Assembly: GCF_031200575.1 (NCBI RefSeq)
Contig: NZ_CP133597.1
Location: forward strand, 1 to 64,000
DNA from: Ferroplasma sp.
Lineage (GTDB): Archaea > Thermoplasmatota > Thermoplasmata > Thermoplasmatales > Thermoplasmataceae
Direction of reading: 5' to 3'
DNA: 64,000 nt
Part shown: positions 1-64,000 of the stretch, piece by piece
Numbering within the stretch: position 1 is the stretch's first letter
How the letters are laid out: each line of letters starts with the position of its first letter
The notes under the pieces: generated by a model
What the model saw: the letters and a program-made list of their open reading frames with translations, nothing else
Told to the model about the DNA's origin: nothing
Database searches by the model: none
Program-made: the position numbers and the translations under genes

Positions 1-71
1 CCCAGCTCGAAACAGGAAAATAATTATAAATTCTATATTTTTTAATTTAGAATATGGTTAATCTAAAATTA

Positions 72-353
72 TTATAAATAAGTTTTATCTTCTATTAAAC
101 TTTGTAAAAGGAATTCATTATACCTAATTTCTCTAACAATATGGAAGTATTCTAAAGTTAAAGATATTCCTGAAACAATTACTATTATCAATCCTATGAA
201 TAGTATTAATGGAAAAACACCAATGTTGCTATTGTTGTATAAATACAAAAGTAGTAATGAACTCAATAAAATTGCAGTAACCAGATAAAATAAAATTTTT
301 TTCATTTTTTCCAAATTTGTGATTTGGGAATTAACAATTTTAGTTATATCCAT
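72..353 (-). CDS. Small two-helix membrane protein, function unknown
   Basis: This 93-residue protein has two hydrophobic segments (about residues 18-39 and 46-67) joined by a short turn, and a charged C-terminal tail of about 25 residues. I do not recognise a family. A TATA-like stretch lies roughly 25 nt upstream of the ATG at 353, which fits a leaderless transcript. It lies at the left edge of the accessory region, so it may belong to the integrated element. A holin-like or membrane-regulator role cannot be argued from the sequence. Confidence 0.5.
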   Translation of the reverse strand: MDITKIVNSQITNLEKMKKILFYLVTAILLSSLLLLYLYNNSNIGVFPLILFIGLIIVIVSGISLTLEYFHIVREIRYNEFLLQSLIEDKTYL

Positions 354-539
354 GGAATTATATTGATGTGAAATATATTAATATAACGTTAATATCCCAT
401 CGGTTTGATATGAAGTAGTCAATTGATATAAAATGTCAACCCATAGAATAAGATCTTTAATGACAGTATATAAGGAAGTCATAAAATTAGAAATAAGGCT
501 TTCCCACAAAGTATTTAAATAAATATGAATTGTCTACTT

Positions 540-1244
540 ATGACATTGCCGGTTAACTTTAACAAAAATTTAAGCATCCAGTCTTCCAGGAAAAATAATA
601 TTTCAATATCCTATTTCAGAGGAGAAGAACTGGAACAGATCTTTGATTATACAAAAAATAAGATCCTGAATAACAGGAACCATGAAGCACTTTACAGGAG
701 ATATTATTTTTTAATGAAAGCCCTCCTGCATACCGGTGCCAGGATAGAAGAGATTGTTCCATACCATCGGGATGAATACGTAGATAAGAAAGGGATTCAT
801 AAAGAAATAACCTCTCCTGGCTTAAGGCCAATAGACATTAACCTGGATATTGGTACTGTAACATTGCCTACACTCAAAAAGAAAACAATGAATGGTAAGC
901 TTCCACAGAGAGTGCTGCCTATATCGCAGGATTTTAAGAATGAGTACATGTCATATGCCATGGCCATGCATATAGACATTAAATCAAAGAATCCGTTGTT
1001 TCCGATTACCAGAAAAGCAGTAAATAAGTTTATGGGGAAAATGCAGAGTGAGTTGGGATTTGGAATACACCCGCACAAGTTCAGGCATACTTTTGCCGTG
1101 ACTGCTGTGCTTTCCGGTGTGCCATTAAATGTACTCCAGGAATGGATGGCACACTCAAGCATATTTATAACAAGTGTTTATACACAGATTACGGGCATTG
1201 ATACTACAAGGTACATGGGCCAGATGGATTATCAGAATTTATGA
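540..1244 (+). CDS. Short tyrosine recombinase (phage integrase family)
   Basis: The product is a site-specific recombinase. Numbered from the ATG at 525, the catalytic set is visible: Arg73 in a TGAR motif, His184 and Arg187 in HPHKFR, His210 in WMAH and the Tyr219 nucleophile in SVYTQ. The N-terminal DNA-binding part is only about 60 residues, shorter than a usual core-binding domain, and total length is about 235-239 aa. A TATA-like TATTTAAA at 512-519 puts transcription start near 540, so the ATG at 540 (leaderless) is preferred to the ATG at 525. It lies some 5 kb from a second, unrelated-looking recombinase. It could be a resident integrase of a nested element. Confidence 0.8.
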   Translation: MTLPVNFNKNLSIQSSRKNNISISYFRGEELEQIFDYTKNKILNNRNHEALYRRYYFLMKALLHTGARIEEIVPYHRDEYVDKKGIHKEITSPGLRPIDINLDIGTVTLPTLKKKTMNGKLPQRVLPISQDFKNEYMSYAMAMHIDIKSKNPLFPITRKAVNKFMGKMQSELGFGIHPHKFRHTFAVTAVLSGVPLNVLQEWMAHSSIFITSVYTQITGIDTTRYMGQMDYQNL

Positions 1245-1304
1245 AAAATGCGAGAGATTGGTTGAAGGATAGATGTAAAATAAATAAAAAAAGAGGGAAT
1301 TAAA

Positions 1305-1541
1305 ATGTATGATGACGATGATGATGAATGGAATAATGAATTGGATGAGAGAGAAATAGAATATGATAATGAGCTATGCCCCGATTGTAAAAGTGAAATA
1401 GAATTTAAGATTCAGATTCATAGAGGCTTCTCAGATTGGGAACATTTAATATGCCCGGTATGTGAACATGATTTTGGAGAAAGAAGAGTTGATGAAGGAT
1501 ACGAATCAAGAATAATAAAAAGAGGTACTAAACAGGAATAA
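1305..1541 (+). CDS. Small acidic zinc-ribbon protein
   Basis: A 78-residue protein begins with a run of aspartates and has two CxxC knuckles (CPDC near residue 26 and CPVC near residue 49), enough for one zinc ribbon. The charged N-terminus would suit a protein-protein contact. It ends 14 nt before the ATG of the ASCH gene on the same strand, so the two are probably co-transcribed. GAGGGAATTAAA in front of the ATG gives a weak ribosome-binding signal. The function is unknown. Small zinc ribbons of this sort are frequent on archaeal mobile elements. Confidence 0.65.
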   Translation: MYDDDDDEWNNELDEREIEYDNELCPDCKSEIEFKIQIHRGFSDWEHLICPVCEHDFGERRVDEGYESRIIKRGTKQE

Positions 1542-1555
1542 TTATAGTGAAACGC

Positions 1556-1912
1556 ATGAAGGTCTTAATGTCTATAAAACCGGAATATGTTAATAGAATA
1601 TTATCCGGGCAAAAGAAATACGAGTTCAGGAGGAAGATCTGGAAAAATAAAATAACGGATGTCCTGGTATATTCCACTTCTCCAATCCAGAGAATAACAA
1701 TGGCCTTCAAAGTTAAGAATATCATTTCAGCTCCACCGCAGCTGCTATGGGATAGATACCACGAATATAGCGGAATTTCCAAAGATAAGTTCATTAAATA
1801 TTTTAAGAATTGTGATACTGGATATGCAATAGAAATAGGCAATATTACGAATTTGGAACCTTACAAATTGAATATAAGGCCACCACAATCATATATGTAT
1901 ATAGATGACTGA
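1556..1912 (+). CDS. ASCH-domain (PUA-like fold) protein
   Basis: The product opens with VLMSIKPEYVNRILSG followed by KKYEFRR, the typical first strand-helix and basic motif of the ASCH family, a PUA-like fold found in RNA-binding and coactivator-related proteins and on mobile elements. At about 119 residues it is one domain with no fusion. A GTG at 1547 is in frame, but the ATG at 1556 matches where family members usually begin. It sits directly behind the zinc-ribbon gene and 84 nt before a TIR-domain gene. An RNA-binding or RNA-cleaving role would be an inference from the fold only. Confidence 0.7.
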   Translation: MKVLMSIKPEYVNRILSGQKKYEFRRKIWKNKITDVLVYSTSPIQRITMAFKVKNIISAPPQLLWDRYHEYSGISKDKFIKYFKNCDTGYAIEIGNITNLEPYKLNIRPPQSYMYIDD

Positions 1913-1996
1913 CTTGGTTCTTAACCACTAAACTCTTAGGTGAAACAACAAGTTAAAATCTAATAATAAGATATAACTTTCACTTAGAGTGGAATA

Positions 1997-2671
1997 ATGA
2001 TGGAAGATACACAAGGCTCGGAGAGTTTCGATATATTCGTTAGTCACAGTCATAAAGATTATGAAAAAGTCAATTTGTATTTAGAATATGTAAATGATAA
2101 AAAAACAGGTCTGGGGAAAATTTTTCCTGTTTTTATAGCCCATAAGGATATAACACCAACTAAACCATGGGAAGAAGAAATAATTAAGGCCCTAAAACAT
2201 ACCAAAATATTTATAGCTTATTTAACACCCAACTTCAAAAAATCTGAGTGGTGTGGCCAGGAATCTGGAATCGCATACGCGAATGACCAATTTATAATTC
2301 CATTGATGGATGGGTCTAAACCTTATGGATTTCTAGGAAAATACCAGGGCATGCCAATACCTTCAAATCATAGACACAGCAGATCAGAAACACCAACAAC
2401 CACTGGATTAAAGGAATTTGCAGTGTCAATTATTAAATCAGCATATGATGACAAGAGATGCAGTAGCATGGTAAGAAATAAGATTTTTGGGCATCTAAAT
2501 GACATTTCATCATTTAGCCAGACTGATTTAGTGTTTTCATTATTAGAACATTTCAAACCATTTACAGAAGAGGAAAAAACTACCATACTCAAAGCATACG
2601 AAGGAAATAAACAGATTAACCAGGCAGGATCAGCAGATTCGTTAATCATGGAACTAAAGCAAAATGAGTGA
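1997..2671 (+). CDS. TIR-domain protein, likely NAD-cleaving defence effector
   Basis: Residues 10-110 carry the TIR landmarks: FDIFVSHSHKD (first strand and BB region), AHKDI, PWEEEI and SEWCGQESG. The last places a glutamate (about residue 89) in the WCxxE position that is the catalytic Glu of enzymatic TIR domains, which hydrolyse or cyclise NAD. The C-terminal half (about 115 residues) matches nothing I know and may be a sensing or oligomerisation part. A stand-alone TIR beside a methylase and nuclease on an integrated element fits antiviral defence, but no known partner (for example a ThsA-like SIR2 protein) is visible. TATA-like AAGATATAAC lies about 25 nt before the start. Confidence 0.8.
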   Translation: MMEDTQGSESFDIFVSHSHKDYEKVNLYLEYVNDKKTGLGKIFPVFIAHKDITPTKPWEEEIIKALKHTKIFIAYLTPNFKKSEWCGQESGIAYANDQFIIPLMDGSKPYGFLGKYQGMPIPSNHRHSRSETPTTTGLKEFAVSIIKSAYDDKRCSSMVRNKIFGHLNDISSFSQTDLVFSLLEHFKPFTEEEKTTILKAYEGNKQINQAGSADSLIMELKQNE

Positions 2672-2820
2672 ATGCTATAAATTAACAATCATACTAATTA
2701 ACTATGCTTTATTGCATTCTATCGAAAATTGCACAAAATACGAATAAAAATTATAAGATATACTTATAAAGTATCTTTATATAATCTAAGAATAATACAG
2801 AAAGAACTAAAGGTGATAAA

Positions 2821-4176
2821 TTGCTCTGTGATGAAAAAGCAGTTCTTATAAAAAGGCGTACGTTAGGTGAACACCTTACATCTGTAAATATATTTAAAGA
2901 ATATATACTGCCCAAAATTAGGGATAAAATAAATAATTATACATGGGTTGATTTATTCGCTGGTGAAGGCAATTTAATATTACCTATACTGGATTTGGTG
3001 CCTGAAAATAAAAGAATTGAATTCTTTCATCATAACATATTTCTTTTTGAGGTACAAAAAGAAATGGTTGAAAGAGCTATAAAAAATGCAGAATCGTATG
3101 GAATACCAAAATCAATAGCGGAAACAAATATTCAGATAAGAGATACGCTTAAAGAGTATCCTGTACTGAATGTTAAAAAGCCAATTTACCACATAACAAA
3201 TCCGCCATATCTATATATAGGGTATATAGCTAAACATAAGGAAAATTTTAATCAGCTTGATTATTTTGCCAGAAGCTATAAAGGTTTACAAGATCTATAT
3301 CAAGTTGCATTGATGAATGATTTACAGAATGGAATAAATCAAATGGTTTATATAATTCCTTCAAATTTTTTATTTGGTGATTCTGTTTCTAATTTAATCA
3401 GGATGAGTTTTTTACCTTTGTATAAAATAGATAATGCTATTATATTTGAGAAAAAGATCTTTGAAAATACAGGTGTAAATGTAGTAATATGTTTCTTTGA
3501 AAGAACAAATATAAGAAATAGTACTATAAAATTTAAAGCTACAAAAATAAATGGAGAAATAAAAGAAAGAGAATATGTATTATCGCAGAAGAATAATTAT
3601 AGGGCAGGTAGTGAATTTAATGATTATATTAAGGCGCAAAAAAAGAATATGATTAAAATATCCTATTATTTAACTAAAAAGGAGATTGATAATAACAAAG
3701 GGGAAAATAAGGTACTACTATTAAATTCTAAAGAATATAAAAATGGAGAATACACAAAGAAAACATTTTTTGTAAATGATAAGCTTTATGAAAAAATAAT
3801 AAAAAATCCATTATTTATAAGAACTGTTGACACTGGAAGCGAAAATGGAAAATCCGGATTATATTATATAAAAGAAACTTTTGGCACTGATGGGATATTT
3901 GTGGATGGAAATACATATAGAACAAATCCAATACAAGTATTTATTGAGCCATATCTATCTTCGGAGCAAATGAAACAATTGCAATTAACCTTCAACCAAA
4001 AGCTAAACGAACTCAGGGATATAACGGATAGTGAATTTATGACTACATATAAGTATAGTAATAATGGAAAATATACAAGAAAATATCTTGGATTGCTACA
4101 GGCAAAGAAATTGCTTGAAGTAATAGATATAAAAATTAAAATTCCTGAACAAACTCATCAAACAAAATTGCTGTAA
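2821..4176 (+). CDS. DNA adenine-N6 methyltransferase of a type II R-M system
   Basis: The 451-aa product has the S-adenosylmethionine loop VDLFAGEGN (about residues 43-51) and the catalytic NPPY motif (about residue 129), in the order of N6-adenine methylases. The remaining 300 residues would include the target-recognition region. Translation probably starts at TTG 2821, preceded by GGTGAT. Its 3' end overlaps by 41 bp, tail to tail, with the predicted endonuclease on the other strand, the usual arrangement of a restriction-modification pair. It should methylate and so protect the site cut by that enzyme. The recognition sequence cannot be read from the protein. Confidence 0.82.
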   Translation: MLCDEKAVLIKRRTLGEHLTSVNIFKEYILPKIRDKINNYTWVDLFAGEGNLILPILDLVPENKRIEFFHHNIFLFEVQKEMVERAIKNAESYGIPKSIAETNIQIRDTLKEYPVLNVKKPIYHITNPPYLYIGYIAKHKENFNQLDYFARSYKGLQDLYQVALMNDLQNGINQMVYIIPSNFLFGDSVSNLIRMSFLPLYKIDNAIIFEKKIFENTGVNVVICFFERTNIRNSTIKFKATKINGEIKEREYVLSQKNNYRAGSEFNDYIKAQKKNMIKISYYLTKKEIDNNKGENKVLLLNSKEYKNGEYTKKTFFVNDKLYEKIIKNPLFIRTVDTGSENGKSGLYYIKETFGTDGIFVDGNTYRTNPIQVFIEPYLSSEQMKQLQLTFNQKLNELRDITDSEFMTTYKYSNNGKYTRKYLGLLQAKKLLEVIDIKIKIPEQTHQTKLL

Positions 4177-4939
4177 TTATATTTTTACCTTTTCTCTCAT
4201 CTATTTTTCTAATGTAATTCCTGTCAAACCAAACTATCCCATCAAGAATTGCAAAAGAGCATATATTAGGCTCTCTACTATCATTTAAAACATCCAATGC
4301 AACGTTCAGTTGATTAGTTTGTGCACCTCCAGAATCGGTGATAAACTTCGCTTCGCCAAAACAAAATCTCTTACCCTTCCTGAATAAAACGTCCAGCCCC
4401 TTCTTAGTATCTAACAACTTAATGTCAAGTTCGTCAGTAACATATTTCTTAAGTGTTGAGTCGGAACCTTGTAAAAACACCAAATCTTCCTCTCTATAAT
4501 ATTTAAAGTCAGTATAACTTATAAATTTATATCTCTCCTGCACCCACTTCTTAAAAGAATTTCCCATTTGTCTAGTTGCAGATTTTGGTTTACGCATTTC
4601 TTTCAATAAAGAATCCCAATCCATAGATGTTATAGTTTCTCCAAGGCGCTTGATTGTGTCAGGATTATTTTCTATAAGATCACGTCTATATCTGAGCATA
4701 CTTATATAAGGGTCGTCTATTGGGAATCTCTCAAGGCCTAGGAGCTTCTTTATTAACTCTATGTACGACTTAGTTTCTCGAGATGTGTCATAAGCCTTCT
4801 TTATATTATTAATATCTTCAAGCTTTACAGTCCTTTCCTTATTCGATTGGGAAGGATATATAGAAGATAATTTATCAAGGTACTTTTCTCTATTAGCAAT
4901 ATCTTTGCTTTTCTTTACCCAATCTTCCATATTCATCAT
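4136..4939 (-). CDS. Type II restriction endonuclease, PD-(D/E)XK fold
   Basis: A nuclease active site is visible late in this 267-aa protein: Asp183 in KGLDVLF, then Glu196 and Lys198 in FGEAKFI, followed by a TDSGGAQTNQ segment. This D-x(12)-E-x-K pattern, with a GG-Q after it, is typical of several type II enzymes. The first 170 residues are charged and helical and carry no recognisable domain. It is downstream of the winged-helix regulator (20-nt gap, same strand), so the regulator gene leads the operon. Its 3' end overlaps the methylase gene. I call it a restriction enzyme from motif plus pairing; the exact family is not identified. Confidence 0.75.
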   Translation of the reverse strand: MMNMEDWVKKSKDIANREKYLDKLSSIYPSQSNKERTVKLEDINNIKKAYDTSRETKSYIELIKKLLGLERFPIDDPYISMLRYRRDLIENNPDTIKRLGETITSMDWDSLLKEMRKPKSATRQMGNSFKKWVQERYKFISYTDFKYYREEDLVFLQGSDSTLKKYVTDELDIKLLDTKKGLDVLFRKGKRFCFGEAKFITDSGGAQTNQLNVALDVLNDSREPNICSFAILDGIVWFDRNYIRKIDERKGKNIITAILFDEFVQEF

Positions 4940-4959
4940 CCTATAGTTTATTAACTTCT

Positions 4960-5526
4960 TTAGTTTTCATTAGACTTCACCTTGTTTATATTTCCCCTAT
5001 CTCTCTGAATCTGGATCATAGCCTGGACATCCGGCAGAGACCAGGCATATTTTGTATGCACACAATTGTATGTTTGATCTACCTCGCACCAGAGCCGTAA
5101 AATATTGTTTCCGTTTAATTTTACATAGACAAAAACTACTCTGTCATCTCCTTTGGCATTGTAATTAAACTCATGAATTGCAACATGGTCATCTAAAACG
5201 TTGAGATGAGTTAAAGCTGAGAGATTTTTGAATTGGTCTTCATAATTTGGAGGAAGGGTATAACTGGAAACTTCTTCGGCTCTTCTTAATCCTTCGGCTA
5301 TGCGTTTGCCTTTGCCAGTTAGCTGGATAGCGTATATGCGACGACCAAGCCTCCGTTCTTCAATTGATATTAATCCGCTGTTTTCCAAAAGTGGTAATAA
5401 TTTATCAATGGTGTGCATGGTACTTACTTGTTGTAAATCTGTTTTTTTTGAACTACCATTGTCTAATAAATAGAGAAGAATAGTAATAGCGTATTTATGA
5501 GACAATATATCTTCATCTTTATCCAT
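4960..5526 (-). CDS. Winged-helix transcriptional regulator leading the endonuclease operon
   Basis: Residues 8-75 form a winged-helix: a helix rich in Leu and Ile, a putative recognition helix (DLQQVSTMHTIDKLLPLLEN) and a wing with ERRLGRRIYAIQLT. The C-terminal 110 residues are unassigned. TATA-like TTTATATG (minus strand, 5550-5557) is about 26 nt from the ATG, so the mRNA is probably leaderless. The 15-nt element AAATGTCATATTTGA lies between TATA box and start and recurs in the divergent promoter, so autoregulation plus repression of the divergent operon is the simplest model. The role resembles controller proteins of restriction systems, though it is not a classical C protein. Confidence 0.75.
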   Translation of the reverse strand: MDKDEDILSHKYAITILLYLLDNGSSKKTDLQQVSTMHTIDKLLPLLENSGLISIEERRLGRRIYAIQLTGKGKRIAEGLRRAEEVSSYTLPPNYEDQFKNLSALTHLNVLDDHVAIHEFNYNAKGDDRVVFVYVKLNGNNILRLWCEVDQTYNCVHTKYAWSLPDVQAMIQIQRDRGNINKVKSNEN

Positions 5527-5527
5527 T

Positions 5528-5542
5528 TCAAATATGACATTT
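5528..5542 (-). promoter_or_regulatory. Operator-like element, copy 1 (regulator/endonuclease promoter)
   Basis: On the minus strand this reads AAATGTCATATTTGA and occupies the 15 nt just upstream of the regulator ATG, downstream of its TATA box (5550-5557). An identical 15-mer sits in the divergent promoter at the equivalent place. Overlap with the likely transcription start suggests repression. Confidence 0.6.
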
Positions 5543-5599
5543 TAAATAACATATAAACTATATTATATAATCAATAGTCGATATTGACAATTGATAATA

Positions 5600-5607
5600 T
5601 TTATATA
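5600..5607 (+). promoter_or_regulatory. TATA box of the AbrB/zinc-ribbon/recombinase operon
   Basis: TTTATATA at this place predicts transcription start near 5630, about 16 nt before the ATG at 5646. The start falls inside the palindromic operator-like element. Confidence 0.5.
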
Positions 5608-5615
5608 CAACTAAC

Positions 5616-5632
5616 AAATGTCATATTTGACA
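5616..5632 (+). promoter_or_regulatory. Operator-like element, copy 2 (palindromic, AbrB operon promoter)
   Basis: AAATGTCATATTTGA (5616-5630) repeats copy 1 exactly, and with the next two bases it forms an inverted repeat TGTCA-TATT-TGACA (5619-5632). It covers the predicted transcription start. A dimeric winged-helix protein, such as the one encoded next door, or the AbrB-like protein could bind it. Confidence 0.6.
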
Positions 5633-5645
5633 TTAGATGATAAAT

Positions 5646-5777
5646 ATGAAAACTGTAGCAAAAGTAGGCAAGTCTGGGCGTGCCCAGATACCGAATGAGA
5701 TTCGCGTGAAAATGGGAATTTGTGCCGGAGACAGACTCGTAATAGAGATTATAGAGGTAATAAAAAATGACGCTTAA
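5646..5777 (+). CDS. AbrB/SpoVT-type small DNA-binding protein
   Basis: A 43-residue protein with the swapped-hairpin AbrB signature: KVGKSGRAQIPNEIRVKMGI then GDRLVIEII. Proteins of this type act as dimeric regulators or antitoxins. The ATG at 5646 is used here; an in-frame ATG at 5637 would add three residues. It overlaps the following zinc-ribbon gene by 11 nt, and that gene in turn overlaps the recombinase start, so all three should be translated from one message. It may repress its own promoter through the palindrome at 5619-5632. No toxin-like partner is evident. Confidence 0.75.
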   Translation: MKTVAKVGKSGRAQIPNEIRVKMGICAGDRLVIEIIEVIKNDA

Positions 5778-5952
5778 TGAAGTTAGAATTTTTGATGATT
5801 CTGGCATGCTGGTTTTGCCTGATGATGTGATTGAGGTATGGAAGGAAGAAGAACACATTGTTAAGTGCAGCCATTGCGGATATAGCTACAGGTCCAGGGC
5901 AATATACAAAATAAGGCATACATGCCCAAAGTGTAAAGAGGTAATATATTGA
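5767..5952 (+). CDS. Small zinc-ribbon protein in the recombinase operon
   Basis: This 61-residue protein has an acidic N-terminal half and a C-terminal zinc ribbon (CSHCGYSYRSRA, then CPKC). The start lies inside the end of the AbrB-like gene, and its TGA stop shares an A with the recombinase ATG (TGATG), a sign of translational coupling. The first half (NEVRIFDDSGMLVLPDDVIEV) looks AbrB-tail-like, so it may once have been part of the upstream gene or may pair with its product. A recombination directionality or accessory role is possible but only suggested by position. Confidence 0.65.
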   Translation: MTLNEVRIFDDSGMLVLPDDVIEVWKEEEHIVKCSHCGYSYRSRAIYKIRHTCPKCKEVIY

Positions 5953-6839
5953 TGGACGAAAAGGAACTAAGGGATTTTAAGAATTTTATGATTGATGAAA
6001 TGCGTTTATCACCCTCCACTGTGAAGGACACATTGAGAAGATTGCCATATATTGAAAATAAATCAAAATCAATGGAGAGGGATGATTTGCAGGAACTGGT
6101 GCGCATAGAATGGAACACCAAGAGCAATAAGACTGCAAATGAGTACATTAAAATAATCAACAGGTGGCTCAGATTCAAGAATGAAAAGCCCCTGAAATAT
6201 TTTAAGGAATACGAATCATTTACAGTAAAGATCTGCACACCGGATGCCAAGGAAAAACTTTTAATTGCAGCTTCCAGGCAGGGACCAAGGGAGAAAGCCA
6301 TATTTTATTTATTGTTTGGCACCGGAGTAAGGCTCGGGGAAGCCGTGAACTTAAAGCTCCAGAATATCAAAAATGACAGGATCTTTGTAACAGGTAAAGG
6401 CCAGAAGGAGAGGGAAATATTCCTTCCTTCAGAATCCAGAAATGCGCTGGATGAATACCTTTTAGTAAGGACTCCTGGGAAAACAGCCTCGGATAAGGAT
6501 TTTCTGTTTACGACAAAAGTGGGAAAGAGAATGTCATACGATTATTTCCGGAATTTATGCAAATTCGTTGCGATGAATGCCGGGATAAAATTCCATCCCC
6601 ACATGGCCAGGCACACATATGCCACGGAGCTTTTGTTGGCTGGAATGGATGTGGCCTTCGTGTCAAAGCTGCTGGGGCACGAAAATCTTTCAGCGACCCA
6701 AAAATACCTGCACCCGAGCCAGCAGGAGGCGATTTACCAGGCTTCAAAAATAAATTTATTTGAAAATCAACATAAAAATAAGTACCAAAATCATAATGAT
6801 TTAGACCATAAGGATAGGTTGGGATTTGGACCCAAGTAG
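5952..6839 (+). CDS. XerA-like tyrosine recombinase, gene end inside tRNA-Cys
   Basis: The 295-aa enzyme has a full catalytic set (numbered from the alternative TTG start at 5949): Arg128 in GTGVRLGEA, Lys150 in the beta-hairpin VTGKGQ, His218 and Arg221 in HPHMARH, His244 in LLGHE and Tyr253 in QKYLH. An N-terminal SAM-like core-binding domain covers residues 1-90. Length fits archaeal XerA and element integrases. The ATG at 5952 overlaps the preceding stop. The last nine codons (from about 6811) lie within the tRNA-Cys gene on the other strand, so the coding end and attachment site coincide. This favours an element integrase over a chromosomal dimer resolvase. Confidence 0.85.
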   Translation: MDEKELRDFKNFMIDEMRLSPSTVKDTLRRLPYIENKSKSMERDDLQELVRIEWNTKSNKTANEYIKIINRWLRFKNEKPLKYFKEYESFTVKICTPDAKEKLLIAASRQGPREKAIFYLLFGTGVRLGEAVNLKLQNIKNDRIFVTGKGQKEREIFLPSESRNALDEYLLVRTPGKTASDKDFLFTTKVGKRMSYDYFRNLCKFVAMNAGIKFHPHMARHTYATELLLAGMDVAFVSKLLGHENLSATQKYLHPSQQEAIYQASKINLFENQHKNKYQNHNDLDHKDRLGFGPK

Positions 6840-6882
6840 ATGAGATCTGCAGTCTCACGCATAGCTTCTCTGCCACCTATCC
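6811..6882 (-). tRNA. tRNA-Cys (GCA), atypical, putative attachment site
   Basis: Read on the minus strand, a cloverleaf is clear: acceptor GGATAGG/CCTATCC with U73, anticodon stem TGAGA/TCTCA around loop CTGCAGA (anticodon GCA), and T stem TTGGG/CCCAA. U73 and GCA are cysteine identity elements. Oddities: the T loop is TCCAAAT, with C in place of the near-invariant U55; the D stem has only three pairs; and the D loop (GAGAAGCTA) has C where G19 is expected. Its AU-rich acceptor differs from the GC-rich acceptors of the His, Lys and Met tRNAs in this window. It may be a diverged functional tRNA, a relic, or a copy modified by integration. CCA is not encoded. Confidence 0.8.
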
Positions 6883-7128
6883 GCTTGTATGTATTGCAAA
6901 TCTATATTTATTTTTTTATGCAGTAAGTCACTTCTGTAACCTGATAGGATAGAAACGGTTATAATTACAAATTTATATTTCATTTTATAAATTTGAACAT
7001 ATTCTATATTACATGACATAGTATGACAATATTATATAAGTATATCATAATTATTTAATATGTTTGAAGAAATGTTTATATACTCAATGATAATTGTTTC
7101 TTATGGATTTATATGTGGGTATTTTGAG

Positions 7129-8106
7129 ATGGCAGTTCTGGGAGTTGATCTGGGATATGGAGACACAAAACTGGTAACAGAGAACAATAAAAAGAGTAAG
7201 TTCCCATCAAGGTGGTCTCCTGCAGAGGCCAGAGATTGGGGGCTTGGAGGGAATGTTCCTGTACTTTCGATCAAGGGTGGTGATTCTTTCATGTTTGGAG
7301 ATGATGCAACAGGATCAAATATAAGAGAGCCACAGGGAGATGGCAGGCTTACCGATCCCAATGCTATGCAGTTACTTGCGGGTGCATTATGGAAAAGTGG
7401 CATAGGAAAAAAACCCAGAATGCCGATATAGTTCTGTCAAGCGGAACCCAGCTTGGAAGTTTTGACAAAGAAGTAAAAGAAGCGTCCAAACCGCTGGAAG
7501 GTATGGAGATAGAGCTACAGGATGCCTCTGGTGACAAGCAAAAGTTCAAAATATCAAAATTGGTTATGAGACCACAAGGTGTTGGTGCGGTCATATATTT
7601 GCTTAATCAGGGCCTTATAAAGAAACAATATGGAAATGCAGTGATAATAGATATAGGATACAAAACAACAGATATTTTAACAATAAATCTGAGGAATCTG
7701 GAACCCATTACTGCAGAATCTTTCAGCATAGAGGCAGGGGGTAGGAGACGTTGTGTCCGGAATGAGCAAGTCTATCAGCAGGGAAACTGGTTTTGTAGTG
7801 TCAGCTGATGTTGCCCGTGATGCTATAGGAGAGAAGGTAACTTTCAAACAGCAGGAAATAGGCGGAAGTGAGGTGTCTGGGCCGTTACTGGATAGTCTGG
7901 CACAGAAGATTGTTGATGAGATGAGAGAAAATTTAAGAGACAACCTTGAAAGGATAACATCACTGATTCCTGTTGGGGGTGTTTCTATACTTATAGGAGA
8001 CAAACTTGAGCAACTGGCTCCTGGATATCTTGTCAAGGTTCCACCTGAAGACATGCAATTTGCAAATGTTCTTGGTTATTCAATTGCCGCCTCGGAAAAT
8101 AAATAA
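7129..8106 (+). pseudogene. Actin/ParM-like ATPase (Ta0583 family), split by two frameshifts
   Basis: Three consecutive reading frames together give one protein of about 325 residues that lines up with Thermoplasma acidophilum Ta0583 as I remember it: GVDLGYGDTK (phosphate 1), SSGTQLGSFD, VIIDIGYKTTDI (phosphate 2), ETGFVV, ITSLIPVGG (adenosine motif) and a final QFANVLGYS. The frame moves by -1 in an A7 run (7407-7413) and back by +1 in a G5 run (7737-7741). The start at 7129 matches the family; an in-frame ATG at 7060 would add a hydrophobic leader absent from relatives. Ta0583 forms filaments and hydrolyses nucleotide, with an unclear cell role. The breaks may be real, sequence errors, or slippage at A-AAA-AAA. 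Confidence 0.85.
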
Positions 8107-8161
8107 AATAAATATTTTATAGAGTAAAAATTTATTAATAATGAAATACTTAATTATATAG

Positions 8162-8803
8162 ATGACCCGTGTAGGAATATATACTCACGACTTTAAGTTT
8201 TACCATGATATTGTCATGGATTTAAAGAGATGGAATCTGCCCTTTTTCAGCATAACTGACCTTTATGATATACCGTCTGATATAAACGTTATCATGAGCT
8301 CAGTTAATGATTCGTTTACACTTCCTGGACAGATAAAGGCAAGGAATTCACTGGAAGGAATAAGGAAATGCCTGCCAATGCTTTTAAACAGGGATGAATT
8401 CGATAAAATTGTTATAGGAATTGACCCAGGGCCAAGACCTGGAGTTGCCGTGATGGCAGATGGTGTGCTCATGGAGGCATGGGAATGCCCGGTAATAGGC
8501 AATATCAGGGAAAGTGTTCTTCATATTATAGGAGATTACCGCTACCGTTACATCATGATTAAAATTGGAAATGGAGACAGACCAAATCGGGATATTATTA
8601 TCAAACATTTAAAGAATCTCGCCCCTGTTATAATAGTAAATGAGGAGAATACAAGCACCCCACACAAGGTGCACGATAATGCCCTTTCTGCAGCCAGGAT
8701 ATCACTTATTGATGATAGATACGATATATCAAGGACACCGGTAAAATTTAGCAGAAAGAATATCTATGAAAAAGAGTTCACCACCATTCATTCCCTAATT
8801 TAA
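8162..8803 (+). CDS. RuvC/RNase H-fold-like protein, function unknown
   Basis: The C-terminal two thirds of this 213-aa protein look like an RNase H-type nuclease of the RuvC kind: a strand ending in IGIDPGPRPGVAV (Asp88), a late strand with VNEENTST (Glu161/Glu162), and a helix start HDNALSAARI (Asp172), giving D-E-D acidic positions. The first 80 residues form a separate alpha/beta part. RuvC relatives cut Holliday junctions or other branched DNA, but archaea normally use Hjc for that, so this may be another nuclease or a non-catalytic relative. It follows the actin-like gene on the same strand after 55 nt, and a promoter-like TTTATTAATA lies in that gap. Confidence 0.6.
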   Translation: MTRVGIYTHDFKFYHDIVMDLKRWNLPFFSITDLYDIPSDINVIMSSVNDSFTLPGQIKARNSLEGIRKCLPMLLNRDEFDKIVIGIDPGPRPGVAVMADGVLMEAWECPVIGNIRESVLHIIGDYRYRYIMIKIGNGDRPNRDIIIKHLKNLAPVIIVNEENTSTPHKVHDNALSAARISLIDDRYDISRTPVKFSRKNIYEKEFTTIHSLI

Positions 8804-8846
8804 AAGTTATTTCATATATAATTAAATAAAAGATTTTAGACTGTTG

Positions 8847-9689
8847 CTATTTAGTTTTCTGGGCTTTCTGCGTTTTCTTGTTTGATTTGGACCTTTTCCA
8901 CTTTGGTACACGGACTGTATTCCTTCTGCCTGAGGCAACTATCAGGAATATTGCAAATGCAATTGCCACTGCAGCAATGTAGTAAACCCAGTCATAATTG
9001 GGCTTTGCACCATTATAGAATACCACAGATGATTTGCCCTTCAGTGTTATGACTGGATTGTTGGTGGTTACAGTTAGGGTGTCCTTTCCCTTATATATAA
9101 GGGCTGATGGGGCAGTAATATTATCCTTATATGTTGAATTCCCTTTAATTTCATTTATATGGCTAATGCCAACGGCCTGTGATGATGTACCGTGTGTTAC
9201 TGTGTATGTCAGGGTTATATTATATATGGGAACAGGGTCAGTATTTTCAACTGTTGCGTTGAAAATTACCGGTTTACTAACATTTATTGTTGGTATGCTT
9301 TTTGTATAGGTAATTCTATGACCGGTAGAATTAACTGCATAGGCATCAATGTAGCCGTAAATGCCTTCACATTCTGCCGGTGCAGTAACCTGTACCGAAA
9401 ATTTTCCATTTGTGGAATTACTGTAATATGATAGTGGTGAAAGGCCTGTATCATTAACTGCCCCAAGGTATGCAGCCATTGAATAATTGTGATAACCTGA
9501 TGATTCAGTTACGTTAAGGTAGAATGTTTCATTTTCATAAACATAATGCTGTACAGACACGGTGGCTGAGAAAGTAGATGTGGAGGTAGCAGGAGTAGGG
9601 GCGTTCTGCATGCCTGATACAGAGGCTGAGCCTGATAATGCAACAAGGGCGAAAATCACTGAAAACAGTATTATTAATTTATATTTCAT
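8847..9689 (-). CDS. Secreted, membrane-anchored glycoprotein-like partner of AglB
   Basis: The 280-aa product has a signal peptide (about residues 1-23), an extracellular part made of beta-sandwich-like segments with many N-x-S/T sequons, one C-terminal transmembrane helix (about residues 233-251) and a strongly basic cytoplasmic tail. It starts 5 nt after the aglB stop, with the ribosome-binding site AGAGGT overlapping that stop region, so the two genes form an operon. Its extracellular repeats resemble the CARDB/NEW3-like segments in the AglB extension. It may be a glycosylation substrate or an accessory subunit that docks on AglB; neither is shown by sequence alone. Confidence 0.7.
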   Translation of the reverse strand: MKYKLIILFSVIFALVALSGSASVSGMQNAPTPATSTSTFSATVSVQHYVYENETFYLNVTESSGYHNYSMAAYLGAVNDTGLSPLSYYSNSTNGKFSVQVTAPAECEGIYGYIDAYAVNSTGHRITYTKSIPTINVSKPVIFNATVENTDPVPIYNITLTYTVTHGTSSQAVGISHINEIKGNSTYKDNITAPSALIYKGKDTLTVTTNNPVITLKGKSSVVFYNGAKPNYDWVYYIAAVAIAFAIFLIVASGRRNTVRVPKWKRSKSNKKTQKAQKTK

Positions 9690-9694
9690 TCAAT

Positions 9695-12600
9695 TTACCT
9701 CTTTTTTCTTGATCTGATTGAAGATCCTATAATGCCTGCCAGCAATGCCGCTACAATTATACCGATGCCTATATAGATTGTGATAGCCGGATTTGCTGTG
9801 TAATCATTTATTATATGGTTCCCTGAAGATCCTGTTCCAACCGTAGCCGATGGCAGCACAGGTGTAATTGTTTTGTTTTCATAGGTATTTTTACCGTTTA
9901 TTGTGGCATTGGATTCGAAGTTCATGCCAACAGAATGCAATGTTCTCCCATTAATTCCATAGGCATATATATACAGGGTTGCAGACTGCCCGGCATTAAG
10001 CGTTAAATTTGTAACATTTTGGCCATTGTATGTTAGATATGCCATTATATCAAAAGAACTCTTTAATTTTGGGGCGTTTGTTATGTTTACAAATACATTC
10101 AATGCAGTATTGTTCGTGTTCTTAAGTGTTATGGGTATCATATTTATGGTGCCATTCACGGCAGCGTAATCAGAGTATGTGAAATTATAACTTTCTCCAG
10201 AAAGCACATTAATAGTTATATCTCCAACCTTAACGCCGGTGCCGTTAACCTTTGCCATAACCGGCACTGAATTATTACCTGCCGGTGCAACGGGGATCTT
10301 TGTAATTATGATTACGTTCTTAGTTCCACCCACAGGAATTGTTAAGTTGGTCGGATTGAAATTAAGGTCCCATGTACTGTTTCCTGAATAAAGTTGAATT
10401 GTATTGTTTGTATTGCCCTCATTTTCTATGGTCACAGATGTTGTAATGTTCTCACCAACATAGCCTGTAACCGCAGGATCTATCAGCACATACCTGTACA
10501 AATTGACTTTGTGAAGGGTAACATTCTCTGTAAGAGATTTGTTAACAAATAAAGACACAGATCCTGAATAATTAACAGGTATTCCGTTCTGTACTGTTGA
10601 ATTTGTCAGGGTAAACTCATAGGTTCCGTTCACAGGAAGGTATATGCTGCTTGGCTCTGACTGTGCTGTTGTGTACATTGATGGCCCTGTAACTGTTAGG
10701 GTTGTTGGCACAGCTACACTGTTATTGTACCCAGTGAGGGTGACAGGATATGCATGTGATAGATACACATTGAATGTTTTATTAGCAAGAGGACTTAATG
10801 TAACATTTTCAAAGTATGCGTAGTAAGTCCCAGATGATGTATAGTTTGCGTAAATTCCGTAGGTTCCTGGAGTTAGTTTGCTTACAGAATATTGATCTGC
10901 TGAATTAGATGTTGTTGTTGCAACCGTTTTCCCATCCTTTGTTATTGCTATTGTTGCATCAGATACAGTAGATGCGACATTCGGATAGTACATAACTGTT
11001 CCATTCAATGTATCGTACACTTCTGTGGGTATGAGGGAGATATTGAAAGCATCAGTTGCTGATGATGGTGTCACATTCTGATCTGTGGCATTCACATATG
11101 TGTATGCGCCTGTGGAATTTGTGAAATTGCCAGCAGATGTTATGATATAATTCATCTTTGGCAGGACAATTGTCAAATTCTTTGCAGAGCTTGTTGTTAT
11201 TTCCTTTGTCCCATTCCTTATATGGTATGAAGCTGATATTTCCAGATTGTTTGTAATACTAAGCCTGTAACCTGTTACATATGAAGGTATTACCGTCATA
11301 TTTTTTACCAGATCTACTGTTGTCATGTTTGCCATGGTGGAGTTATAAGAGAACAATGTGTATACGCCAGCTTTTAGATGGTCCAGCCCAACATTTACTC
11401 CGGTGGAATTGAATAGGGTGCTGGCGGAATTTGTAATTTTGGTTGTGTTTACCTTCAGTGTAAAGTAAAGGTCGGTATTTTTCACAAATTTCTGTGATAG
11501 TGAATTGTTGACCACTGTTCCAGTCAAAACTGGAACTATGTATGCACTGCTATTTGAGACGCTGGTGTAATAAACTCCCTCTGCTATTTCTCCAGTGACG
11601 ACGCCGTCTGTCATATTGAGTGTATATTTGTTGTACAGCCCGGTAAGTGTTATGGTTCCATTATATTTTGCAAGTTTTGAGTCATTATTTAATGTTACCG
11701 AAACAGATACCATCTTCTGTGTTACATTGTATACAGGATCCGTAACATGATCTGCTGTAGTATTATAATAGAACGGTGACATTATTTCCACTGTACTGCT
11801 GTTATATGCATAGATCGTTGCTGACCCGCCGTTTAATTCAGAGTAATAGTAAGGAGCCTTGGTGGTCGTATTGTATGCTATAAGTATTCCCTGTGTTACA
11901 TACCCAAGGGTATTGTTTGTTGAAGTGGATATTTTATGCGAATAGCTATAGCTAAGGTTTAATACAATGTTATGAACGCTACTGGAAATTGACTGGTTGA
12001 ATCCTGCCATAGTTTTCCCATTGTATGTTCCGGTTCCAGAAATAGAATAGCTTCCGGAAGGTAGGTATATACTGTATGGCCTGCTTGAATTTGAATAGCT
12101 ATGATAAAGGAATGCACTGGAATCTGTAGCCAGTATCTCATAATGTCCACTGTAATACTTTGCGCCTGTCATGGTAGAGGTTATGTTGTATTTATATGAC
12201 GTTGTGTAGGTTATATTCTGCTCCATGTTGCCCGTAACATTTAAGGTTTGGATATAGGACCCACTTGATGTGTTAGAATATATAGTGTACACTCCGTAGG
12301 GCATATTCAAATAATAGAATCCAGTAGCATTGGCTGTCGTATTGTAATAATCAGAAGCTATTCCATTGAAGTAGAATGTAACCTTTGCATTGGGTGAGGC
12401 CATTCCTGTAACATTTGCACTCAGTTCTGGTGTCATAGTAACAGACTTTGTATTGCCCCATCCAGTTACTGTAACAGATGATTTGTCCTCTGTGCCATTA
12501 GCCTTTATAGTGATATTATAGGTTCCTGGATAAACACCAAAATCAGCATTGCCACTGCTGGACGTCACACCCGATAGTTTATAATTACCTGAGGTGCCAT

Positions 12601-15600
12601 TGAGATATACCGTGTATCCCGATAGACCGAGACCATCAACAGAAACAGCAACCTTGACCTGATCCATAGATACTGTCAGATTAGATAACTGCTGGGCCTT
12701 TCCGGTAACGCTCAGTGTTGTGAAATTTGTATAAGTCTTTCCGTTTGAAGTTACAGATACATTATAATTGTACGGTATAACAGTGTTTAATTCGTACATT
12801 CCGTTTGTTAAAGGCACACTTCTTGTTATGCCATAGGTTGAATTTGTTAATGTAACTGTACCTGAATTCAGGCTGTGGGATGATGTTGTGTTATCAAGTG
12901 AGACGTAACCGTACACAGTGTTTCTTGGAAGCGACATATTTTCGGATATGTTATAGTTGCCTATCCTGTTTCCCTGGTTACTGGATACGTACACAGATCT
13001 GTTGCCAATAACATTTGTGCCATTCATGGAAAGAGAATTTACACTTCCTGTAGAATAGACAAGTGTGTCATTTCCTGGTAATCCGGTTATGGTGTAGTAT
13101 CCGGTGCTGTTTGTTGTGACAATCTCGTGTGGTATTCCATACTGATCGTCAATTGTCACATGGACTCCGGCAACGCCTGCGCCTGTTGCTGATGTTACCC
13201 TGCCGCTTATTACCGCACCAGGATAATACTGGATAATTGGATCCTCTTCCCCGATCAGGCTGGCTGGAAGAAGGACCTCTGTTCCCTTTCCTTCCTGCTG
13301 GTATGTGTAGGCTGTCTGTATGGGTATAAGTGTCCATCCAGGGGTACTGGAATTTGCATTGCTTGCAGGATTATATTCTGATGCATAATAAGCCAGCTCG
13401 AAGTTGCTCATATTGAAGGCAGGGTATACATGTGTTACATTGTTTATCTGATTTTCAGGGAACCCATATATAGTCTTATATATGGTTGTGTTGTAAAATG
13501 CTGATGTGTAATTCAGCAGGTAATCACTTACCGTTGCGCCTGCTGGAAGTTTGTTTAAAGTATACTGGGCACCGGTGCTCGTCACAGCTACAACATTATA
13601 GTAATTTATGGGAACAACTTCTCCATCCGCAGTATATGAAGGCGTATCTGTAAGATATGCAGGAGCATAGAAAATTCCTGGATCTGAACCGGAAAATGGG
13701 TAGAGTTCATGATCAACCTGAATATATGACAAGGAGCTGCCTGTTACTTTCCCGAGATCTGTATATGCAGAGATAAGTGTACTGAGATTGTATTTTGTGG
13801 AAAGCTGCCCCATTATAAGGGCATGCCTTGCATTGTATGATGTGGTAACGTTTATCTGGTGGCTTCCATATGCGGTTTCATTTAACAGGTGAAGATATTG
13901 TGAGGCCAGTGGATTGCCATACATACTGGCTATGGTTTTTGTTTCATTGGCCCCGAAATATTTGTCCATTGCAGCTGTTATTGTTGCATTGAAATGCCCA
14001 TTAGAATAACCGCCAGGAGTCTGGAGGACCCTGGATATGAAAAGTGAAATTTCCTGTGTCTGGTTCTGTGCAAGCAGCATCTGCCCTGCACTGGCTATTC
14101 CCTGCTGGAAATCATCTGCAACTGTGGGGTGCTGACCTTCTTCCAGCTCCTGGAATCCATAATCCCACCATGAAACATATCCGGGCCTGTTCTGTATGGA
14201 TTCATTGGCATTCTGGGTTGCAAGCCACTGGAAGGATGCTGCAAGTGGCTGTGTTTTATTTTCAATTGCCAGGCCGTAATTACCGAATGGATTATCAGGC
14301 CTGAGGCCCTGTGGCACAGTTTTGTTAAGTATATGATCATAGGAGGCTGCATTGTTTTCAGGCACTGCTGCCGAAATTGCACCCATGCCGGAGGGTATTA
14401 TCAGAATCAATACAACAATGACAGCAAACCCTACTGTTACACCGCTGATATTTTTGCGCAGTGATTTCCTGCCACTCACATGTTTAGATTTCTTTGTAGC
14501 CTCGTTATGCCTTATTATATCTACAAAGTACATTATAAGTCCGCCGCCAAGTATGGCATACACGGGTGCTGCTGTAATATTGAATCTTGCAGCCTCAAAA
14601 CTCATAAATATTGAGAATATTGCAAATATGATTACAAGCATTGTTGCCTCTTTCTTTTCTTTGAGGAATTTGTATATAATGAATGGAACACCGGCAATTC
14701 CCAGAAGGAACAGGCCTGGACCAAAATCAGAGATATATTGGCCCAGTGGAGGCGCCGCAGCTTCTGCAATAGTAGAATACACCCTAGATTTTACAAAATA
14801 ACCATCACCAGTTATAAGCTCTTTAAGTATTGCAGGATTTGTCTTACTCAGTATAAACAATGCTGCAACTACGACTATTACCATGGAGGGGATTGTTATA
14901 ATCCATGGTCTCCTTGCTACTATGTTAACTAGAATGCCAAATCCGACTACCATAAGCCCCATGGCAAGTGGCGGCAGAAACCATGCATGCAGCATAGAGG
15001 TAACATCGTAATAATAGAATCCTATAGGGAACGATGCTGCAACATAAATAGCTGTGAGGTATGTTAGGTATCCTGTGGGTTTTTTAACTATTAAGTTATA
15101 AATTAACTGAACTACAACGTAGATAAGGAGGATAACCTCTATGTAGGGGAACCCCTGCCAGAATACTATCAATCCACCAAGGGAAACAGCAGACATTAGA
15201 ATGTAAATTGTGGCTATTTTATTTTCTTCATAATACTTTTTTATGGAGCTAAAATATGACCTTGTGTCAGTGAGTTTACTTATAATTACGCCCTTTTTGG
15301 CCGACACAACAGCCATTTCAAAGAAGTATATTGAAAGGAATGCAAATATAAGTTCAGGTGTATGGGCCCTGCCGTCCGTTAGAATCCCGGATGTTAGGTT
15401 TCCAGGCATAATTGTGAATAATATGGCTGCGAATAGACCCGCTTTCTTTCCGAATATCTGCTTTGTAATTAGGTACACAGGTATGATCAAAAGCGCACCA
15501 TAAAGGGCATCTGATTCCTGGAATGCGTAATAGGCACCCATTTTAAGCCCCATAAACGGGGAGAGTATGTATCCTGCAAATACAATGCTCCACTGATAGA

Positions 15601-15865
15601 ACGGTGGTCTTGCATTTACCGTTCCAACGGGATAATTGAGGAGTATTGTGTGTGTAAGCTGAGTATGCGTGTTCAGTATATACTGAACTATATAATAATT
15701 AAAATAAGGATCACTACCTCCCGATACGTTGAGGTATGAATCCTGGAAGGCCAGAGACCATACAAAAAAGTTTGACAGGAACATGTAAAGGGCAAACAGC
15801 CCTATCAAAACGGGGACCTCTGGATGCCGGTTAATATTTTGCTTAATTCTATCTGTAATTTCCAT
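9695..15865 (-). CDS. aglB: Oligosaccharyltransferase AglB/STT3 with a giant beta-sandwich extension
   Basis: AglB transfers a lipid-linked glycan to Asn in N-x-S/T on extracellular proteins. Residues 1-500 contain about 13 membrane helices with the catalytic acidic residues (SDPYF, Asp52; TDGRAHTPE, Asp164/Glu171), and the signature WWDYG is at 566-570. Archaeal AglB is usually 600-1000 residues; this one has 2056. From about residue 880 to 2010 it continues as repeated carboxypeptidase-regulatory/Ig-like segments (GRVTSATGAGVAGVHVTI and many similar) rich in sequons, then NEW3/CARDB-like repeats, and ends with a transmembrane helix and SRKKR. So the extension is extracellular and anchored at both ends. 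It could form a surface layer or present acceptor proteins. Confidence 0.92.
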   Translation of the reverse strand: MEITDRIKQNINRHPEVPVLIGLFALYMFLSNFFVWSLAFQDSYLNVSGGSDPYFNYYIVQYILNTHTQLTHTILLNYPVGTVNARPPFYQWSIVFAGYILSPFMGLKMGAYYAFQESDALYGALLIIPVYLITKQIFGKKAGLFAAILFTIMPGNLTSGILTDGRAHTPELIFAFLSIYFFEMAVVSAKKGVIISKLTDTRSYFSSIKKYYEENKIATIYILMSAVSLGGLIVFWQGFPYIEVILLIYVVVQLIYNLIVKKPTGYLTYLTAIYVAASFPIGFYYYDVTSMLHAWFLPPLAMGLMVVGFGILVNIVARRPWIITIPSMVIVVVAALFILSKTNPAILKELITGDGYFVKSRVYSTIAEAAAPPLGQYISDFGPGLFLLGIAGVPFIIYKFLKEKKEATMLVIIFAIFSIFMSFEAARFNITAAPVYAILGGGLIMYFVDIIRHNEATKKSKHVSGRKSLRKNISGVTVGFAVIVVLILIIPSGMGAISAAVPENNAASYDHILNKTVPQGLRPDNPFGNYGLAIENKTQPLAASFQWLATQNANESIQNRPGYVSWWDYGFQELEEGQHPTVADDFQQGIASAGQMLLAQNQTQEISLFISRVLQTPGGYSNGHFNATITAAMDKYFGANETKTIASMYGNPLASQYLHLLNETAYGSHQINVTTSYNARHALIMGQLSTKYNLSTLISAYTDLGKVTGSSLSYIQVDHELYPFSGSDPGIFYAPAYLTDTPSYTADGEVVPINYYNVVAVTSTGAQYTLNKLPAGATVSDYLLNYTSAFYNTTIYKTIYGFPENQINNVTHVYPAFNMSNFELAYYASEYNPASNANSSTPGWTLIPIQTAYTYQQEGKGTEVLLPASLIGEEDPIIQYYPGAVISGRVTSATGAGVAGVHVTIDDQYGIPHEIVTTNSTGYYTITGLPGNDTLVYSTGSVNSLSMNGTNVIGNRSVYVSSNQGNRIGNYNISENMSLPRNTVYGYVSLDNTTSSHSLNSGTVTLTNSTYGITRSVPLTNGMYELNTVIPYNYNVSVTSNGKTYTNFTTLSVTGKAQQLSNLTVSMDQVKVAVSVDGLGLSGYTVYLNGTSGNYKLSGVTSSSGNADFGVYPGTYNITIKANGTEDKSSVTVTGWGNTKSVTMTPELSANVTGMASPNAKVTFYFNGIASDYYNTTANATGFYYLNMPYGVYTIYSNTSSGSYIQTLNVTGNMEQNITYTTSYKYNITSTMTGAKYYSGHYEILATDSSAFLYHSYSNSSRPYSIYLPSGSYSISGTGTYNGKTMAGFNQSISSSVHNIVLNLSYSYSHKISTSTNNTLGYVTQGILIAYNTTTKAPYYYSELNGGSATIYAYNSSTVEIMSPFYYNTTADHVTDPVYNVTQKMVSVSVTLNNDSKLAKYNGTITLTGLYNKYTLNMTDGVVTGEIAEGVYYTSVSNSSAYIVPVLTGTVVNNSLSQKFVKNTDLYFTLKVNTTKITNSASTLFNSTGVNVGLDHLKAGVYTLFSYNSTMANMTTVDLVKNMTVIPSYVTGYRLSITNNLEISASYHIRNGTKEITTSSAKNLTIVLPKMNYIITSAGNFTNSTGAYTYVNATDQNVTPSSATDAFNISLIPTEVYDTLNGTVMYYPNVASTVSDATIAITKDGKTVATTTSNSADQYSVSKLTPGTYGIYANYTSSGTYYAYFENVTLSPLANKTFNVYLSHAYPVTLTGYNNSVAVPTTLTVTGPSMYTTAQSEPSSIYLPVNGTYEFTLTNSTVQNGIPVNYSGSVSLFVNKSLTENVTLHKVNLYRYVLIDPAVTGYVGENITTSVTIENEGNTNNTIQLYSGNSTWDLNFNPTNLTIPVGGTKNVIIITKIPVAPAGNNSVPVMAKVNGTGVKVGDITINVLSGESYNFTYSDYAAVNGTINMIPITLKNTNNTALNVFVNITNAPKLKSSFDIMAYLTYNGQNVTNLTLNAGQSATLYIYAYGINGRTLHSVGMNFESNATINGKNTYENKTITPVLPSATVGTGSSGNHIINDYTANPAITIYIGIGIIVAALLAGIIGSSIRSRKKR

Positions 15866-15906
15866 AGTTTAATTGCGATAATGAAATTAAGATATAAAAA
15901 TTTACC

Positions 15907-17253
15907 TTATTTTAAATCCTTATGATTAACAGCTACAGTGTTTGGGCTATCGGAATACTCAAACTTTATATTATTATAAAATTCATGTCTTGCCTTTTTT
16001 ATATAAATCACGAATAAAATTGCAAATATTATATACCCAAGCAGCAAATAGTTGATAACTGCAAAATACCCAGTATTCCCATAGAAGGACAGAATAAAGG
16101 CTATAGAAAGTATTAAGGATGATATAAACGGTATAAAGAATTTCTGTCTCCTGAATATCCTTATCAGTGAAACGTTGGATATGATATGAATTATAATATA
16201 CATGAAACTGATTAATCCTGCAATTATTACAAAAGAATTGAAGAACCCTGAATAATGGATTGTTATGAGTGATATTATTATTGAGAATGTAAATAGGGCG
16301 ACCATAAACTTATTCTTGCTGAAATTTTTATTTATATTAAAATCATTATAAAATTTAGGCATCATATGTATGAAGGCATTTAAATATGACACACTTAAGT
16401 TAAAGGCGCTCATTAACCCGAATATAGAAAATACAATAAGGAATGGCACCCCGAGCCTTGACTTTACCAGATCAGTTATATAGAATGAATTAGACTCGTA
16501 CAGGCTTAGCCCATGGTACCCAGCAAACATCAGCAGGGCAAAAGCGGAGAACACCATAATCAATCCAGATATGGTAAAAGATATGATCAGCGATTTGGGG
16601 GTGTTCATATGCGCACTGGATGTTTCCTCTGACAGGAATATGCTGGACCCGCCTCCAGAGAATGCCAGTATTCCGAAGATTATACCGAAGAAGAAGGGAT
16701 TGAATGAAAACTTTATTCCTGAGAAAGAAAAGCCCGGGGACCTGAATATTATAAAAATTATGCTCATGGATATCACGAATGCTATTTCAAGGAATCCGGC
16801 AATAAGTATGTATCTTATTGATGTTCTAAGCCCCCGGGAAACCACCAGATAAACAGCTGCCGTAAATGCCAGAAGAAATGCATACTCCATGTAAGGCCCA
16901 TGGAACCCGAATATCCCCATGATGGAATACATAAAGCCAGATATGAATATAGAAATGTTTGGAACTGTAAGCACAGAATAGCCTATATAAAGAATAAGCA
17001 CAAGGAATCCAGCGCCCTTCCCGAGCCCGTTCCCTGCGTAAGAATAGTATCCCCCATTGGTTATATATACACTTGCAAAGGAATATATGGTATAAAGCGT
17101 GAAATAGGATAGCAGAAATGAGAATATAACCACGAATGGAAGCATTGAACCTGAATAAAGGGCAATTACGGAGAATAGTGCTATGAAATCCAGCATAGGC
17201 CCGATGGAGGTAAATGACTGCATAACAGCTTCCTTAAGATTTACAGACCCCAT
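15907..17253 (-). CDS. APC-superfamily amino acid permease
   Basis: The 448-aa protein is almost entirely hydrophobic, with about 12 predicted membrane helices and short polar loops, and resembles the amino acid-polyamine-cation transporter superfamily, including FSGGGSSIFLSEETSSAH in the position of the usual core-helix GFE-type motif. The N-terminal consensus (SIGPMLDFIALFSVIALYSG) is variant, so the substrate is uncertain. It is transcribed toward aglB, with 41 nt between its stop and the aglB start, which is compatible with a shared transcript. Peptide-rich acidophile lifestyles commonly use several such permeases; two others occur in this window. Confidence 0.75.
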   Translation of the reverse strand: MGSVNLKEAVMQSFTSIGPMLDFIALFSVIALYSGSMLPFVVIFSFLLSYFTLYTIYSFASVYITNGGYYSYAGNGLGKGAGFLVLILYIGYSVLTVPNISIFISGFMYSIMGIFGFHGPYMEYAFLLAFTAAVYLVVSRGLRTSIRYILIAGFLEIAFVISMSIIFIIFRSPGFSFSGIKFSFNPFFFGIIFGILAFSGGGSSIFLSEETSSAHMNTPKSLIISFTISGLIMVFSAFALLMFAGYHGLSLYESNSFYITDLVKSRLGVPFLIVFSIFGLMSAFNLSVSYLNAFIHMMPKFYNDFNINKNFSKNKFMVALFTFSIIISLITIHYSGFFNSFVIIAGLISFMYIIIHIISNVSLIRIFRRQKFFIPFISSLILSIAFILSFYGNTGYFAVINYLLLGYIIFAILFVIYIKKARHEFYNNIKFEYSDSPNTVAVNHKDLK

Positions 17254-17284
17254 GGGACCGTATCTGGATATGTGTTAAAAATTT

Positions 17285-18883
17285 TTATTTGATGTGAGAG
17301 AACAGGATGTCAAGGTTGATTTCCAGAAATGCCACCGGATTCGGTATTCCAAAATCCTCAAATATGGCAGGGTTCATCTCACCTATTATCCCGGCTGAAT
17401 CCCCTCCTATTATTATGCGTCCACCACGTCCTGGAAGTATCTCAGGAAAGACAGCCGGTTCAACCCTATAATCACTTCCGGAGGTTCTTGAAATAAGATA
17501 TTCCATAATTTGATATATATCAGAATAGGAAGCGCGGGAATTATTAAACAAAACAGAGAGGTGGTTTTCCTGTGTACCCGATACAACAACATCTCCTATT
17601 TCGAATATCTTAACAGGGAGTTTTCTCCTACGATTAATGCTCAGGAGTGCCATAATACCGGGAAATAACTTATCCCTGATTACAGAATAATCAAGACTCT
17701 TTGGATTTTCTATACTTACATCTCCAGAATACCCGGTATGCCTGTAAAATTCCCCGGAATTAAGGACAAATGTTTTCACTTCCTGGTAGTTCAGGGATGT
17801 CATAATATCTCTTATTTTAGAACTGTAGTCGTTGTAAATGTATGGATGCCCGGTACCTGATGTTACAAGCACCCTCTCTTCAATACGGGCATACCCATAG
17901 GCCTTTGCTATATCCTCTATAAGATCAACAGGACCCATTACATCTATTCTGTTTCCAGGAACCCTGGCAAGATAGCCGTTGGATGAAACCTCGCATCTGT
18001 ATCCCATTTTCCTCAACAGCATAACAGTGCATTCAGGTTCTATACCCATGATTTTTTTTATTTCTCCGTGGGTCAGGGATATTTCCCTCCAGTCATACCT
18101 GCCTGCTCTGCCGGCAATTTCAGGAATTGAAACATTATATCCTATGTAAGACATTTCATATGCGAATAGATAGAGGGCATGGAATACAGCATTATAATCG
18201 GTACCTGTAATATCAAAGAAAAGCCTCGATGTATTTTCACTTATCCTGGACTTAATGCCGTTAATGATTGGAGGCATAGATAGGACATCTCCCTCCCTGT
18301 CAAGTATAACAGGCACTGAATCCCTGGACAGTATAAGGTTCCCGTACTGTTTACCCTTATCATGGTTCTGCAGTATTTCCTCAGCAGTTCCATGAAAATT
18401 GTCATATGTTGTGAAGGATATTCTTTTCCTATTTACCATTGTCAGCTTAAATGGTGGCTTTACGCTGTCCAGATCGTGTATGCCTATTGCCATTTTCCTT
18501 CTTGACTTACCGGCGGTTTCATGGAGCCTCTCCTGATAATCTATTATATGGCTGTAGTATTTTCCGAGAGGTTTACCTGTAGCGGTGAATGATAGTGCAA
18601 ATGGCCTCTCATTCTTAAGTGATGCATCAACACCCAGGAGTGATTTCATTCTGTGAAATATTGGCTCTATGGGATAATCCCCCTCATAAAATGTTCTCAT
18701 TGCCGATTTCAGGGCATAAAATGAAAAAAGGTCAGGTCTGTCCGGGTTGAATTCGATCTTAAATTCGTCATCATCCTCCTCAATTGAATACCCAATAATT
18801 CCAGCAAAGTCACGAAGTCGTGAAAAATAATTATTTCCTATATTCCTGATAAGTTCCTGCTTCTTCTCCCTTATTACGACCAT
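17285..18883 (-). CDS. pheT: Phenylalanyl-tRNA synthetase beta subunit
   Basis: PheT pairs with the catalytic alpha subunit to charge tRNA-Phe and carries the editing B3/B4 region. The archaeal type is recognised from FNPDRPDLFSFYALKSAM near the N-terminus, GIHDLDSVKPPFKL, the B5 segment (DLIEDIAKAYGY) and C-terminal ENPKSLDYSVIRDKLFPG followed by GGDSAGIIGEMNP. About 532 residues is normal. The ATG at 18883 is chosen because a TATA-like AATTTAAATA is about 25 nt upstream; the GTG at 18901 would lie within that promoter zone. pheS is not adjacent. A tandem ribbon-helix-helix gene lies 31 nt upstream on the same strand. Confidence 0.9.
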   Translation of the reverse strand: MVVIREKKQELIRNIGNNYFSRLRDFAGIIGYSIEEDDDEFKIEFNPDRPDLFSFYALKSAMRTFYEGDYPIEPIFHRMKSLLGVDASLKNERPFALSFTATGKPLGKYYSHIIDYQERLHETAGKSRRKMAIGIHDLDSVKPPFKLTMVNRKRISFTTYDNFHGTAEEILQNHDKGKQYGNLILSRDSVPVILDREGDVLSMPPIINGIKSRISENTSRLFFDITGTDYNAVFHALYLFAYEMSYIGYNVSIPEIAGRAGRYDWREISLTHGEIKKIMGIEPECTVMLLRKMGYRCEVSSNGYLARVPGNRIDVMGPVDLIEDIAKAYGYARIEERVLVTSGTGHPYIYNDYSSKIRDIMTSLNYQEVKTFVLNSGEFYRHTGYSGDVSIENPKSLDYSVIRDKLFPGIMALLSINRRRKLPVKIFEIGDVVVSGTQENHLSVLFNNSRASYSDIYQIMEYLISRTSGSDYRVEPAVFPEILPGRGGRIIIGGDSAGIIGEMNPAIFEDFGIPNPVAFLEINLDILFSHIK

Positions 18884-18914
18884 TAAAAAACCTATATCCA
18901 CAATTTATTTAAAT

Positions 18915-19205
18915 TTAGTTTTTTGTTTTTCCCTTTGCATATTCCCTCAAAATAAAACGTATAAGGTCGTTAACAGATATGGCATTTCCATTATTGACCT
19001 CCTCTTCCAGTTCAGCATAAATATTACGGGGAAGTTTTAAATCTACCTTGCTTGTTGAATTTGCATGGTTCTTTGATATAAATTCGCTAATAGCAAGTCT
19101 AATGGCTTCAGAAATACTGCTATAATGATTTTTCTCTACAATTTCCTGTAACTGGTCAATTAAATCCTCAGAGACCCTGATTGTAATTCTGTAAGGTACG
19201 GACAT
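18915..19205 (-). CDS. Tandem ribbon-helix-helix regulator
   Basis: The 96-residue protein has two RHH units in a row: RITIRVSEDLIDQLQEI with SSISEAIRLAISEFI, then KVDLKLPRNIYAELEEEV with ISVNDLIRFILREYA. Each has the beta-strand plus two helices of CopG/MetJ-type DNA-binding domains, so one chain could act as the equivalent of an RHH dimer. It is next to pheT on the same strand and divergent from truA, 114 nt away. It may regulate one of these, or be a nickel- or metabolite-responsive factor; the strands show no metal ligands I can point to. Confidence 0.75.
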   Translation of the reverse strand: MSVPYRITIRVSEDLIDQLQEIVEKNHYSSISEAIRLAISEFISKNHANSTSKVDLKLPRNIYAELEEEVNNGNAISVNDLIRFILREYAKGKTKN

Positions 19206-19319
19206 TTGAATAGATTAAATTAACAGCCGATATAAAGTTTTGCCATATTACATCCAGGTGAGAATGCGATGGCGCACTTATTTAATCTAGATTATTATTA
19301 CGGCATATAGGTGTTATTA

Positions 19320-20060
19320 ATGTATTATTTTATAAAATATGGATATGATGGCGCCAAATTTACAGGTTTCCAGCGTGGGAATGGTGTAAATAGCATAGAA
19401 GATTCAATAATCAGGGTATTATCATCCTATGGCATAAGCACAGATATTGAGAGTGCAGCCAGGACAGACAGGGGAGTTTCTGCCCGTGGGAATGTTTTTC
19501 TTATTGAGACAGGCAGGAATATTAAGGATGTAATGGGTATTTTAAATGCAAGGATAGAAAATATGTTTTTTTACTCATATGCCCTGCTGGATGATTATAT
19601 CAATCCAAGGCACAATTCAATGAAAGAGTACTCATATATACTTGCAGATTACGAAAATATAGATGAGTTAATGGCAAAACTTTCAGAATTCAAGGGTCAG
19701 CATGATTTCAGGAATTTCTGCACAGTGGATAACAGGAACACAGTGAGAACAATAGATAATATTTCTTATTCTAAATTTGGCAGGTTATATATAATAAATT
19801 TTTACGGGAAAAGTTTCGTCTGGCACCAGATAAGGAGTATTATGGCATTCGCACTGGCGGGGAATAAAAATCCATTCTCGCTGACAGCAAAATTTACATA
19901 TATTGCGCCCCCTGAACCGCTCATACTAAGGGATATTATTTACGATAGCATTACGTTCACAAACTTTGACTACATGAAGCACAAGAGATACATGAAAAGA
20001 AACATTGAAATGGCCAGGACCAGGTATGTTATCTATGAAATTTTTAATGGGAATGCATGA
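19320..20060 (+). CDS. truA: tRNA pseudouridine synthase A
   Basis: TruA makes pseudouridine at positions 38-40 of tRNA anticodon arms. The 246-aa protein has the N-terminal YFIKYGYDGAKFTGFQ motif, the catalytic aspartate in SAARTDRGVSA, HDFRNFC, and the late motif FVWHQIRSIM, all in family order. The ATG at 19320 is preceded by GGTG at a good distance, so it is preferred over the in-frame GTG at 19311. It is a stand-alone gene between divergent and unrelated neighbours. Confidence 0.93.
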   Translation: MYYFIKYGYDGAKFTGFQRGNGVNSIEDSIIRVLSSYGISTDIESAARTDRGVSARGNVFLIETGRNIKDVMGILNARIENMFFYSYALLDDYINPRHNSMKEYSYILADYENIDELMAKLSEFKGQHDFRNFCTVDNRNTVRTIDNISYSKFGRLYIINFYGKSFVWHQIRSIMAFALAGNKNPFSLTAKFTYIAPPEPLILRDIIYDSITFTNFDYMKHKRYMKRNIEMARTRYVIYEIFNGNA

Positions 20061-20174
20061 AACATGCCGAATATTCAGAGAATGGCATGTTTGGGCATTA
20101 CATGGATTGTATGTGGAGCCAATCCTATGTGGAAATAAAATAAAATTATATAGAAATAAGTTCTTACCTTTATA

Positions 20175-20888
20175 ATGATAACAGAGGAGATATTCTTAAA
20201 AGATTCATACTTAAAAGAATGCGATGGTAAAGTCTTAATGTGCGAATTTACCGATCTTACAGTGGATAAAACAATATTTTTCCCCACTATGCTTGGACAG
20301 CAAAACGATAAGGGAGAAATCGTAATTGATGGTAAAACCTTCGGAATAGTAGATGTGTGGACTGATGGTGATTACATACACCTCATTTCACTTGATACAT
20401 ACCCGGAAAATATTGTTGGCAAGACAATAAGCCAGAAACTTGACTGGGATGTGAGGCATATACATATGAGATTCAGGACGGCAATGTTCATTATATCAGG
20501 ACTTGCATACAAATTTTACAATGCGAAATCCAGAATAAGCCAGACATATGACGATAGGGCATGGGTTGACATTTACATAGATGATATAAATGAGGATATT
20601 GTAAATAAAATTGCGGAGGAAGCCAACAAAATAGTAAAGCAGAATGTGCCTGTCAAGATCGAATATATGGGTTCAAATGAATTCCCCCGGGAAAAACAGA
20701 GGATGAGCTATTCTACAGGGCAGCTCCCTGATGATGAAGAATTGAGGGTTATAAATATTTCAGGATTGCCACTTCAGTCAGATTACGGCCTTTATGTTGC
20801 AAACACTGGAGAAGTTGGAGAAATAGAGGTGAAGAGCTCAATGGTCAAGGGCAAGGTTGATAAAAGACTTACGATTACATTAAAATAA
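20175..20888 (+). CDS. AlaX-like tRNA-editing paralogue lacking its zinc ligands
   Basis: The 237-aa protein follows the layout of AlaX, the free-standing alanyl-tRNA editing factor that hydrolyses mischarged Ser-tRNA-Ala: beta-barrel N-terminal part, LDWDVRHIHMRFRTAMFII, then LPDDEELRVINISGLPLQSD and VANTGEVGEIEV. Active members have HxxxH in the first block and CxxxH in the second. Here those four positions are Arg101, Phe105, Asp203 and Tyr207, so zinc binding should be lost. The fold looks intact and the coding sequence is undisturbed, so it is probably retained for another role such as tRNA binding. It is followed after 19 nt by a membrane/zinc-ribbon gene. Confidence 0.75.
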   Translation: MITEEIFLKDSYLKECDGKVLMCEFTDLTVDKTIFFPTMLGQQNDKGEIVIDGKTFGIVDVWTDGDYIHLISLDTYPENIVGKTISQKLDWDVRHIHMRFRTAMFIISGLAYKFYNAKSRISQTYDDRAWVDIYIDDINEDIVNKIAEEANKIVKQNVPVKIEYMGSNEFPREKQRMSYSTGQLPDDEELRVINISGLPLQSDYGLYVANTGEVGEIEVKSSMVKGKVDKRLTITLK

Positions 20889-20907
20889 TTATAAAAGATT
20901 ATTGGCT

Positions 20908-22002
20908 ATGAATGAGCTGGAATTAATAAATAAAATGAACAGGGGGCTTTCCTATATAGGTATGGCTATATCTGGAATAGCATTCCTGTTTACACTGCCT
21001 TTTCTATTTAAGGATTTCAGTACCATACCGGGGATGTCCGGCCTTTATTTTTACCTGGATGTAACAATCACGCCTTCCATGGCATATTCTTTCATGGCAC
21101 TCGGAATAATATTAATTGTAATTTCATTTTCACCATTGTTTTATGATAAAATAAAATCCTCCAGCTTTGATAAAACGAATAATACCTACTATTTTTCCGC
21201 GCTTTCTGTTTACATAGCAATCCTGGTATTTTCCTCCGTGCTTGTGGAAATATTCGATCCATCCATTGCCGTTAGTCCAGTTTCCTCTATGCCACTGGGA
21301 AAGCAGAATTTTATCTATATGATGGGATCAGTATTTCAGGTGCTTATTTTTGAACTGGTGCCCCTGTCGATTCTTATTATTATATTTTTAGCCATCTCAA
21401 AACAGTTGAAAATATCATCCTTTCTGGAGCCATATAACCACATAAAACGGTTCACCGTGCTATTTATGCTTATTGCCGCAGCAGTTGCAGTTCTGATTAC
21501 AGATTATAATATTTATAATTCTATTCTTATATATGTATCAACACTGGCCCTCAGCTTCATATACATAAGATACGGCTTTTTACGATCCATGCTGGCCAGT
21601 TTTGTATCCTCATATGTGGATTTTACACTGACGGCTTTCAGCGGAAATGCAATAATTACATCGGCTACTTCTGTATTCCTTTTCATATGGGCATTTGCAG
21701 GCCTCTATAGTTTTACATTTTACATGGTACAGAGGCAGAAAAGCGGAAATAGCAATAACAGCAATGAGAATAAAAATAATGAGGAAGCACCTGAACCTGA
21801 AAATAAGGCTACACCTGAGCCAAGGGTGCCACCGGACGAACTGTGGATCAGGAGTGCATGTCCAAACTGCGGGAATGTGGAATACAAAGTCAATGATGAT
21901 ATGTCCCTTGAGTGCACAAAGTGTGGCCAGAAGCTGGACAGCGACTATACTGGTCCGTATAATATAATCATAAGCAACGTCCTGGGCAGAAGGCAGCCAT
22001 AA
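20908..22002 (+). CDS. Polytopic membrane protein with C-terminal zinc ribbon
   Basis: Roughly eight membrane helices fill residues 15-280 of this 364-aa protein, followed by a charged, low-complexity linker (Asn/Glu/Pro-rich) and a cytoplasmic zinc ribbon with CPNCG and CTKCG. I do not recognise the family. The ATG at 20908 is taken as start; a TTG at 20902 is also in frame. It is closely spaced behind the AlaX-like gene. A membrane sensor or an assembly factor with the ribbon as an interaction module is possible, but there is no direct evidence. Confidence 0.6.
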   Translation: MNELELINKMNRGLSYIGMAISGIAFLFTLPFLFKDFSTIPGMSGLYFYLDVTITPSMAYSFMALGIILIVISFSPLFYDKIKSSSFDKTNNTYYFSALSVYIAILVFSSVLVEIFDPSIAVSPVSSMPLGKQNFIYMMGSVFQVLIFELVPLSILIIIFLAISKQLKISSFLEPYNHIKRFTVLFMLIAAAVAVLITDYNIYNSILIYVSTLALSFIYIRYGFLRSMLASFVSSYVDFTLTAFSGNAIITSATSVFLFIWAFAGLYSFTFYMVQRQKSGNSNNSNENKNNEEAPEPENKATPEPRVPPDELWIRSACPNCGNVEYKVNDDMSLECTKCGQKLDSDYTGPYNIIISNVLGRRQP

Positions 22003-22110
22003 TCATTTATAATTTATTGATTTTGTTTTGATGGTACACTTCAATATATAAAAAGACTTTTATGAATTATTTTTAAAATATTTTATTATACTTTATTATT
22101 ATAGTATGAC

Positions 22111-23529
22111 ATGGTAGATAGCCTCAGGAAAAACATTCTGGGAACAAATAGACTTATATGGCAGGGATGGGGAATGACCGCACCTGCTGCTGATATTGCG
22201 TACCTCCTTGGTGGAATTGCACTTGTGGCACTTGGAGCCACCCCACTTTCAATACTTATTGGATTTCTTATATACCTGGCAATCCTGAATACGTCATATA
22301 GATTCTCGAAAAAATACGTATCTGCAGGAAGTGATTTCACATATGTGGGCAAAAGCATAGGAGGTTTCATGGCAACCTTTGAGGGCTGGAATTTATTCTT
22401 CGGTACCATGTTTGCCTTTGCAGGATTCGGAATGCTGGGGCTTGCCGGATTTTTTGACATATTTGATAGCGGGGTAATTACCAGAGGATATTGGATTCCA
22501 ATAGTTATTGCACTGAATTTCATAACGTTTTACATACTTTACAGGGGGATAAAATTCTCAACAACATACCAGATAGTAACTGGAATAGCAGAATTTTCCA
22601 TTCTAATAGCCGGCGGGATAGGCCTGGTAATACTTGCCGGAAAGAACAATACACTGGATGTATTTTCACCCTTTATCGCAAGTGGCGGGATTTCTGGATT
22701 TTTACATTCCCTGACCCTCTCCGTGGTAACGTTCATAGGACTCTCAATTGCACTTACTGCCATATCAGAGGAGGCACATATACCGAAGAAAACTGTGCCA
22801 AAATCCCTTTTAATCTCTTCAATGATAATAGGGGTCACAATAGTATTCCTGGCATATGCCATGACTGTGGCTTGGGGGCCGTCCAGAATGCTTTCATTCG
22901 GCAACTCTGTGGATAATGGCCTTGTGTTGTTCAGGGAAATTAGCCCGGTGATGTTTATCCTGCTCTTTATTTTCACAGTTAACAGCTTCATGGGAAACAA
23001 TATATCCATGGGGACCTCCATGACAAGAATATTCTACGCTTTTTCAAGGGATAGCATAATATTCCCAAAGGCATTTTCAAGGACAGATAGAAATGGGACT
23101 CCAAGAAATACAACCTATCTTATTCTGGCAATATCCCTGTTCCTAAGTATAACATTCGGGATCATTTTTGGGCCAATAGACGGTGGCTATGTTCTCCTTT
23201 TTGCAGATGCCTTCTTCTCCTTCCTTATAAGATCCATATCTTCAGGAAGCCTTATAATATCAACATTCCGTGATGGAAAAATGAAAGCTGGAGCCCTTCT
23301 CGGGTATCTGATAATACCTGTTATATCCATAGGCGCACTTCTAGCAGTTCTTGCCTCAAACTTTTTCCCGCTACCTGTGTATCCTTATAATGCAGCCTCT
23401 GTATTGGCAATAGTTATTATCGCTGCAGTATTTGTAATTACTTTATTTACCTGGATAAAGAATCCGGAGACTGTAAAGAAAGCCGGATCAACAAGCTTAG
23501 AGGAAATAACTGAAACTTCTATAGACTGA
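22111..23529 (+). CDS. APC-superfamily amino acid permease
   Basis: A 472-aa protein with about 12 hydrophobic helices. The N-terminal region (NRLIWQGWGMTAPAADIAYLLGG) and the mid-protein segment GLSIALTAISEEAHIPKKTVPKSLL match amino acid permeases of the APC superfamily, where the conserved Glu-Glu and the Lys-Thr-Val-Pro loop follow helix 6. N- and C-termini are intact and the tail is acidic. The substrate is not predictable. It stands alone between the membrane/zinc-ribbon gene and the DUF427 gene, 108 nt after the former. Confidence 0.8.
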   Translation: MVDSLRKNILGTNRLIWQGWGMTAPAADIAYLLGGIALVALGATPLSILIGFLIYLAILNTSYRFSKKYVSAGSDFTYVGKSIGGFMATFEGWNLFFGTMFAFAGFGMLGLAGFFDIFDSGVITRGYWIPIVIALNFITFYILYRGIKFSTTYQIVTGIAEFSILIAGGIGLVILAGKNNTLDVFSPFIASGGISGFLHSLTLSVVTFIGLSIALTAISEEAHIPKKTVPKSLLISSMIIGVTIVFLAYAMTVAWGPSRMLSFGNSVDNGLVLFREISPVMFILLFIFTVNSFMGNNISMGTSMTRIFYAFSRDSIIFPKAFSRTDRNGTPRNTTYLILAISLFLSITFGIIFGPIDGGYVLLFADAFFSFLIRSISSGSLIISTFRDGKMKAGALLGYLIIPVISIGALLAVLASNFFPLPVYPYNAASVLAIVIIAAVFVITLFTWIKNPETVKKAGSTSLEEITETSID

Positions 23530-23592
23530 GTTATTTTTATTATTTCAAAATATATAGAACAAAAATTTATTTATAGGTGTAATTATGATATT

Positions 23593-23967
23593 ATGATGAA
23601 TGAGATAAATTATGAAAATCATGGCCACCACATTAGGGTATCCCCATTGAAGGGTAATATAAAAATAACGCTGGATGGCAATACTCTGGGGGAATCTACA
23701 AACGCTCTGGAGTTGAAGGAGGATGGATATGAAGATTCGTACTATATCCCCTTGAGGGATATCAGAGCCGAACTCATCAAGACAGAAACTATAACAGTCT
23801 GCCCCTATAAGGGGAAGACCACATATTACTCCATTAAGCTAAACAATAGAATAATAAAAGACGCTTTATGGCAGTATTCGGATCCAAAACCGGAATTTGT
23901 AGAACTGAATGATTACGTTTCCTTTTACATGAAAAATTTTAATGGTATAAAAATTAGCATTAGATAA
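23593..23967 (+). CDS. DUF427-family protein
   Basis: The 124-aa protein has the features of the DUF427 family: NIKITLDGNTLGESTNALELKEDG, then YYIPLRDIRAELI, CPYKGKTTYYSIKLN with the conserved Cys-Pro-Tyr-Lys-Gly, ALWQYSDPKPEF, and a final YVSFYM. The family is a small beta-rich fold of unknown biochemical function found in bacteria and archaea. A second ATG directly follows the first, so the start may be one codon later. GGTG upstream is a plausible ribosome-binding site. No operon partner is evident. Confidence 0.85.
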   Translation: MMNEINYENHGHHIRVSPLKGNIKITLDGNTLGESTNALELKEDGYEDSYYIPLRDIRAELIKTETITVCPYKGKTTYYSIKLNNRIIKDALWQYSDPKPEFVELNDYVSFYMKNFNGIKISIR

Positions 23968-24031
23968 AACAATTAATTATCATAAAATTATAAATGTTTT
24001 TATATGCGCATGAATTTATGAATAGATTATT

Positions 24032-24562
24032 ATGGTAACTAAACCAGCACGAATGTATTCAAAAATTTCAGGTCCTGCTTACACCAGAAAGGAGTTTATG
24101 GGCGGTGTACCATATCCTAAAATAACAACCTTTGTACAGGGTAACCAGAAAAGAGATTTCGAGATTGAAATGCAGTTAATAGCAGAGGAGGCATGCCAGA
24201 TAAGGCATACAGCACTTGAAGCATCCAGGATTTCAATAAACAGGAAACTCCTGGAGAATATTGGTGCCGGAAATTACTTCCTCCACATCAGGCCTTATCC
24301 ACATCAGGTTATACGTGAGCATAAGATGGCAACAGGGGCAGGTGCAGATAGGATATCAAGTGGTATGAGAATGGCCTTTGGCAGGCCTGTAGGAACAGCC
24401 GCGAGAGTCCACCCTGGAGAAATCATTATGGTGGGAAAGGTAGATCGTGCAAATGCCAAGGCATTGAAAGAAGCTTTGAAAAAAGCGTCAATTAAATTAC
24501 CCACACCCTGCAAAGTTGTAATAACAAAGGGTAAGGAAATAACATCCAAAATGGGACTTTAA
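24032..24562 (+). CDS. rpl10e: Large-subunit ribosomal protein L10e (uL16)
   Basis: The 176-aa sequence is a full-length archaeal L10e/uL16: KPARMYSKISGPAYTRKEF at the start, EEACQIRHTALEASRI, HIRPYPHQVIREHKMATGAGADR and the long helix with GRPVGTAARVHPGEIIM. It sits near the peptidyl-transferase centre and tRNA entry region of the 50S subunit. A TATA-like TTTTATATG about 30 nt upstream suggests a very short leader. The gene is monocistronic; T-rich DNA follows its stop. Confidence 0.97.
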   Translation: MVTKPARMYSKISGPAYTRKEFMGGVPYPKITTFVQGNQKRDFEIEMQLIAEEACQIRHTALEASRISINRKLLENIGAGNYFLHIRPYPHQVIREHKMATGAGADRISSGMRMAFGRPVGTAARVHPGEIIMVGKVDRANAKALKEALKKASIKLPTPCKVVITKGKEITSKMGL

Positions 24563-24597
24563 AATTCTAATTTTTTCAATTTTATTTTTAATTTAAG
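24563..24597 (+). terminator. T-rich terminator after rpl10e
   Basis: Several T runs (TTTTTT, TTTT, TTTTT) follow the rpl10e stop within 35 nt, without a strong hairpin. Archaeal termination often occurs at such T tracts. The remainder up to 24753 holds nothing I recognise. Confidence 0.4.
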
Positions 24598-24753
24598 TGT
24601 TGTTAAAACTGGTGAATTTCCTATCATTTTATGGGTAATGTTAATCATAAATTCTGAAAATATTTCACTTAATTAAAACCCATTGTATAGATATTCTTAT
24701 TACTCCAAGAAATTCATAAATATTAAAAATTCATTAATTCCAGTTTTTCCTAA

Positions 24754-25005
24754 ATGATTTGTGAATTACTAAATATCCTAAGAGCATATAGATTAATTAT
24801 AGAATTGACGGAACGTGGGAAAAAGGTTTGCATGATAATATGCAATTCCGATAAAATAAGGTTCACAGAGATTAAGAAAATAAGTGGTCTTCATCAGGAG
24901 ATCCTTTCAAGAGAACTGAAAAGGATACAGGACTATTCCCATATATCGAAATTTAGTGATGGTTATAAATGCATGGAAACATCTAATTGCGATAGCCGTA
25001 CATAA
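24754..25005 (+). CDS. Small winged-helix protein
   Basis: The 83-residue product looks like a minimal HTH domain: a first helix (LNILRAYRLIIELTERG), a helix pair with RFTEIKKISGLHQEILSRELKRI, and a short wing. It resembles the core of MarR/HxlR-type regulators but lacks their dimerisation helices, and its C-terminus carries two cysteines (KCMETSNCD). It may bind DNA as a small regulator or be a shortened derivative. The next gene, 49 nt downstream, is also short and cysteine-rich, so the pair could act together. Confidence 0.55.
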   Translation: MICELLNILRAYRLIIELTERGKKVCMIICNSDKIRFTEIKKISGLHQEILSRELKRIQDYSHISKFSDGYKCMETSNCDSRT

Positions 25006-25054
25006 ATAAATTAGTCAATAAATAAGATGAATATATCTACTAAAAGATGGAAAA

Positions 25055-25312
25055 ATGAATGAAAAGAAAGTAATACAGAGGGATAATGGCGTTGAAATTA
25101 TAATGCCTGCGAATGCAGATATTGATGAGGTAAATGAGATTATAGGATCATGTTCTTCCGGGACAAACTCATGCTGTCCTTCCAATTTTTTAAATGAAAA
25201 TAAGATTGGGGTATATGAACAGAATGGCAAAACTATTATAAAAATAACAGGCAATGCCAATAAGGAAGAAGTGGAAAACAATATAAACAGCTGTTCGTGT
25301 TTTGATAAATAA
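25055..25312 (+). CDS. Small cysteine-rich protein with internal duplication
   Basis: An 85-residue protein containing two related units: NGVEIIMPANADIDEVNEII followed by GSCSS, and NGKTIIKITGNANKEEVENN followed by INSCSC. Each has an NG turn, a beta strand, an Ala-Asn/Asp segment, an EV-containing helix and a terminal Ser-Cys-Ser. Six cysteines in all (including a CC pair between the units) could bind metal or form disulfides. There is no signal peptide, so a cytoplasmic metal-binding role is more likely. I do not know the family. Confidence 0.55.
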   Translation: MNEKKVIQRDNGVEIIMPANADIDEVNEIIGSCSSGTNSCCPSNFLNENKIGVYEQNGKTIIKITGNANKEEVENNINSCSCFDK

Positions 25313-25390
25313 GTTTAGAATTCCAATTAGTTTTTCCTAATTTATTTTACGAATTTTTGGATGTGTTTAAGCAATGATTAGAATAAAAAT

Positions 25391-26254
25391 TTATTTTCTG
25401 AGGGCTTTTTCACGGCTGGCTATAAAATCCTGGATTAATTTGGCAGCCAGCATTGATGTATTTCCGTTGTCATAGAGAGGAGTCATTTCATTTATATCAA
25501 ATCCCACCACCCTATCCGATATTGCAGTGAGTATACTGCGAACGTCATATGATGTAAGTCCGTATGGTTCAGGCGTTCCAACACCGGGTGCATATGCGGG
25601 ATCGAATCCATCCATATCTATGGAAAAATACACTCTTCCTGATGTTTTTTCCATAATTTCTTCAATGACATTTTCTATTCCCGATGCACGAACCTCATTT
25701 GCAGATATGAATCTTACCTTTTCATATTCCCCGGATGAAATTTCTTCATATGAAGTGGACCTCGTGCCAACAGATATTATTTTATTTTCACCCAAAATTT
25801 CCAGTGCCCTTCTTGTGACACAGGCATGATTGTATTTATTATCCATATATGAATCACGGAAATCAGAATGTGCATCTATGATTACCATGGTTATATCCTT
25901 GAAGTTTCTAAGGGCTCCTACAGTAAGAGAATGTTCCCCACCGAGCATAATTGGAATTTTTTTATCGTGCACTATGGTTCCTGTAACGGTTTCTACCTCG
26001 CTTAGAATATAATCAACATCCTCGTAAACAGGAAGGTCGCCGAGATCGCAGATCCTTGCATCCAGAATATTGATTCCATAATTCACTTCATAAGATTCCA
26101 GATTATCGTATGCAAATCTTATAGAGTTTGGAGCATATCTTGACCCTCTTCTAAAGCTTGAAGTATTGTCAAATGGGACCCCGAATATTACATAGTCGGC
26201 ATCACTGTAATCAGACAGTGCATCTGCTATTTTTAAGTTGGAGAAATGCGACAT
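25391..26254 (-). CDS. speB: Agmatinase/arginase-family ureohydrolase
   Basis: This enzyme should hydrolyse agmatine to putrescine and urea, or act on a related guanidino compound. Metal ligands of the ureohydrolase family are visible: His in GGEHSLTVGAL, the cluster DAHSDFRDSY and SIDMDGFDPAYAPGVGTPEP. The ATG at 26254 overlaps the aIF5A stop by one base (TAATG) and gives 287 residues; an in-frame ATG at 26296 would add 14 residues inside the aIF5A gene. Coupling to aIF5A makes sense, since putrescine-derived spermidine supplies the hypusine side chain. Confidence 0.9.
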   Translation of the reverse strand: MSHFSNLKIADALSDYSDADYVIFGVPFDNTSSFRRGSRYAPNSIRFAYDNLESYEVNYGINILDARICDLGDLPVYEDVDYILSEVETVTGTIVHDKKIPIMLGGEHSLTVGALRNFKDITMVIIDAHSDFRDSYMDNKYNHACVTRRALEILGENKIISVGTRSTSYEEISSGEYEKVRFISANEVRASGIENVIEEIMEKTSGRVYFSIDMDGFDPAYAPGVGTPEPYGLTSYDVRSILTAISDRVVGFDINEMTPLYDNGNTSMLAAKLIQDFIASREKALRK

Positions 26255-26643
26255 TAATTCTGCAGCATTATCTTCCTTTTTCCCATAGCTTCCCAATATG
26301 GCACCTCCATGCCTGCTTTTAATCTGTCCTGATCCTCCGCCTCTATAGGTAGTATAAAAGTCTCAAAACTTTCAGAATCCATCAACTGCGCCTCATTGTT
26401 TGCTATTGACAGTATCTGCGCATTTTTCTTTACAATTATAGGCACCTTTACCTTGTGTTTTACAGGGTAAACCACACTATGTTTCTGACCGTCAAATACA
26501 CCAATAGCTACAATTCGCCCCTTGGCTTCACCGTGCTTACCTGGTTTGGACATTGTAATATCAACTATTTTGCATGGTGAATCATCTATTAACATGTATC
26601 TTCCTACCTTTAATTCTCTAACTTCGGCTTCTGTCCAGCTCAT
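26254..26643 (-). CDS. eif5A: Translation factor aIF5A
   Basis: The 129-aa protein is archaeal IF5A, which helps the ribosome through difficult peptide bonds and is modified on one lysine to (deoxy)hypusine. The modification loop is [10 protein letters not shown], with Lys36 as the target. The N-terminal SH3-like barrel and the C-terminal OB fold are both complete. The deoxyhypusine synthase gene is about 9 kb away in this window. The agmatinase gene overlaps its stop, so the two are co-expressed. Confidence 0.97.
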
Positions 26644-26721
26644 AACTAATCCTCTGGTTAATATTTTAAGCCTTTATATATTTTTATATCTGTGGGAATG
26701 TATAGTAGTAATGCAAATCAG

Positions 26722-27585
26722 TTAAAAGGGCCCGTTGCCAATATAACCGCCACCTCTTTGCTTTATTGAGGAATTTAGCAGGTTCTCGTCTATTCCATCA
26801 GGAAGGGTCCTGCCATTAACATAATCAAATAGGATAAGCTTGAATATGTTCATATATGTAAAATTGAGTATGATCCCCAGAATTATCATTATAACTGCAA
26901 TAGCTGCGATTATGGCAATAACAATAAGCGGTATTCCTGCGCCAAGAAGTATCGCTGAAATTATTAACAGCAGAAATCCCCCTCCTGTGAATATCAGTGT
27001 ATAAAGATCGATGTATATAACCCCACCAAAGGTATCCCCGAAGTGAGATTTTATGGTATCAACACTTATTTTAATTGCATTGATTGGCCCTGTATCGTAA
27101 TCCAATATAACCGGAACAGCAAAAAACGTTGCAACGGTTATGGCAAATGATCCTATTGACGCTATGATTATGCCGCCGATACCTCTTACCCTCGACTCTA
27201 TGGCACGGAGGATCATTAGAAGCACACTGTATAGTATGGCCCATTGAAATGCCTTTCCTATGTATTTTTTTGTTGATGAAAATGCTTCTCTCGTAGTTAG
27301 GGGATTATCTGCCTTGACTGATCTGTATGAGATCATCATTGCCATAATAATTAATGTTGCAAAAAAATAAACAAGAACATAGGCAACGAAAATCCCGACT
27401 ATGTAGTAATAATATGAATATCCTGAGGCTGGAGTTTCTAAAATCAGAATGAAAAATGTCAAGCCAAATACAACAACGCTTACAATTCCTGAGAGTAGAG
27501 GATAAATATAGAGCTTTCTATTTCTGGAAATGCTCTTTCTTACCTGGCTGGCCAGATGCCACCCATTTTTCATGTATTCAAACAT
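26722..27585 (-). CDS. Polytopic membrane protein (DUF6159-like)
   Basis: A 287-aa protein beginning with FEYMKNGWHLASQVRKSISRNRKLYIYPLLSG, then six or so hydrophobic helices, with a short polar C-terminus. The N-terminal amphipathic segment and the helix arrangement match archaeal and bacterial DUF6159 proteins, whose function is unknown. It lies 20 nt before the next stop boundary on the same strand as the MTA/SAH deaminase upstream, so it may be cotranscribed with it. Confidence 0.65.
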   Translation of the reverse strand: MFEYMKNGWHLASQVRKSISRNRKLYIYPLLSGIVSVVVFGLTFFILILETPASGYSYYYYIVGIFVAYVLVYFFATLIIMAMMISYRSVKADNPLTTREAFSSTKKYIGKAFQWAILYSVLLMILRAIESRVRGIGGIIIASIGSFAITVATFFAVPVILDYDTGPINAIKISVDTIKSHFGDTFGGVIYIDLYTLIFTGGGFLLLIISAILLGAGIPLIVIAIIAAIAVIMIILGIILNFTYMNIFKLILFDYVNGRTLPDGIDENLLNSSIKQRGGGYIGNGPF

Positions 27586-27605
27586 TGTGGAACTATTAAA
27601 TTGGC

Positions 27606-28856
27606 CTATAAATAATTTAGTTTAGAATAATCAGTTGAATCCTCATTCTCACCATTACGGTTCAGAACGGTTTTCCCATCAACCATGACATACTCAACAT
27701 TTTCTGAACTGGCTGAGAACACAATGTTGTTCACTATATTTTTGTTGCTATAGGGGATTGTACTGTACCTATTGGGATTTATTATGACCAGATCAGCTAG
27801 ATAGCCTTCCTTAATTATACCTATGGGTGCCTTCAGGGCAACCCCTGCATTTCTTGTTGCCATATCCAGTATTTGCTGGGATTTTACCGTATCAGCTGAC
27901 CACCTATCATTATTAATAGAAATTGCAGAGTATTTCATTTCCTCGAACATATTTAGGGAATTATTGCTTCCAGAACTGTCAGTTCCCAGAGATACATTCA
28001 CGTTATTTGACAGCAATTCTGGGATTGGTGCTATTCCCCCTGATGCTAGCTTTGCGTTGCTTATTGCATTCCATGATACTGCGGTGCCATTTTTGGCAAG
28101 AAGTTTGATTTCATTCAGTGTAATCCATACACAGTGGGCTGCCAGCAATTTATCTGAAAGGAAGCCGATAGATGCGAGATGCTCAACTGGCCTTTCATTA
28201 TGGGACTTCACAAAATCATAAACCTCTTTTCTCGTCTCTGAAAGATGTGTGTGTACCATGACATTATACTTTTCTGAAAGATCTCTTACACGGTAATAGT
28301 TCTCATCTGAGGATACATAAATTCCCTGTATCCCTGCCATGGGCGTGACAGTGCCAGGGTGGGTTTTTCTTATAAATGCCTCCGCATTCTTAACAGGATC
28401 CCCTTTCTGAGTTGTAAATTCCTGATCCAGTGTTGCCCATGCCAGAAAACCCCTTATTCCGGTTTTTTCAACTGCCTTTTCAATCACATCCTCTGAATAA
28501 TAAAGGTCTACAAATGAGGTTATTCCTGAATTGAGCATTTCCTTGATGCCCAGAAGGCTGGAATTGTATATTCCCTCCTCTGTTCTATCCGCGTCCAGTT
28601 TTGATGTTTTATCAAGGAATTCAGAAAGCACGATGTTGTCCAGAAGACCCCTGAAACCACTCATGCCTATGTGCGTATGTGTATTTATGAATCCGGGAAG
28701 TATGAATTTCCCCTCTGCATTTATTTCACTGTCATGCTCCGGCTGTTCCCTGCCTATATAGGCTATTTTATTGCCATCAACAAGTATATTTGCGTGGACT
28801 ATTTCCCTGCTGTCGTTTTCTGTTATAATAGTTCCATTTTTAATAAGAATGCTCAT
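27606..28856 (-). CDS. mtaD: 5-methylthioadenosine/S-adenosylhomocysteine deaminase
   Basis: An amidohydrolase of 416 aa. Metal and substrate motifs of the family appear in order: PGFINTHTHIGMSGFRGLL, VHTHLSETRKEV, LLAAHCVWIT and SLGTDSSGSNNSLNMFEEM. The enzyme deaminates MTA, SAH or adenosine-like nucleosides to inosine derivatives, a step in purine and methionine salvage. It could act before the MtnA-like isomerase found at 39.4 kb. The ATG at 28856 is the natural start. Related chlorohydrolases (TrzA/AtzA type) share the motifs, but genomic context favours MtaD. Confidence 0.88.
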   Translation of the reverse strand: MSILIKNGTIITENDSREIVHANILVDGNKIAYIGREQPEHDSEINAEGKFILPGFINTHTHIGMSGFRGLLDNIVLSEFLDKTSKLDADRTEEGIYNSSLLGIKEMLNSGITSFVDLYYSEDVIEKAVEKTGIRGFLAWATLDQEFTTQKGDPVKNAEAFIRKTHPGTVTPMAGIQGIYVSSDENYYRVRDLSEKYNVMVHTHLSETRKEVYDFVKSHNERPVEHLASIGFLSDKLLAAHCVWITLNEIKLLAKNGTAVSWNAISNAKLASGGIAPIPELLSNNVNVSLGTDSSGSNNSLNMFEEMKYSAISINNDRWSADTVKSQQILDMATRNAGVALKAPIGIIKEGYLADLVIINPNRYSTIPYSNKNIVNNIVFSASSENVEYVMVDGKTVLNRNGENEDSTDYSKLNYL

Positions 28857-28906
28857 TGCTGGTAATTAGAATAATGTTAATAATTATTTAGAATGTTATT
28901 CTTAAA

Positions 28907-30481
28907 CTAATTCTTCAATCCGGCACGGACCTTAATTGCAGCGCCGGAATCCATATCAATCATTGCGCGGGAAGGGATCAGTGCAGTTCCAGTGCCGCGC
29001 AGTTCATTGTTATGCGTCATTATTACTTCATCGAATGCATGTATATCTGAGGTAGCATCCAGTATTCCCATGGCATATACAGTTGCAGTGGGCCTGAAAT
29101 TGTCTATGGAAACATTGAATTTATTATTCTCAAGGAAGAATTTTCCTGATGCCGGGGTTATAGAAAACCGTCCTATGGAGTCGTTGTAAACAAAAAGTAT
29201 ATTCTTGCCCCTTACCAGCATATCCTGATGAAAACTATTGATGAGTTTAATATCTTCTAGGTAAGGCATAATCCAACTGCCGAACTGAAACCTGAGCAGG
29301 GCTTTATAATCATCCAGCTTCTTTCCATATTCACTTTCCGGGCTAATTTTTTCTCTTAATGCTTCCTGAAGCATGGATAAATTTTTCTCCTCTGTTACCC
29401 TGCCCTCTATGACGGTTGATCCTGATGGTATTGATTCCATTATGAAACCAAGGTCATCCGGAATGTACGCTATTACATCTTTATAATGATTCCTGGCCAG
29501 ATATCCCTTTATCAGGTTTTTCATCATAAGCTTTTCATCTTCATACCAGGTACCAATAACCGGGATGTCATAAAATCTTGCTGGATAGCCACTCTCAAGT
29601 TCACGTGGCACAAGCCCTACTGGTGATGTTACTATCAGTTCGTGGACATATTTTCTATACTGCCAGATTGATCCAAGTATTTTTTTGTGGGTTTTTGATT
29701 CTGAGTATGGCTTTTTTGCGGAACATGGAAGCAGCAAAGCAATATTTCTATGATCCGGTTTTTCGTAATCAAGAATTTTGTTCCGGTACTCAGTTATATC
29801 GGGCCTGTTAAGAGATTCCAGGGAGTTTGCCTGTATGTATGGCGTCCTGGATGGGAATACTGAAGCAAATTCGCTGTAATATTCTCTATCAGCTATCCTC
29901 AACATTTCAAGGGCCTTGCCAGATATGCCTATTTTTTCAGCTATTTCCCTAAGTGTATTGTTCTTTATGGAATCGAATATTGACTCCAGCATGGATTCAG
30001 CAAATTTTATGTTCTCTTCCAGTGGATTGTAATCAACCCTTGACTTTCCTGCAGCAGTATATTTTATACTTTCCATGCTTTCCCTTCTTATGTAGAGATC
30101 ATCAAATATGTTAACCCCGAGATAACTCAATACTGGCATAGTATAGGGATCAGATATGCCCTGAAGGTAAAATAGTTTGGTATAGCCATATTTTCTTCGT
30201 AACTCAACCAGAAAGCTCACCAGTTTACCCGGCCTCTGGATCAACTCCAGCCCGTTGAATATTATTACAATATTTTTTCCCTCTATGATCTTTTCACCGC
30301 TGAGAAATGATGGATAATATATCTTCTTTTTGAACTCCTCACCGAGAATTTCTATGCTATCATCTTTATTTATATAATCATCTGAAAATGTATTTATCAT
30401 GAATGGAAACTTTCTGCCGTTTCGGTAACCTGCCCATGAGAAGCCCATTACATACTGCTTATCCTTTATCTTTTCAGGCAT
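28907..30481 (-). CDS. arcS: Archaeosine synthase ArcS (TGT paralogue)
   Basis: ArcS converts preQ0 at position 15 of archaeal tRNA toward archaeosine. The diagnostic segment LLLPCSAKKPYSESKTHKK lies near residue 255, and the protein ends in a PUA domain (GTGTALIPSRAMIDMDSGAAIKVRAG) that binds tRNA. The N-terminal half is a degenerate TGT-type barrel without the catalytic aspartates of TgtA. At 524 aa it is complete for the compact form of the family. It is the last gene before the insertion sequence, which starts 80 nt upstream of its ATG. Confidence 0.88.
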   Translation of the reverse strand: MPEKIKDKQYVMGFSWAGYRNGRKFPFMINTFSDDYINKDDSIEILGEEFKKKIYYPSFLSGEKIIEGKNIVIIFNGLELIQRPGKLVSFLVELRRKYGYTKLFYLQGISDPYTMPVLSYLGVNIFDDLYIRRESMESIKYTAAGKSRVDYNPLEENIKFAESMLESIFDSIKNNTLREIAEKIGISGKALEMLRIADREYYSEFASVFPSRTPYIQANSLESLNRPDITEYRNKILDYEKPDHRNIALLLPCSAKKPYSESKTHKKILGSIWQYRKYVHELIVTSPVGLVPRELESGYPARFYDIPVIGTWYEDEKLMMKNLIKGYLARNHYKDVIAYIPDDLGFIMESIPSGSTVIEGRVTEEKNLSMLQEALREKISPESEYGKKLDDYKALLRFQFGSWIMPYLEDIKLINSFHQDMLVRGKNILFVYNDSIGRFSITPASGKFFLENNKFNVSIDNFRPTATVYAMGILDATSDIHAFDEVIMTHNNELRGTGTALIPSRAMIDMDSGAAIKVRAGLKN

Positions 30482-30551
30482 ATATCCCTATTAAAGAATA
30501 TTATATTATCCTTGCCACAGATTAATGCATATATAATCCATGGTCTACAAT

Positions 30552-30560
30552 ATATTAATA
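30552..30560 (+). repeat. Target-site duplication, left copy
   Basis: ATATTAATA directly abuts the left inverted repeat and is repeated directly after the right one (31557-31565). Confidence 0.75.
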
Positions 30561-30573
30561 AGGGTGTCCAAAC
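30561..30573 (+). repeat. Left terminal inverted repeat
   Basis: AGGGTGTCCAAAC, 13 bp, perfectly inverted at 31544-31556. Confidence 0.85.
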
Positions 30574-30630
30574 TTTCATAATTTGTTCGACAATTGTCAT
30601 ATTTATTAGTTTTAAAAACATTAGTGGGAT

Positions 30631-31538
30631 ATGGCAGGAAACCACATCCCATTAATTATGCAAAGGTTGGATAAAATAGTTACGGAAGATAGGTAAGAAA
30701 ATATTCTGCATCCCTTATTGTAAAAATTATTGTAATATTGAGGATATATGGAGTATCATACAGGTCATCTAAATATTTCTTCAATAACCATTCCGAATTC
30801 ATGGAATTATTAAATATTACAGATATACCCAACTTCAGGACATTATCCTACAGATCATTAAGGATAGACTGGCATTACATAAATTCAGCAATAATAGATA
30901 TGATAGGGCCTGATAATGATAATGCCGCAGTAGACTCATCAATTGTTAAGACCTGCAAGGACACTACTGCACAGAGGAGAAGGAAGAATGGGAAATACAG
31001 GGATAATGAAAGTTCATGGGGGTACAGCACAATGGGCTATGAGTATGGAAGAAAGGTTCATACTTCCATAGATACAGATTCATTATCTGTGATAGAATGG
31101 AAGATAACCACTGCATCTGTATATGACAGGAATATAGCATTTGAAATGATAGATTCTGTAAGAAATTATAATTATATTTTAATGGATGCAGCATACGACT
31201 CATCTGATATATACGATTATATTTTTGAGAATACGCATGCTATCCCGGTAATTGATACCAATAGGAGAAGGGGGATTATTGAAAATAAATTAACATATAA
31301 CAGAAAGCTGGGAATAGAATTAAGGAAAAAGGAATCATCAAGGTATAAAATGAGATGGGAGATAGAAAGGACATTTTCCATTCTTAAGGAAATACCTGGA
31401 ATGGGGCATATATGATATGTGAGAAACAGGAACTATGATGTATCCATTGGTGAAATAATAGTTGCATACAACTGCATTGTAATGGCCGATAAAATTGCCG
31501 GTATTTCAGGAAGGAAGATAATGTATATCGTGAGTTGA
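30631..31538 (+). pseudogene. IS5-type DDE transposase, disrupted
   Basis: A near-complete frame from 30693 to 31415 has catalytic Asp66 (AAVDSSIV), Asp150 (ILMDAAYDS) and Glu210 in the Y-(2)-R-(3)-E-(6)-K signature (RYKMRWEIERTFSILK), numbering from TTG 30738. The likely N-terminus (ATG at 30631: AGNHIPLIMQRLDKIVTED) is in another frame, implying a frameshift near 30690-30698. After the in-frame TGA at 31413 the same frame continues with YVRNRNYDVSIGEIIVAYNC to a stop at 31538, so the TGA most likely replaced a TGG (Trp) codon. Programmed frameshifting is possible for the first lesion, but not for the second. Confidence 0.85.
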
Positions 31539-31543
31539 CGTAT

Positions 31544-31556
31544 GTTTGGACACCCT
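31544..31556 (+). repeat. Right terminal inverted repeat
   Basis: GTTTGGACACCCT, inverse of the left repeat at 30561-30573. Confidence 0.85.
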
Positions 31557-31565
31557 ATATTAATA
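31557..31565 (+). repeat. Target-site duplication, right copy
   Basis: ATATTAATA, identical to 30552-30560. Confidence 0.75.
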
Positions 31566-31593
31566 AAAAAATTTAAAGTGTGTATAATAAAAA

Positions 31594-31809
31594 TTATTTT
31601 GTTGTAATTCTAACAACGTTGCTTCCACGGATTATGACCTTTCCTATTTTTCTCTGGACTTCTCCGCTCTCCTCCGCGTCATCCAGGGTCATATTCATAT
31701 ACTCGTCATATCCTGAAAGTATTCCCTCAAGAGATCTGTTGTCCTTTAGTAGTAGCGTAACCTTCTTGTTCAAATTTTCCTCAAGCATTTTCATTGGTAA
31801 TGTGGCCAT
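31594..31809 (-). CDS. Sm-like archaeal protein (LSm), first copy
   Basis: A 71-residue Sm fold protein that should form a heptameric ring and bind U-rich RNA. Sm1 is visible as KKVTLLLKDNRSLEGILSGYDEYMNMTL and Sm2 as KVIIRGSNVVRI. The ATG at 31809 follows AGGTGA at the right distance and is chosen over an in-frame GTG at 31818. It is the last gene of a three-gene run csl4 - small coiled-coil protein - lsm, with its ribosome-binding site overlapping the stop of the preceding gene. A second Sm protein is encoded at 59.3 kb. Confidence 0.93.
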   Translation of the reverse strand: MATLPMKMLEENLNKKVTLLLKDNRSLEGILSGYDEYMNMTLDDAEESGEVQRKIGKVIIRGSNVVRITTK

Positions 31810-31818
31810 TTTATTCAC

Positions 31819-31977
31819 CTAATTATATTCGTCTTCTCCGTTGAACTGATCGTCATGCTCCATCATGACCTTTATTAAACCGCCCAATAGCTCTTTCATG
31901 CTATCAATTTCCTTTCTCATGTCCTTAACTTCCTTATTCAGCTCCTGGACGTCCTTTACTTTATCAGCTTCTTTCAT
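31819..31977 (-). CDS. Small coiled-coil protein between csl4 and lsm
   Basis: A 52-codon gene reading MKEADKVKDVQELNKEVKDM and then RKEIDSMKELLGGLIKVMME, ending in an acidic tail. The heptad-like spacing of Val, Leu, Met and Ile predicts one long helix or coiled coil. AGGTGAT stands just before the ATG. The start overlaps the end of csl4 by 14 nt and the stop overlaps the lsm ribosome-binding site, so translation is likely coupled with both. The family is unknown. The position suggests a role with the exosome cap or the Sm ring, such as a small adaptor. Confidence 0.7.
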   Translation of the reverse strand: MKEADKVKDVQELNKEVKDMRKEIDSMKELLGGLIKVMMEHDDQFNGEDEYN

Positions 31978-32539
31978 GATTATCACCTAATATATTTATA
32001 TTGCCATAATCCGGCGCAATTTTCCTTTGCTCGACCCTTCCACAGTTTCTGCATGTAAGCTTTCCATTTTCCAGGGTCAGTTCATTTCTGCATACAGTGC
32101 ATCTGCTTTTAAGTACTCCCAGCCCATTATCAAATATTGTTGAATAGCTTGGCCTTGTGCTTATAATTCTTGCCCTTACAAGGTCCCCGAGGGTTAATAT
32201 GTGTGAATACATAGTCTTGTTGGGAATGGGCAGCCTGATTCTGGTTTCTGTATTTGCAGGAATCAATTTCCCGTCCAGTATAAACCCGGAAACAAGCACT
32301 ATTGCCTCCTTATTCAGCAATTTTATTACCTTCCCATATACAATGTCATATTTCTTTAATGGCACTGACTGCCTGGTGGTATTTACTGATATAACAAGGG
32401 ATTTATCGTCCCTGGATATCTTACCGAATGCTGTAGATATTACATCCCCATCCACATCCTGTGTGTTTCTCCCAGAAACGTACTCTTCCTCCTTGGCAAT
32501 CACATCGCCCGGGAATACTATATCTTTTAACTGATCCAT
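31964..32539 (-). CDS. csl4: Exosome RNA-binding subunit Csl4
   Basis: Csl4 caps the archaeal RNA exosome and helps recruit substrate. The 191-aa protein has the N-terminal domain (VFPGDVIAKEEEYVSG), a central S1 domain (PLKKYDIVYGKVIKLLNKEAIVLV...GDLVRARI) and a C-terminal zinc ribbon (CTVC and CRNC). Length is as expected. It heads the operon with the small coiled-coil and LSm proteins; the other exosome subunits (Rrp4, Rrp41, Rrp42) are not in this window. Confidence 0.93.
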   Translation of the reverse strand: MDQLKDIVFPGDVIAKEEEYVSGRNTQDVDGDVISTAFGKISRDDKSLVISVNTTRQSVPLKKYDIVYGKVIKLLNKEAIVLVSGFILDGKLIPANTETRIRLPIPNKTMYSHILTLGDLVRARIISTRPSYSTIFDNGLGVLKSRCTVCRNELTLENGKLTCRNCGRVEQRKIAPDYGNINILGDNHERS

Positions 32540-32661
32540 TTAATTACCTCTTTAAAAGCCTGAAACTATACAGATTCTATATAATAACAGGCAATCTTTA
32601 TACCCTTATATTAAGTAATTCATTTATTATTAATTTTTTGATAGGCACATCTTTATGGAAT

Positions 32662-33558
32662 TCAATGAAAAATGTTGAAGACCTGCAAGAGGTTGAGAAT
32701 TATAACCAGAATAAACACAAATGTAAGGTAAGGTGCAGTATATACAAACAGCCTGAATGATGTTTTACGATTGGGATTTTTTATGAATCTATATGAAAAT
32801 ACAACTATGGGGACCGAGAGTATGGCCACCGGGATAAGATAAACTATACTATATATATGAATAAAGTAGGGGATCAGTGAAAACACTATCAAAAAAAGAG
32901 ATGCCAGGGAAATTGCTATGGCAGTGGCACGATCAGAATAGACCACCGGAAACATAGGAACCTTTGCCTTTTTATAATCCTCCCTGTAACGGTAAGCAAG
33001 GCTCCAGACGTGAACCGGGATCCAGAACATCACAAGAAGAAATAAAATCCATGGAAGCCATGAAAAAACGGATGTTACAGTATACCAGCCTATAAGGACC
33101 GGAAATGCACCTGAAAAACCTCCGTATATTATGCTATATGGTGATACTTTTTTTAACATATAGCTGTAAATGAAAACATTATCGAATATGCCTGCAGACA
33201 TAAACAATGCTGCAATAAACCTCCTTATGGCAAGTAAAATTAACACTGATAGAATTGCCAGGGAATAGCCGAAAATCAAGGCCTGCTTCTTTGATATCTG
33301 ACCACTGGGAAGAGGTCGTTTTTTTGTCCTTTCCATTGTTGAATCCATGTCAAGGTCTATATAATTTGTTAGCCCCTCTGCACCCATGGAACCCAATGTT
33401 ACGGATATGACCGCGGCAAGTATCAATAATATAATTGTAATAGAGAATTTGGTAACCGCCAGGATAGCCCCCCCAAACCCGATGAATACCAGGAGCCACC
33501 AGACTCTGGGCTTAGAATATTCAATATAGATAGATAATTTACCCGGCATAGAATCCAC
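32662..33558 (-). CDS. ctaB: Heme O synthase (protoheme IX farnesyltransferase)
   Basis: A UbiA-superfamily prenyltransferase of 298 aa with about eight membrane helices. The first Asp-rich motif is NYIDLDMDSTMERTKKRPLP, typical of CtaB; the second region is YRYREDYKKAKVPMFPVV. It transfers farnesyl (or a longer prenyl) to heme B, making heme O for terminal oxidases. A TATA-like AATATATT about 26 nt away supports the leaderless GTG at 33558; the ATG at 33549 is an alternative. Heme supply itself is encoded near 53-55 kb (hemL-hemC-hemD). Confidence 0.88.
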   Translation of the reverse strand: MDSMPGKLSIYIEYSKPRVWWLLVFIGFGGAILAVTKFSITIILLILAAVISVTLGSMGAEGLTNYIDLDMDSTMERTKKRPLPSGQISKKQALIFGYSLAILSVLILLAIRRFIAALFMSAGIFDNVFIYSYMLKKVSPYSIIYGGFSGAFPVLIGWYTVTSVFSWLPWILFLLVMFWIPVHVWSLAYRYREDYKKAKVPMFPVVYSDRATAIAISLASLFLIVFSLIPYFIHIYSIVYLIPVAILSVPIVVFSYRFIKNPNRKTSFRLFVYTAPYLTFVFILVIILNLLQVFNIFH

Positions 33559-33808
33559 ATCTTTATGGTAATCTTAAATAAATATATTGGTGTTATTTTT
33601 AACTCTTAAGCGGAAAGTTCATTGCATTAGCCATGAGAGTGTGCCATGTTAACACTCATTTTACATTAATTATTCATTAATTTGCACAGCCATGTTACAA
33701 CATACATCGTTCCGTATGCCTGAATTATAAAGGATTGCCTGTTTCCATAAATTGGTTACAGATTAATTGTACTGAAAGGTTTATATTATAGTGTTTAATG
33801 AAAGCCTG

Positions 33809-34111
33809 ATGTCTGACCACACGAATATTAATAAAATCATAGAAAAAACTAGAAGCAATACATTGCGTGATATACCGGATGTGCTTGTACCGGTATGGCA
33901 GATAAAAATCAGGGAACGGTTCGGAATCAACGTTGACAGAGAGATTGCGGAATACATTGTTCTGGCAGTTCATGAAAACGGCACATGGAAGAGGCAGAGG
34001 GCTGTAAGAAAAATTGAAAAAATCCTCATGGAAAGGGGAAACGAGGCACCTGTTGCAAAGAAAATGGCCATGAATATTCTGGAGATGGCAGTTGGAACCA
34101 CACAGAAGTAA
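33809..34111 (+). CDS. Conserved small basic protein, function unknown
   Basis: About 100 residues, helical and charged, with DIPDVLVPVWQIKIRERFGI, a short helix pair EIAEYIVLAVHENGTWKRQR and a basic C-terminal helix. I do not recognise the family. TTTATATTATA at 33779-33789 is about 25 nt before the ATG at 33809, supporting that start over the GTG at 33791. Its 3' end overlaps the start of the METTL5-like methylase gene by 20 nt, so the two may be translated together. A role in rRNA or ribosome maturation with the methylase is possible, but unproven. Confidence 0.6.
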   Translation: MSDHTNINKIIEKTRSNTLRDIPDVLVPVWQIKIRERFGINVDREIAEYIVLAVHENGTWKRQRAVRKIEKILMERGNEAPVAKKMAMNILEMAVGTTQK

Positions 34112-34709
34112 AGTAAATAAAAAGTCTATAGAACTTTTTTTATCGCAACTGGAGTTGCCAGAATTTTATAATATTAATCTGGAACAGTATCCAACAGATG
34201 CCGGAACAGCCGCAACAATACTGATGGAGGCCTATCTGGATGGTAATATAGATGGGAAAAATGTTATAGATCTCGGAACAGGCAGTGGTATTTTTGCAAT
34301 AGGTGCAGGTTACATTGGAGCCGCCACATGCACCGGTATAGACGTGGACGAAAAGATGATCCAGCTGGCTGAAAGTAACTGCGGCAAATTGCAGTGTAGA
34401 TGCACCTTCATTAAAACAGGAGTATCCTCATTGACAGGCAGTTATGATACAGTTATAATGAATCCACCATTCGGATCTGTAATAAAACATGATGATTTAC
34501 CATTCATAAATAAGGCAGTTGAGATAGGCACAAGCATATACAGCATACATAACGTATCGAGCTATGAATTCATAAGTGGGATTTATGCAAAATATCTGAA
34601 TATAATCAGGAAAACCAGAATATACATAAGGGTACCAATGATATACCCACATCATAAATACAGATACAGAGAAATTGAAGCTGTTCTAATATATGGAATT
34701 AAAAATTAA
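34092..34709 (+). CDS. METTL5-like RNA N6-adenine methyltransferase
   Basis: The 205-aa protein has LEQYPTDAGTAATILMEAYL, motif I IDLGTGSGIFAIGA, GIDVDEKMI and catalytic NPPFGS (about residue 122). The LEQYPT leader together with NPPF is characteristic of METTL5/COG2263 methylases that modify adenine in rRNA. It probably starts at TTG 34092, after a GGAG signal, inside the end of the preceding gene. No zinc finger or extra RNA-binding domain is present. The target, most likely an rRNA adenine, is inferred from the family. Confidence 0.85.
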   Translation: MEPHRSKVNKKSIELFLSQLELPEFYNINLEQYPTDAGTAATILMEAYLDGNIDGKNVIDLGTGSGIFAIGAGYIGAATCTGIDVDEKMIQLAESNCGKLQCRCTFIKTGVSSLTGSYDTVIMNPPFGSVIKHDDLPFINKAVEIGTSIYSIHNVSSYEFISGIYAKYLNIIRKTRIYIRVPMIYPHHKYRYREIEAVLIYGIKN

Positions 34710-34750
34710 AAAAAATATTATATGTATTTATGATACCTATCTGCTCTCAT

Positions 34751-34823
34751 GGCCGGGGTGGGGTAATGGACATCCTTGGGGACTGTGGATCCCCGGACCC
34801 GGGTTCGATTCCCGGTCCCGGCC
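34751..34823 (+). tRNA. tRNA-His (GTG)
   Basis: The acceptor GCCGGGG (34752-34758) pairs with TCCCGGC (34816-34822), with an extra encoded G at -1 (34751) opposite C73, the hallmark of tRNA-His. The anticodon stem GGGGA/TCCCC encloses CTGTGGA (anticodon GTG). The T loop is canonical TTCGATT. CCA is not encoded. Confidence 0.95.
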
Positions 34824-34919
34824 CTTTATATTCAAAATAAAACATTTTTATATTTAGGCAATTATGGTTTTAAACTTAAGTTTAAGAAACTAATAAATCA
34901 ATAGCAGTGAAGCCTCTAT

Positions 34920-35375
34920 TTATAGTATTTCTCCACCAGAATAATGGAGTTCGTAGAGCGTGTTCTCTCCATCATCGATTTTTTCATATCCCATAAAATG
35001 GAAAATATCGCCTGAAAAATCATTATCGTATAGATAAATTCCATCGGAGTACGATTTTGGCCCCCTGAACGGTGCCTCCATAGAAATAAGAGATAGGCAC
35101 TGCTTTAAAAATTTATAAATTCCATCAGTATCCACCGCCTCATCCATAACGCCCCCAGAATACACCATTCCCCAGACAGGGGAACCTTTGCTATACACTG
35201 TTTCTATGCCGTTGAATGACGCCATTCCAAAGTATATGTCCCTGTATTCCATAATTCCATCTCTGAAATTAAATTCATGGGATCCAGGAACGGAAGATTT
35301 TACCCCTTTACTATCAGATGCATATGTATGCTTCTTTGCACTTACTATGAAATTCAGAAGAGTGTCTGTATCCAT
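34920..35375 (-). CDS. DUF5680-type protein
   Basis: A 151-residue protein with the DUF5680 pattern: PGSHEFNFRDGIMEYRDIYF, then GIETVYSKGSPVWGMVYSGG and FRGPKSYSDGIYLYDNDFSG, ending YELHYSGG. The family is a single soluble domain of unknown function found in many bacteria and archaea. It is convergent with nothing and divergent from deoxyhypusine synthase (95 nt). There are no catalytic residues I can name. Confidence 0.75.
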   Translation of the reverse strand: MDTDTLLNFIVSAKKHTYASDSKGVKSSVPGSHEFNFRDGIMEYRDIYFGMASFNGIETVYSKGSPVWGMVYSGGVMDEAVDTDGIYKFLKQCLSLISMEAPFRGPKSYSDGIYLYDNDFSGDIFHFMGYEKIDDGENTLYELHYSGGEIL

Positions 35376-35470
35376 ACGCGCATATACAGGTATGGAATTT
35401 CAACTTTTTGCAGGCACTTTAAGACTTCTATTAACCGATACATTGAATTATAAAAATAATATTATGTTAC

Positions 35471-36409
35471 ATGGAAGTTAAAAGAGAGGATTTATTAAAA
35501 AACCCTGTAAAAGATACAAGGGTCGGAAAGGATACCACACTTGCAAATTTAATGGAAATGTTCGGTACCAGTGGAGGCTTTACATCAAAAAAAATCTATG
35601 AGGGGTACCAGATACTGAAGGAGGAGTTTAATTCCAATGAAACGACTTTTCTTTCATTCCCTGCAGATATTATATCCACAGGAACCAGGGGCATAATAAA
35701 CCAGCTGGTGAAAAATAAGCTGGTAGATGTTATTATTACCACAAACGGCACACTTGACCATGATATTGCCAGAACATACACAGATTACTATGCCGGAACA
35801 TTTAATTTTGGTGATGACAAATTAAAGGATATGAATATCAACAGGCTTGGGAATGTATTTGTCCCGGACGAAAGCTATGGAGTTATAATTGAAGACAAAC
35901 TTATGCCAATGATAGAGGATCTCTACAATCGGAAAAAGGAATGGGCGCCAGTGGATTTAATCCGTGAAATTGGATTAAAACTCAACAGTGACAGTTCAAT
36001 TCTATATAATGCCGCCAAAAACAATATACCGGTTTTTGTTCCCGGGATTACAGATGGGTCATTCGGATCACAGCTATGGTCATTTTATGAGATGCATCAT
36101 GATTTTCGCATAAATATCCTTGAAGATGAGCATAGATTATCAGATATAGTATTCGATGCAAAAAAGACAGGAGCTTTGATGATAGGTGGCGGGATATCAA
36201 AACACCACACTATATGGTGGAATCAATTCCGTGATGGTTTGAATGAGGCGGTTTATATCACAACCGCACAGGAATATGATGGTTCACTATCAGGTGCAAA
36301 ACTTGAGGAGGCAATTACATGGAAAAAGGTCAGGAAGGATGCAAAATTTGTTAACATATACGGCGATGTAACCGCACTGCTGCCCCTTCTTATCGGGCCA
36401 TTTCTGTAA
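35471..36409 (+). CDS. dys: Deoxyhypusine synthase
   Basis: Transfers the aminobutyl group of spermidine to the target lysine of aIF5A, an NAD-dependent reaction. The 312-aa protein shows the NAD-site segment FLSFPADIISTGTRGIINQL, VDVIITTNGTLDHDIA, the substrate region VPGITDGSFGSQLW and the active-site Lys244 in MIGGGISKHH. Length and all motifs are typical of archaeal enzymes. Together with aIF5A and agmatinase in this window it covers most of the hypusine pathway except spermidine synthesis. Confidence 0.95.
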   Translation: MEVKREDLLKNPVKDTRVGKDTTLANLMEMFGTSGGFTSKKIYEGYQILKEEFNSNETTFLSFPADIISTGTRGIINQLVKNKLVDVIITTNGTLDHDIARTYTDYYAGTFNFGDDKLKDMNINRLGNVFVPDESYGVIIEDKLMPMIEDLYNRKKEWAPVDLIREIGLKLNSDSSILYNAAKNNIPVFVPGITDGSFGSQLWSFYEMHHDFRINILEDEHRLSDIVFDAKKTGALMIGGGISKHHTIWWNQFRDGLNEAVYITTAQEYDGSLSGAKLEEAITWKKVRKDAKFVNIYGDVTALLPLLIGPFL

Positions 36410-36496
36410 TATGCACAAATAAATTTTTACACTTATTTTTAATTAGTAGAGGTCAATGAGTCTTAAGAATTAATCTATTGACCATCAACTGGTTTT

Positions 36497-37825
36497 TTAT
36501 GTCAGTGCCTTGTTCCTTGTTTCTGGAGCATATTTGAGGGTGAGCGCAAGCCCTATGAACTCAAAAACTGCGAAGTAGATTATTATGGTTTTTAAACCGT
36601 AGAGCGAGTCTATTATTGGAAATGAGAATACGGCAAGTATTGACCCTAGCCTGGAAATAGAGGTGGCGAACCCCATTGCTGTGCCCCTTATCCGTGTTGG
36701 AAATATTTCGACGGGATATGTGTATGTAATCGGGCTGGGCCCAACATTATGGAAAAAGTGGACAAACCCAAAGGCGCTGAATGTCATGAGGAGCCCAACC
36801 ACTGCATACTCATTAACAAAAAAGAATATGACAAGAACCAGGAAAGACCCTAGAAACCCTATAATCAGCAATAACCTTCTGCCGATCCGATCTACATAAT
36901 ATATTGCAATAAGGAACCCTACAACTACTGGAATGGACTCTGCCATGCCGGTAAATACAACATAAAGATCTGCATAGTAGGATGTAATTTCGGTGGAAAA
37001 TATTAATGGCGAATATGTCCATATACCATAGCTAACTATATCATATGAAAACCAGGCCATAGAAATAAATATTATGTATTTTCCGTATTTTCCCTTAAAT
37101 ATGTCCTTTAGCCTTGTCTTCCCGGGGCTTATGTCGGGCAATGCAGATATTCTGTATCCTGTGGACTTTTCAAAATTTACCCTGGCAGCGTTTCCTGCCT
37201 CGTTCCCAAATTTGTGCTGCACCCAGTATGGGCTTTCTGGAATCTTTTTCCTAGAATACAGCACCAGTATAGGGAATATCGCACCGATCATGTACATATA
37301 GCGCCATGCATTCACACCGGTGAACAGCACCAGGGGAACAGCAATCCCGAGGAATATAAGAGAACCTATGGAGAATGAGAAAATATTGAAGAACATAAAC
37401 CTCCCACGGGACTTTGTTGGTGAAAATTCTGCCTGTATTGAGGAGCTTACGGGATAATCGGCGCCTATACCAAAGCCCACTATGAGTTCAAGAATGGAGA
37501 AATTTATGTAATTTGTTGCTAATCCTGTTAAAAAAATAAATATGGATACAATGAAAAGGTCATAAATGTAAATAAATCGCCTGCCATAAATATCAGCAAT
37601 ATAACCTGAAATAAAACTTCCAATGAGGACTCCCCCTATGGATGATATTCCCATTATGGAAATCTCGTAACTTTTCAGGGACATTACATTTATCAAATAT
37701 AGTAATGCATATGAAAATACTGTAAGTGTATAACCGTCCATCATCACACCCATGGAAGACAGGAGTGTGATTTTTCTCAGAAATGGTGAGGAAGGGGCAT
37801 CTGAAATGGTTTTATAGCTATTCAT
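36497..37825 (-). CDS. MFS transporter (sugar/organic anion porter type)
   Basis: The 442-aa protein has twelve predicted helices and the major-facilitator loop motif after helix 2 (GYIADIYGRRFIY), its partner GADYPVSSSIQAEFSPTKSRGRFM after helix 4, and the second-half copy YYVDRIGRRLL. These features fit the sugar or organic-acid porter group. The substrate cannot be deduced. It lies convergent to deoxyhypusine synthase and divergent from 5S rRNA, with 113 nt of AT-rich DNA before the rRNA. Confidence 0.85.
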   Translation of the reverse strand: MNSYKTISDAPSSPFLRKITLLSSMGVMMDGYTLTVFSYALLYLINVMSLKSYEISIMGISSIGGVLIGSFISGYIADIYGRRFIYIYDLFIVSIFIFLTGLATNYINFSILELIVGFGIGADYPVSSSIQAEFSPTKSRGRFMFFNIFSFSIGSLIFLGIAVPLVLFTGVNAWRYMYMIGAIFPILVLYSRKKIPESPYWVQHKFGNEAGNAARVNFEKSTGYRISALPDISPGKTRLKDIFKGKYGKYIIFISMAWFSYDIVSYGIWTYSPLIFSTEITSYYADLYVVFTGMAESIPVVVGFLIAIYYVDRIGRRLLLIIGFLGSFLVLVIFFFVNEYAVVGLLMTFSAFGFVHFFHNVGPSPITYTYPVEIFPTRIRGTAMGFATSISRLGSILAVFSFPIIDSLYGLKTIIIYFAVFEFIGLALTLKYAPETRNKALT

Positions 37826-37938
37826 ATGGAGGTTTATTGCATATCAGTATATAAATTATCAGTATTTACTTAATTATGAGTACATATTAAAGTGCGCTGA
37901 TTAAAAATGTTTATATATTAGTTAGTAATTAAGATTTG

Positions 37939-38056
37939 ACGACGGTCATAACATCGGGGAAATACCAGGTCTCATTCCGAACCCGACGGTTAAGTCCGAT
38001 GTGTTACATACTGTACTATCTTCCGCGAGGGGACGGGAACTATGTTTCGCTGTCGT
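37939..38056 (+). rRNA. 5S ribosomal RNA
   Basis: The segment has the conserved 5S loops (GGGGAAATACCAGGTCTC, TTCCGAACCCGACGGTTAAG) and a terminal helix formed by ACGACGG (37939-37945) and CTGTCGT (38050-38056). About 118 nt is normal for archaeal 5S. It stands alone, with no 16S or 23S nearby, as is known for Thermoplasma-type genomes with unlinked rRNA genes. Exact ends are from helix pairing, so they may shift by one or two bases. Confidence 0.95.
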
Positions 38057-38075
38057 TTTTTAATATTGTTTTTTA
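38056..38075 (+). terminator. T-tract terminator of 5S rRNA
   Basis: Two runs of six T (38056-38061 and 38069-38074) directly follow the terminal helix of 5S rRNA, the usual archaeal termination signal. Confidence 0.6.
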
Positions 38076-38120
38076 TCAAATTAGAAAGAAGGTTAATTAA
38101 CAGGTTTTTTATGAAGGTTT

Positions 38121-39413
38121 ATGATAAATCCCTGGAGTTCATCACAGTATTTCGATTATGAAAAGTTAATCAGAGAATTCGGAATAGATAAGCCGAATGA
38201 CTATTTTGATTATTTTATGTTCCGGAGAAAACTTATATTCGGGCAGCGTGGCCTTGATTATCTGGAATATGCAATAAAAAATGGCATGGAATTTAATGCC
38301 ATGACGGGATTAATGCCATCAGGGCATATGCACCTTGGAAATAAACTCACCATAGATCAGATTATTTATTTTCAGTCTCTTGGGGCAGAAGTGTATATTG
38401 CAGTAGCTGACCTTGAATCCTATGCGACAAGGGGAATTAGTTTTGAAAGGGCACGTGAAATAGCCATCAACGAATACATAGCCAACTATATATCCATGGG
38501 GCTGAAACCATGCAAAATATATTTCCAGTCCGAAAATTTTGATACCCAGAGCCTGGCATTTATTCTTTCCAACGGCACAAATATGAATGAACTCAAGGCC
38601 ATATATGGGCTTACTGACTCATCATCAATGCTGCACGTTAATTCGCCTATAATACAGGCAGCTGATGTACTCCATACACAGATGAGGCACCTTGGAGGAC
38701 CGAAACCGACAATTGTGCCTGTTGGTGTTGACCAGGATCCACATATCAGGCTGATGCGAGACCTGGCAAAAAGGCTCAGGATTTATAGCATAAAACCAGA
38801 CCATGGAAAAATATCCATTTTCATCAAAGGAACAGATAATCCAGAAAGATATATTAACGAAGCTATGGAGGAACTTTCTTCAAAGGGCTATGAGTGTTCA
38901 CCTAACTATGAATACAGAGCCATTTACATAAAAAATTCAAAGGAAGAGGAAAGAATAAAAATTGATATGATTCTCGCACGTCTCGAGGGGAAGTTCAATG
39001 AATATACGTTCATTGAACCTTCAGCAACATTCCAGAAGCTGGAAACAGGACTCAGGGGCGGTAAGATGTCATCCTCGGTCCCTGATTCGCTAATTAGCCT
39101 GAATGATTCACCTGCTGATGCAACCAGAAAGATTAAACATGCTGTAACCGGTGGGAGGCAGACGGTTGAGGAGCAGAAAAAACTGGGAGGAAATCCCGAT
39201 ATATGCCCTGTATTTGAACTTTATAAATACCACAGCAGTGATGATAAATATGTGAGCAGGGTATATGAGGAATGTATCGGTGGTGTAAGAATGTGCGGTG
39301 CATGCAAATCAGAGGCTGCTCAGAATATATCTAAATTCCTGAAAAATCTTGCTGAAAAGAAAGATGAATCACTGAGAAAAATGGATGATTACCTCATAAA
39401 GAGGTCGTCCTGA
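38121..39413 (+). CDS. trpS: Tryptophanyl-tRNA synthetase
   Basis: A class I synthetase of 430 aa with the HIGH-type motif PSGHMHLGN (about residues 67-75) and the KMSKS-type motif GGKMSSS (about residue 313). The archaeal/eukaryal TrpRS form is indicated by NPWSSSQYFDYEKLIREFG at the start, FIEPSATFQKLETGLRGG, and the VPVGVDQDPHIRL segment that contacts the amino acid. GGT stands before the ATG. Its 3' end overlaps the convergent MtnA-like gene by 25 bp. Confidence 0.95.
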   Translation: MINPWSSSQYFDYEKLIREFGIDKPNDYFDYFMFRRKLIFGQRGLDYLEYAIKNGMEFNAMTGLMPSGHMHLGNKLTIDQIIYFQSLGAEVYIAVADLESYATRGISFERAREIAINEYIANYISMGLKPCKIYFQSENFDTQSLAFILSNGTNMNELKAIYGLTDSSSMLHVNSPIIQAADVLHTQMRHLGGPKPTIVPVGVDQDPHIRLMRDLAKRLRIYSIKPDHGKISIFIKGTDNPERYINEAMEELSSKGYECSPNYEYRAIYIKNSKEEERIKIDMILARLEGKFNEYTFIEPSATFQKLETGLRGGKMSSSVPDSLISLNDSPADATRKIKHAVTGGRQTVEEQKKLGGNPDICPVFELYKYHSSDDKYVSRVYEECIGGVRMCGACKSEAAQNISKFLKNLAEKKDESLRKMDDYLIKRSS

Positions 39414-40408
39414 ATAAGATTATAGAGTTTTTTAAGCTCCTCAGGCCTGAATATCCCATATTCAGTGATGAATGCTGTAACGTATTCGTGTGGCGTTACA
39501 TCAAATGCCGGATTTTTAGCATGCCCTTCAACAGGGCCCAGCCTTGAATTGTTCACCATGAGAACCTCATTCTCGTCCCTCTCCTCTATGGGTATTCCAT
39601 CCCCACTTTTTAGAGAGAAATCAAATGTGCTTCCTGGAGCGGCGACATAAAATGGTATATTGTTTACCTTTGCAAGAACTGCTTTTTCATACGTTCCTAT
39701 CTTATTTGCAAAATCCCCGTTGGCAGCTATCCTGTCAGCACCAACAATAGCGAGGTCAATGTCCTTATTTTTCATGAAATGACCTGCCGCATTATCAGCT
39801 ATTATGGAATAATCTATACCCTCCTGCTGAAGCTCCCATGCAGTAAGTTTTGCACCCTGTAACCTTGGCCTTGTTTCATCCACATAAACAAATATTTTCT
39901 TTCCGGAATCGTGGGCAATTCTCATGGGCGCCAGGGCTGTCCCCCAGTCGACAACAGCAAGTGCGCCAGCATTGCAGTGCGTCAGTATCCTGTCATCTGA
40001 TTTTATTAGGCTATTGCCGTATTCACCGATCTTTCTGGATCTTTCAGTTATTTCCAGTGCATATCTTCTTGCCGCAGATTCAGAGAACTTATTTGACTTC
40101 ATATAATCTATTGCCTTGAATAGGTCATACGCTGTGGGCCTTGAAGATGAAATGGTTTTAACGGATTTGTCCATATCTTCCTTATTTTTGAATGCCATTG
40201 CAAGCCCGTATGCGGCTGTAACCCCTATAGCTGGAGCTCCACGAACTACCATATTTTTTATCGCATAGTAAATGTCATCGCTATTGTTCGCAGTATATAT
40301 CTCAATAGATTCCGGAATTTTTCTCTGATCAATCAGCTTAACCTGATTATCCTCATACCAAACCGCGAGAATTGATCTTGATTCTCCATTTATGTTGACT
40401 TTCATCAT
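39389..40408 (-). CDS. mtnA: Methylthioribose-1-phosphate isomerase (MtnA-like, eIF2B-related)
   Basis: The 339-aa protein has the family blocks VRGAPAIGVTAAYGLAMA, ILTHCNAGALAVVDWGTAL with the catalytic cysteine, VDETRPRLQGAKLTAWEL and VGADRIAANGDFANKIGTY with the catalytic aspartate. It converts methylthioribose-1-phosphate to methylthioribulose-1-phosphate. Archaeal relatives can instead isomerise ribose-1,5-bisphosphate (AMP pathway), and these two roles are not easily told apart by motif. An MTA deaminase in the window favours nucleoside salvage in either case. Two adjacent ATGs leave the start uncertain by one codon. Confidence 0.88.
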   Translation of the reverse strand: MMKVNINGESRSILAVWYEDNQVKLIDQRKIPESIEIYTANNSDDIYYAIKNMVVRGAPAIGVTAAYGLAMAFKNKEDMDKSVKTISSSRPTAYDLFKAIDYMKSNKFSESAARRYALEITERSRKIGEYGNSLIKSDDRILTHCNAGALAVVDWGTALAPMRIAHDSGKKIFVYVDETRPRLQGAKLTAWELQQEGIDYSIIADNAAGHFMKNKDIDLAIVGADRIAANGDFANKIGTYEKAVLAKVNNIPFYVAAPGSTFDFSLKSGDGIPIEERDENEVLMVNNSRLGPVEGHAKNPAFDVTPHEYVTAFITEYGIFRPEELKKLYNLIQDDLFMR

Positions 40409-40555
40409 GGAATATAATTGGAAAAGATATTAAATTTTTCATGGCAGTTTTTCCATACAACTTTCAAAAAACTAAAACTTTAAAATACTATTTAGTAATA
40501 TCATTACACAACAAAAGTTATATGTTTCAAAGAAATATAGCTGACTACATATTGT

Positions 40556-40629
40556 GGGTCCGTAGCTCAGCTAGGTAGAGCGTCTGGCTTTTAACCAGGC
40601 GGTCAGGGGTTCAAACCCCCTCGGACCCG
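40556..40629 (+). tRNA. tRNA-Lys (TTT)
   Basis: Acceptor GGGTCCG pairs with CGGACCC, with G73. The anticodon stem TCTGG/CCAGG (allowing G-U) encloses CTTTTAA (anticodon TTT), and the T arm GGGG-TTCAAAC-CCCC is canonical. It ends only 13 nt before the rpoH start, so tRNA and RNA polymerase genes may share a transcript. Confidence 0.95.
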
Positions 40630-40642
40630 TTTAGGTGAAAAT

Positions 40643-40903
40643 ATGAGCAAGTTCAATGTGCTAGAGCACGAAATTGTGCCAGAACACCATCTGGTTCCAG
40701 TGGAAGAGGAGGAAAGCGTTTTAAGCAGGCTTAATGTGACTAAGGACGATCTGCCTAAAATCGGTATAAATGATCCAACTATCAAGGCCTTGGAGGAAAT
40801 CCATGGAAAATTAGAGCCGGGAAGAATAATTAAAATTATCCGGAAGAGCCCTACAGCAGGGTATTATGAGTATTATAGAGTTATTGTAAAGAGTGTGATA
40901 TAA
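40643..40903 (+). CDS. rpoH: RNA polymerase subunit H (Rpb5-like)
   Basis: RpoH is the archaeal counterpart of the Rpb5 C-terminal domain. The 86-aa protein shows HEIVPEHHLVPVEEEESVL near the start, LPKIGINDPTIKALEE in the middle and GRIIKIIRKSPTAGYYEYYRVIV at the end, all diagnostic. AGGTGAAAAT precedes the ATG. rpoB begins one base after the rpoH stop. It opens the RNA polymerase operon. Confidence 0.97.
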   Translation: MSKFNVLEHEIVPEHHLVPVEEEESVLSRLNVTKDDLPKIGINDPTIKALEEIHGKLEPGRIIKIIRKSPTAGYYEYYRVIVKSVI

Positions 40904-43900
40904 ATGAATCCTATTTTAGATGCGTTTTTTAAATCAGAGAGTGTTGTTAATTACCAGATAGATTCAATGAATTATTTTTATGCATCCAAAAATAACCCGG
41001 ACAGCATAATGCAGCAAATTGTAGATGAAACAAAAATATCTGACGACGCTACACCCGGAGTTATCGAGCTTGACCCATCAAAAACAAGAGGGAAGGACAT
41101 AAAGATATATTTTGGAAGGGACCGGGAAAATGGTAAGGCCACAGGAGACCCCACAATATGGGTAGAAAAACCGGAAATAAAGGAAGCTTCCGGTGCATCA
41201 AACCAGATCACCCCCCAGGAAGCAAGGCTCAGGGACCTGAACTACATGGCACCGATTATATTGCGGCTCCGCATAGTGGAGGACGGAATAGAGAGGGATG
41301 CCAGCACCATAAAAATCGGGGAAATACCTGTTATGGTAAGATCAAAAATATGCACACTTTCAGAACAGAATCTTGACCTGTATATTGAAAAGAATAATGG
41401 CCCCATTGATGAAACTAGGGAGGAAAAACTCAGATATGTGGATGAGGACCCTACAGACCCTGGAGGTTATTTTATTATAGGAGGTTCGGAGAGGGTTATT
41501 GTCTCCCTTGAAGATCTGGCACCAAATAAAATCCTTGTTGAATATGAGGAGAAATATGACTCCAGGCTTGAAGTTGCAAAAATATTTTCACAGAAAAGTG
41601 GTTTCAGGGCACTTATATCACTGGAGAAGGGCAGCGATGGAATCATAAACGTATCTATTCCAACAGTTGCAGGGACCGTTCCTCTGGTGATACTGATGAA
41701 GGCCCTGGGGATAGACAAAGATGTAGATGTCCATGATGCCATATTTTCAGATCCGCGCATGGATCCTTTAATTTATGCTAACATTGAAGATTCCAAGAAT
41801 CCAAAGGTGTTGCCACCCAACGGCGTCAATAACAGTGAGGATGCACTTTCATACCTTGAAAAAAGATTTGCAGCAGGTCAGGCAAAGGAATTCAGGGATA
41901 AGAAAATTACACAGATGCTTGATAGGGCACTTTTACCGCATCTTGGAGATGAGGTCTCAGACAGATTGAAGAAGGCCATATACCTGGGAAGGATGGCAAG
42001 GTCACTTCTTGAACTTAACCTTGGCATGAGGCACGTGGACGATAAGGATCATTATGCAAATAAAAGAATAAAACTGTCAGGGGATCTTCTTGATGAACTT
42101 TTCAGAAATGCTTTCCAGTCAGTAATGAAGGATTTAAAATACCAGCTGGAAAAGACATACAATAAGAAAAGAGGCATAAGACTCAGGCCAGCTGTTAGGC
42201 AGGATTTGCTTACCCAGAAAATTCTGCATTCAATGGCAACAGGAAACTGGATAGGTGGACGTACGGGAGTTTCACAGCTTCTTGACAGGACTTCCAATAT
42301 GTCAACTTTAAGCCATCTTAGAAGAATTATCTCACCACTGACAAGATCTCAGCCACATTTTGAGGCAAGGGATCTCCACCCAACACAGTGGGGTAGAATA
42401 TGCCCCAACGAGACACCTGAAGGCCAGAACTGCGGACTGGTAAAAAATGCATCTCTAATTATTAATGTAACACAGGGAATTGACCCGGACATAGTTCTTG
42501 AAGAGCTCAGGGGAATGAATATATACGATGTAACAAAGGAGGAGGCATCCGGGAGGGTGTACCTTAATGGGGATTTCATAGGATACCATGATGACCCGGC
42601 AATACTTGCAGAGACTGTAAGAAATCTAAGAAGGTCGGGAAAACTATCAAACGAGGTCAATGTCAAATTTGATTCAAACACTAACGAGGTAATAATAAAC
42701 TGTGACCGTGGAAGGTTGAGGAGGCCATTATTTGTTGTACGTGATGGCAAAACCGTTCTCAATGAAGAAATGCTTGAAAAACTACGTATGGGAGAGTATA
42801 CTGTAAATGACCTTATTTCGGAGGGAGCAATAGAATGGCTGGATGCAGAGGAGGAGGAAAACGCATATATTTCGGTATTCCCATTTGAATTCCCTGAAAA
42901 CTGCCCGCACTGCGGCAAGGTGCTTTACAGGAATAATGTAACATGGGTAAATCCGGGGTCGGATGATATTGTCCTTGAATGCGATGAATGCCATTCGCAT
43001 TTCAAGGGAATCAATCAGATTTCAAAGGATCATACACACTGTGAAATAGATGCATCCATGATACTTGGGGTTGTGGCATCGCTTATTCCCTATCCTGAAC
43101 ATAACTCATCGCCCAGGATTACCATTGCTTCTGCAATGATAAAACAGTCAATTGGAATTCCACAGGCAAATTTCAGAATAAGGACAGATACCAGAGGGCA
43201 TCTGCTTCACTACCCACAGATACCACTTGTTACAACAAAGGTTATGGATTTCATAAGGTACAGGAGAAAGCCTGCAGGCCAGAACTTCGTCGTTGCAATA
43301 GTATCATACCACGGATACAACATGCAGGATGCAATTATAATGAATAAGGCATCCATAGAGAGAGGGCTTGGAAGAAGCTCATTCTTCAGGACCTATACAG
43401 CAGAGGAGAGAAGATATCCTGGAGGACAGGAGGACAGATTCGAGATTCCAAGCCATGATGTCCTTGGGGCAAGAGCAGAAGATTATTACAAGAATCTTGA
43501 TGAAAATGGTGTCATATTCCCTGAATCAAAGGTCGAGGGTTCAGATGTACTTGTGGGAAAAACATCCCCACCAAGATTCCTTGAGGAGGATAATGCGGAT
43601 AAGCTCGGACCCTTAAGAAGGAGGGAATCATCGGTAACAGTCAGGCCCACAGAATCCGGATATGTTGATAATGTATTTCTCACAGTATCTGAGAGCAATA
43701 GCAGGATAATCAAGGTTAAGGTCAGGAGTGACAGGATACCCCAGCCAGGTGATAAATTTGCATCAAGGCATGGACAGAAGGGGGTTATAGGACATGTTGT
43801 ACCTCAGGAGGATATGCCCTTCAATGAGGATGGAATCATACCTGATTTGCTGTTCAATCCGCATTCAGTACCGTCAAGAATGACACTGGGCCATGTCCTT

Positions 43901-44487
43901 GAGATGATGGGGGCAAAGGTTGCAACCATGAGCGGGGACAATATAGATTCTACTATATTCGACGGGGAACCTGAAAGAAGCCTCAGAGAGCAGCTCAAGA
44001 GATACGGTTTCCGTGAATCTGGCAATGAGGTTATGTACGACGGAATTACAGGAAAGAAATTTGACGTTGATATATTCATGGGCGTAATCTATTACCAGAA
44101 ACTGCACCATATGGTTGCAAGCAAATTCCATGCAAGGTCCAGAGGGCCCGTGCAGATACTTACAAGACAGCCAACAGAAGGAAGGTCCAGGCAGGGAGGA
44201 CTCAGATTCGGAGAAATGGAGAGGGATACCCTTATCGCACATGGTGCATCCATGGTCATAAAAGACCGTTTGCTGGATCAGAGTGACGGAACAATACTCT
44301 ATGTCTGCGGTAACCCCACATGCGGGCATATAGCAATATATGATTTCAGAAAGGGTACATTGAGATGCCCTGTATGCGGAAATACAGGCAATATATATCC
44401 TATTGAGACCAGTTATGCATTTAAATTGATGAGAGATGAATTGAGTTCCATGGGAATTGTAATGAGGCTAGAACTGGGTGATATGAA

Positions 44488-44491
<4 letters not shown>
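40904..44491 (+). CDS. rpoB: RNA polymerase subunit B, undivided
   Basis: The 1195-aa second-largest subunit is a single chain, as in Thermoplasma and crenarchaea, rather than the split B''/B' of many euryarchaea. Visible blocks are [64 protein letters not shown] (fork and catalytic-side region, 499-541), the zinc site [24 protein letters not shown], and the C-terminal zinc motif with CGNPTCGH and CPVCG. It directly follows rpoH and overlaps the rpoA1 start by 4 nt. Confidence 0.98.
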
Positions 44492-48668
<4,177 letters not shown>

Positions 48669-48677
48669 AGGGATACC

Positions 48678-49109
48678 ATGAATGAGATAACACTGGATAA
48701 CCAGACAATAGGATTTATAAAATTATTTGAGAGCTATACTAGAACAAATGTGTTCGAATGCCTTGAAAACGAGGAGATGGTATTATTCGTTGTGGGAGAG
48801 CATAAGCTTGCTGAAATATTTAAAAAACACGAGAATATAATTACTGACCTGAAGGCAAAGATAAACAAAAGAATAGTCATGGCAGAGTTCTCCCCTGACC
48901 TGCTTACTTTTACAAAAAATCTTTTTTACAGATACGGAGTAAACGAAATAAATTTGATATGGAAGGACAATGTAACAAATATATTCATCGGCATAGCACC
49001 TGAAAATATCGGGAAGGCAATAGGCAAGGATAGCCGCAACATTAAATTAATGCGTGATGCCATTTCAAGATATTTCAAAATAAAGAACGTTATAATAAAA
49101 CAGAGATAA
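48678..49109 (+). CDS. nusA: Archaeal NusA-like KH-domain protein
   Basis: A 143-aa protein with two KH-type units: AEFSPDLLTFTKNLFYRYGVNEI in the first and IFIGIAPENIGKAIGKDSRNIKLM, with the GKDS loop, in the second. Archaeal NusA consists only of these KH domains and follows the RNA polymerase genes, as here. It probably binds nascent RNA during elongation. The gene starts 9 nt after rpoA2. The rpl30e gene usually located between rpoA2 and nusA is missing, and rps12/rps7 do not follow. Confidence 0.92.
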   Translation: MNEITLDNQTIGFIKLFESYTRTNVFECLENEEMVLFVVGEHKLAEIFKKHENIITDLKAKINKRIVMAEFSPDLLTFTKNLFYRYGVNEINLIWKDNVTNIFIGIAPENIGKAIGKDSRNIKLMRDAISRYFKIKNVIIKQR

Positions 49110-49221
49110 ACCATATTCCCATATTTATGTTATAATTTTTACATTTTCTTGCTTAACTAATAAAACACGGTTTTTATATTATAAGTATCAATTAAAAAAA
49201 TTATTGTTAAAAAATATATGA

Positions 49222-50967
49222 TTATTTCTGACCTGCAGTGGACACATCCTCCTCGGGTATGTACTGTGTTCCAGAGTCTATTATATCCCTTATCTCATCA
49301 GTCTTATATCCAGATCTTATGGATATCAGATAGAATATTATGGCAACTATTATTACAACCACGAAATCATAGGGGTATGGTATTGTATTTGTCCCACCGT
49401 AGTCTCCTTCGCCCAGATATGATAGGAGCGTAAGCACCAGTATGAATGCAGGGACCCACCAGCCGGCCTTTATATTAACTTTCGTAAATACATTTTCAAC
49501 TTTATGGGATGCCAGTATTATAAGGTATATAACTATTCCAAGGAATATGGCTATTGCAAGGTAGGGTATTGTTGGCCATCCTGACCAGTAGACAATCAGC
49601 GTTGCACCTACAAATGCTATGGGTGCAAGTATTTTTGCATAGGGAAGGGTAAATGGCCTTTTTAGCTCATCAGCCTCCTTCCTGAACACCATAAGGGCAG
49701 AACCTCCAACAATATATGTGAATGCAGTTGCGCCTGTTATAAGACTTACCAGTGCATACCAGCTGGGGAATGGAGCCAGGAATATCAATCCTATGATTAC
49801 AGAAATTATAATGGGCAGAACCGGAACCCTTGTTTTCTTGCTAACGTAGGAAAGCTGTTTTGGGAAGTACCCAATTTCGGATAACCCGAAGAGGGTTCTT
49901 GTGGATGTTCCTGCATAGACATTAAGCGTTCCTGCTGGTGATACGTAAGCATCGGCATATAGCACATATGTCAGCACAACAAGTGCGAATATCCCGGATG
50001 TTTTTGCCAGAAATGCAAATGGTGCGGCTACAACTCCGGATGCATATGCTGACGGGGAGCTTGATACAAGTCCAAACCAGCCTCCCGCTGCAGCAAGTTT
50101 AGTAGGGTTTATAGCCCCGATGAAGACCACCTGAAGCAGAACATATACAACTATTCCAGTTAACACCGAAAATACTGTGGCACGGGGTATTGATTTCTGA
50201 GGTGTTTTCGCCTCGCCTCCGTAATCCAGAGCCTGCCTGAATCCCAGAAATGAGAACACTATACCATCAGTAGACACGGCCTCGAATATTGTTGCAGTAT
50301 TGTTTCCTGGAAGGAAACCACCCAGAGCAGGAGTGGTGAAATTGGGTGTGTGGAATACCAGGAATGCAAGCATAACAATGGTTATGGACGGAATTATAAG
50401 TTTCCACCACGTCATTCCTGTATTTGTCTTTCCCATGATCCTGACACCTGCGTAGTTCAGTGCGAAGAAGGCAACTATGAGTATCCCTGCAAGTACTATT
50501 CCCAGGCCCGTTAGAAGTGCAACTGTTGAAGAGGGGTCCAGTGGATTTGGAGCACTGTAAGATAAACCCTTCACATATGAACTTGCGTAGGTTATTACAG
50601 CCTCTGCCTCTACTGCGGGAACGGATACAGCTGAAAGGAAATATGTCCATCCGAAGAATAGCCCCGCAACCCCTCCATGGGAGTAATGACCGTACCTACT
50701 AATTGCACCGGTTCTCGGTATCATACCACCAAGCTCAGCATAAACCAGAGCTATGAATAAAACAAGCACACCACCTATAAGCCACGAGAGTATAGCGGCA
50801 GGCCCAGTTGTTGCTGCTGAAGCAGCTGCTGCGAACAACCATCCTGATCCGATTATCCCGCCGAGACTCAAAAAATAGAGATCCCATGTGGTTAAAGCCT
50901 TTTTTAATTTTCTGTCCTAGCTTTTACTATTAGCTATAACATCTTTTTCTGATTCAAAATCAGCCAT
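49222..50967 (-). pseudogene. APC amino acid permease with in-frame amber codon near the N-terminus
   Basis: The coding frame begins at ATG 50967 (MADFESEKDVIANSKS), hits TAG at 50917-50919, and then continues without interruption as DRKLKKALTTWDLYFLSLGG and IIGSGWLFAAA to the stop at 49222. Helix 1 with its LGGIIGSG motif, the helix 6 region (FSFLGFRQALDYGGEAKTPQKS) and about 12-14 helices identify an APC permease. A TATA-like stretch about 25 nt before ATG 50967 supports that start. The only downstream in-frame start, TTG 50871, would remove most of the first helix. It is either a nonsense mutant, a read-through gene, or a base error. Confidence 0.8.
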
Positions 50968-50983
50968 ATGTGAATATATAGCA

Positions 50984-50998
50984 GATATATTTAAATTT
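50984..50998 (-). promoter_or_regulatory. TATA region of the APC permease gene
   Basis: On the minus strand AAATTTAAATATATC lies about 25 nt before the ATG at 50967, the spacing of a leaderless archaeal promoter. This is why the upstream ATG, and not the later TTG, is taken as the original start. Confidence 0.5.
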
Positions 50999-51139
50999 TT
51001 CTTAACAGATATCAGATATATACGTAGTAAAGTATGTATTTCACGAAATTTTTTCATAAATCTATTTTCTGATATGCCTAGAAAACCTGTTCATAATTGA
51101 TTATATTTATATGAGTGGATATGATTATGTAGTATACAT

Positions 51140-51472
51140 ATGGTTGATAAAGAAGATGACAATGGAGAAAATATTACGAGGGTTATTACGCCCAATAAGA
51201 GAAAGGGAGAGATATACGGCATAGTTGAAAAATTATCCGGGGCCTCCAGGCTAACAGTTATGTGCGAAGATGGTTCCACAAGAAACTGCAGAATACCGGG
51301 AAAAATGAAAAAAAGAATGTGGATAAGGGAGGGTGACCTTGTCATAGTAAAGCCCTGGGATTTCCAGGATGAAAAGGGCGATATAGTATATAGATATACC
51401 AGAACCCAGGCAATGTACCTGAGCAGGAACAGGATGCTGCCGGAAATAATAGATGTATTCAATGAACGATAA
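51140..51472 (+). CDS. eif1A: Translation initiation factor aIF1A
   Basis: The 110-aa protein has a short charged N-terminal tail and one OB fold: EIYGIVEKLSGASRLTVMCEDG, RNCRIPGKMKKRMWIREGDLVIV and a C-terminal RYTRTQAMYL. It binds the ribosomal A site during initiation. TATA-like TTATATTTATA is about 30 nt upstream. The RIO1 kinase gene starts within the last codons of this gene, and the KH protein Dim2 follows, a well-known archaeal run for initiation and 16S rRNA maturation. Confidence 0.96.
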   Translation: MVDKEDDNGENITRVITPNKRKGEIYGIVEKLSGASRLTVMCEDGSTRNCRIPGKMKKRMWIREGDLVIVKPWDFQDEKGDIVYRYTRTQAMYLSRNRMLPEIIDVFNER

Positions 51473-52226
51473 AAGTGCACTGAAGCAGTTAATTGAATCG
51501 GATGAGTTTTCAAACAGACTAAATCTTGATAGAAAAACCTATGGGCTAGTATTTGATAGAAGGACACTTAATGCAATTTATGAAGTTATAAAAAAATATG
51601 AGATCGATTATATTGACTTTCCCATATCAAGTGGTAAAGAGTCCCTCATCTTCAATGTCAGGCTTAAAAGCAGGCAAACAAGGGCATTAAAGATATATAA
51701 AATGTCAACGTTAAAATTTTCCAATACCATGGAATACATAAAAGGTGATTACAGATTTGATAAGGAGAGGATAAACAGATCAAATGTTGTATATGTATGG
51801 GCACAGAAAGAATATACAAATCTTGAAAGCCTCAGGGAAGTGGGTATAAATGCTCCAAAACCCTATGGTTTTTATAGAAATATACTTCTCATGTCATATC
51901 TTGGGACTTCCAGGGGGCCTGCACCGCAGATAAGGGATCTACAGGAAGGTTTTAATGATATATATGAGAAGCTCAGAAAGTCTATGTGGCTTATGTACAA
52001 TAAAGCCGGGATAGTCCACGCAGATCTCAGTGAGTATAACATACTTTATTACAGGAAAAACCCGTACATTATAGATGTTGGGCAGTCTGTTTCAGTCAAG
52101 CACCCAATGGCAGAAACATTTCTTGAAAGGGATATCAAAAATATAGTTTCATTCTTTTCAAAGAAAGGTGTAAACTGCAGCATAGACGAATTATATAATC
52201 ATATTAAAGGTGGTATAATTGCTTGA
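51462..52226 (+). CDS. rio1: RIO1-type atypical protein kinase
   Basis: The ATPase/kinase RIO1 takes part in late small-subunit maturation. Of about 254 residues, the ATP-binding segment is ISSGKESLIFNV, the invariant lysine is in ALKIYK, the catalytic loop is VHADLSEYNIL and the metal-binding motif is YIIDVGQSVSVKHP. The ATG at 51462 overlaps aIF1A by 11 nt; ATG 51453 would give three additional residues. It overlaps Dim2 at its 3' end by 8 nt, so the three genes are likely one operon. Confidence 0.93.
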   Translation: MNDKSALKQLIESDEFSNRLNLDRKTYGLVFDRRTLNAIYEVIKKYEIDYIDFPISSGKESLIFNVRLKSRQTRALKIYKMSTLKFSNTMEYIKGDYRFDKERINRSNVVYVWAQKEYTNLESLREVGINAPKPYGFYRNILLMSYLGTSRGPAPQIRDLQEGFNDIYEKLRKSMWLMYNKAGIVHADLSEYNILYYRKNPYIIDVGQSVSVKHPMAETFLERDIKNIVSFFSKKGVNCSIDELYNHIKGGIIA

Positions 52227-52776
52227 TATAGGTAGTATTAAAATACCGTTTTCCAGGATAGGAGTTTTGATCGGTAAGGAAGGATCCGTAAAGGCGAAGA
52301 TAGAGGAAGAGGGAAAGGTAAAATTAGAAATTGATTCTGAAAATGCCACAGTTACAGTTTACCAGAAAAATGACCCATTGAAGGCATTGATGGCCATGAA
52401 TGCTGTACAGGCTATTGGCCGCGGATTTAATCCTGATAAAGCCATGTTTCTGTTCGATGACAGCATCCAGCTTATAGTTATATCAATTAAAGAATTTGTT
52501 AAAAAAGACACAAAAAGAATAAATGAGATCAGGGGGAGGCTTATAGGCAAGGACGGCCACACCAGGGAAATTATAGAGGATCTTACAGGCACATATATAT
52601 CCATAAGCGGTAACACTGTTTCTATCATAGGAGATTTTATATCCATACAGTATGCAAGGGAGGCAGTTAATATGATACTTCAGGGAAGAAAACATAAGAC
52701 AGTTTATGCATATCTGGAGAAGAATTCTGGGGAATTAAAGTTCAGAAAAATGGAAGAAAGCTTTGGCGGTACATAA
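52219..52776 (+). CDS. KH-domain rRNA-processing protein Dim2/PNO1
   Basis: A 185-aa protein with two KH units: IPFSRIGVLIGKEGSVKAKI (GKEG loop) and RINEIRGRLIGKDGHTREII (GKDG loop). It binds the 3' region of 16S rRNA and partners with RIO kinase and the Nob1 nuclease in pre-rRNA processing. The TTG at 52219 is used as start, with GGTGG just before it; no ATG is available at a suitable place. It is the last gene of the aIF1A-rio1-dim2 run and is followed by initiator tRNA-Met. Confidence 0.9.
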   Translation: MLDIGSIKIPFSRIGVLIGKEGSVKAKIEEEGKVKLEIDSENATVTVYQKNDPLKALMAMNAVQAIGRGFNPDKAMFLFDDSIQLIVISIKEFVKKDTKRINEIRGRLIGKDGHTREIIEDLTGTYISISGNTVSIIGDFISIQYAREAVNMILQGRKHKTVYAYLEKNSGELKFRKMEESFGGT

Positions 52777-52819
52777 AAAACCGTTAAAGTTTATATCCCT
52801 TTTAGCAATATACTATTAT

Positions 52820-52894
52820 AGCGGGGTAGGGTAGTCAGGAGATCCCGACGGGCTCATAACCCGTAGATCAATGGTTCAAATCCATTCCCCGCTA
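52820..52894 (+). tRNA. Initiator tRNA-Met (CAT)
   Basis: Acceptor AGCGGGG/CCCCGCT begins with an A1-U72 pair and the anticodon stem ACGGG/CCCGT has the three G-C pairs typical of initiator tRNA, around loop CTCATAA (CAT). A73 follows directly before the stop codon of the convergent hemD gene. Confidence 0.93.
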
Positions 52895-53596
52895 CTAACA
52901 GTTTTCATTATCTATGTATTTTATTGTTGAATCAAAATCAGAGTTGCCTGTAAAGGAAACATCGTATCCATACTTTTGAAGAGTTTTCTCTGTTACTTTT
53001 CCGATGGCATATATGTTTTTAGTAATTTTAGCATCCCCCAGCACTTCATGGAATATTTCAGCCTCCATTGATGATGTTAGCAGTATGCCCCTGCAATCTT
53101 TATCCATAAACAGCTCTTTTATTCCATTATTTTCAAGTTTCACAACGTTATATATATGGTACTCCGTGAAATTTGCATTTCTTTGTTTAAGCCAGTCATT
53201 GATAATATTATTAGATTCATTACTGCGAAATAGGGCTATTCTAAAATTAAGATAATTTTCCAGCATGGTTATAACGCCATAGGAATTTCTGGCCGCCGGA
53301 ACAGAAACATCTCCGGTATATTTTTTAATTTCATCTGCAGTTTTATCACCAATAGCAATAATATGGGGACTATCCGTATATTTATAATAGTATTTAAAAA
53401 ATTCAGATGCCCCAACAGAACTGGTGATAACAATAATTCCTGGCCTATTTTGAATCATATCCTGGATAATCTCCTCCTGCGGCCCATTCCTTACGATCTT
53501 CGTAAGTGGTACGTTTTTTATTGATATGCATCGGGTATCCATGGGTTTAAACTTTCCCTCAGGCCTTGTTGTTATAATATAATTAGAAGTACCCAT
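52895..53596 (-). CDS. hemD: Uroporphyrinogen-III synthase
   Basis: HemD closes hydroxymethylbilane with ring D inversion. The 233-aa protein shows weak but consistent family signs: [10 protein letters not shown] at the start, GIIVITSSVGASEFF, IIAIGDKTADEIKKY and ILLTSSMEAEIFHEVL with IYAIGKVTEKTLQKYG in the second half. HemD sequences diverge strongly, so the position after hemC (14-nt overlap) is the main support. Its stop codon touches the 3' end of tRNA-Met, on the opposite strand. Confidence 0.85.
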   Translation of the reverse strand: MGTSNYIITTRPEGKFKPMDTRCISIKNVPLTKIVRNGPQEEIIQDMIQNRPGIIVITSSVGASEFFKYYYKYTDSPHIIAIGDKTADEIKKYTGDVSVPAARNSYGVITMLENYLNFRIALFRSNESNNIINDWLKQRNANFTEYHIYNVVKLENNGIKELFMDKDCRGILLTSSMEAEIFHEVLGDAKITKNIYAIGKVTEKTLQKYGYDVSFTGNSDFDSTIKYIDNENC

Positions 53597-54440
53597 ATCC
53601 GGCTATCGCCTCCCTTATCCTCTCCGTTATTGATTCCATATTTGTTCCATTGAAATTAAGGTCAGTGTATTCATCAGATTTCAATGAATAAAAGCGGGTT
53701 TTAACTGCACCGCCCTCAGAAAGTATTCCTGCAGGCATGGAGCACCCAAGGTTGAGTTTCTTAACTATATATCTTTCATTTTCCATATCACTGTATGTTT
53801 CTTTGTGGTTAATACTTCTTGCTATGTCAGATGATTCTGAATCCTTACTGCCAACTATGGCTATTATTCCCTGATTCGGCGCAGGCAGGAACTGATCCTC
53901 AGATAACTCGAAATGCTCCATGTCAAGCTTCATCCGATTGTATGCAGCCTTAGCTATAATTATTCCGGAGTAGTTGCCTGACATGTATTTATATACCCTG
54001 GTATCGATATTTCCCCTTATATCCGATATTTGCACATGTGCATTCACGGTTTTTGCCTGCCTAATTCTTCTCATACTGGATGTGCCAAGTTTATCAGCGT
54101 CCTTCATTTCCTCCAGTGGGGTATTTGATATTAACACGTCCCTGTAATCTTCCCTTTTAAGAACTGCACTTATTTCAAGTGAATCAGCCATGGTGGATGG
54201 AATATCCTTGGCACTATGAACAGCCAGGTCTATTTCCCCTTTAACTACCCTCTCATTGAGCTCATCAACAAAAACTCCTGTAGATGACATCCTGTACAGG
54301 GGAATGTTCCTATTAGAATCACCTCTTGATGTAAATTTTTTTATTTTCACATCGTATCCGGCCAGTTCCAGGGCGACCTTTACGCTTTCTGCCTGAATAA
54401 GCGCAAGCTCGCTGTCTCTTGTTCCCAGTATTATAGACAT
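53583..54440 (-). CDS. hemC: Porphobilinogen deaminase
   Basis: HemC polymerises four porphobilinogens to hydroxymethylbilane. The 285-aa protein starts with [18 protein letters not shown], and has [12 protein letters not shown], the substrate-binding [13 protein letters not shown] region, [12 protein letters not shown] and the cofactor-carrying cysteine in [10 protein letters not shown]. It overlaps hemL by 10 nt and hemD by 14 nt, which makes hemL-hemC-hemD one operon. hemA and hemB are not seen in the window. Confidence 0.95.
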
Positions 54441-55693
54441 TTTAACACCGCGGACATGGCATCTACAGTTGCCTGGAAATCATTCTCATTGTGCGCAAAG
54501 CTTATAAATTCTGTTTCAAACTGGCTGGGTGGGAAGAAAATTCCCTTTTCCAGAAGACCGTGGAACATTTTATTAAATTTAGCTGTATCTGACTGGGTTG
54601 CTGTACTGTAATCTGTAACATTTTTTTTGTTGAAAAATATCTGGAACATTGAATAGCATCTATTTACCACAGCATTTATTCCATATTCACTGATCATTGA
54701 ATTTAATTCTTTCTCAAGTCTTTCCGCGTAGCCATTTATCTGTGAATAATCCTTTGTCTTTAATATATCCAGTGTCGCCACTCCTGCTGCCATGGTAAGG
54801 GGATTGCCGGAAAAGGTACCTGCTTCATATACATTTCCTGCCGGGGCAATTTTCTCCATTACATCGCTCCTTCCGCCGAACATTCCAACTGGGGCACCTC
54901 CACCGATTATTTTGCCCATAGTTGTAATATCTGGCTTTATTCCTATTATATCCTGGTATCCACTGAAGGCAAATCTGAATCCTGTGATAACCTCATCAAA
55001 TATCAGCAGGGATGAGTATTTTTCAGTTATTTCCCTGAGAGATTTTAAAAAATCCTTCTTCGGATTGACAACGCCGATATTCCCAAGAACCGGTTCTGTA
55101 ATTACTGCGGCTATTTCATTTCCATATTCCCTGAACAATTTTTCTATGCTTTCAGTATCATTATACTGCCCAACAAGAACTGTTCTGGAGACCTCCTCTG
55201 GAACCCCGGAAGACGATGGGACACCGAAGGTCATTGTTCCACTTCCGGACTTTATAAGGGCATAGTCATGGGCACCATGGTATCCGCCCTCCATTTTCAG
55301 GATGTATTTTCTCCCTGTAAATCCCCTGGCTACCCTTATCGCATGCATTGTTGCCTCTGTTCCAGAGTTAGTAAAGCGAAGCATATCTATAGATTTAACA
55401 GCGTTTTTTATTTTTTTGCCCAATTTAATTTCGTTTTCACTAAGGGATCCGAACAGGATACCTCGATCTACCTGCTCTTTTATTTTCATTCCCACCTCAG
55501 GATTTGCATGGCCCAGTATCATGGGACCAAAACCCATTGAGTAATCTATGTATTCTTTACCATTAACGTCTATGGCCCGGGAGCCCCTGGCCTGCTGAAA
55601 CATTACGGGCTCTGGTGAATAGTATCTAACGGGGGAATTTACACCCATCGGGAATATATCCATCGCCTCTTTGAATAAATTTGATGATCTCAT
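54431..55693 (-). CDS. hemL: Glutamate-1-semialdehyde 2,1-aminomutase
   Basis: A PLP enzyme of 420 aa that makes 5-aminolevulinate. Motifs in order: [16 protein letters not shown] at the start, [41 protein letters not shown] and the PLP-binding lysine in [18 protein letters not shown]. It leads the heme operon. Glutamyl-tRNA reductase, the preceding step, must be encoded elsewhere. Heme serves the respiratory chain, for which heme O synthase is encoded at 33 kb. Confidence 0.95.
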
Positions 55694-56078
55694 TATTCTA
55701 CATCAGTTTTAAGGATTTATCTTTTTGTTTATCATCGTACAAGTATTTAATTGTGGTATTTTATTGCTTAATGACCTTCCTGCATACCAACATTGCCGGC
55801 GTGGTGTAATCTAAAAATGGCTATTCATCTCATTAGTTTAATTACGTATTTACCATTATATCTTATTAAAATTGATAAATATGGAAAAATATTCTGGGGT
55901 TTTTAGTTGTTCATTTTTATTAGAATACTATGGCATAGAAATAAATAAATTTTATATTAGAAATTTTTATAAGAATAGGCTGGAAAATTAGGCAATAACA
56001 AATTTAATTTAAAAAATTATTTTCGATGTATGACAAGCTGATAAACAATATTTATATGTGTCTTTCATATCACGTGTT
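55694..56078. other. Intergenic region, about 385 bp, with one doubtful short frame
   Basis: AT-rich DNA between hemL and the DUF4870 gene. It holds TATA-like sequences for both flanking genes (TTTATATG near 56051 for the right-hand one). An ATG at 55881 opens a 36-codon frame (MEKYSGVFSCSFLLEYYGIE and so on, stop 55989-55991), which has no clear ribosome-binding site and may be chance or a remnant. I see no RNA gene. Confidence 0.4.
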
Positions 56079-56426
56079 ATGTCAGACAATAATGAAAATT
56101 CCATTATGTATGTGATCGCATACCTTATACCAATTTTAACCGGGATATTTGTGTATATTACATCTGATAAAAATCAACGATTAAGGTTTCATGCAGTTCA
56201 GGCCATAATTCTGGGTATAGTTATGATAGTAGTTGATATTATATTTTATATAATAGCAATACTCCTACTACCATTATTCCCCATATTCTATTTGGGTGAC
56301 ATTATTGATGTATTCATATGGATTTATGGACTTTATGTCGGTTATAAAGGTTCGCTTGGAACAGATATACGCATACCATATATAGGAGACTATGCTGCCA
56401 ATATGGCTGGGATCTCAAAAGATTAA
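56079..56426 (+). CDS. Small membrane protein, DUF4870-like
   Basis: A 115-residue protein with three to four hydrophobic segments and the pattern SIMYVIAYLIPILTGIFVYI, RLRFHAVQAIILGI, and a terminal IWIYGLYVGYKG. The FHAVQA segment between helices is typical of DUF4870/Tic20-like small membrane proteins of unknown function. The ATG at 56079 is about 25 nt from TTTATATG, supporting a leaderless start over an in-frame GTG at 56058. Confidence 0.7.
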   Translation: MSDNNENSIMYVIAYLIPILTGIFVYITSDKNQRLRFHAVQAIILGIVMIVVDIIFYIIAILLLPLFPIFYLGDIIDVFIWIYGLYVGYKGSLGTDIRIPYIGDYAANMAGISKD

Positions 56427-56570
56427 GTTTACCATATATTTAAATCAATTCCTCCCGAATTGTAAATATTTCATGGAATTTTTAATGTTATTAAACCGGG
56501 AGTTCTAATCCGTTATTAGGATGTTTTTGACTGAAATTCCTAAAGAAAATAATAAAATTAGATTCTAAAC

Positions 56571-57599
56571 TTATTCACTTAATTTTTTAGCGAGATATGG
56601 AAGCGACTCTTCGTAGCGTGGTGTATTATAGAAATGCCCACCGTTGAATTCCTGATAGGAATGTTTGATACCCAGTGTTTCCATTTTATCGTGTAATGTA
56701 CGCATTCCCATAAAGAGGCTGTATTCATCTTTTGTTCCAACATCCATATATATTGCCTTCAATTTTTTCAGATTTTCAATCCTAGAATCTATGTTTCTAA
56801 CAGGGTCATATCCAGACCACTTCTTCCAGATATCCTCACGGAACATTCCGGTATCTGTGTCGAATGGTAGTTCTGGTGTGCCATTTTCAGTATCATAGGA
56901 ATAAAATGCAGACATGCCGATTATGTTGAGTGTCCTTATTTCCTCATCCGTTAGATCCTGCTTTCTGGACTTTTCCTCAAGGTAATCATGTACAGAGGTG
57001 CCGTGCAATTCACCATAGGCAACAGGGATATCCGGTATGTACACATATTCGAAACCACTATCCCCAAAATGGTCTGCGAAACCGCTGATAATGTCCGGGT
57101 GATTTGATGCAATAGTGTAAGCCCCGAACCCACCGGAGGATTTCCCGAAGAGCCCAACATTTCCGGTTTTATATTTTTCTGAAATATAGGGTATTATTTC
57201 TTTAATTATGAAGTCTTCATAGTTTCCGGCACCGGGAGAGTTGATGTACTGGTTCACATGATATTTTGTTGAAAAATCAGGGTTTATAATTACAGAGTTT
57301 TCCAGCATATTTTTACTGTAAAGCTTCTTCAAAACCTGGGAGAATCTGTTATTAAGCTTTGGAGTTCCATTCAACCCGGCAAGCTCAATCAAAAGCGGTG
57401 CATCCTTTATTAGCCGGTCAGGATGGAATACAAGTATCTTCCGTTCAACAGGGTCCCCAAGAGGATTTCCTTTCAGTACACTACTATTTATGTTCAGCAG
57501 TTCTGCCTCAAGCGTCATGTATCTTAATTGCACAGGAATACTTACGTTTAACTTTAAAATCAAGAGATGCCGTTGGTTAGAGTTTAATTGCCACACCAT
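56571..57599 (-). CDS. Esterase of the esterase D/S-formylglutathione hydrolase group
   Basis: An alpha/beta hydrolase of 342 aa. GKSSGGFGAYTIA carries the nucleophile serine, KAIYMDVGTKDEYSLF an acid residue, and FNGGHFYNTPRY the histidine. SSVLKGNPLGDPVERKILVFHP is a hallmark of this group of esterases. TATA-like sequence at 57623-57630 supports the ATG at 57599; an ATG at 57518 would correspond to the usual family start and drop 27 residues. The natural substrate is unknown. It is a monocistronic gene divergent from the Taw2-like gene. Confidence 0.8.
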   Translation of the reverse strand: MVWQLNSNQRHLLILKLNVSIPVQLRYMTLEAELLNINSSVLKGNPLGDPVERKILVFHPDRLIKDAPLLIELAGLNGTPKLNNRFSQVLKKLYSKNMLENSVIINPDFSTKYHVNQYINSPGAGNYEDFIIKEIIPYISEKYKTGNVGLFGKSSGGFGAYTIASNHPDIISGFADHFGDSGFEYVYIPDIPVAYGELHGTSVHDYLEEKSRKQDLTDEEIRTLNIIGMSAFYSYDTENGTPELPFDTDTGMFREDIWKKWSGYDPVRNIDSRIENLKKLKAIYMDVGTKDEYSLFMGMRTLHDKMETLGIKHSYQEFNGGHFYNTPRYEESLPYLAKKLSE

Positions 57600-57708
57600 T
57601 ATTTACTAACGCCCGGTAATTGATTATATAGGTTGAAATATGATTGGGTACTTTCACCATATTATCTTAAAGGTAAAAATATTAAATTGCCCGATCTAAT
57701 ATACTTTC

Positions 57709-58686
57709 ATGATAAGGCCGTGCCTGGGAGTCAGTAAATTCAATGCAGATTCTACTATCAAAAAATTACGGGAACAGCATCTGCTAGACAGCCGCTATCA
57801 GATAGAACAAGCTGGGAATACTGTGTATGTGCCATTGATTATGGAGATAGAGAATTCAAAGTATTATGATTTCAGGACCCGAAAAACAGGAATCGATGAC
57901 ATAATAGGAGATATTTCAAGATATGGGGTCGATACCGGTAAATTGTCCTATATAAGACTGGGAAATTCTCTGATTTTTAAGCAAAAGATATCCTATAAAA
58001 CTGCCAGAATATTTTCCCGGATGCCGGGAATAGAAAATATATACTACGAAGCTGGAAAGATTATGGGTGCGAGGAGAAAACCTTCCCTGAGGCTGGTATT
58101 CGGGCCTGGTGGAGATACAACGGTGGTGGAGTACGGAATTAAATACATTATGAACCTCCAGAAGGTTATGTTCTCGCCTGGGAATATCAACACGAGAAGT
58201 AAAATGCGTTCTATCAAACTATCAGGCTACACTGTAATAGATATGTTTTGCGGAATAGGCTATTTTTCCCTGCAGGTTATGAAGAATAGCAGGCCCAAAA
58301 GGATGATATGCTGCGATATTAATCCGGATTCCACATATTACCTTAAACAGAATATTCTTGCCAATAAAATAGCTTACCCGGTGGAGGTTCTAACAGGTGA
58401 TTCACGTACTACTATTCCATTCATTAGTGCAGATTATATAATAATGGGTAATTTCAACAGTCCGTATTTTATAAGTGCCGCACTGATCAGATCACACCCG
58501 GGCACCGAAATATCCATGCATTATCTTGCAACCGCAGAGAACATAGAAAAGCGCGAAAGCAGTATAATGGTGGTGGCCAGGAAGATGGGTTTTCTTTTAA
58601 TGTGCCAATCAAGGCATAATGTGAAGTCTGTTAGCCCCAGCTATATTCATGTAAACTCAATATTTACAGTTGTCCGGGCCATATGA
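57709..58686 (+). CDS. Trm5/Taw2-type tRNA-modifying transferase (wyosine pathway likely)
   Basis: The 325-aa protein has an N-terminal helix region like Trm5/TYW2 (CLGVSKFNADSTIKKLREQ, HLLDSRYQI), then the cofactor-binding part VIDMFCGIGYFSLQVMKNSR, CDINPDSTYYLKQNILAN and MGNFNSPYF. Trm5 proper has a different catalytic loop (NLP-type), so Taw2, which transfers the aminocarboxypropyl group of S-adenosylmethionine to the G37 derivative of tRNA-Phe, is the better fit. The choice between these two homologues is inference. Confidence 0.78.
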   Translation: MIRPCLGVSKFNADSTIKKLREQHLLDSRYQIEQAGNTVYVPLIMEIENSKYYDFRTRKTGIDDIIGDISRYGVDTGKLSYIRLGNSLIFKQKISYKTARIFSRMPGIENIYYEAGKIMGARRKPSLRLVFGPGGDTTVVEYGIKYIMNLQKVMFSPGNINTRSKMRSIKLSGYTVIDMFCGIGYFSLQVMKNSRPKRMICCDINPDSTYYLKQNILANKIAYPVEVLTGDSRTTIPFISADYIIMGNFNSPYFISAALIRSHPGTEISMHYLATAENIEKRESSIMVVARKMGFLLMCQSRHNVKSVSPSYIHVNSIFTVVRAI

Positions 58687-58721
58687 GCAAAAATTAATAA
58701 GGGCTCGAATGATATTATTTA

Positions 58722-59180
58722 ATGCCGAACCGTATGGACATTAATTTTATTGATGCTGTATCGCTTCTGCTGCGGCTCCTCCTCCTTATTGCCTTCGTGG
58801 CGGTGATCCTGCATATGTTCATTGGAATGTATGATACCGTGCTCGGCGCCTTGAGGGACCCAGCATCCACAGAAAGCGCTATTTATAACTTTATTGACAT
58901 TATAGTTGAGGATTCCCTTCTTGCTGTTGTTATATTTGAAATATATGAAAGCATAATACAGTTTTTCCACGGCGAGGGTGACACCATACTTTATATTATA
59001 AATGCAGCCATATCATTTACAACCAGGGAAATAATACTTACTATTTTTGCCGCACACGTATTCAGGCCTGTAGATACCTATGAACTGATGGGATTTTCTG
59101 CGCTTATTCTTGCACTTGCTGGAACAAGGTATCTGTTTATACTTGCAGATAAAAATAAAAAACCGTTAAAAGCTCAATAG
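58722..59180 (+). CDS. PsiE-like membrane protein
   Basis: A 152-aa protein with four hydrophobic helices. The layout (LLLRLLLLIAFVAVILHMFI, then FIDIIVEDSLLAVVIFEIYE, FTTREIILTIFAAHVF, and ILALAGTRYLFILAD) resembles the phosphate-starvation-inducible PsiE family, whose function is not settled. It lies 36 nt after the Taw2-like gene on the same strand and 76 nt before the lsm-rpl37e-purF run. No regulatory signal for phosphate is visible. Confidence 0.65.
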   Translation: MPNRMDINFIDAVSLLLRLLLLIAFVAVILHMFIGMYDTVLGALRDPASTESAIYNFIDIIVEDSLLAVVIFEIYESIIQFFHGEGDTILYIINAAISFTTREIILTIFAAHVFRPVDTYELMGFSALILALAGTRYLFILADKNKKPLKAQ

Positions 59181-59255
59181 GGGCATAAAAGTTATTATAT
59201 TATTTTCTAATCACCATCTTGGATAATGGTAGAACCATTAAACTGGTGATAATAA

Positions 59256-59510
59256 ATGGTAAATAATAATAGAACAGGTTATGTTCCAAAGCCCATGGAA
59301 ACATTAAAAAATTCACTATCAAAAAACATAATGATAGACGTTAGGGGAAACAGGACATATTCAGGCGTACTTGAAGGATATGACATATACATGAATTTGG
59401 TGTTGAAAAACGCAACAGAGACTATAAACAACGAAAATAAGGGAACATTTGGCATGATGCTACTTCGTGGGGACAATATAATATTTGTATCACCATCAGG
59501 AGGGGAATAA
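59256..59510 (+). CDS. Sm-like archaeal protein (LSm), second copy
   Basis: An 84-residue Sm protein: Sm1 is [29 protein letters not shown] and Sm2 [12 protein letters not shown], the canonical SmAP1 form. It differs from the copy at 31.6 kb and should form its own ring. GGTGATAATAA precedes the ATG. It is followed, two nucleotides apart, by rpl37e and then purF, a gene run conserved in many archaea. Confidence 0.95.
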
Positions 59511-59511
59511 G

Positions 59512-59676
59512 ATGAGCAATGGAACTTCATCAATGGGAAAGGCAAATAATAAAAAGATTCACATAAGATGCAGAAGATGTGGGCATAATAGCTACAACGT
59601 TAGGGAAAAAAGGTGTTCTTACTGTGGATTTCCTTCCCCGAGAATCAGACATTATAACTGGGCAAAAGCCAAGTGA
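59512..59676 (+). CDS. rpl37e: Large-subunit ribosomal protein L37e
   Basis: A 54-aa zinc-binding protein: [20 protein letters not shown], then [20 protein letters not shown], giving two CxxC pairs. GGAGGGG precedes the ATG. Its 3' portion overlaps the start of purF in another frame by about 50-100 nt. Confidence 0.96.
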
Positions 59677-61021
59677 GGAGTGCGCTGTTGTCGGTTACAC
59701 TGGCAGTGACGCATTTACCACAATCAACTTTTCTTTAAGGGCCCTACAGCACAGGGGGCAGGAAAGCTCCGGGATAGCTACCTTTGACGGAAAAATTCAT
59801 GTAACCAAGGGCATGGGGCTTGTTTCAGAAGTTTTTAGGGGAGAAATTTTGCCCGGGAGAATTGGAATAGGACATAACAGATACTCAACTGCAGGATCGA
59901 AGGGCGTTGAAAATGCTGGGCCCTTTGTCATTTCCTCATCACTGGGCTATATAGGAATATCACATAATGGCGAGATTACAAATGCCCATGATCTGAGGGA
60001 GAGGCTAAAGGAAAAGGGATATATATTCTACAGTTCCAGTGATACTGAGGTACTTCTTACAGAAATTGTCAGTGAAATTGGGAAATATGGTATTATAGAT
60101 GGAATAAAGAAGGCAATGCTTAAGATTAAGGGTGCATATGCCCTGGCAATTCTAATAAATGATGTACTTTATGCTCTCAGGGATCCTTTCGGATTCAGGC
60201 CGTTGATACTGGGAAAGACTGAGGGTGGCTATATTATATCCTCTGAAAGTGCAGCCATAGATACAGTATCGGGGGAAGTCATAAGGGATATAGCCCCCGG
60301 GGAGCTGGTAGAAATAAGGGAATCAGGTTACAGGAGTGTCTTCACAGTTGAGCACAAAACAGCCCATTGCATGTTCGAATATGTTTATTTTGCAAGGCCT
60401 GACAGCATAATAGACAAAAGAGAGGTGTTCGATGTTAGATACAATATAGGAATAAAACTGGCAAAGGAGAATCCGGTTGATGCTGATGTTGTTGTCCCTG
60501 TCCCAGACTCCGGCAGGTCTCAGGCTCTTGGATATTCTGTATATTCCAATATACCCTACAGTGAGGGCTTAATTAAAAATAGGTATTCCGATAGGACATT
60601 TATTTTGCCAGATCAGAAATCCAGGTATGATGCAATAAAAATAAAGCTTAATACTATCAAATCGGTAATAAATGGGAGGAGGGTTGTCCTTGTTGATGAC
60701 AGCATAGTCCGTGGGAATACCATGAGGCATATAATAAACATACTTAGAAAGGACGGCGCCACAGAAGTTCACGTACGCGTGGGGTCTCCACCAATAATAG
60801 CGCCGTGTTATTTCGGTGTTGATATGAAGACCAGCAGTGATTTCATCGCCGGCGGTCATACAATAGAGGAAATAAGGAAGGCAATAAATGCAGATTCGCT
60901 TGGATACTTAACTATAAAGGGATTGCGTGAGAGCATCGGCATGGATAACCTATGCGTCGGATGCCTTACAGGAAACTATCCAGATGAGATTCCACAGGGC
61001 GCCAAGCCAAACTATACTTAA
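59624..61021 (+). CDS. purF: Amidophosphoribosyltransferase
   Basis: PurF starts purine synthesis, making phosphoribosylamine from PRPP and glutamine. The nucleophile cysteine that becomes the mature N-terminus is in [10 protein letters not shown] (codon 59681), followed by [36 protein letters not shown], the PRPP loop [13 protein letters not shown] and C-terminal [13 protein letters not shown] 59624 is chosen since GGTG lies about 8 nt before it; GTG 59579 is the other possibility. The roughly 19-residue propeptide lies fully over the rpl37e gene. The final four bases overlap convergent nop5. Confidence 0.94.
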
Positions 61022-61815
61022 TCCAGCATCCTGTTTTTTATCTCAGAGATCATAGTGTCTATATCTCCTTCAGTTTTAAAATAATCCATTTTAAGGGTTA
61101 TGGCCATTTTATTGGCTATTGTCCTGGCCACCTTTCCCCTCTTATTTGGGGGGAGTGCAGATAGCCCGGGGTAATTGAATATAATTCCATGCTTTGGCGG
61201 TGGTGTACCCTTTCTCATATGGTTAAAGAAAGCCTTTTCTGCACCCAGTATCTGTAATGTCCCGGAGGGATATTTAACAAGATTTTTAAGACTGCCTGCC
61301 TTAAGAAGAAAATCAAGAGAGAGCCCTGGACCTATAAGCTGGGCGGTATTTGGCATGTAGTTTTCAATTTCCGATTTGAGATAGGTATCGAGGTAGGATT
61401 TAAAGGTACATAATGATGAACCCATCTCAGCCGCACGCCCATCGATTTCGGACAGCCCAGAATTTTTGAGCCTTTCAAAGTAAAGACACGGATCATTATT
61501 ATATTTAATATCCAGAAGTGTGTATATAGACACCAGCTTTTCAAGGTAAATGTTTATAATTGCATCTATTTCCTTTCTAACAGAGTACATTTTAATTATA
61601 TACTGGTCATGCGAGAATTCAGAATTTATTCTTTCCTTTTCGTATTTTAGCAGGAGGTCTCTTAAATCCGGGATTTTTTCTGAACATGTCTCTTCCGTTT
61701 CTGGGATTCTTCCGTTCCTCAGGCTCTCGAATATGTCCATGTAATCTTTTTCCAGGTTTCTGTACAGGTAAATTTTTTTGTTTATTATCTTTCCGTACCA
61801 CATTATTTTCTCCAT
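61018..61815 (-). CDS. nop5: C/D-box RNP protein Nop5 with reduced N-terminal domain
   Basis: Nop5 bridges L7Ae and fibrillarin in 2'-O-methylation guide RNPs. The Nop domain is clear: PNTAQLIGPGLSLDFLLKAGSL, TLQILGAEKAFFNHMRKGTPPPKHGIIFN and KRGKVARTIANKMAITLKMDYF. The coiled-coil (HDQYIIKMYSVRKEIDAIIN) precedes it. Total length is only about 265 aa versus 370-410 in most archaea; the N-terminal domain that holds fibrillarin is cut to about 65 residues, and those are encoded inside the 3' end of cbf5. The ATG at 61815 has GAGTGAT upstream. Fibrillarin is not adjacent, unlike in many archaea. Confidence 0.85.
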   Translation of the reverse strand: MEKIMWYGKIINKKIYLYRNLEKDYMDIFESLRNGRIPETEETCSEKIPDLRDLLLKYEKERINSEFSHDQYIIKMYSVRKEIDAIINIYLEKLVSIYTLLDIKYNNDPCLYFERLKNSGLSEIDGRAAEMGSSLCTFKSYLDTYLKSEIENYMPNTAQLIGPGLSLDFLLKAGSLKNLVKYPSGTLQILGAEKAFFNHMRKGTPPPKHGIIFNYPGLSALPPNKRGKVARTIANKMAITLKMDYFKTEGDIDTMISEIKNRMLD

Positions 61816-62674
61816 ATTTATCACTCAGTATACCATCAAGATCAATTGTCTTGAGATCATTAAGTTCGTCAACAAGCATGGTTCCATAGGCAATAAGCTC
61901 ATTGTTATCTGTGTATATGGCAACCCTGCTGCCTTTGTGGAACTCCCCTACGATGGCCTTTATTCCTGCAGGATATATGTCTGATCCATGCATAATATTT
62001 TTAATCGCAGTATTTTTAACGATAACCTTAGGCGAGTCTGAAAAAACGAAATCCATTGGAATTATCATGCTGTTGAACATTGATGGCTTTCCTTCACTTT
62101 TCATGACTGCGGCATCGCTGAGTTCCTGAAGCGTATGCATCTGGGTTTCATTAAAATCACCTGTGGAGAGTCTTCTGAGGTCTGCCATCTGTGCTCCGGT
62201 TCCAATTACATAGCCCATATCCGTACATAGAGTCCTGATATAGGTGCCTGATTCACATTTAACCCTAAATAGTATTAGTTTATCATCAATTTCAAGTATA
62301 TCCATACTGTATATGGTGCGCTCCCTGACCTGCCTGGAAACTGCGGACCGAACAGGTGGAAGCTGGTATATTTTGCCGGTAAATTCACTAAACACTCTCT
62401 CTATAGTCTCATTATCTGCATGGGAGTATAATCTCATTACAGATATGTATTCCTTTGATTTTTCATGAACTATATCTATAAGTTTTGTGGCCTTTCCCAG
62501 TGCCATAACCAGTACACCGGATACTCCTGGGTCCAGAGTACCTATATGCCCAACCCTTTTTTCCCCAGTTATATCCCTTATCCATGAATCGACCTGATGG
62601 CTTGTGGGCCCCTTTGGCTTATCAATTACTATAAATCCGTTTATTTCCCCTTTATTTGATCCTGAAGTGTACAT
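61619..62674 (-). CDS. cbf5: tRNA/rRNA pseudouridine synthase Cbf5 (TruB family)
   Basis: Cbf5 is the catalytic subunit of H/ACA RNPs. The 351-aa protein has GFIVIDKPKGPTSHQVDSWI, the catalytic aspartate in GHIGTLDPGVSGVLVMALGKATKL, RSAVSRQVRERTIYSMDILE and CESGTYIRTLCTDMG, followed by a PUA domain (about residues 210-285). An unusual tail of about 65 residues, basic and Pro/Asn-rich (KNPRNGRDMFRKNPGFKRPP), ends the chain. That tail is the portion that overlaps nop5 in another frame. Confidence 0.93.
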   Translation of the reverse strand: MYTSGSNKGEINGFIVIDKPKGPTSHQVDSWIRDITGEKRVGHIGTLDPGVSGVLVMALGKATKLIDIVHEKSKEYISVMRLYSHADNETIERVFSEFTGKIYQLPPVRSAVSRQVRERTIYSMDILEIDDKLILFRVKCESGTYIRTLCTDMGYVIGTGAQMADLRRLSTGDFNETQMHTLQELSDAAVMKSEGKPSMFNSMIIPMDFVFSDSPKVIVKNTAIKNIMHGSDIYPAGIKAIVGEFHKGSRVAIYTDNNELIAYGTMLVDELNDLKTIDLDGILSDKYGENNVVRKDNKQKNLPVQKPGKRLHGHIREPEERKNPRNGRDMFRKNPGFKRPPAKIRKGKNKF

Positions 62675-62701
62675 AATTTATACTCTATTGTAAATCTAAT
62701 T

Positions 62702-63238
62702 TTAATCTTTGTTTTTGGGCTGTTTATGATTCATATAGTTTACAATGCTATCTACTATTGCCTCAGGTGTAAAATCATCTGTGTCCACAATATAATCATA
62801 ATAACTGAATACCCGGTAATCAAGTCCGTAAAATTCCATATAGCGTAGAATTTCAGATCTAGATCTGGCCAGTATGTGTTTTTCATCAGTACCATTGTCC
62901 CTTTCCATGAGTCTCCTGCTTCTAACATTAAAAGATGTATCGAGGTATATCTTGATCCCTATTGCCTCCCTATATGCCAGAACTCCAGAAAGCCGGGATT
63001 CCATAACTATATTATCATTATTTCTCATGAAATCTAGAATCATTTTGTCCTGATCAATGTCGATTTCTGGGTGTTTTTCTGCATAGTTACTGAACTCCAG
63101 GAGATTTAGTCCATATTCTTCTGCCTTTTTTCTGAAAAAATACCCTCCAGAAAAAAATTGGTAATTCAGTTTTTCGGCTAGTAACTTGCCAACAGTTGTT
63201 TTACCGGATCCGGATTCACCACTGATAGTTACTATCAT
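62702..63238 (-). CDS. cmk: Cytidylate kinase
   Basis: A 178-aa archaeal CMP kinase: P-loop GESGSGKTTVGKLLAEKL, FSGGYFFRKKAEEYGLNLLEF, and the arginine-rich lid SRRLMERDNGTDEK. It phosphorylates CMP/dCMP. The ATG overlaps the stop of the DUF106 gene by 4 nt. The order adkA - DUF106 - cmk - cbf5 is the end of the archaeal spc-type ribosomal cluster, here without the rpl34e and rpl14e genes found in other archaea. Confidence 0.93.
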   Translation of the reverse strand: MIVTISGESGSGKTTVGKLLAEKLNYQFFSGGYFFRKKAEEYGLNLLEFSNYAEKHPEIDIDQDKMILDFMRNNDNIVMESRLSGVLAYREAIGIKIYLDTSFNVRSRRLMERDNGTDEKHILARSRSEILRYMEFYGLDYRVFSYYDYIVDTDDFTPEAIVDSIVNYMNHKQPKNKD

Positions 63239-63918
63239 ATTGATTGCGCCGTATCCTCATCAATTTTCCTAAGCTTGTATGTAAAGTCAACATACTTCAT
63301 AATCATTGTAACGAAGTATCCTACTGCGAGGTTACCCAGAGTATACAGGGCCATCCATAGGGGCATTATATATATCTTCGATGTAACTATATTGAGATTT
63401 AAATCCCATGGCATGGATACATACTGGTAATGTATTGTAAGCATGAAGACATAAAGCCATATGAATATCAGAAAGAAGAATATTTCAGTGACCATTAATG
63501 GCTTCATTGTGTTCATTGAAAGTGCAGCCTGATCCATCTGTCTCTGCATCTGCATCTTCTGAAGTTTCTGCTGTCTTGTACGGTCGCCTGATCTATAGGC
63601 CTCTCTCATGGCCTTGGAATAAGCCCTGCTTATCATCTGCATTTTTCCCATCTTGAGCCAGTCGGTAAAGAAATATCTCGGGATGGATGATATAAGCCCC
63701 AGGATAATCCCGGTAAGCATAAGTGTTAGGATGGGGAGCTTATAGTTAAAGCCAAGCAATGGCATGAAAACGTAGTTAAGATAATGCCCAAGAGGGTTTC
63801 TTATGGAGGGGTCGCTTATAATAAAAATTAGGCCCAGCCCTGCAAACATAAAGATGAACTCTATCATCATAAATTTAGTCATCTGTGGATTCTGTGCCGG
63901 TCTATTACCCTGTTGCAT
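63235..63918 (-). CDS. DUF106/YidC-Oxa1-EMC3-like membrane insertase
   Basis: The 227-aa protein has an N-terminal helix, a second helix, a cytoplasmic coiled-coil rich in Gln/Met (RTRQQKLQKMQMQRQMDQAA) and two to three more helices. This is the archaeal YidC-like DUF106 form, thought to insert membrane proteins, and the coiled coil would contact the ribosome. It is in the conserved place between adkA and cmk. AGGAGGT precedes its ATG, one of the strongest ribosome-binding sites in this window. Confidence 0.9.
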   Translation of the reverse strand: MQQGNRPAQNPQMTKFMMIEFIFMFAGLGLIFIISDPSIRNPLGHYLNYVFMPLLGFNYKLPILTLMLTGIILGLISSIPRYFFTDWLKMGKMQMISRAYSKAMREAYRSGDRTRQQKLQKMQMQRQMDQAALSMNTMKPLMVTEIFFFLIFIWLYVFMLTIHYQYVSMPWDLNLNIVTSKIYIMPLWMALYTLGNLAVGYFVTMIMKYVDFTYKLRKIDEDTAQSI

Positions 63919-63919
63919 T

Positions 63920-64000
63920 TTACAAACCTCCTAATATGCTTTCTGCAGCTATCTCTGGATGATTGTCTGGATTATATATATACTTTATTGTGGCTCCAGA
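63920..64000 (-). CDS. adkA: Adenylate kinase AdkA, C-terminal end (partial)
   Basis: The last 26 codons before a TAA read SGATIKYIYNPDNHPEIAAE and SILGGL. The GAT[IV]K-x-Asn-x(4)-EIAAE style ending matches the archaeal adenylate kinase C-terminus, and adkA normally precedes the DUF106 gene. The remainder lies beyond the window. Only the tail is visible, so context carries most of the call. Confidence 0.6.
   Translation of the reverse strand, partial: SGATIKYIYNPDNHPEIAAESILGGL

Follow-up and report, generated by a model that had tools for sequence, protein, structure and literature searches.

Locus-specific operators point to a candidate repressor switch in tRNA-integrated elements of an archaeal order

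The 15-nt word AAATGTCATATTTGA, which occurs twice between two divergent operons of a Ferroplasma chromosome, probably marks where a repressor docks to keep an integrated archaeal mobile element quiet. We put at roughly 0.6 the probability that this word is the operator of a divergent repressor switch, similar to those of lambda and phiH, that controls the recombinase of the element. An operator common to the two divergent promoters, as the initial annotation of this DNA had suggested, is the best reading of the word, and the arrangement with repeated sites in the gap is kept in related elements, each with an operator sequence of its own.

Results

The window, meaning the whole 64,000-nt stretch that was analysed, starts with the first base of a genome assembled as one contig of 1,859,113 bases; an open reading frame of 348 codons spans the join of its two ends, as expected of a circular chromosome. 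The features on which the argument rests are as follows.

2821-4176, plus strand: N6-adenine DNA methyltransferase (PF02384, E=4.3e-07), convergent with the nuclease, with tails overlapping by 41 nt; probable cognate methylase
4136-4939, minus strand: Tsp45I-type restriction endonuclease (PF06300, E=4.3e-57), 20 nt after the wHTH gene and probably on the same transcript; cargo
4960-5526, minus strand: wHTH (winged-helix) regulator, 188 aa, with a MarR/PadR/HxlR-like N-terminal DNA-binding domain and a C-terminal domain with DDH...WCE.D.S..C.H; proposed repressor
5526-5539, minus strand: O1, predicted operator over the wHTH start, TGTCATATTTGAAA, one mismatch from TGTCAN4TGACA; overlaps copy 1 of the 15-nt word
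5550-5557, minus strand: TATA-like box of the wHTH promoter, TTTATATG, assigned from sequence
5576-5589, plus strand: O2, candidate middle operator, AGTCGATATTGACA, two mismatches; weak by sequence, supported by position
5600-5607, plus strand: TATA-like box of the recombinase-side promoter, TTTATATA, within a 21-nt block (5592-5612) that is identical in tandem element A
5619-5632, plus strand: O3, perfect palindromic predicted operator, TGTCATATTTGACA, covering the expected transcription start of the AbrB/zinc-ribbon/recombinase operon; overlaps copy 2
5637-5777, plus strand: AbrB/MazE-like DNA-binding protein, 46 aa, encoded first in the recombinase-side operon; a second regulator, similar to Cro or Xis, is proposed
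5767-5952, plus strand: zinc-ribbon protein, 61 aa
5949-6839, plus strand: tyrosine recombinase/integrase, the 3' end of which runs into tRNA-Cys
6811-6824, plus strand: att core, AGGATAGGTTGGGA, 14 nt, at the tRNA-Cys 3' end; elsewhere in the genome it is found exactly only at 1810703-1810716 and 1840135-1840148
6811-6882, minus strand: tRNA-Cys(GCA), the integration target
Element A, 1810703-1840148 of the same contig (G000:C1): 29.4 kb, delimited by att cores
Element B, G000:C1:1840135-1859113 joined to window positions 1-6824: 25.8 kb, delimited by att cores

The copies of the 15-nt word are exact matches (5528-5542 on the minus strand and 5616-5630 on the plus strand), and they are its only exact copies in the genome. 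No longer exact repeat is present in the 119-bp gap, and repeats of at least 15 nt arose in 0.085% of 20,000 dinucleotide shuffles of the gap (P = 0.00085). Copy 2 had been described as a full inverted repeat, and O3 is indeed a perfect palindrome, TGTCA-N4-TGACA; copy 1 is nearly palindromic too, since O1, read on the minus strand from 5539 to 5526, has a single mismatch and abuts the wHTH ATG. A third site, O2, had been overlooked, and lies exactly 43 bp from O3, centre to centre. In the window, the sequence similarity of O2 alone does not rise above background and it is position that supports this site; the window's own three-site score is marginal (p 0.06), and the strength of the case in this gap comes from the O1-O3 pair. 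The exact 15-mer was also considered as the mark of a genome-wide regulon and was rejected, given only two exact copies and near matches at background. With the motif relaxed, near matches to TGTCAN4TGACA in the window number 55 versus 31.5 in shuffles, and are scattered. Few near-perfect operators occur elsewhere in element B, so the switch seems to be local rather than a form of whole-element control.

The two TATA octamers are where the initial annotation had placed them, and each copy of the word lies about 20-30 nt downstream of its own TATA box, over the expected transcription start, the starts being predicted. The gap measures 119 bp as annotated; the AbrB-like open reading frame may, however, begin at 5637 rather than 5646, giving a gap of 110 nt that falls within the 97-122 nt usual for relatives. 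Divergent promoters with common operator sequences over both predicted start regions are what a repressor switch of a temperate element would have.

The att core is present in three exact copies, all on the same strand (starts 1810703, 1840135 and 6811), and these delimit two tandem elements, A and B. An integrated location with att repeats and a recombinase is likewise as expected for a temperate switch. Element B carries an MCM helicase and ends with the wHTH gene (minus), the gap, and the AbrB, zinc-ribbon and recombinase genes (plus); element A ends with the same module, with an RHH-like gene replacing AbrB. The A and B recombinases are 89% identical, and the wHTH proteins are 44% identical in the DNA-binding domain versus 85% in the C-terminal part. 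At the nucleotide level, A and B are about 85% identical at the recombinase end, about 72% identical in the 3' part of the wHTH gene, and about 33-55% identical over the DNA-binding domain, gap and partner gene, with the identical 21-nt TATA block as the exception. This is the mosaic expected if a specificity cassette has been exchanged.

Several other features of this region were recorded. The recombinase frame of element A does not stop at the att core but extends into element B (350 aa, against 296). Within element B are a second, distantly related tyrosine recombinase (window 525-1244), a TIR-domain protein that is a possible defence gene (PF13676, window 1997-2671), an ASCH-domain open reading frame (1547-1912) just ahead of it, and a 1602-aa secreted-looking protein with PKD repeats (L091:8686-13494); the gene behind wHTH in locus L150 also encodes PKD/Ig domains. 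Just outside the element, at window positions 7060-8106, an actin-like/ParM-type coding region appears to be split into three overlapping frames, judged by eye from the list of open reading frames, which may reflect frameshifts or assembly errors.

The N-terminal domain of the wHTH protein appears to belong to the MarR/PadR/HxlR-like winged-helix superfamily: the family profile matched MarR-type PDB chains (best E 8e-07) and several members have HTH_34/HxlR matches. On its own, the window protein matches nothing in Pfam below 0.01, and its single-sequence AlphaFold model (pLDDT 46) was too poor for a fold search. The C-terminal domain (window 4963-5260, minus strand) has a conserved DDH...RLWCE.D.S..C.H..YA motif, in which C, C and H are invariant, and matches no Pfam family; the motif looks metal-binding. 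This domain is swapped between different DNA-binding domains, and could sense a signal. We found no wHTH protein in viral contigs, plasmids and phages, and tblastn against a phage collection returned nothing at E<=0.01, a result that speaks against a close relationship to Rep of the haloviruses phiCh1/phiH. The nearest named relative of the recombinase is from Acidiplasma aeolicum (74%). We rejected this enzyme as the core XerA, as a more distant recombinase (~30% identity) occurs across the relatives searched and few carry a close one.

Our search for the module in the archaeal order gave wHTH profile matches in 75 of 117 genomes; about 30 matches are full length, and many of the weaker ones are partial. 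Thirty related loci were analysed for gap, operators and neighbours. Most of the gaps to the divergent gene measure 97-122 nt, and 22 loci have a recombinase on the divergent side; in five of the other eight, less than 3.1 kb of contig is available there. The divergent partner resembles AbrB in about half of the set; the other loci have an RHH-like partner, a small one of an uncharacterised type, or none. The core of the module is the wHTH gene, the gap, a small DNA-binding gene and the recombinase. In one genome (G044), the module is found twice, apparently identical in scores and spacing and 17.5 kb apart (G044:C1:157449-160087, covered by locus L085, and 174970-177608); this is perhaps a tandem duplication with a single predicted specificity.

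The initial annotation had suggested searching related elements for the same motif in both promoters. The layout with paired or triple sites is kept, but the exact word differs between loci. The repeated site is, for example, ATTCCATATATGGAAT in L070, TTTACATTAATGTAAA in L072, L133 and L139, TTGGTA-N4-TTACCAA in L132 and L150, GGCATTATTGCC in L147 and CACTTTTGACTTT in L076. We scored each gap for three similar sites, one confined to the end next to wHTH, one to the middle and one to the end next to the partner, and compared the scores with dinucleotide shuffles. The 30 loci scored above shuffles (mean z 2.44, Fisher p 1.4e-13), whereas 13 unrelated divergent gaps did not (mean z 0.09, Fisher p 0.71; Mann-Whitney versus modules, p 5e-5). 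Regions from the same locus match each other better than regions exchanged between loci (z 8.9 for O2-O3, 6.8 for O1-O3 and 3.8 for O1-O2); since exchange abolishes the match, the repeats are not shared promoter elements. In the clear cases among relatives, 42-44 bp separate the centres of O2 and O3, and the distance in the window is 43 bp. One comparison is a possible natural specificity change: L132/L150 and L147 have related DNA-binding domains that differ in the helix region (KSHQVLDN versus KSHHILDK), and their half-sites are TTGGTA and TTGGCA, respectively, with the change in both halves of O2 and O3.

Loci with more similar wHTH DNA-binding domains have more similar operators (Mantel r 0.30, p 0.0005); the C-terminal domain shows no such correlation (r 0.07, p 0.17). 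For example, L132 and L150 have the same operator with 73% identity in the DNA-binding domain and 26% in the C-terminal domain, whereas L132 and L131 have different operators with 57% and 86%, respectively. By this correlation, operator specificity differs between related elements along with the repressor DNA-binding domain, as it would in a family of temperate elements. Linkage alone can make a neighbouring DNA-binding domain and gap co-vary, and accounts for part of the correlation; that separate sites of one locus change in concert is, we suggest, stronger evidence that the sites work. Repeats are stronger in loci with an AbrB partner (mean z 3.5, n=15) than in the others (mean z 1.37, n=15), which are still above controls (p 0.004). 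Among the loci with AbrB, AbrB and the wHTH DNA-binding domain correlate with operator similarity to the same degree (0.51 and 0.52), such that correlation does not tell the two apart there. Both proteins binding the same sites in a lambda-like switch would yield this pattern, which is not proof of it.

The genes behind wHTH differ between loci. They encode a UvrD-family helicase (L080), a GHKL ATPase matching restriction-enzyme models (L132), a Z1-domain protein (L142) or a PDC-M30A candidate defence protein (L131), and in many related loci a product with no recognised identity; a PD-(D/E)XK protein is encoded slightly further from wHTH in L139, and element A has a type IIG restriction enzyme two genes beyond wHTH. 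A Tsp45I match was found in none of the related downstream genes scanned. In element B, the endonuclease and adjacent DNA methylase probably make up a Tsp45I-type restriction-modification (R-M) system.

Discussion

We propose that the palindrome TGTCA-N4-TGACA is the target of the wHTH protein, which would bind there probably as a dimer. On O3 the protein would cover the start of the AbrB/zinc-ribbon/recombinase operon and block it, such that the element stays integrated, and on O1 it would cover its own start, limiting its own level and that of its operon. O2 lies upstream of the rightward TATA box and, at 43 bp, on the same helical face as O3, and may provide cooperative binding or bias between the promoters. 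Loss of wHTH would allow AbrB and the recombinase to be made. AbrB, as the first product of the repressed operon and in the position of Cro, is a likely counter-regulator that would act on the same or overlapping sites and tip the switch. Genes behind wHTH, here the Tsp45I-type nuclease, would be expressed with the repressor in the integrated state. The operator sequence, the wHTH DNA-binding domain and the partner gene may together form an exchangeable specificity cassette, and different elements would then carry different, non-cross-reacting switches.

An alternative that we consider less likely is that the AbrB-like partner is the main binder, autoregulating its own operon and repressing wHTH in the manner of an antitoxin. 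AbrB/MazE folds bind palindromes as dimers, the repeats are strongest in AbrB loci, and L072 and L075 have similar AbrB proteins and an operator score of 12/14 while their wHTH DNA-binding domains are only 36% identical. Nonetheless, the repeats still exceed controls in the roughly half of loci in which the partner is RHH-like or absent, and L086, which has no AbrB, keeps a 24-nt operator block of L076, the wHTH DNA-binding domains of the two being 70% identical. On these comparisons, wHTH seems likelier than AbrB to be the binder. It is far less probable that the repeats are arm-type sites for the recombinase or an excisionase, and so belong to the architecture of recombination rather than to transcription control. 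The repeats are located in the integrase module of the element, and some excisionases double as repressors; however, about 1.2 kb separates the repeats from the att core, the sites track the wHTH DNA-binding domain, and the repeats of A and B differ despite recombinases that are 89% identical and a common att core. Chance similarity of AT-rich promoter DNA seems more improbable still: base composition and the window's own three-site p of only 0.06 would allow it, but the exact 15-nt repeat is rare in shuffles and the family-wide excess is accompanied by flat negative controls.

The initial annotation had also suggested that the shared word coordinates cutting with mobility. The family offers no support for this, as wHTH goes with the recombinase while the gene behind it varies between loci. 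Given the variable gene behind wHTH and the lack of Tsp45I matches in scanned relatives, we regard the nuclease as cargo of the repressor-side operon; wHTH, kept with the recombinase across loci, belongs to the recombinase module. It is accordingly very doubtful that wHTH is a C protein timing the Tsp45I-type nuclease against its methylase. The nuclease follows wHTH by 20 nt and its expression is probably under O1, but related loci have wHTH with other genes downstream in place of this nuclease, the methylase is convergent and outside the gap, and what the module keeps is the recombinase. No locus in the sample had wHTH and the nuclease with the recombinase module lost. We therefore rejected wHTH as a type II R-M C protein: in those systems, as here, a gene for an HTH regulator precedes the nuclease gene, whereas the family-wide link of wHTH is to the recombinase.

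The proposed switch has features in common with several known systems. In haloviruses phiH1 and phiCh1, winged-helix or repressor genes lie back-to-back with a lytic gene (Rep with T4 or ORF49) under operator-based repression, and for phiH, immunity linked to the repressor is covered in a haloarchaeal virus review (PMC4284463). The archaeal divergent gap and winged-helix repressor (phiCh1 Rep) are shared with the module described here; mutually exclusive transcripts, as well as phiH immunity, are on record for the haloviruses (PMC4284463). Hosts and genes are different, however, phiH is extrachromosomal, and here the divergent operon encodes AbrB, a zinc ribbon and a recombinase in a large family with locus-specific operators. 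In SSV1, sites for the repressor F55 over starts or BRE hold the integrase operon down (PMC5569661, PMC8371274). This is likewise an integrated archaeal virus with start-site operators repressing an integrase operon, but F55 is an RHH protein acting at tandem repeats at several promoters, not a wHTH protein with a divergent pair. The similarity to lambda cI-Cro, and to heteroimmunity among lambda, 434 and P22, includes divergent promoters, several related operators, a second small DNA-binding protein, cargo behind the repressor (rexAB behind cI) and a specificity cassette exchanged between related elements; the promoters here are archaeal, the proteins are non-homologous, the site spacing is about 43 bp, and one control gap was found in the element. 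As with heteroimmune prophages, A and B have a similar recombinase and differ in DNA-binding domain, operators and partner gene. No description of a wHTH/AbrB/recombinase switch was found in the literature searched, and according to a 2021 review of archaeal tyrosine recombinases, no immunity system of the lambda type had been reported for mobile elements of archaea (PMC8371274). Cuniculiplasma, a member of the same order, has genomic islands that are described as having restriction systems and tRNA sites (PMC5155288).

More tentatively, we suggest an archaeal counterpart of phage heteroimmunity, in which tRNA-integrated elements of this order swap repressor DNA-binding domain, operators and partner gene as an immunity cassette, such that elements of different specificity may stack at a single tRNA gene, like A and B here, while newcomers of the same specificity would be held off. 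Many pairs of related elements, including tandem A and B, have different predicted specificities, making archaeal immunity groups directly testable, and the G044 pair would provide a test case against strict immunity. The slot behind the repressor also stands out as one that collects restriction genes and others resembling defence genes. About thirty related elements appear to have this switch, each with a private operator word, much like the separate immunity types of bacterial viruses.

Follow-up and report, generated by a model that had tools for sequence, protein, structure and literature searches.

A probable recent pseudogene of a Ta0583-type actin, spread over three frames, in a Ferroplasma genome

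An actin locus in three successive frames

The window, a stretch of 64,000 bases, is the start of a single-contig genome of 1,859,113 bases (99.33% complete) from Ferroplasma, an acid-loving archaeon. Translations, Pfam domains and structure matches identified a Ta0583-type actin (ALP_N followed by MreB-like_C) at 7129-8106, spread over three successive frames of the plus strand, and thereby bore out the original prediction made from the sequence. Frame 1 (7129-7431) contains the start and the N-terminal 95 codons, followed by an out-of-frame tail that ends in a stop codon at 7429-7431; it covers ALP_N positions 1-90 and matches residues 21-114 of the Ta0583 chain 2fsj (E = 9e-29). The middle of the actin lies in frame 2 (7413-7736), within a segment (7389-7808) that covers ALP_N 91-148 and MreB-like_C 1-33 and matches 2fsj 120-225 (E = 2.3e-31). 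The C-terminal part is found in frame 3 (7738-8106), which matches 2fsj 225-343 (E = 8.5e-41), with MreB-like_C 38-122 located in 7753-8106. Since the pieces abut along one protein, the three-frame match is not due to chance, and the high protein similarity expected on both sides of each shift is indeed seen in these abutting matches. None of the three conserved stretches contains an internal stop.

Both domains (PF17989 and PF21522) were collinear across the three frames and scored above their curated cut-offs, as in Ta0583-type archaeal actins. Ta0583 of Thermoplasma acidophilum (2fsj, 2fsk, 2fsn) has the same two Pfam domains, and the three pieces align with it end to end. In contrast to Ta0583, the window copy shifts frame at two points and carries changes at otherwise invariant sites, including the glycine-rich motif GGG[SA] near the C-terminus, which we take to be linked to nucleotide binding. 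This motif reads GGVS in the window, whereas the glycine is present in 29/29 other homologs. By descent the window actin belongs to the Ta0583-type family, but probably not as a working member. A search with PF17989 (ALP_N) did not reveal a second actin copy in the same genome that might serve as a backup. Directly upstream, a 296-residue tyrosine recombinase (PF00589; 5949-6882) overlaps at its 3' end a tRNA-Cys on the opposite strand (6811-6882), which may mark an integration site. Further upstream, a Tsp45I-type restriction enzyme (4136-4939, minus strand) adjoins an N6 DNA methylase (2821-4176, plus strand), and the two (2821-4939) are likely to form a restriction-modification pair.

The two break sites and the actin in related genomes

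The closest intact copy was found in G063 (locus L045 of MAG TL1-4.bin50), which is 96% identical to the window over the locus and has one open frame through both break sites. The first break (7407-7413, plus strand) is a run of seven A, one fewer than the eight of G063. At the second (7736-7741, plus strand), an A followed by five G, the window has one base more: G063 reads GAGGC-GGGGG and the window GAGGCAGGGGG, that is, C and then G5 in G063, and C, A and then G5 in the window. The frame, open in the intact orthologs, is interrupted here by two single-base indels of opposite sign, as in a pseudogene. Both runs were correctly placed in the original prediction (A7 at 7407-7413, G5 at 7737-7741), although the extra base at the second need not come from the G run itself. 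The simplest single event at that site would be the gain of one A beside an unchanged G5, rather than expansion of the G run; growth from G4 to G5 would require an ancestral GCA at this point. Apart from G063, every homolog aligned at the first site lacks a long run of A, and in none of these homologs was the frame broken at that position.

The comparison with close strains proposed in the original prediction was carried out as a DNA search of 10 genomes of the genus, including the window's own. It revealed an intact actin in four of them, namely G063, G009, G026 (F. acidarmanus Fer1) and G052, and a broken one in two, the window's genome (G000) and G040. The copies in G009 and G026 are open over 327 codons. 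The orthologs in G063, G009 and G026 are the same gene in the same place, beside the gene at 8162-8803, and differ from the window copy in having one open frame; the G063 protein is 97% identical to that of the window over comparable residues. No actin was found in G060 by DNA and protein searches, or in G061, G062 and G064 (80, 84 and 91% complete) by the DNA search. In G062, the tRNA-Cys and the gene matching 8162-8803 lie 126 bases apart, without an actin between them. What is left in G040 is a C-terminal fragment of about 54 codons interrupted by a stop, and the region around it is collinear with the sequence flanking the intact actin that G052 carries at another locus; since only this stop-containing remnant is kept, actin is dispensable there. 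As judged from these gene contents, the actin has been lost more than once within the genus.

When 61 genomes of the family were searched at the protein level with the C-terminal third of the actin, 34 gave a match, a count that includes the window, the G040 remnant and a broken copy in G007. The G007 copy was left out of the tally of independent losses, as its assembly is 50% complete and looks error-rich. One further actin, on a 6.3-kb contig binned in another genus (L054, G035:C289), is 70% identical to that of the window in the C-terminal third, closer than those of its own genus mates, which points to a misbinned Ferroplasma contig or to transfer. An actin-like ATPase has been reported in Ferroplasma and Acidiplasma, but not in Picrophilus, in the accessible portion of PMC10354927. 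That portion makes no mention of a broken copy; our literature check for this pseudogene was not exhaustive.

Over an alignment of 46,926 bases, identity between the window and G063 was 89.9%, and 17 of 453 windows of 400 bases reached at least 97%. Twelve of these formed one tract starting at 7470. Per 100 bases, identity was 95-100% from about 7413 to 9000, and the profile delimits a tract at 7413-9020 with approximately 98% identity to G063, where the background is about 90%; its left edge falls next to the A7 run, somewhere from 7398 to about 7440. The coincidence of this identity step with the first break suggests genetic exchange or recombination; exchange across Ferroplasma species was reportedly described by Eppley and co-workers in 2007. 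The outgroup sites (G009) do not decide the direction of recombination. The G063 sequence comes from a MAG contig of low coverage (6.5x), and its tract could be a chimera derived from a strain of the window's species. Whether exchange or chimera, an intact frame in a sequence 98% identical to the 3' part implies that the breaks are young. The remaining high-identity windows (21,170-21,770 and 40,470-40,970; 97-99% versus the 90% background) are separate candidates for interspecies exchange; the latter overlaps a tRNA-Lys (40555-40630), and part of its identity may be plain tRNA conservation.

Amino-acid changes and selection

The frame outside the two sites had been described as well conserved, which is true on average but masks changes at invariant residues. 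In the 3' part, the window and G063 were 98% identical, with five amino-acid and ten silent codon differences. Frame 2 carries L>P at codon 122, A>V at codon 155 (GVGAA) and V>I at codon 183; frame 3 carries P>S at codon 225 and G>V at codon 285 (GGGS to GGVS). All five amino-acid states of the window were absent from the other homologs and are window-derived, and four of them (A155, V183, P225 and G285) fall at columns invariant in 29/29 other homologs. The first alignment, on which the pairwise control below also rests, comprised 27 of the 29, as L006 and L028 had been dropped by too narrow a start motif; the position check was repeated with both and gave the same result. Three weak or late protein-search matches (G017, G034 and the second G008 copy) were in no alignment.

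Between the window and G063, 4/9 differences were at otherwise invariant columns. In a control of 43 pairs of intact homologs, which are mutually non-independent, this applied to 3/1,130 differences, and the three pairs concerned all share L029, with one private change of that kind. Under random missense 25% of changes would be expected at invariant columns; four of five is no fewer than this, so purifying selection is not visible in the 3' part. As a counter-result, the intact long-branch homologs L005 and L025 had 5 and 6 private changes at invariant columns among 103 and 108 differences, respectively, to their nearest relatives. The N-terminal part of the actin differed from G063 in 35 codons, 31 of them silent, that is, a ratio of non-synonymous to synonymous differences (N:S) of 4:31. 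Within the tract, N:S was 5:10 for the actin and 1:8 for the neighbouring gene, although these counts are small. The ratio for the tract actin did not differ significantly from that of the N-terminal part (Fisher p = 0.11) or from that of the tract's neighbouring coding sequence (1:10; p = 0.20). With G009 as the outgroup, the actin part of the tract had nine window-derived versus three G063-derived sites, and the next gene four versus five. Relaxed purifying selection in the window lineage, as in a pseudogene, was therefore strongly indicated at the invariant sites and not significant by the N:S ratio alone.

Explanations for the broken frame

Taken as a whole, these data indicate that the actin at 7129-8106 is very probably a real, recently inactivated pseudogene of the Ta0583-type, ParM-like actin of Thermoplasmatales. 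The original prediction leaned towards recent damage or base errors, and it is real damage that is favoured. Base-callers often miscount homopolymer runs, and if errors of this kind had occurred at both sites, the actin would be intact in the cell. The first break does sit in an A run, and the G007 copy, from an assembly that is 50% complete, is broken in several places as expected of error-rich sequence. However, the genome is one contig at 99.33% completeness, the second break is not a plain lengthening of the G run, and run-length errors would not produce missense changes at invariant residues. Furthermore, when the 256 frames from stretches of G063, G009 and G062 that match the window were checked one by one, the actin was the only convincing gene split over two frames, despite 53 comparable homopolymers (at least seven A or T, or at least five G or C) in 48,398 bases of conserved frame. 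A second flagged frame (L056, 114 amino acids, window 50879-51221) was ambiguous, lies between larger ORFs and is probably not a gene. In a 2056-residue ORF, two single-base indels relative to G063 cancel within six bases (about 11978-11984), which may be an alignment effect. That two errors should fall in the same gene and none in any other would be a coincidence; base errors alone appear to explain the data poorly, and we regard an intact gene as unlikely. The retention of the pieces as separate short proteins, a split actin, has next to no chance of being correct: every frame is open across its conserved stretch, but two of the three pieces carry invariant-site changes, the cuts are single-base indels within the fold and no split gene was seen in relatives apart from decayed or error-rich copies.

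Slippage had also been left open, on the grounds of the A-AAA-AAA heptamer, which we confirmed to be canonical and in the zero frame. In this reading, a -1 slip at the heptamer, made by the ribosome or during transcription of the A run, would combine with a second, +1 event downstream to yield some full-length actin. The 100 nt after the A7 run folded better than all but 1/200 shuffles (z = -2.62); the same stretch of the intact G063 gene gave z = -0.84, and the best value among 36 windows scanned along the gene (60 shuffles each) was -2.0. The second break had no fold signal (z = -0.41), and we know of no +1 motif of its form. Neither site is conserved, the A7 run is not a frame break in any aligned homolog, and the aligned homologs and fold scores gave neither a conserved shift site nor a stimulatory structure of the kind that marks programmed -1 frameshifting. 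A full-length product would require two independent shifts of opposite sign, and its GGGS motif would have V in place of G, alongside three more changes at invariant residues. The archaeal precedent for programmed -1 frameshifting is fucA1 of Saccharolobus (Sulfolobus) solfataricus, which, according to the accessible part of PMC8211752, has a slippery heptamer in an A run (A-AAA-AAT) and full-length relatives that differ in that run, as at the window actin. In fucA1 a single shift, a conserved context and a studied product are found, in contrast to the two opposite shifts, lack of conservation and damaged residues of the window actin. Programmed slippage is accordingly highly improbable. There is a very slim chance that a recombination junction at the A7 run brought in slippage at this point and that the locus is a young, population-specific recoded gene from which a certain amount of hybrid actin is still made; if so, it would be the second archaeal chromosomal recoding case after fucA1.

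With the frame broken by the two opposite single-base indels, translation from 7129 would give 100 residues lacking the rest of the nucleotide-binding fold. Missense changes at family-invariant residues have accumulated, either once function was lost or at the same time. The last two thirds of the actin and the next gene may be a tract that two Ferroplasma species exchanged recently or that was inherited from a closely related strain, and the left edge of this tract lies at the first break. The locus looks like a commonplace pseudogene belonging to a known family, not like a novel mode of decoding. The much discussed cytoskeletal actin of the wall-less Thermoplasmatales can, on this evidence, probably be lost recently and repeatedly in one genus, and such repeated recent loss would mean that the genus can do without it. 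A living strain that lacks actin would be a natural knockout in which to ask what its role is.
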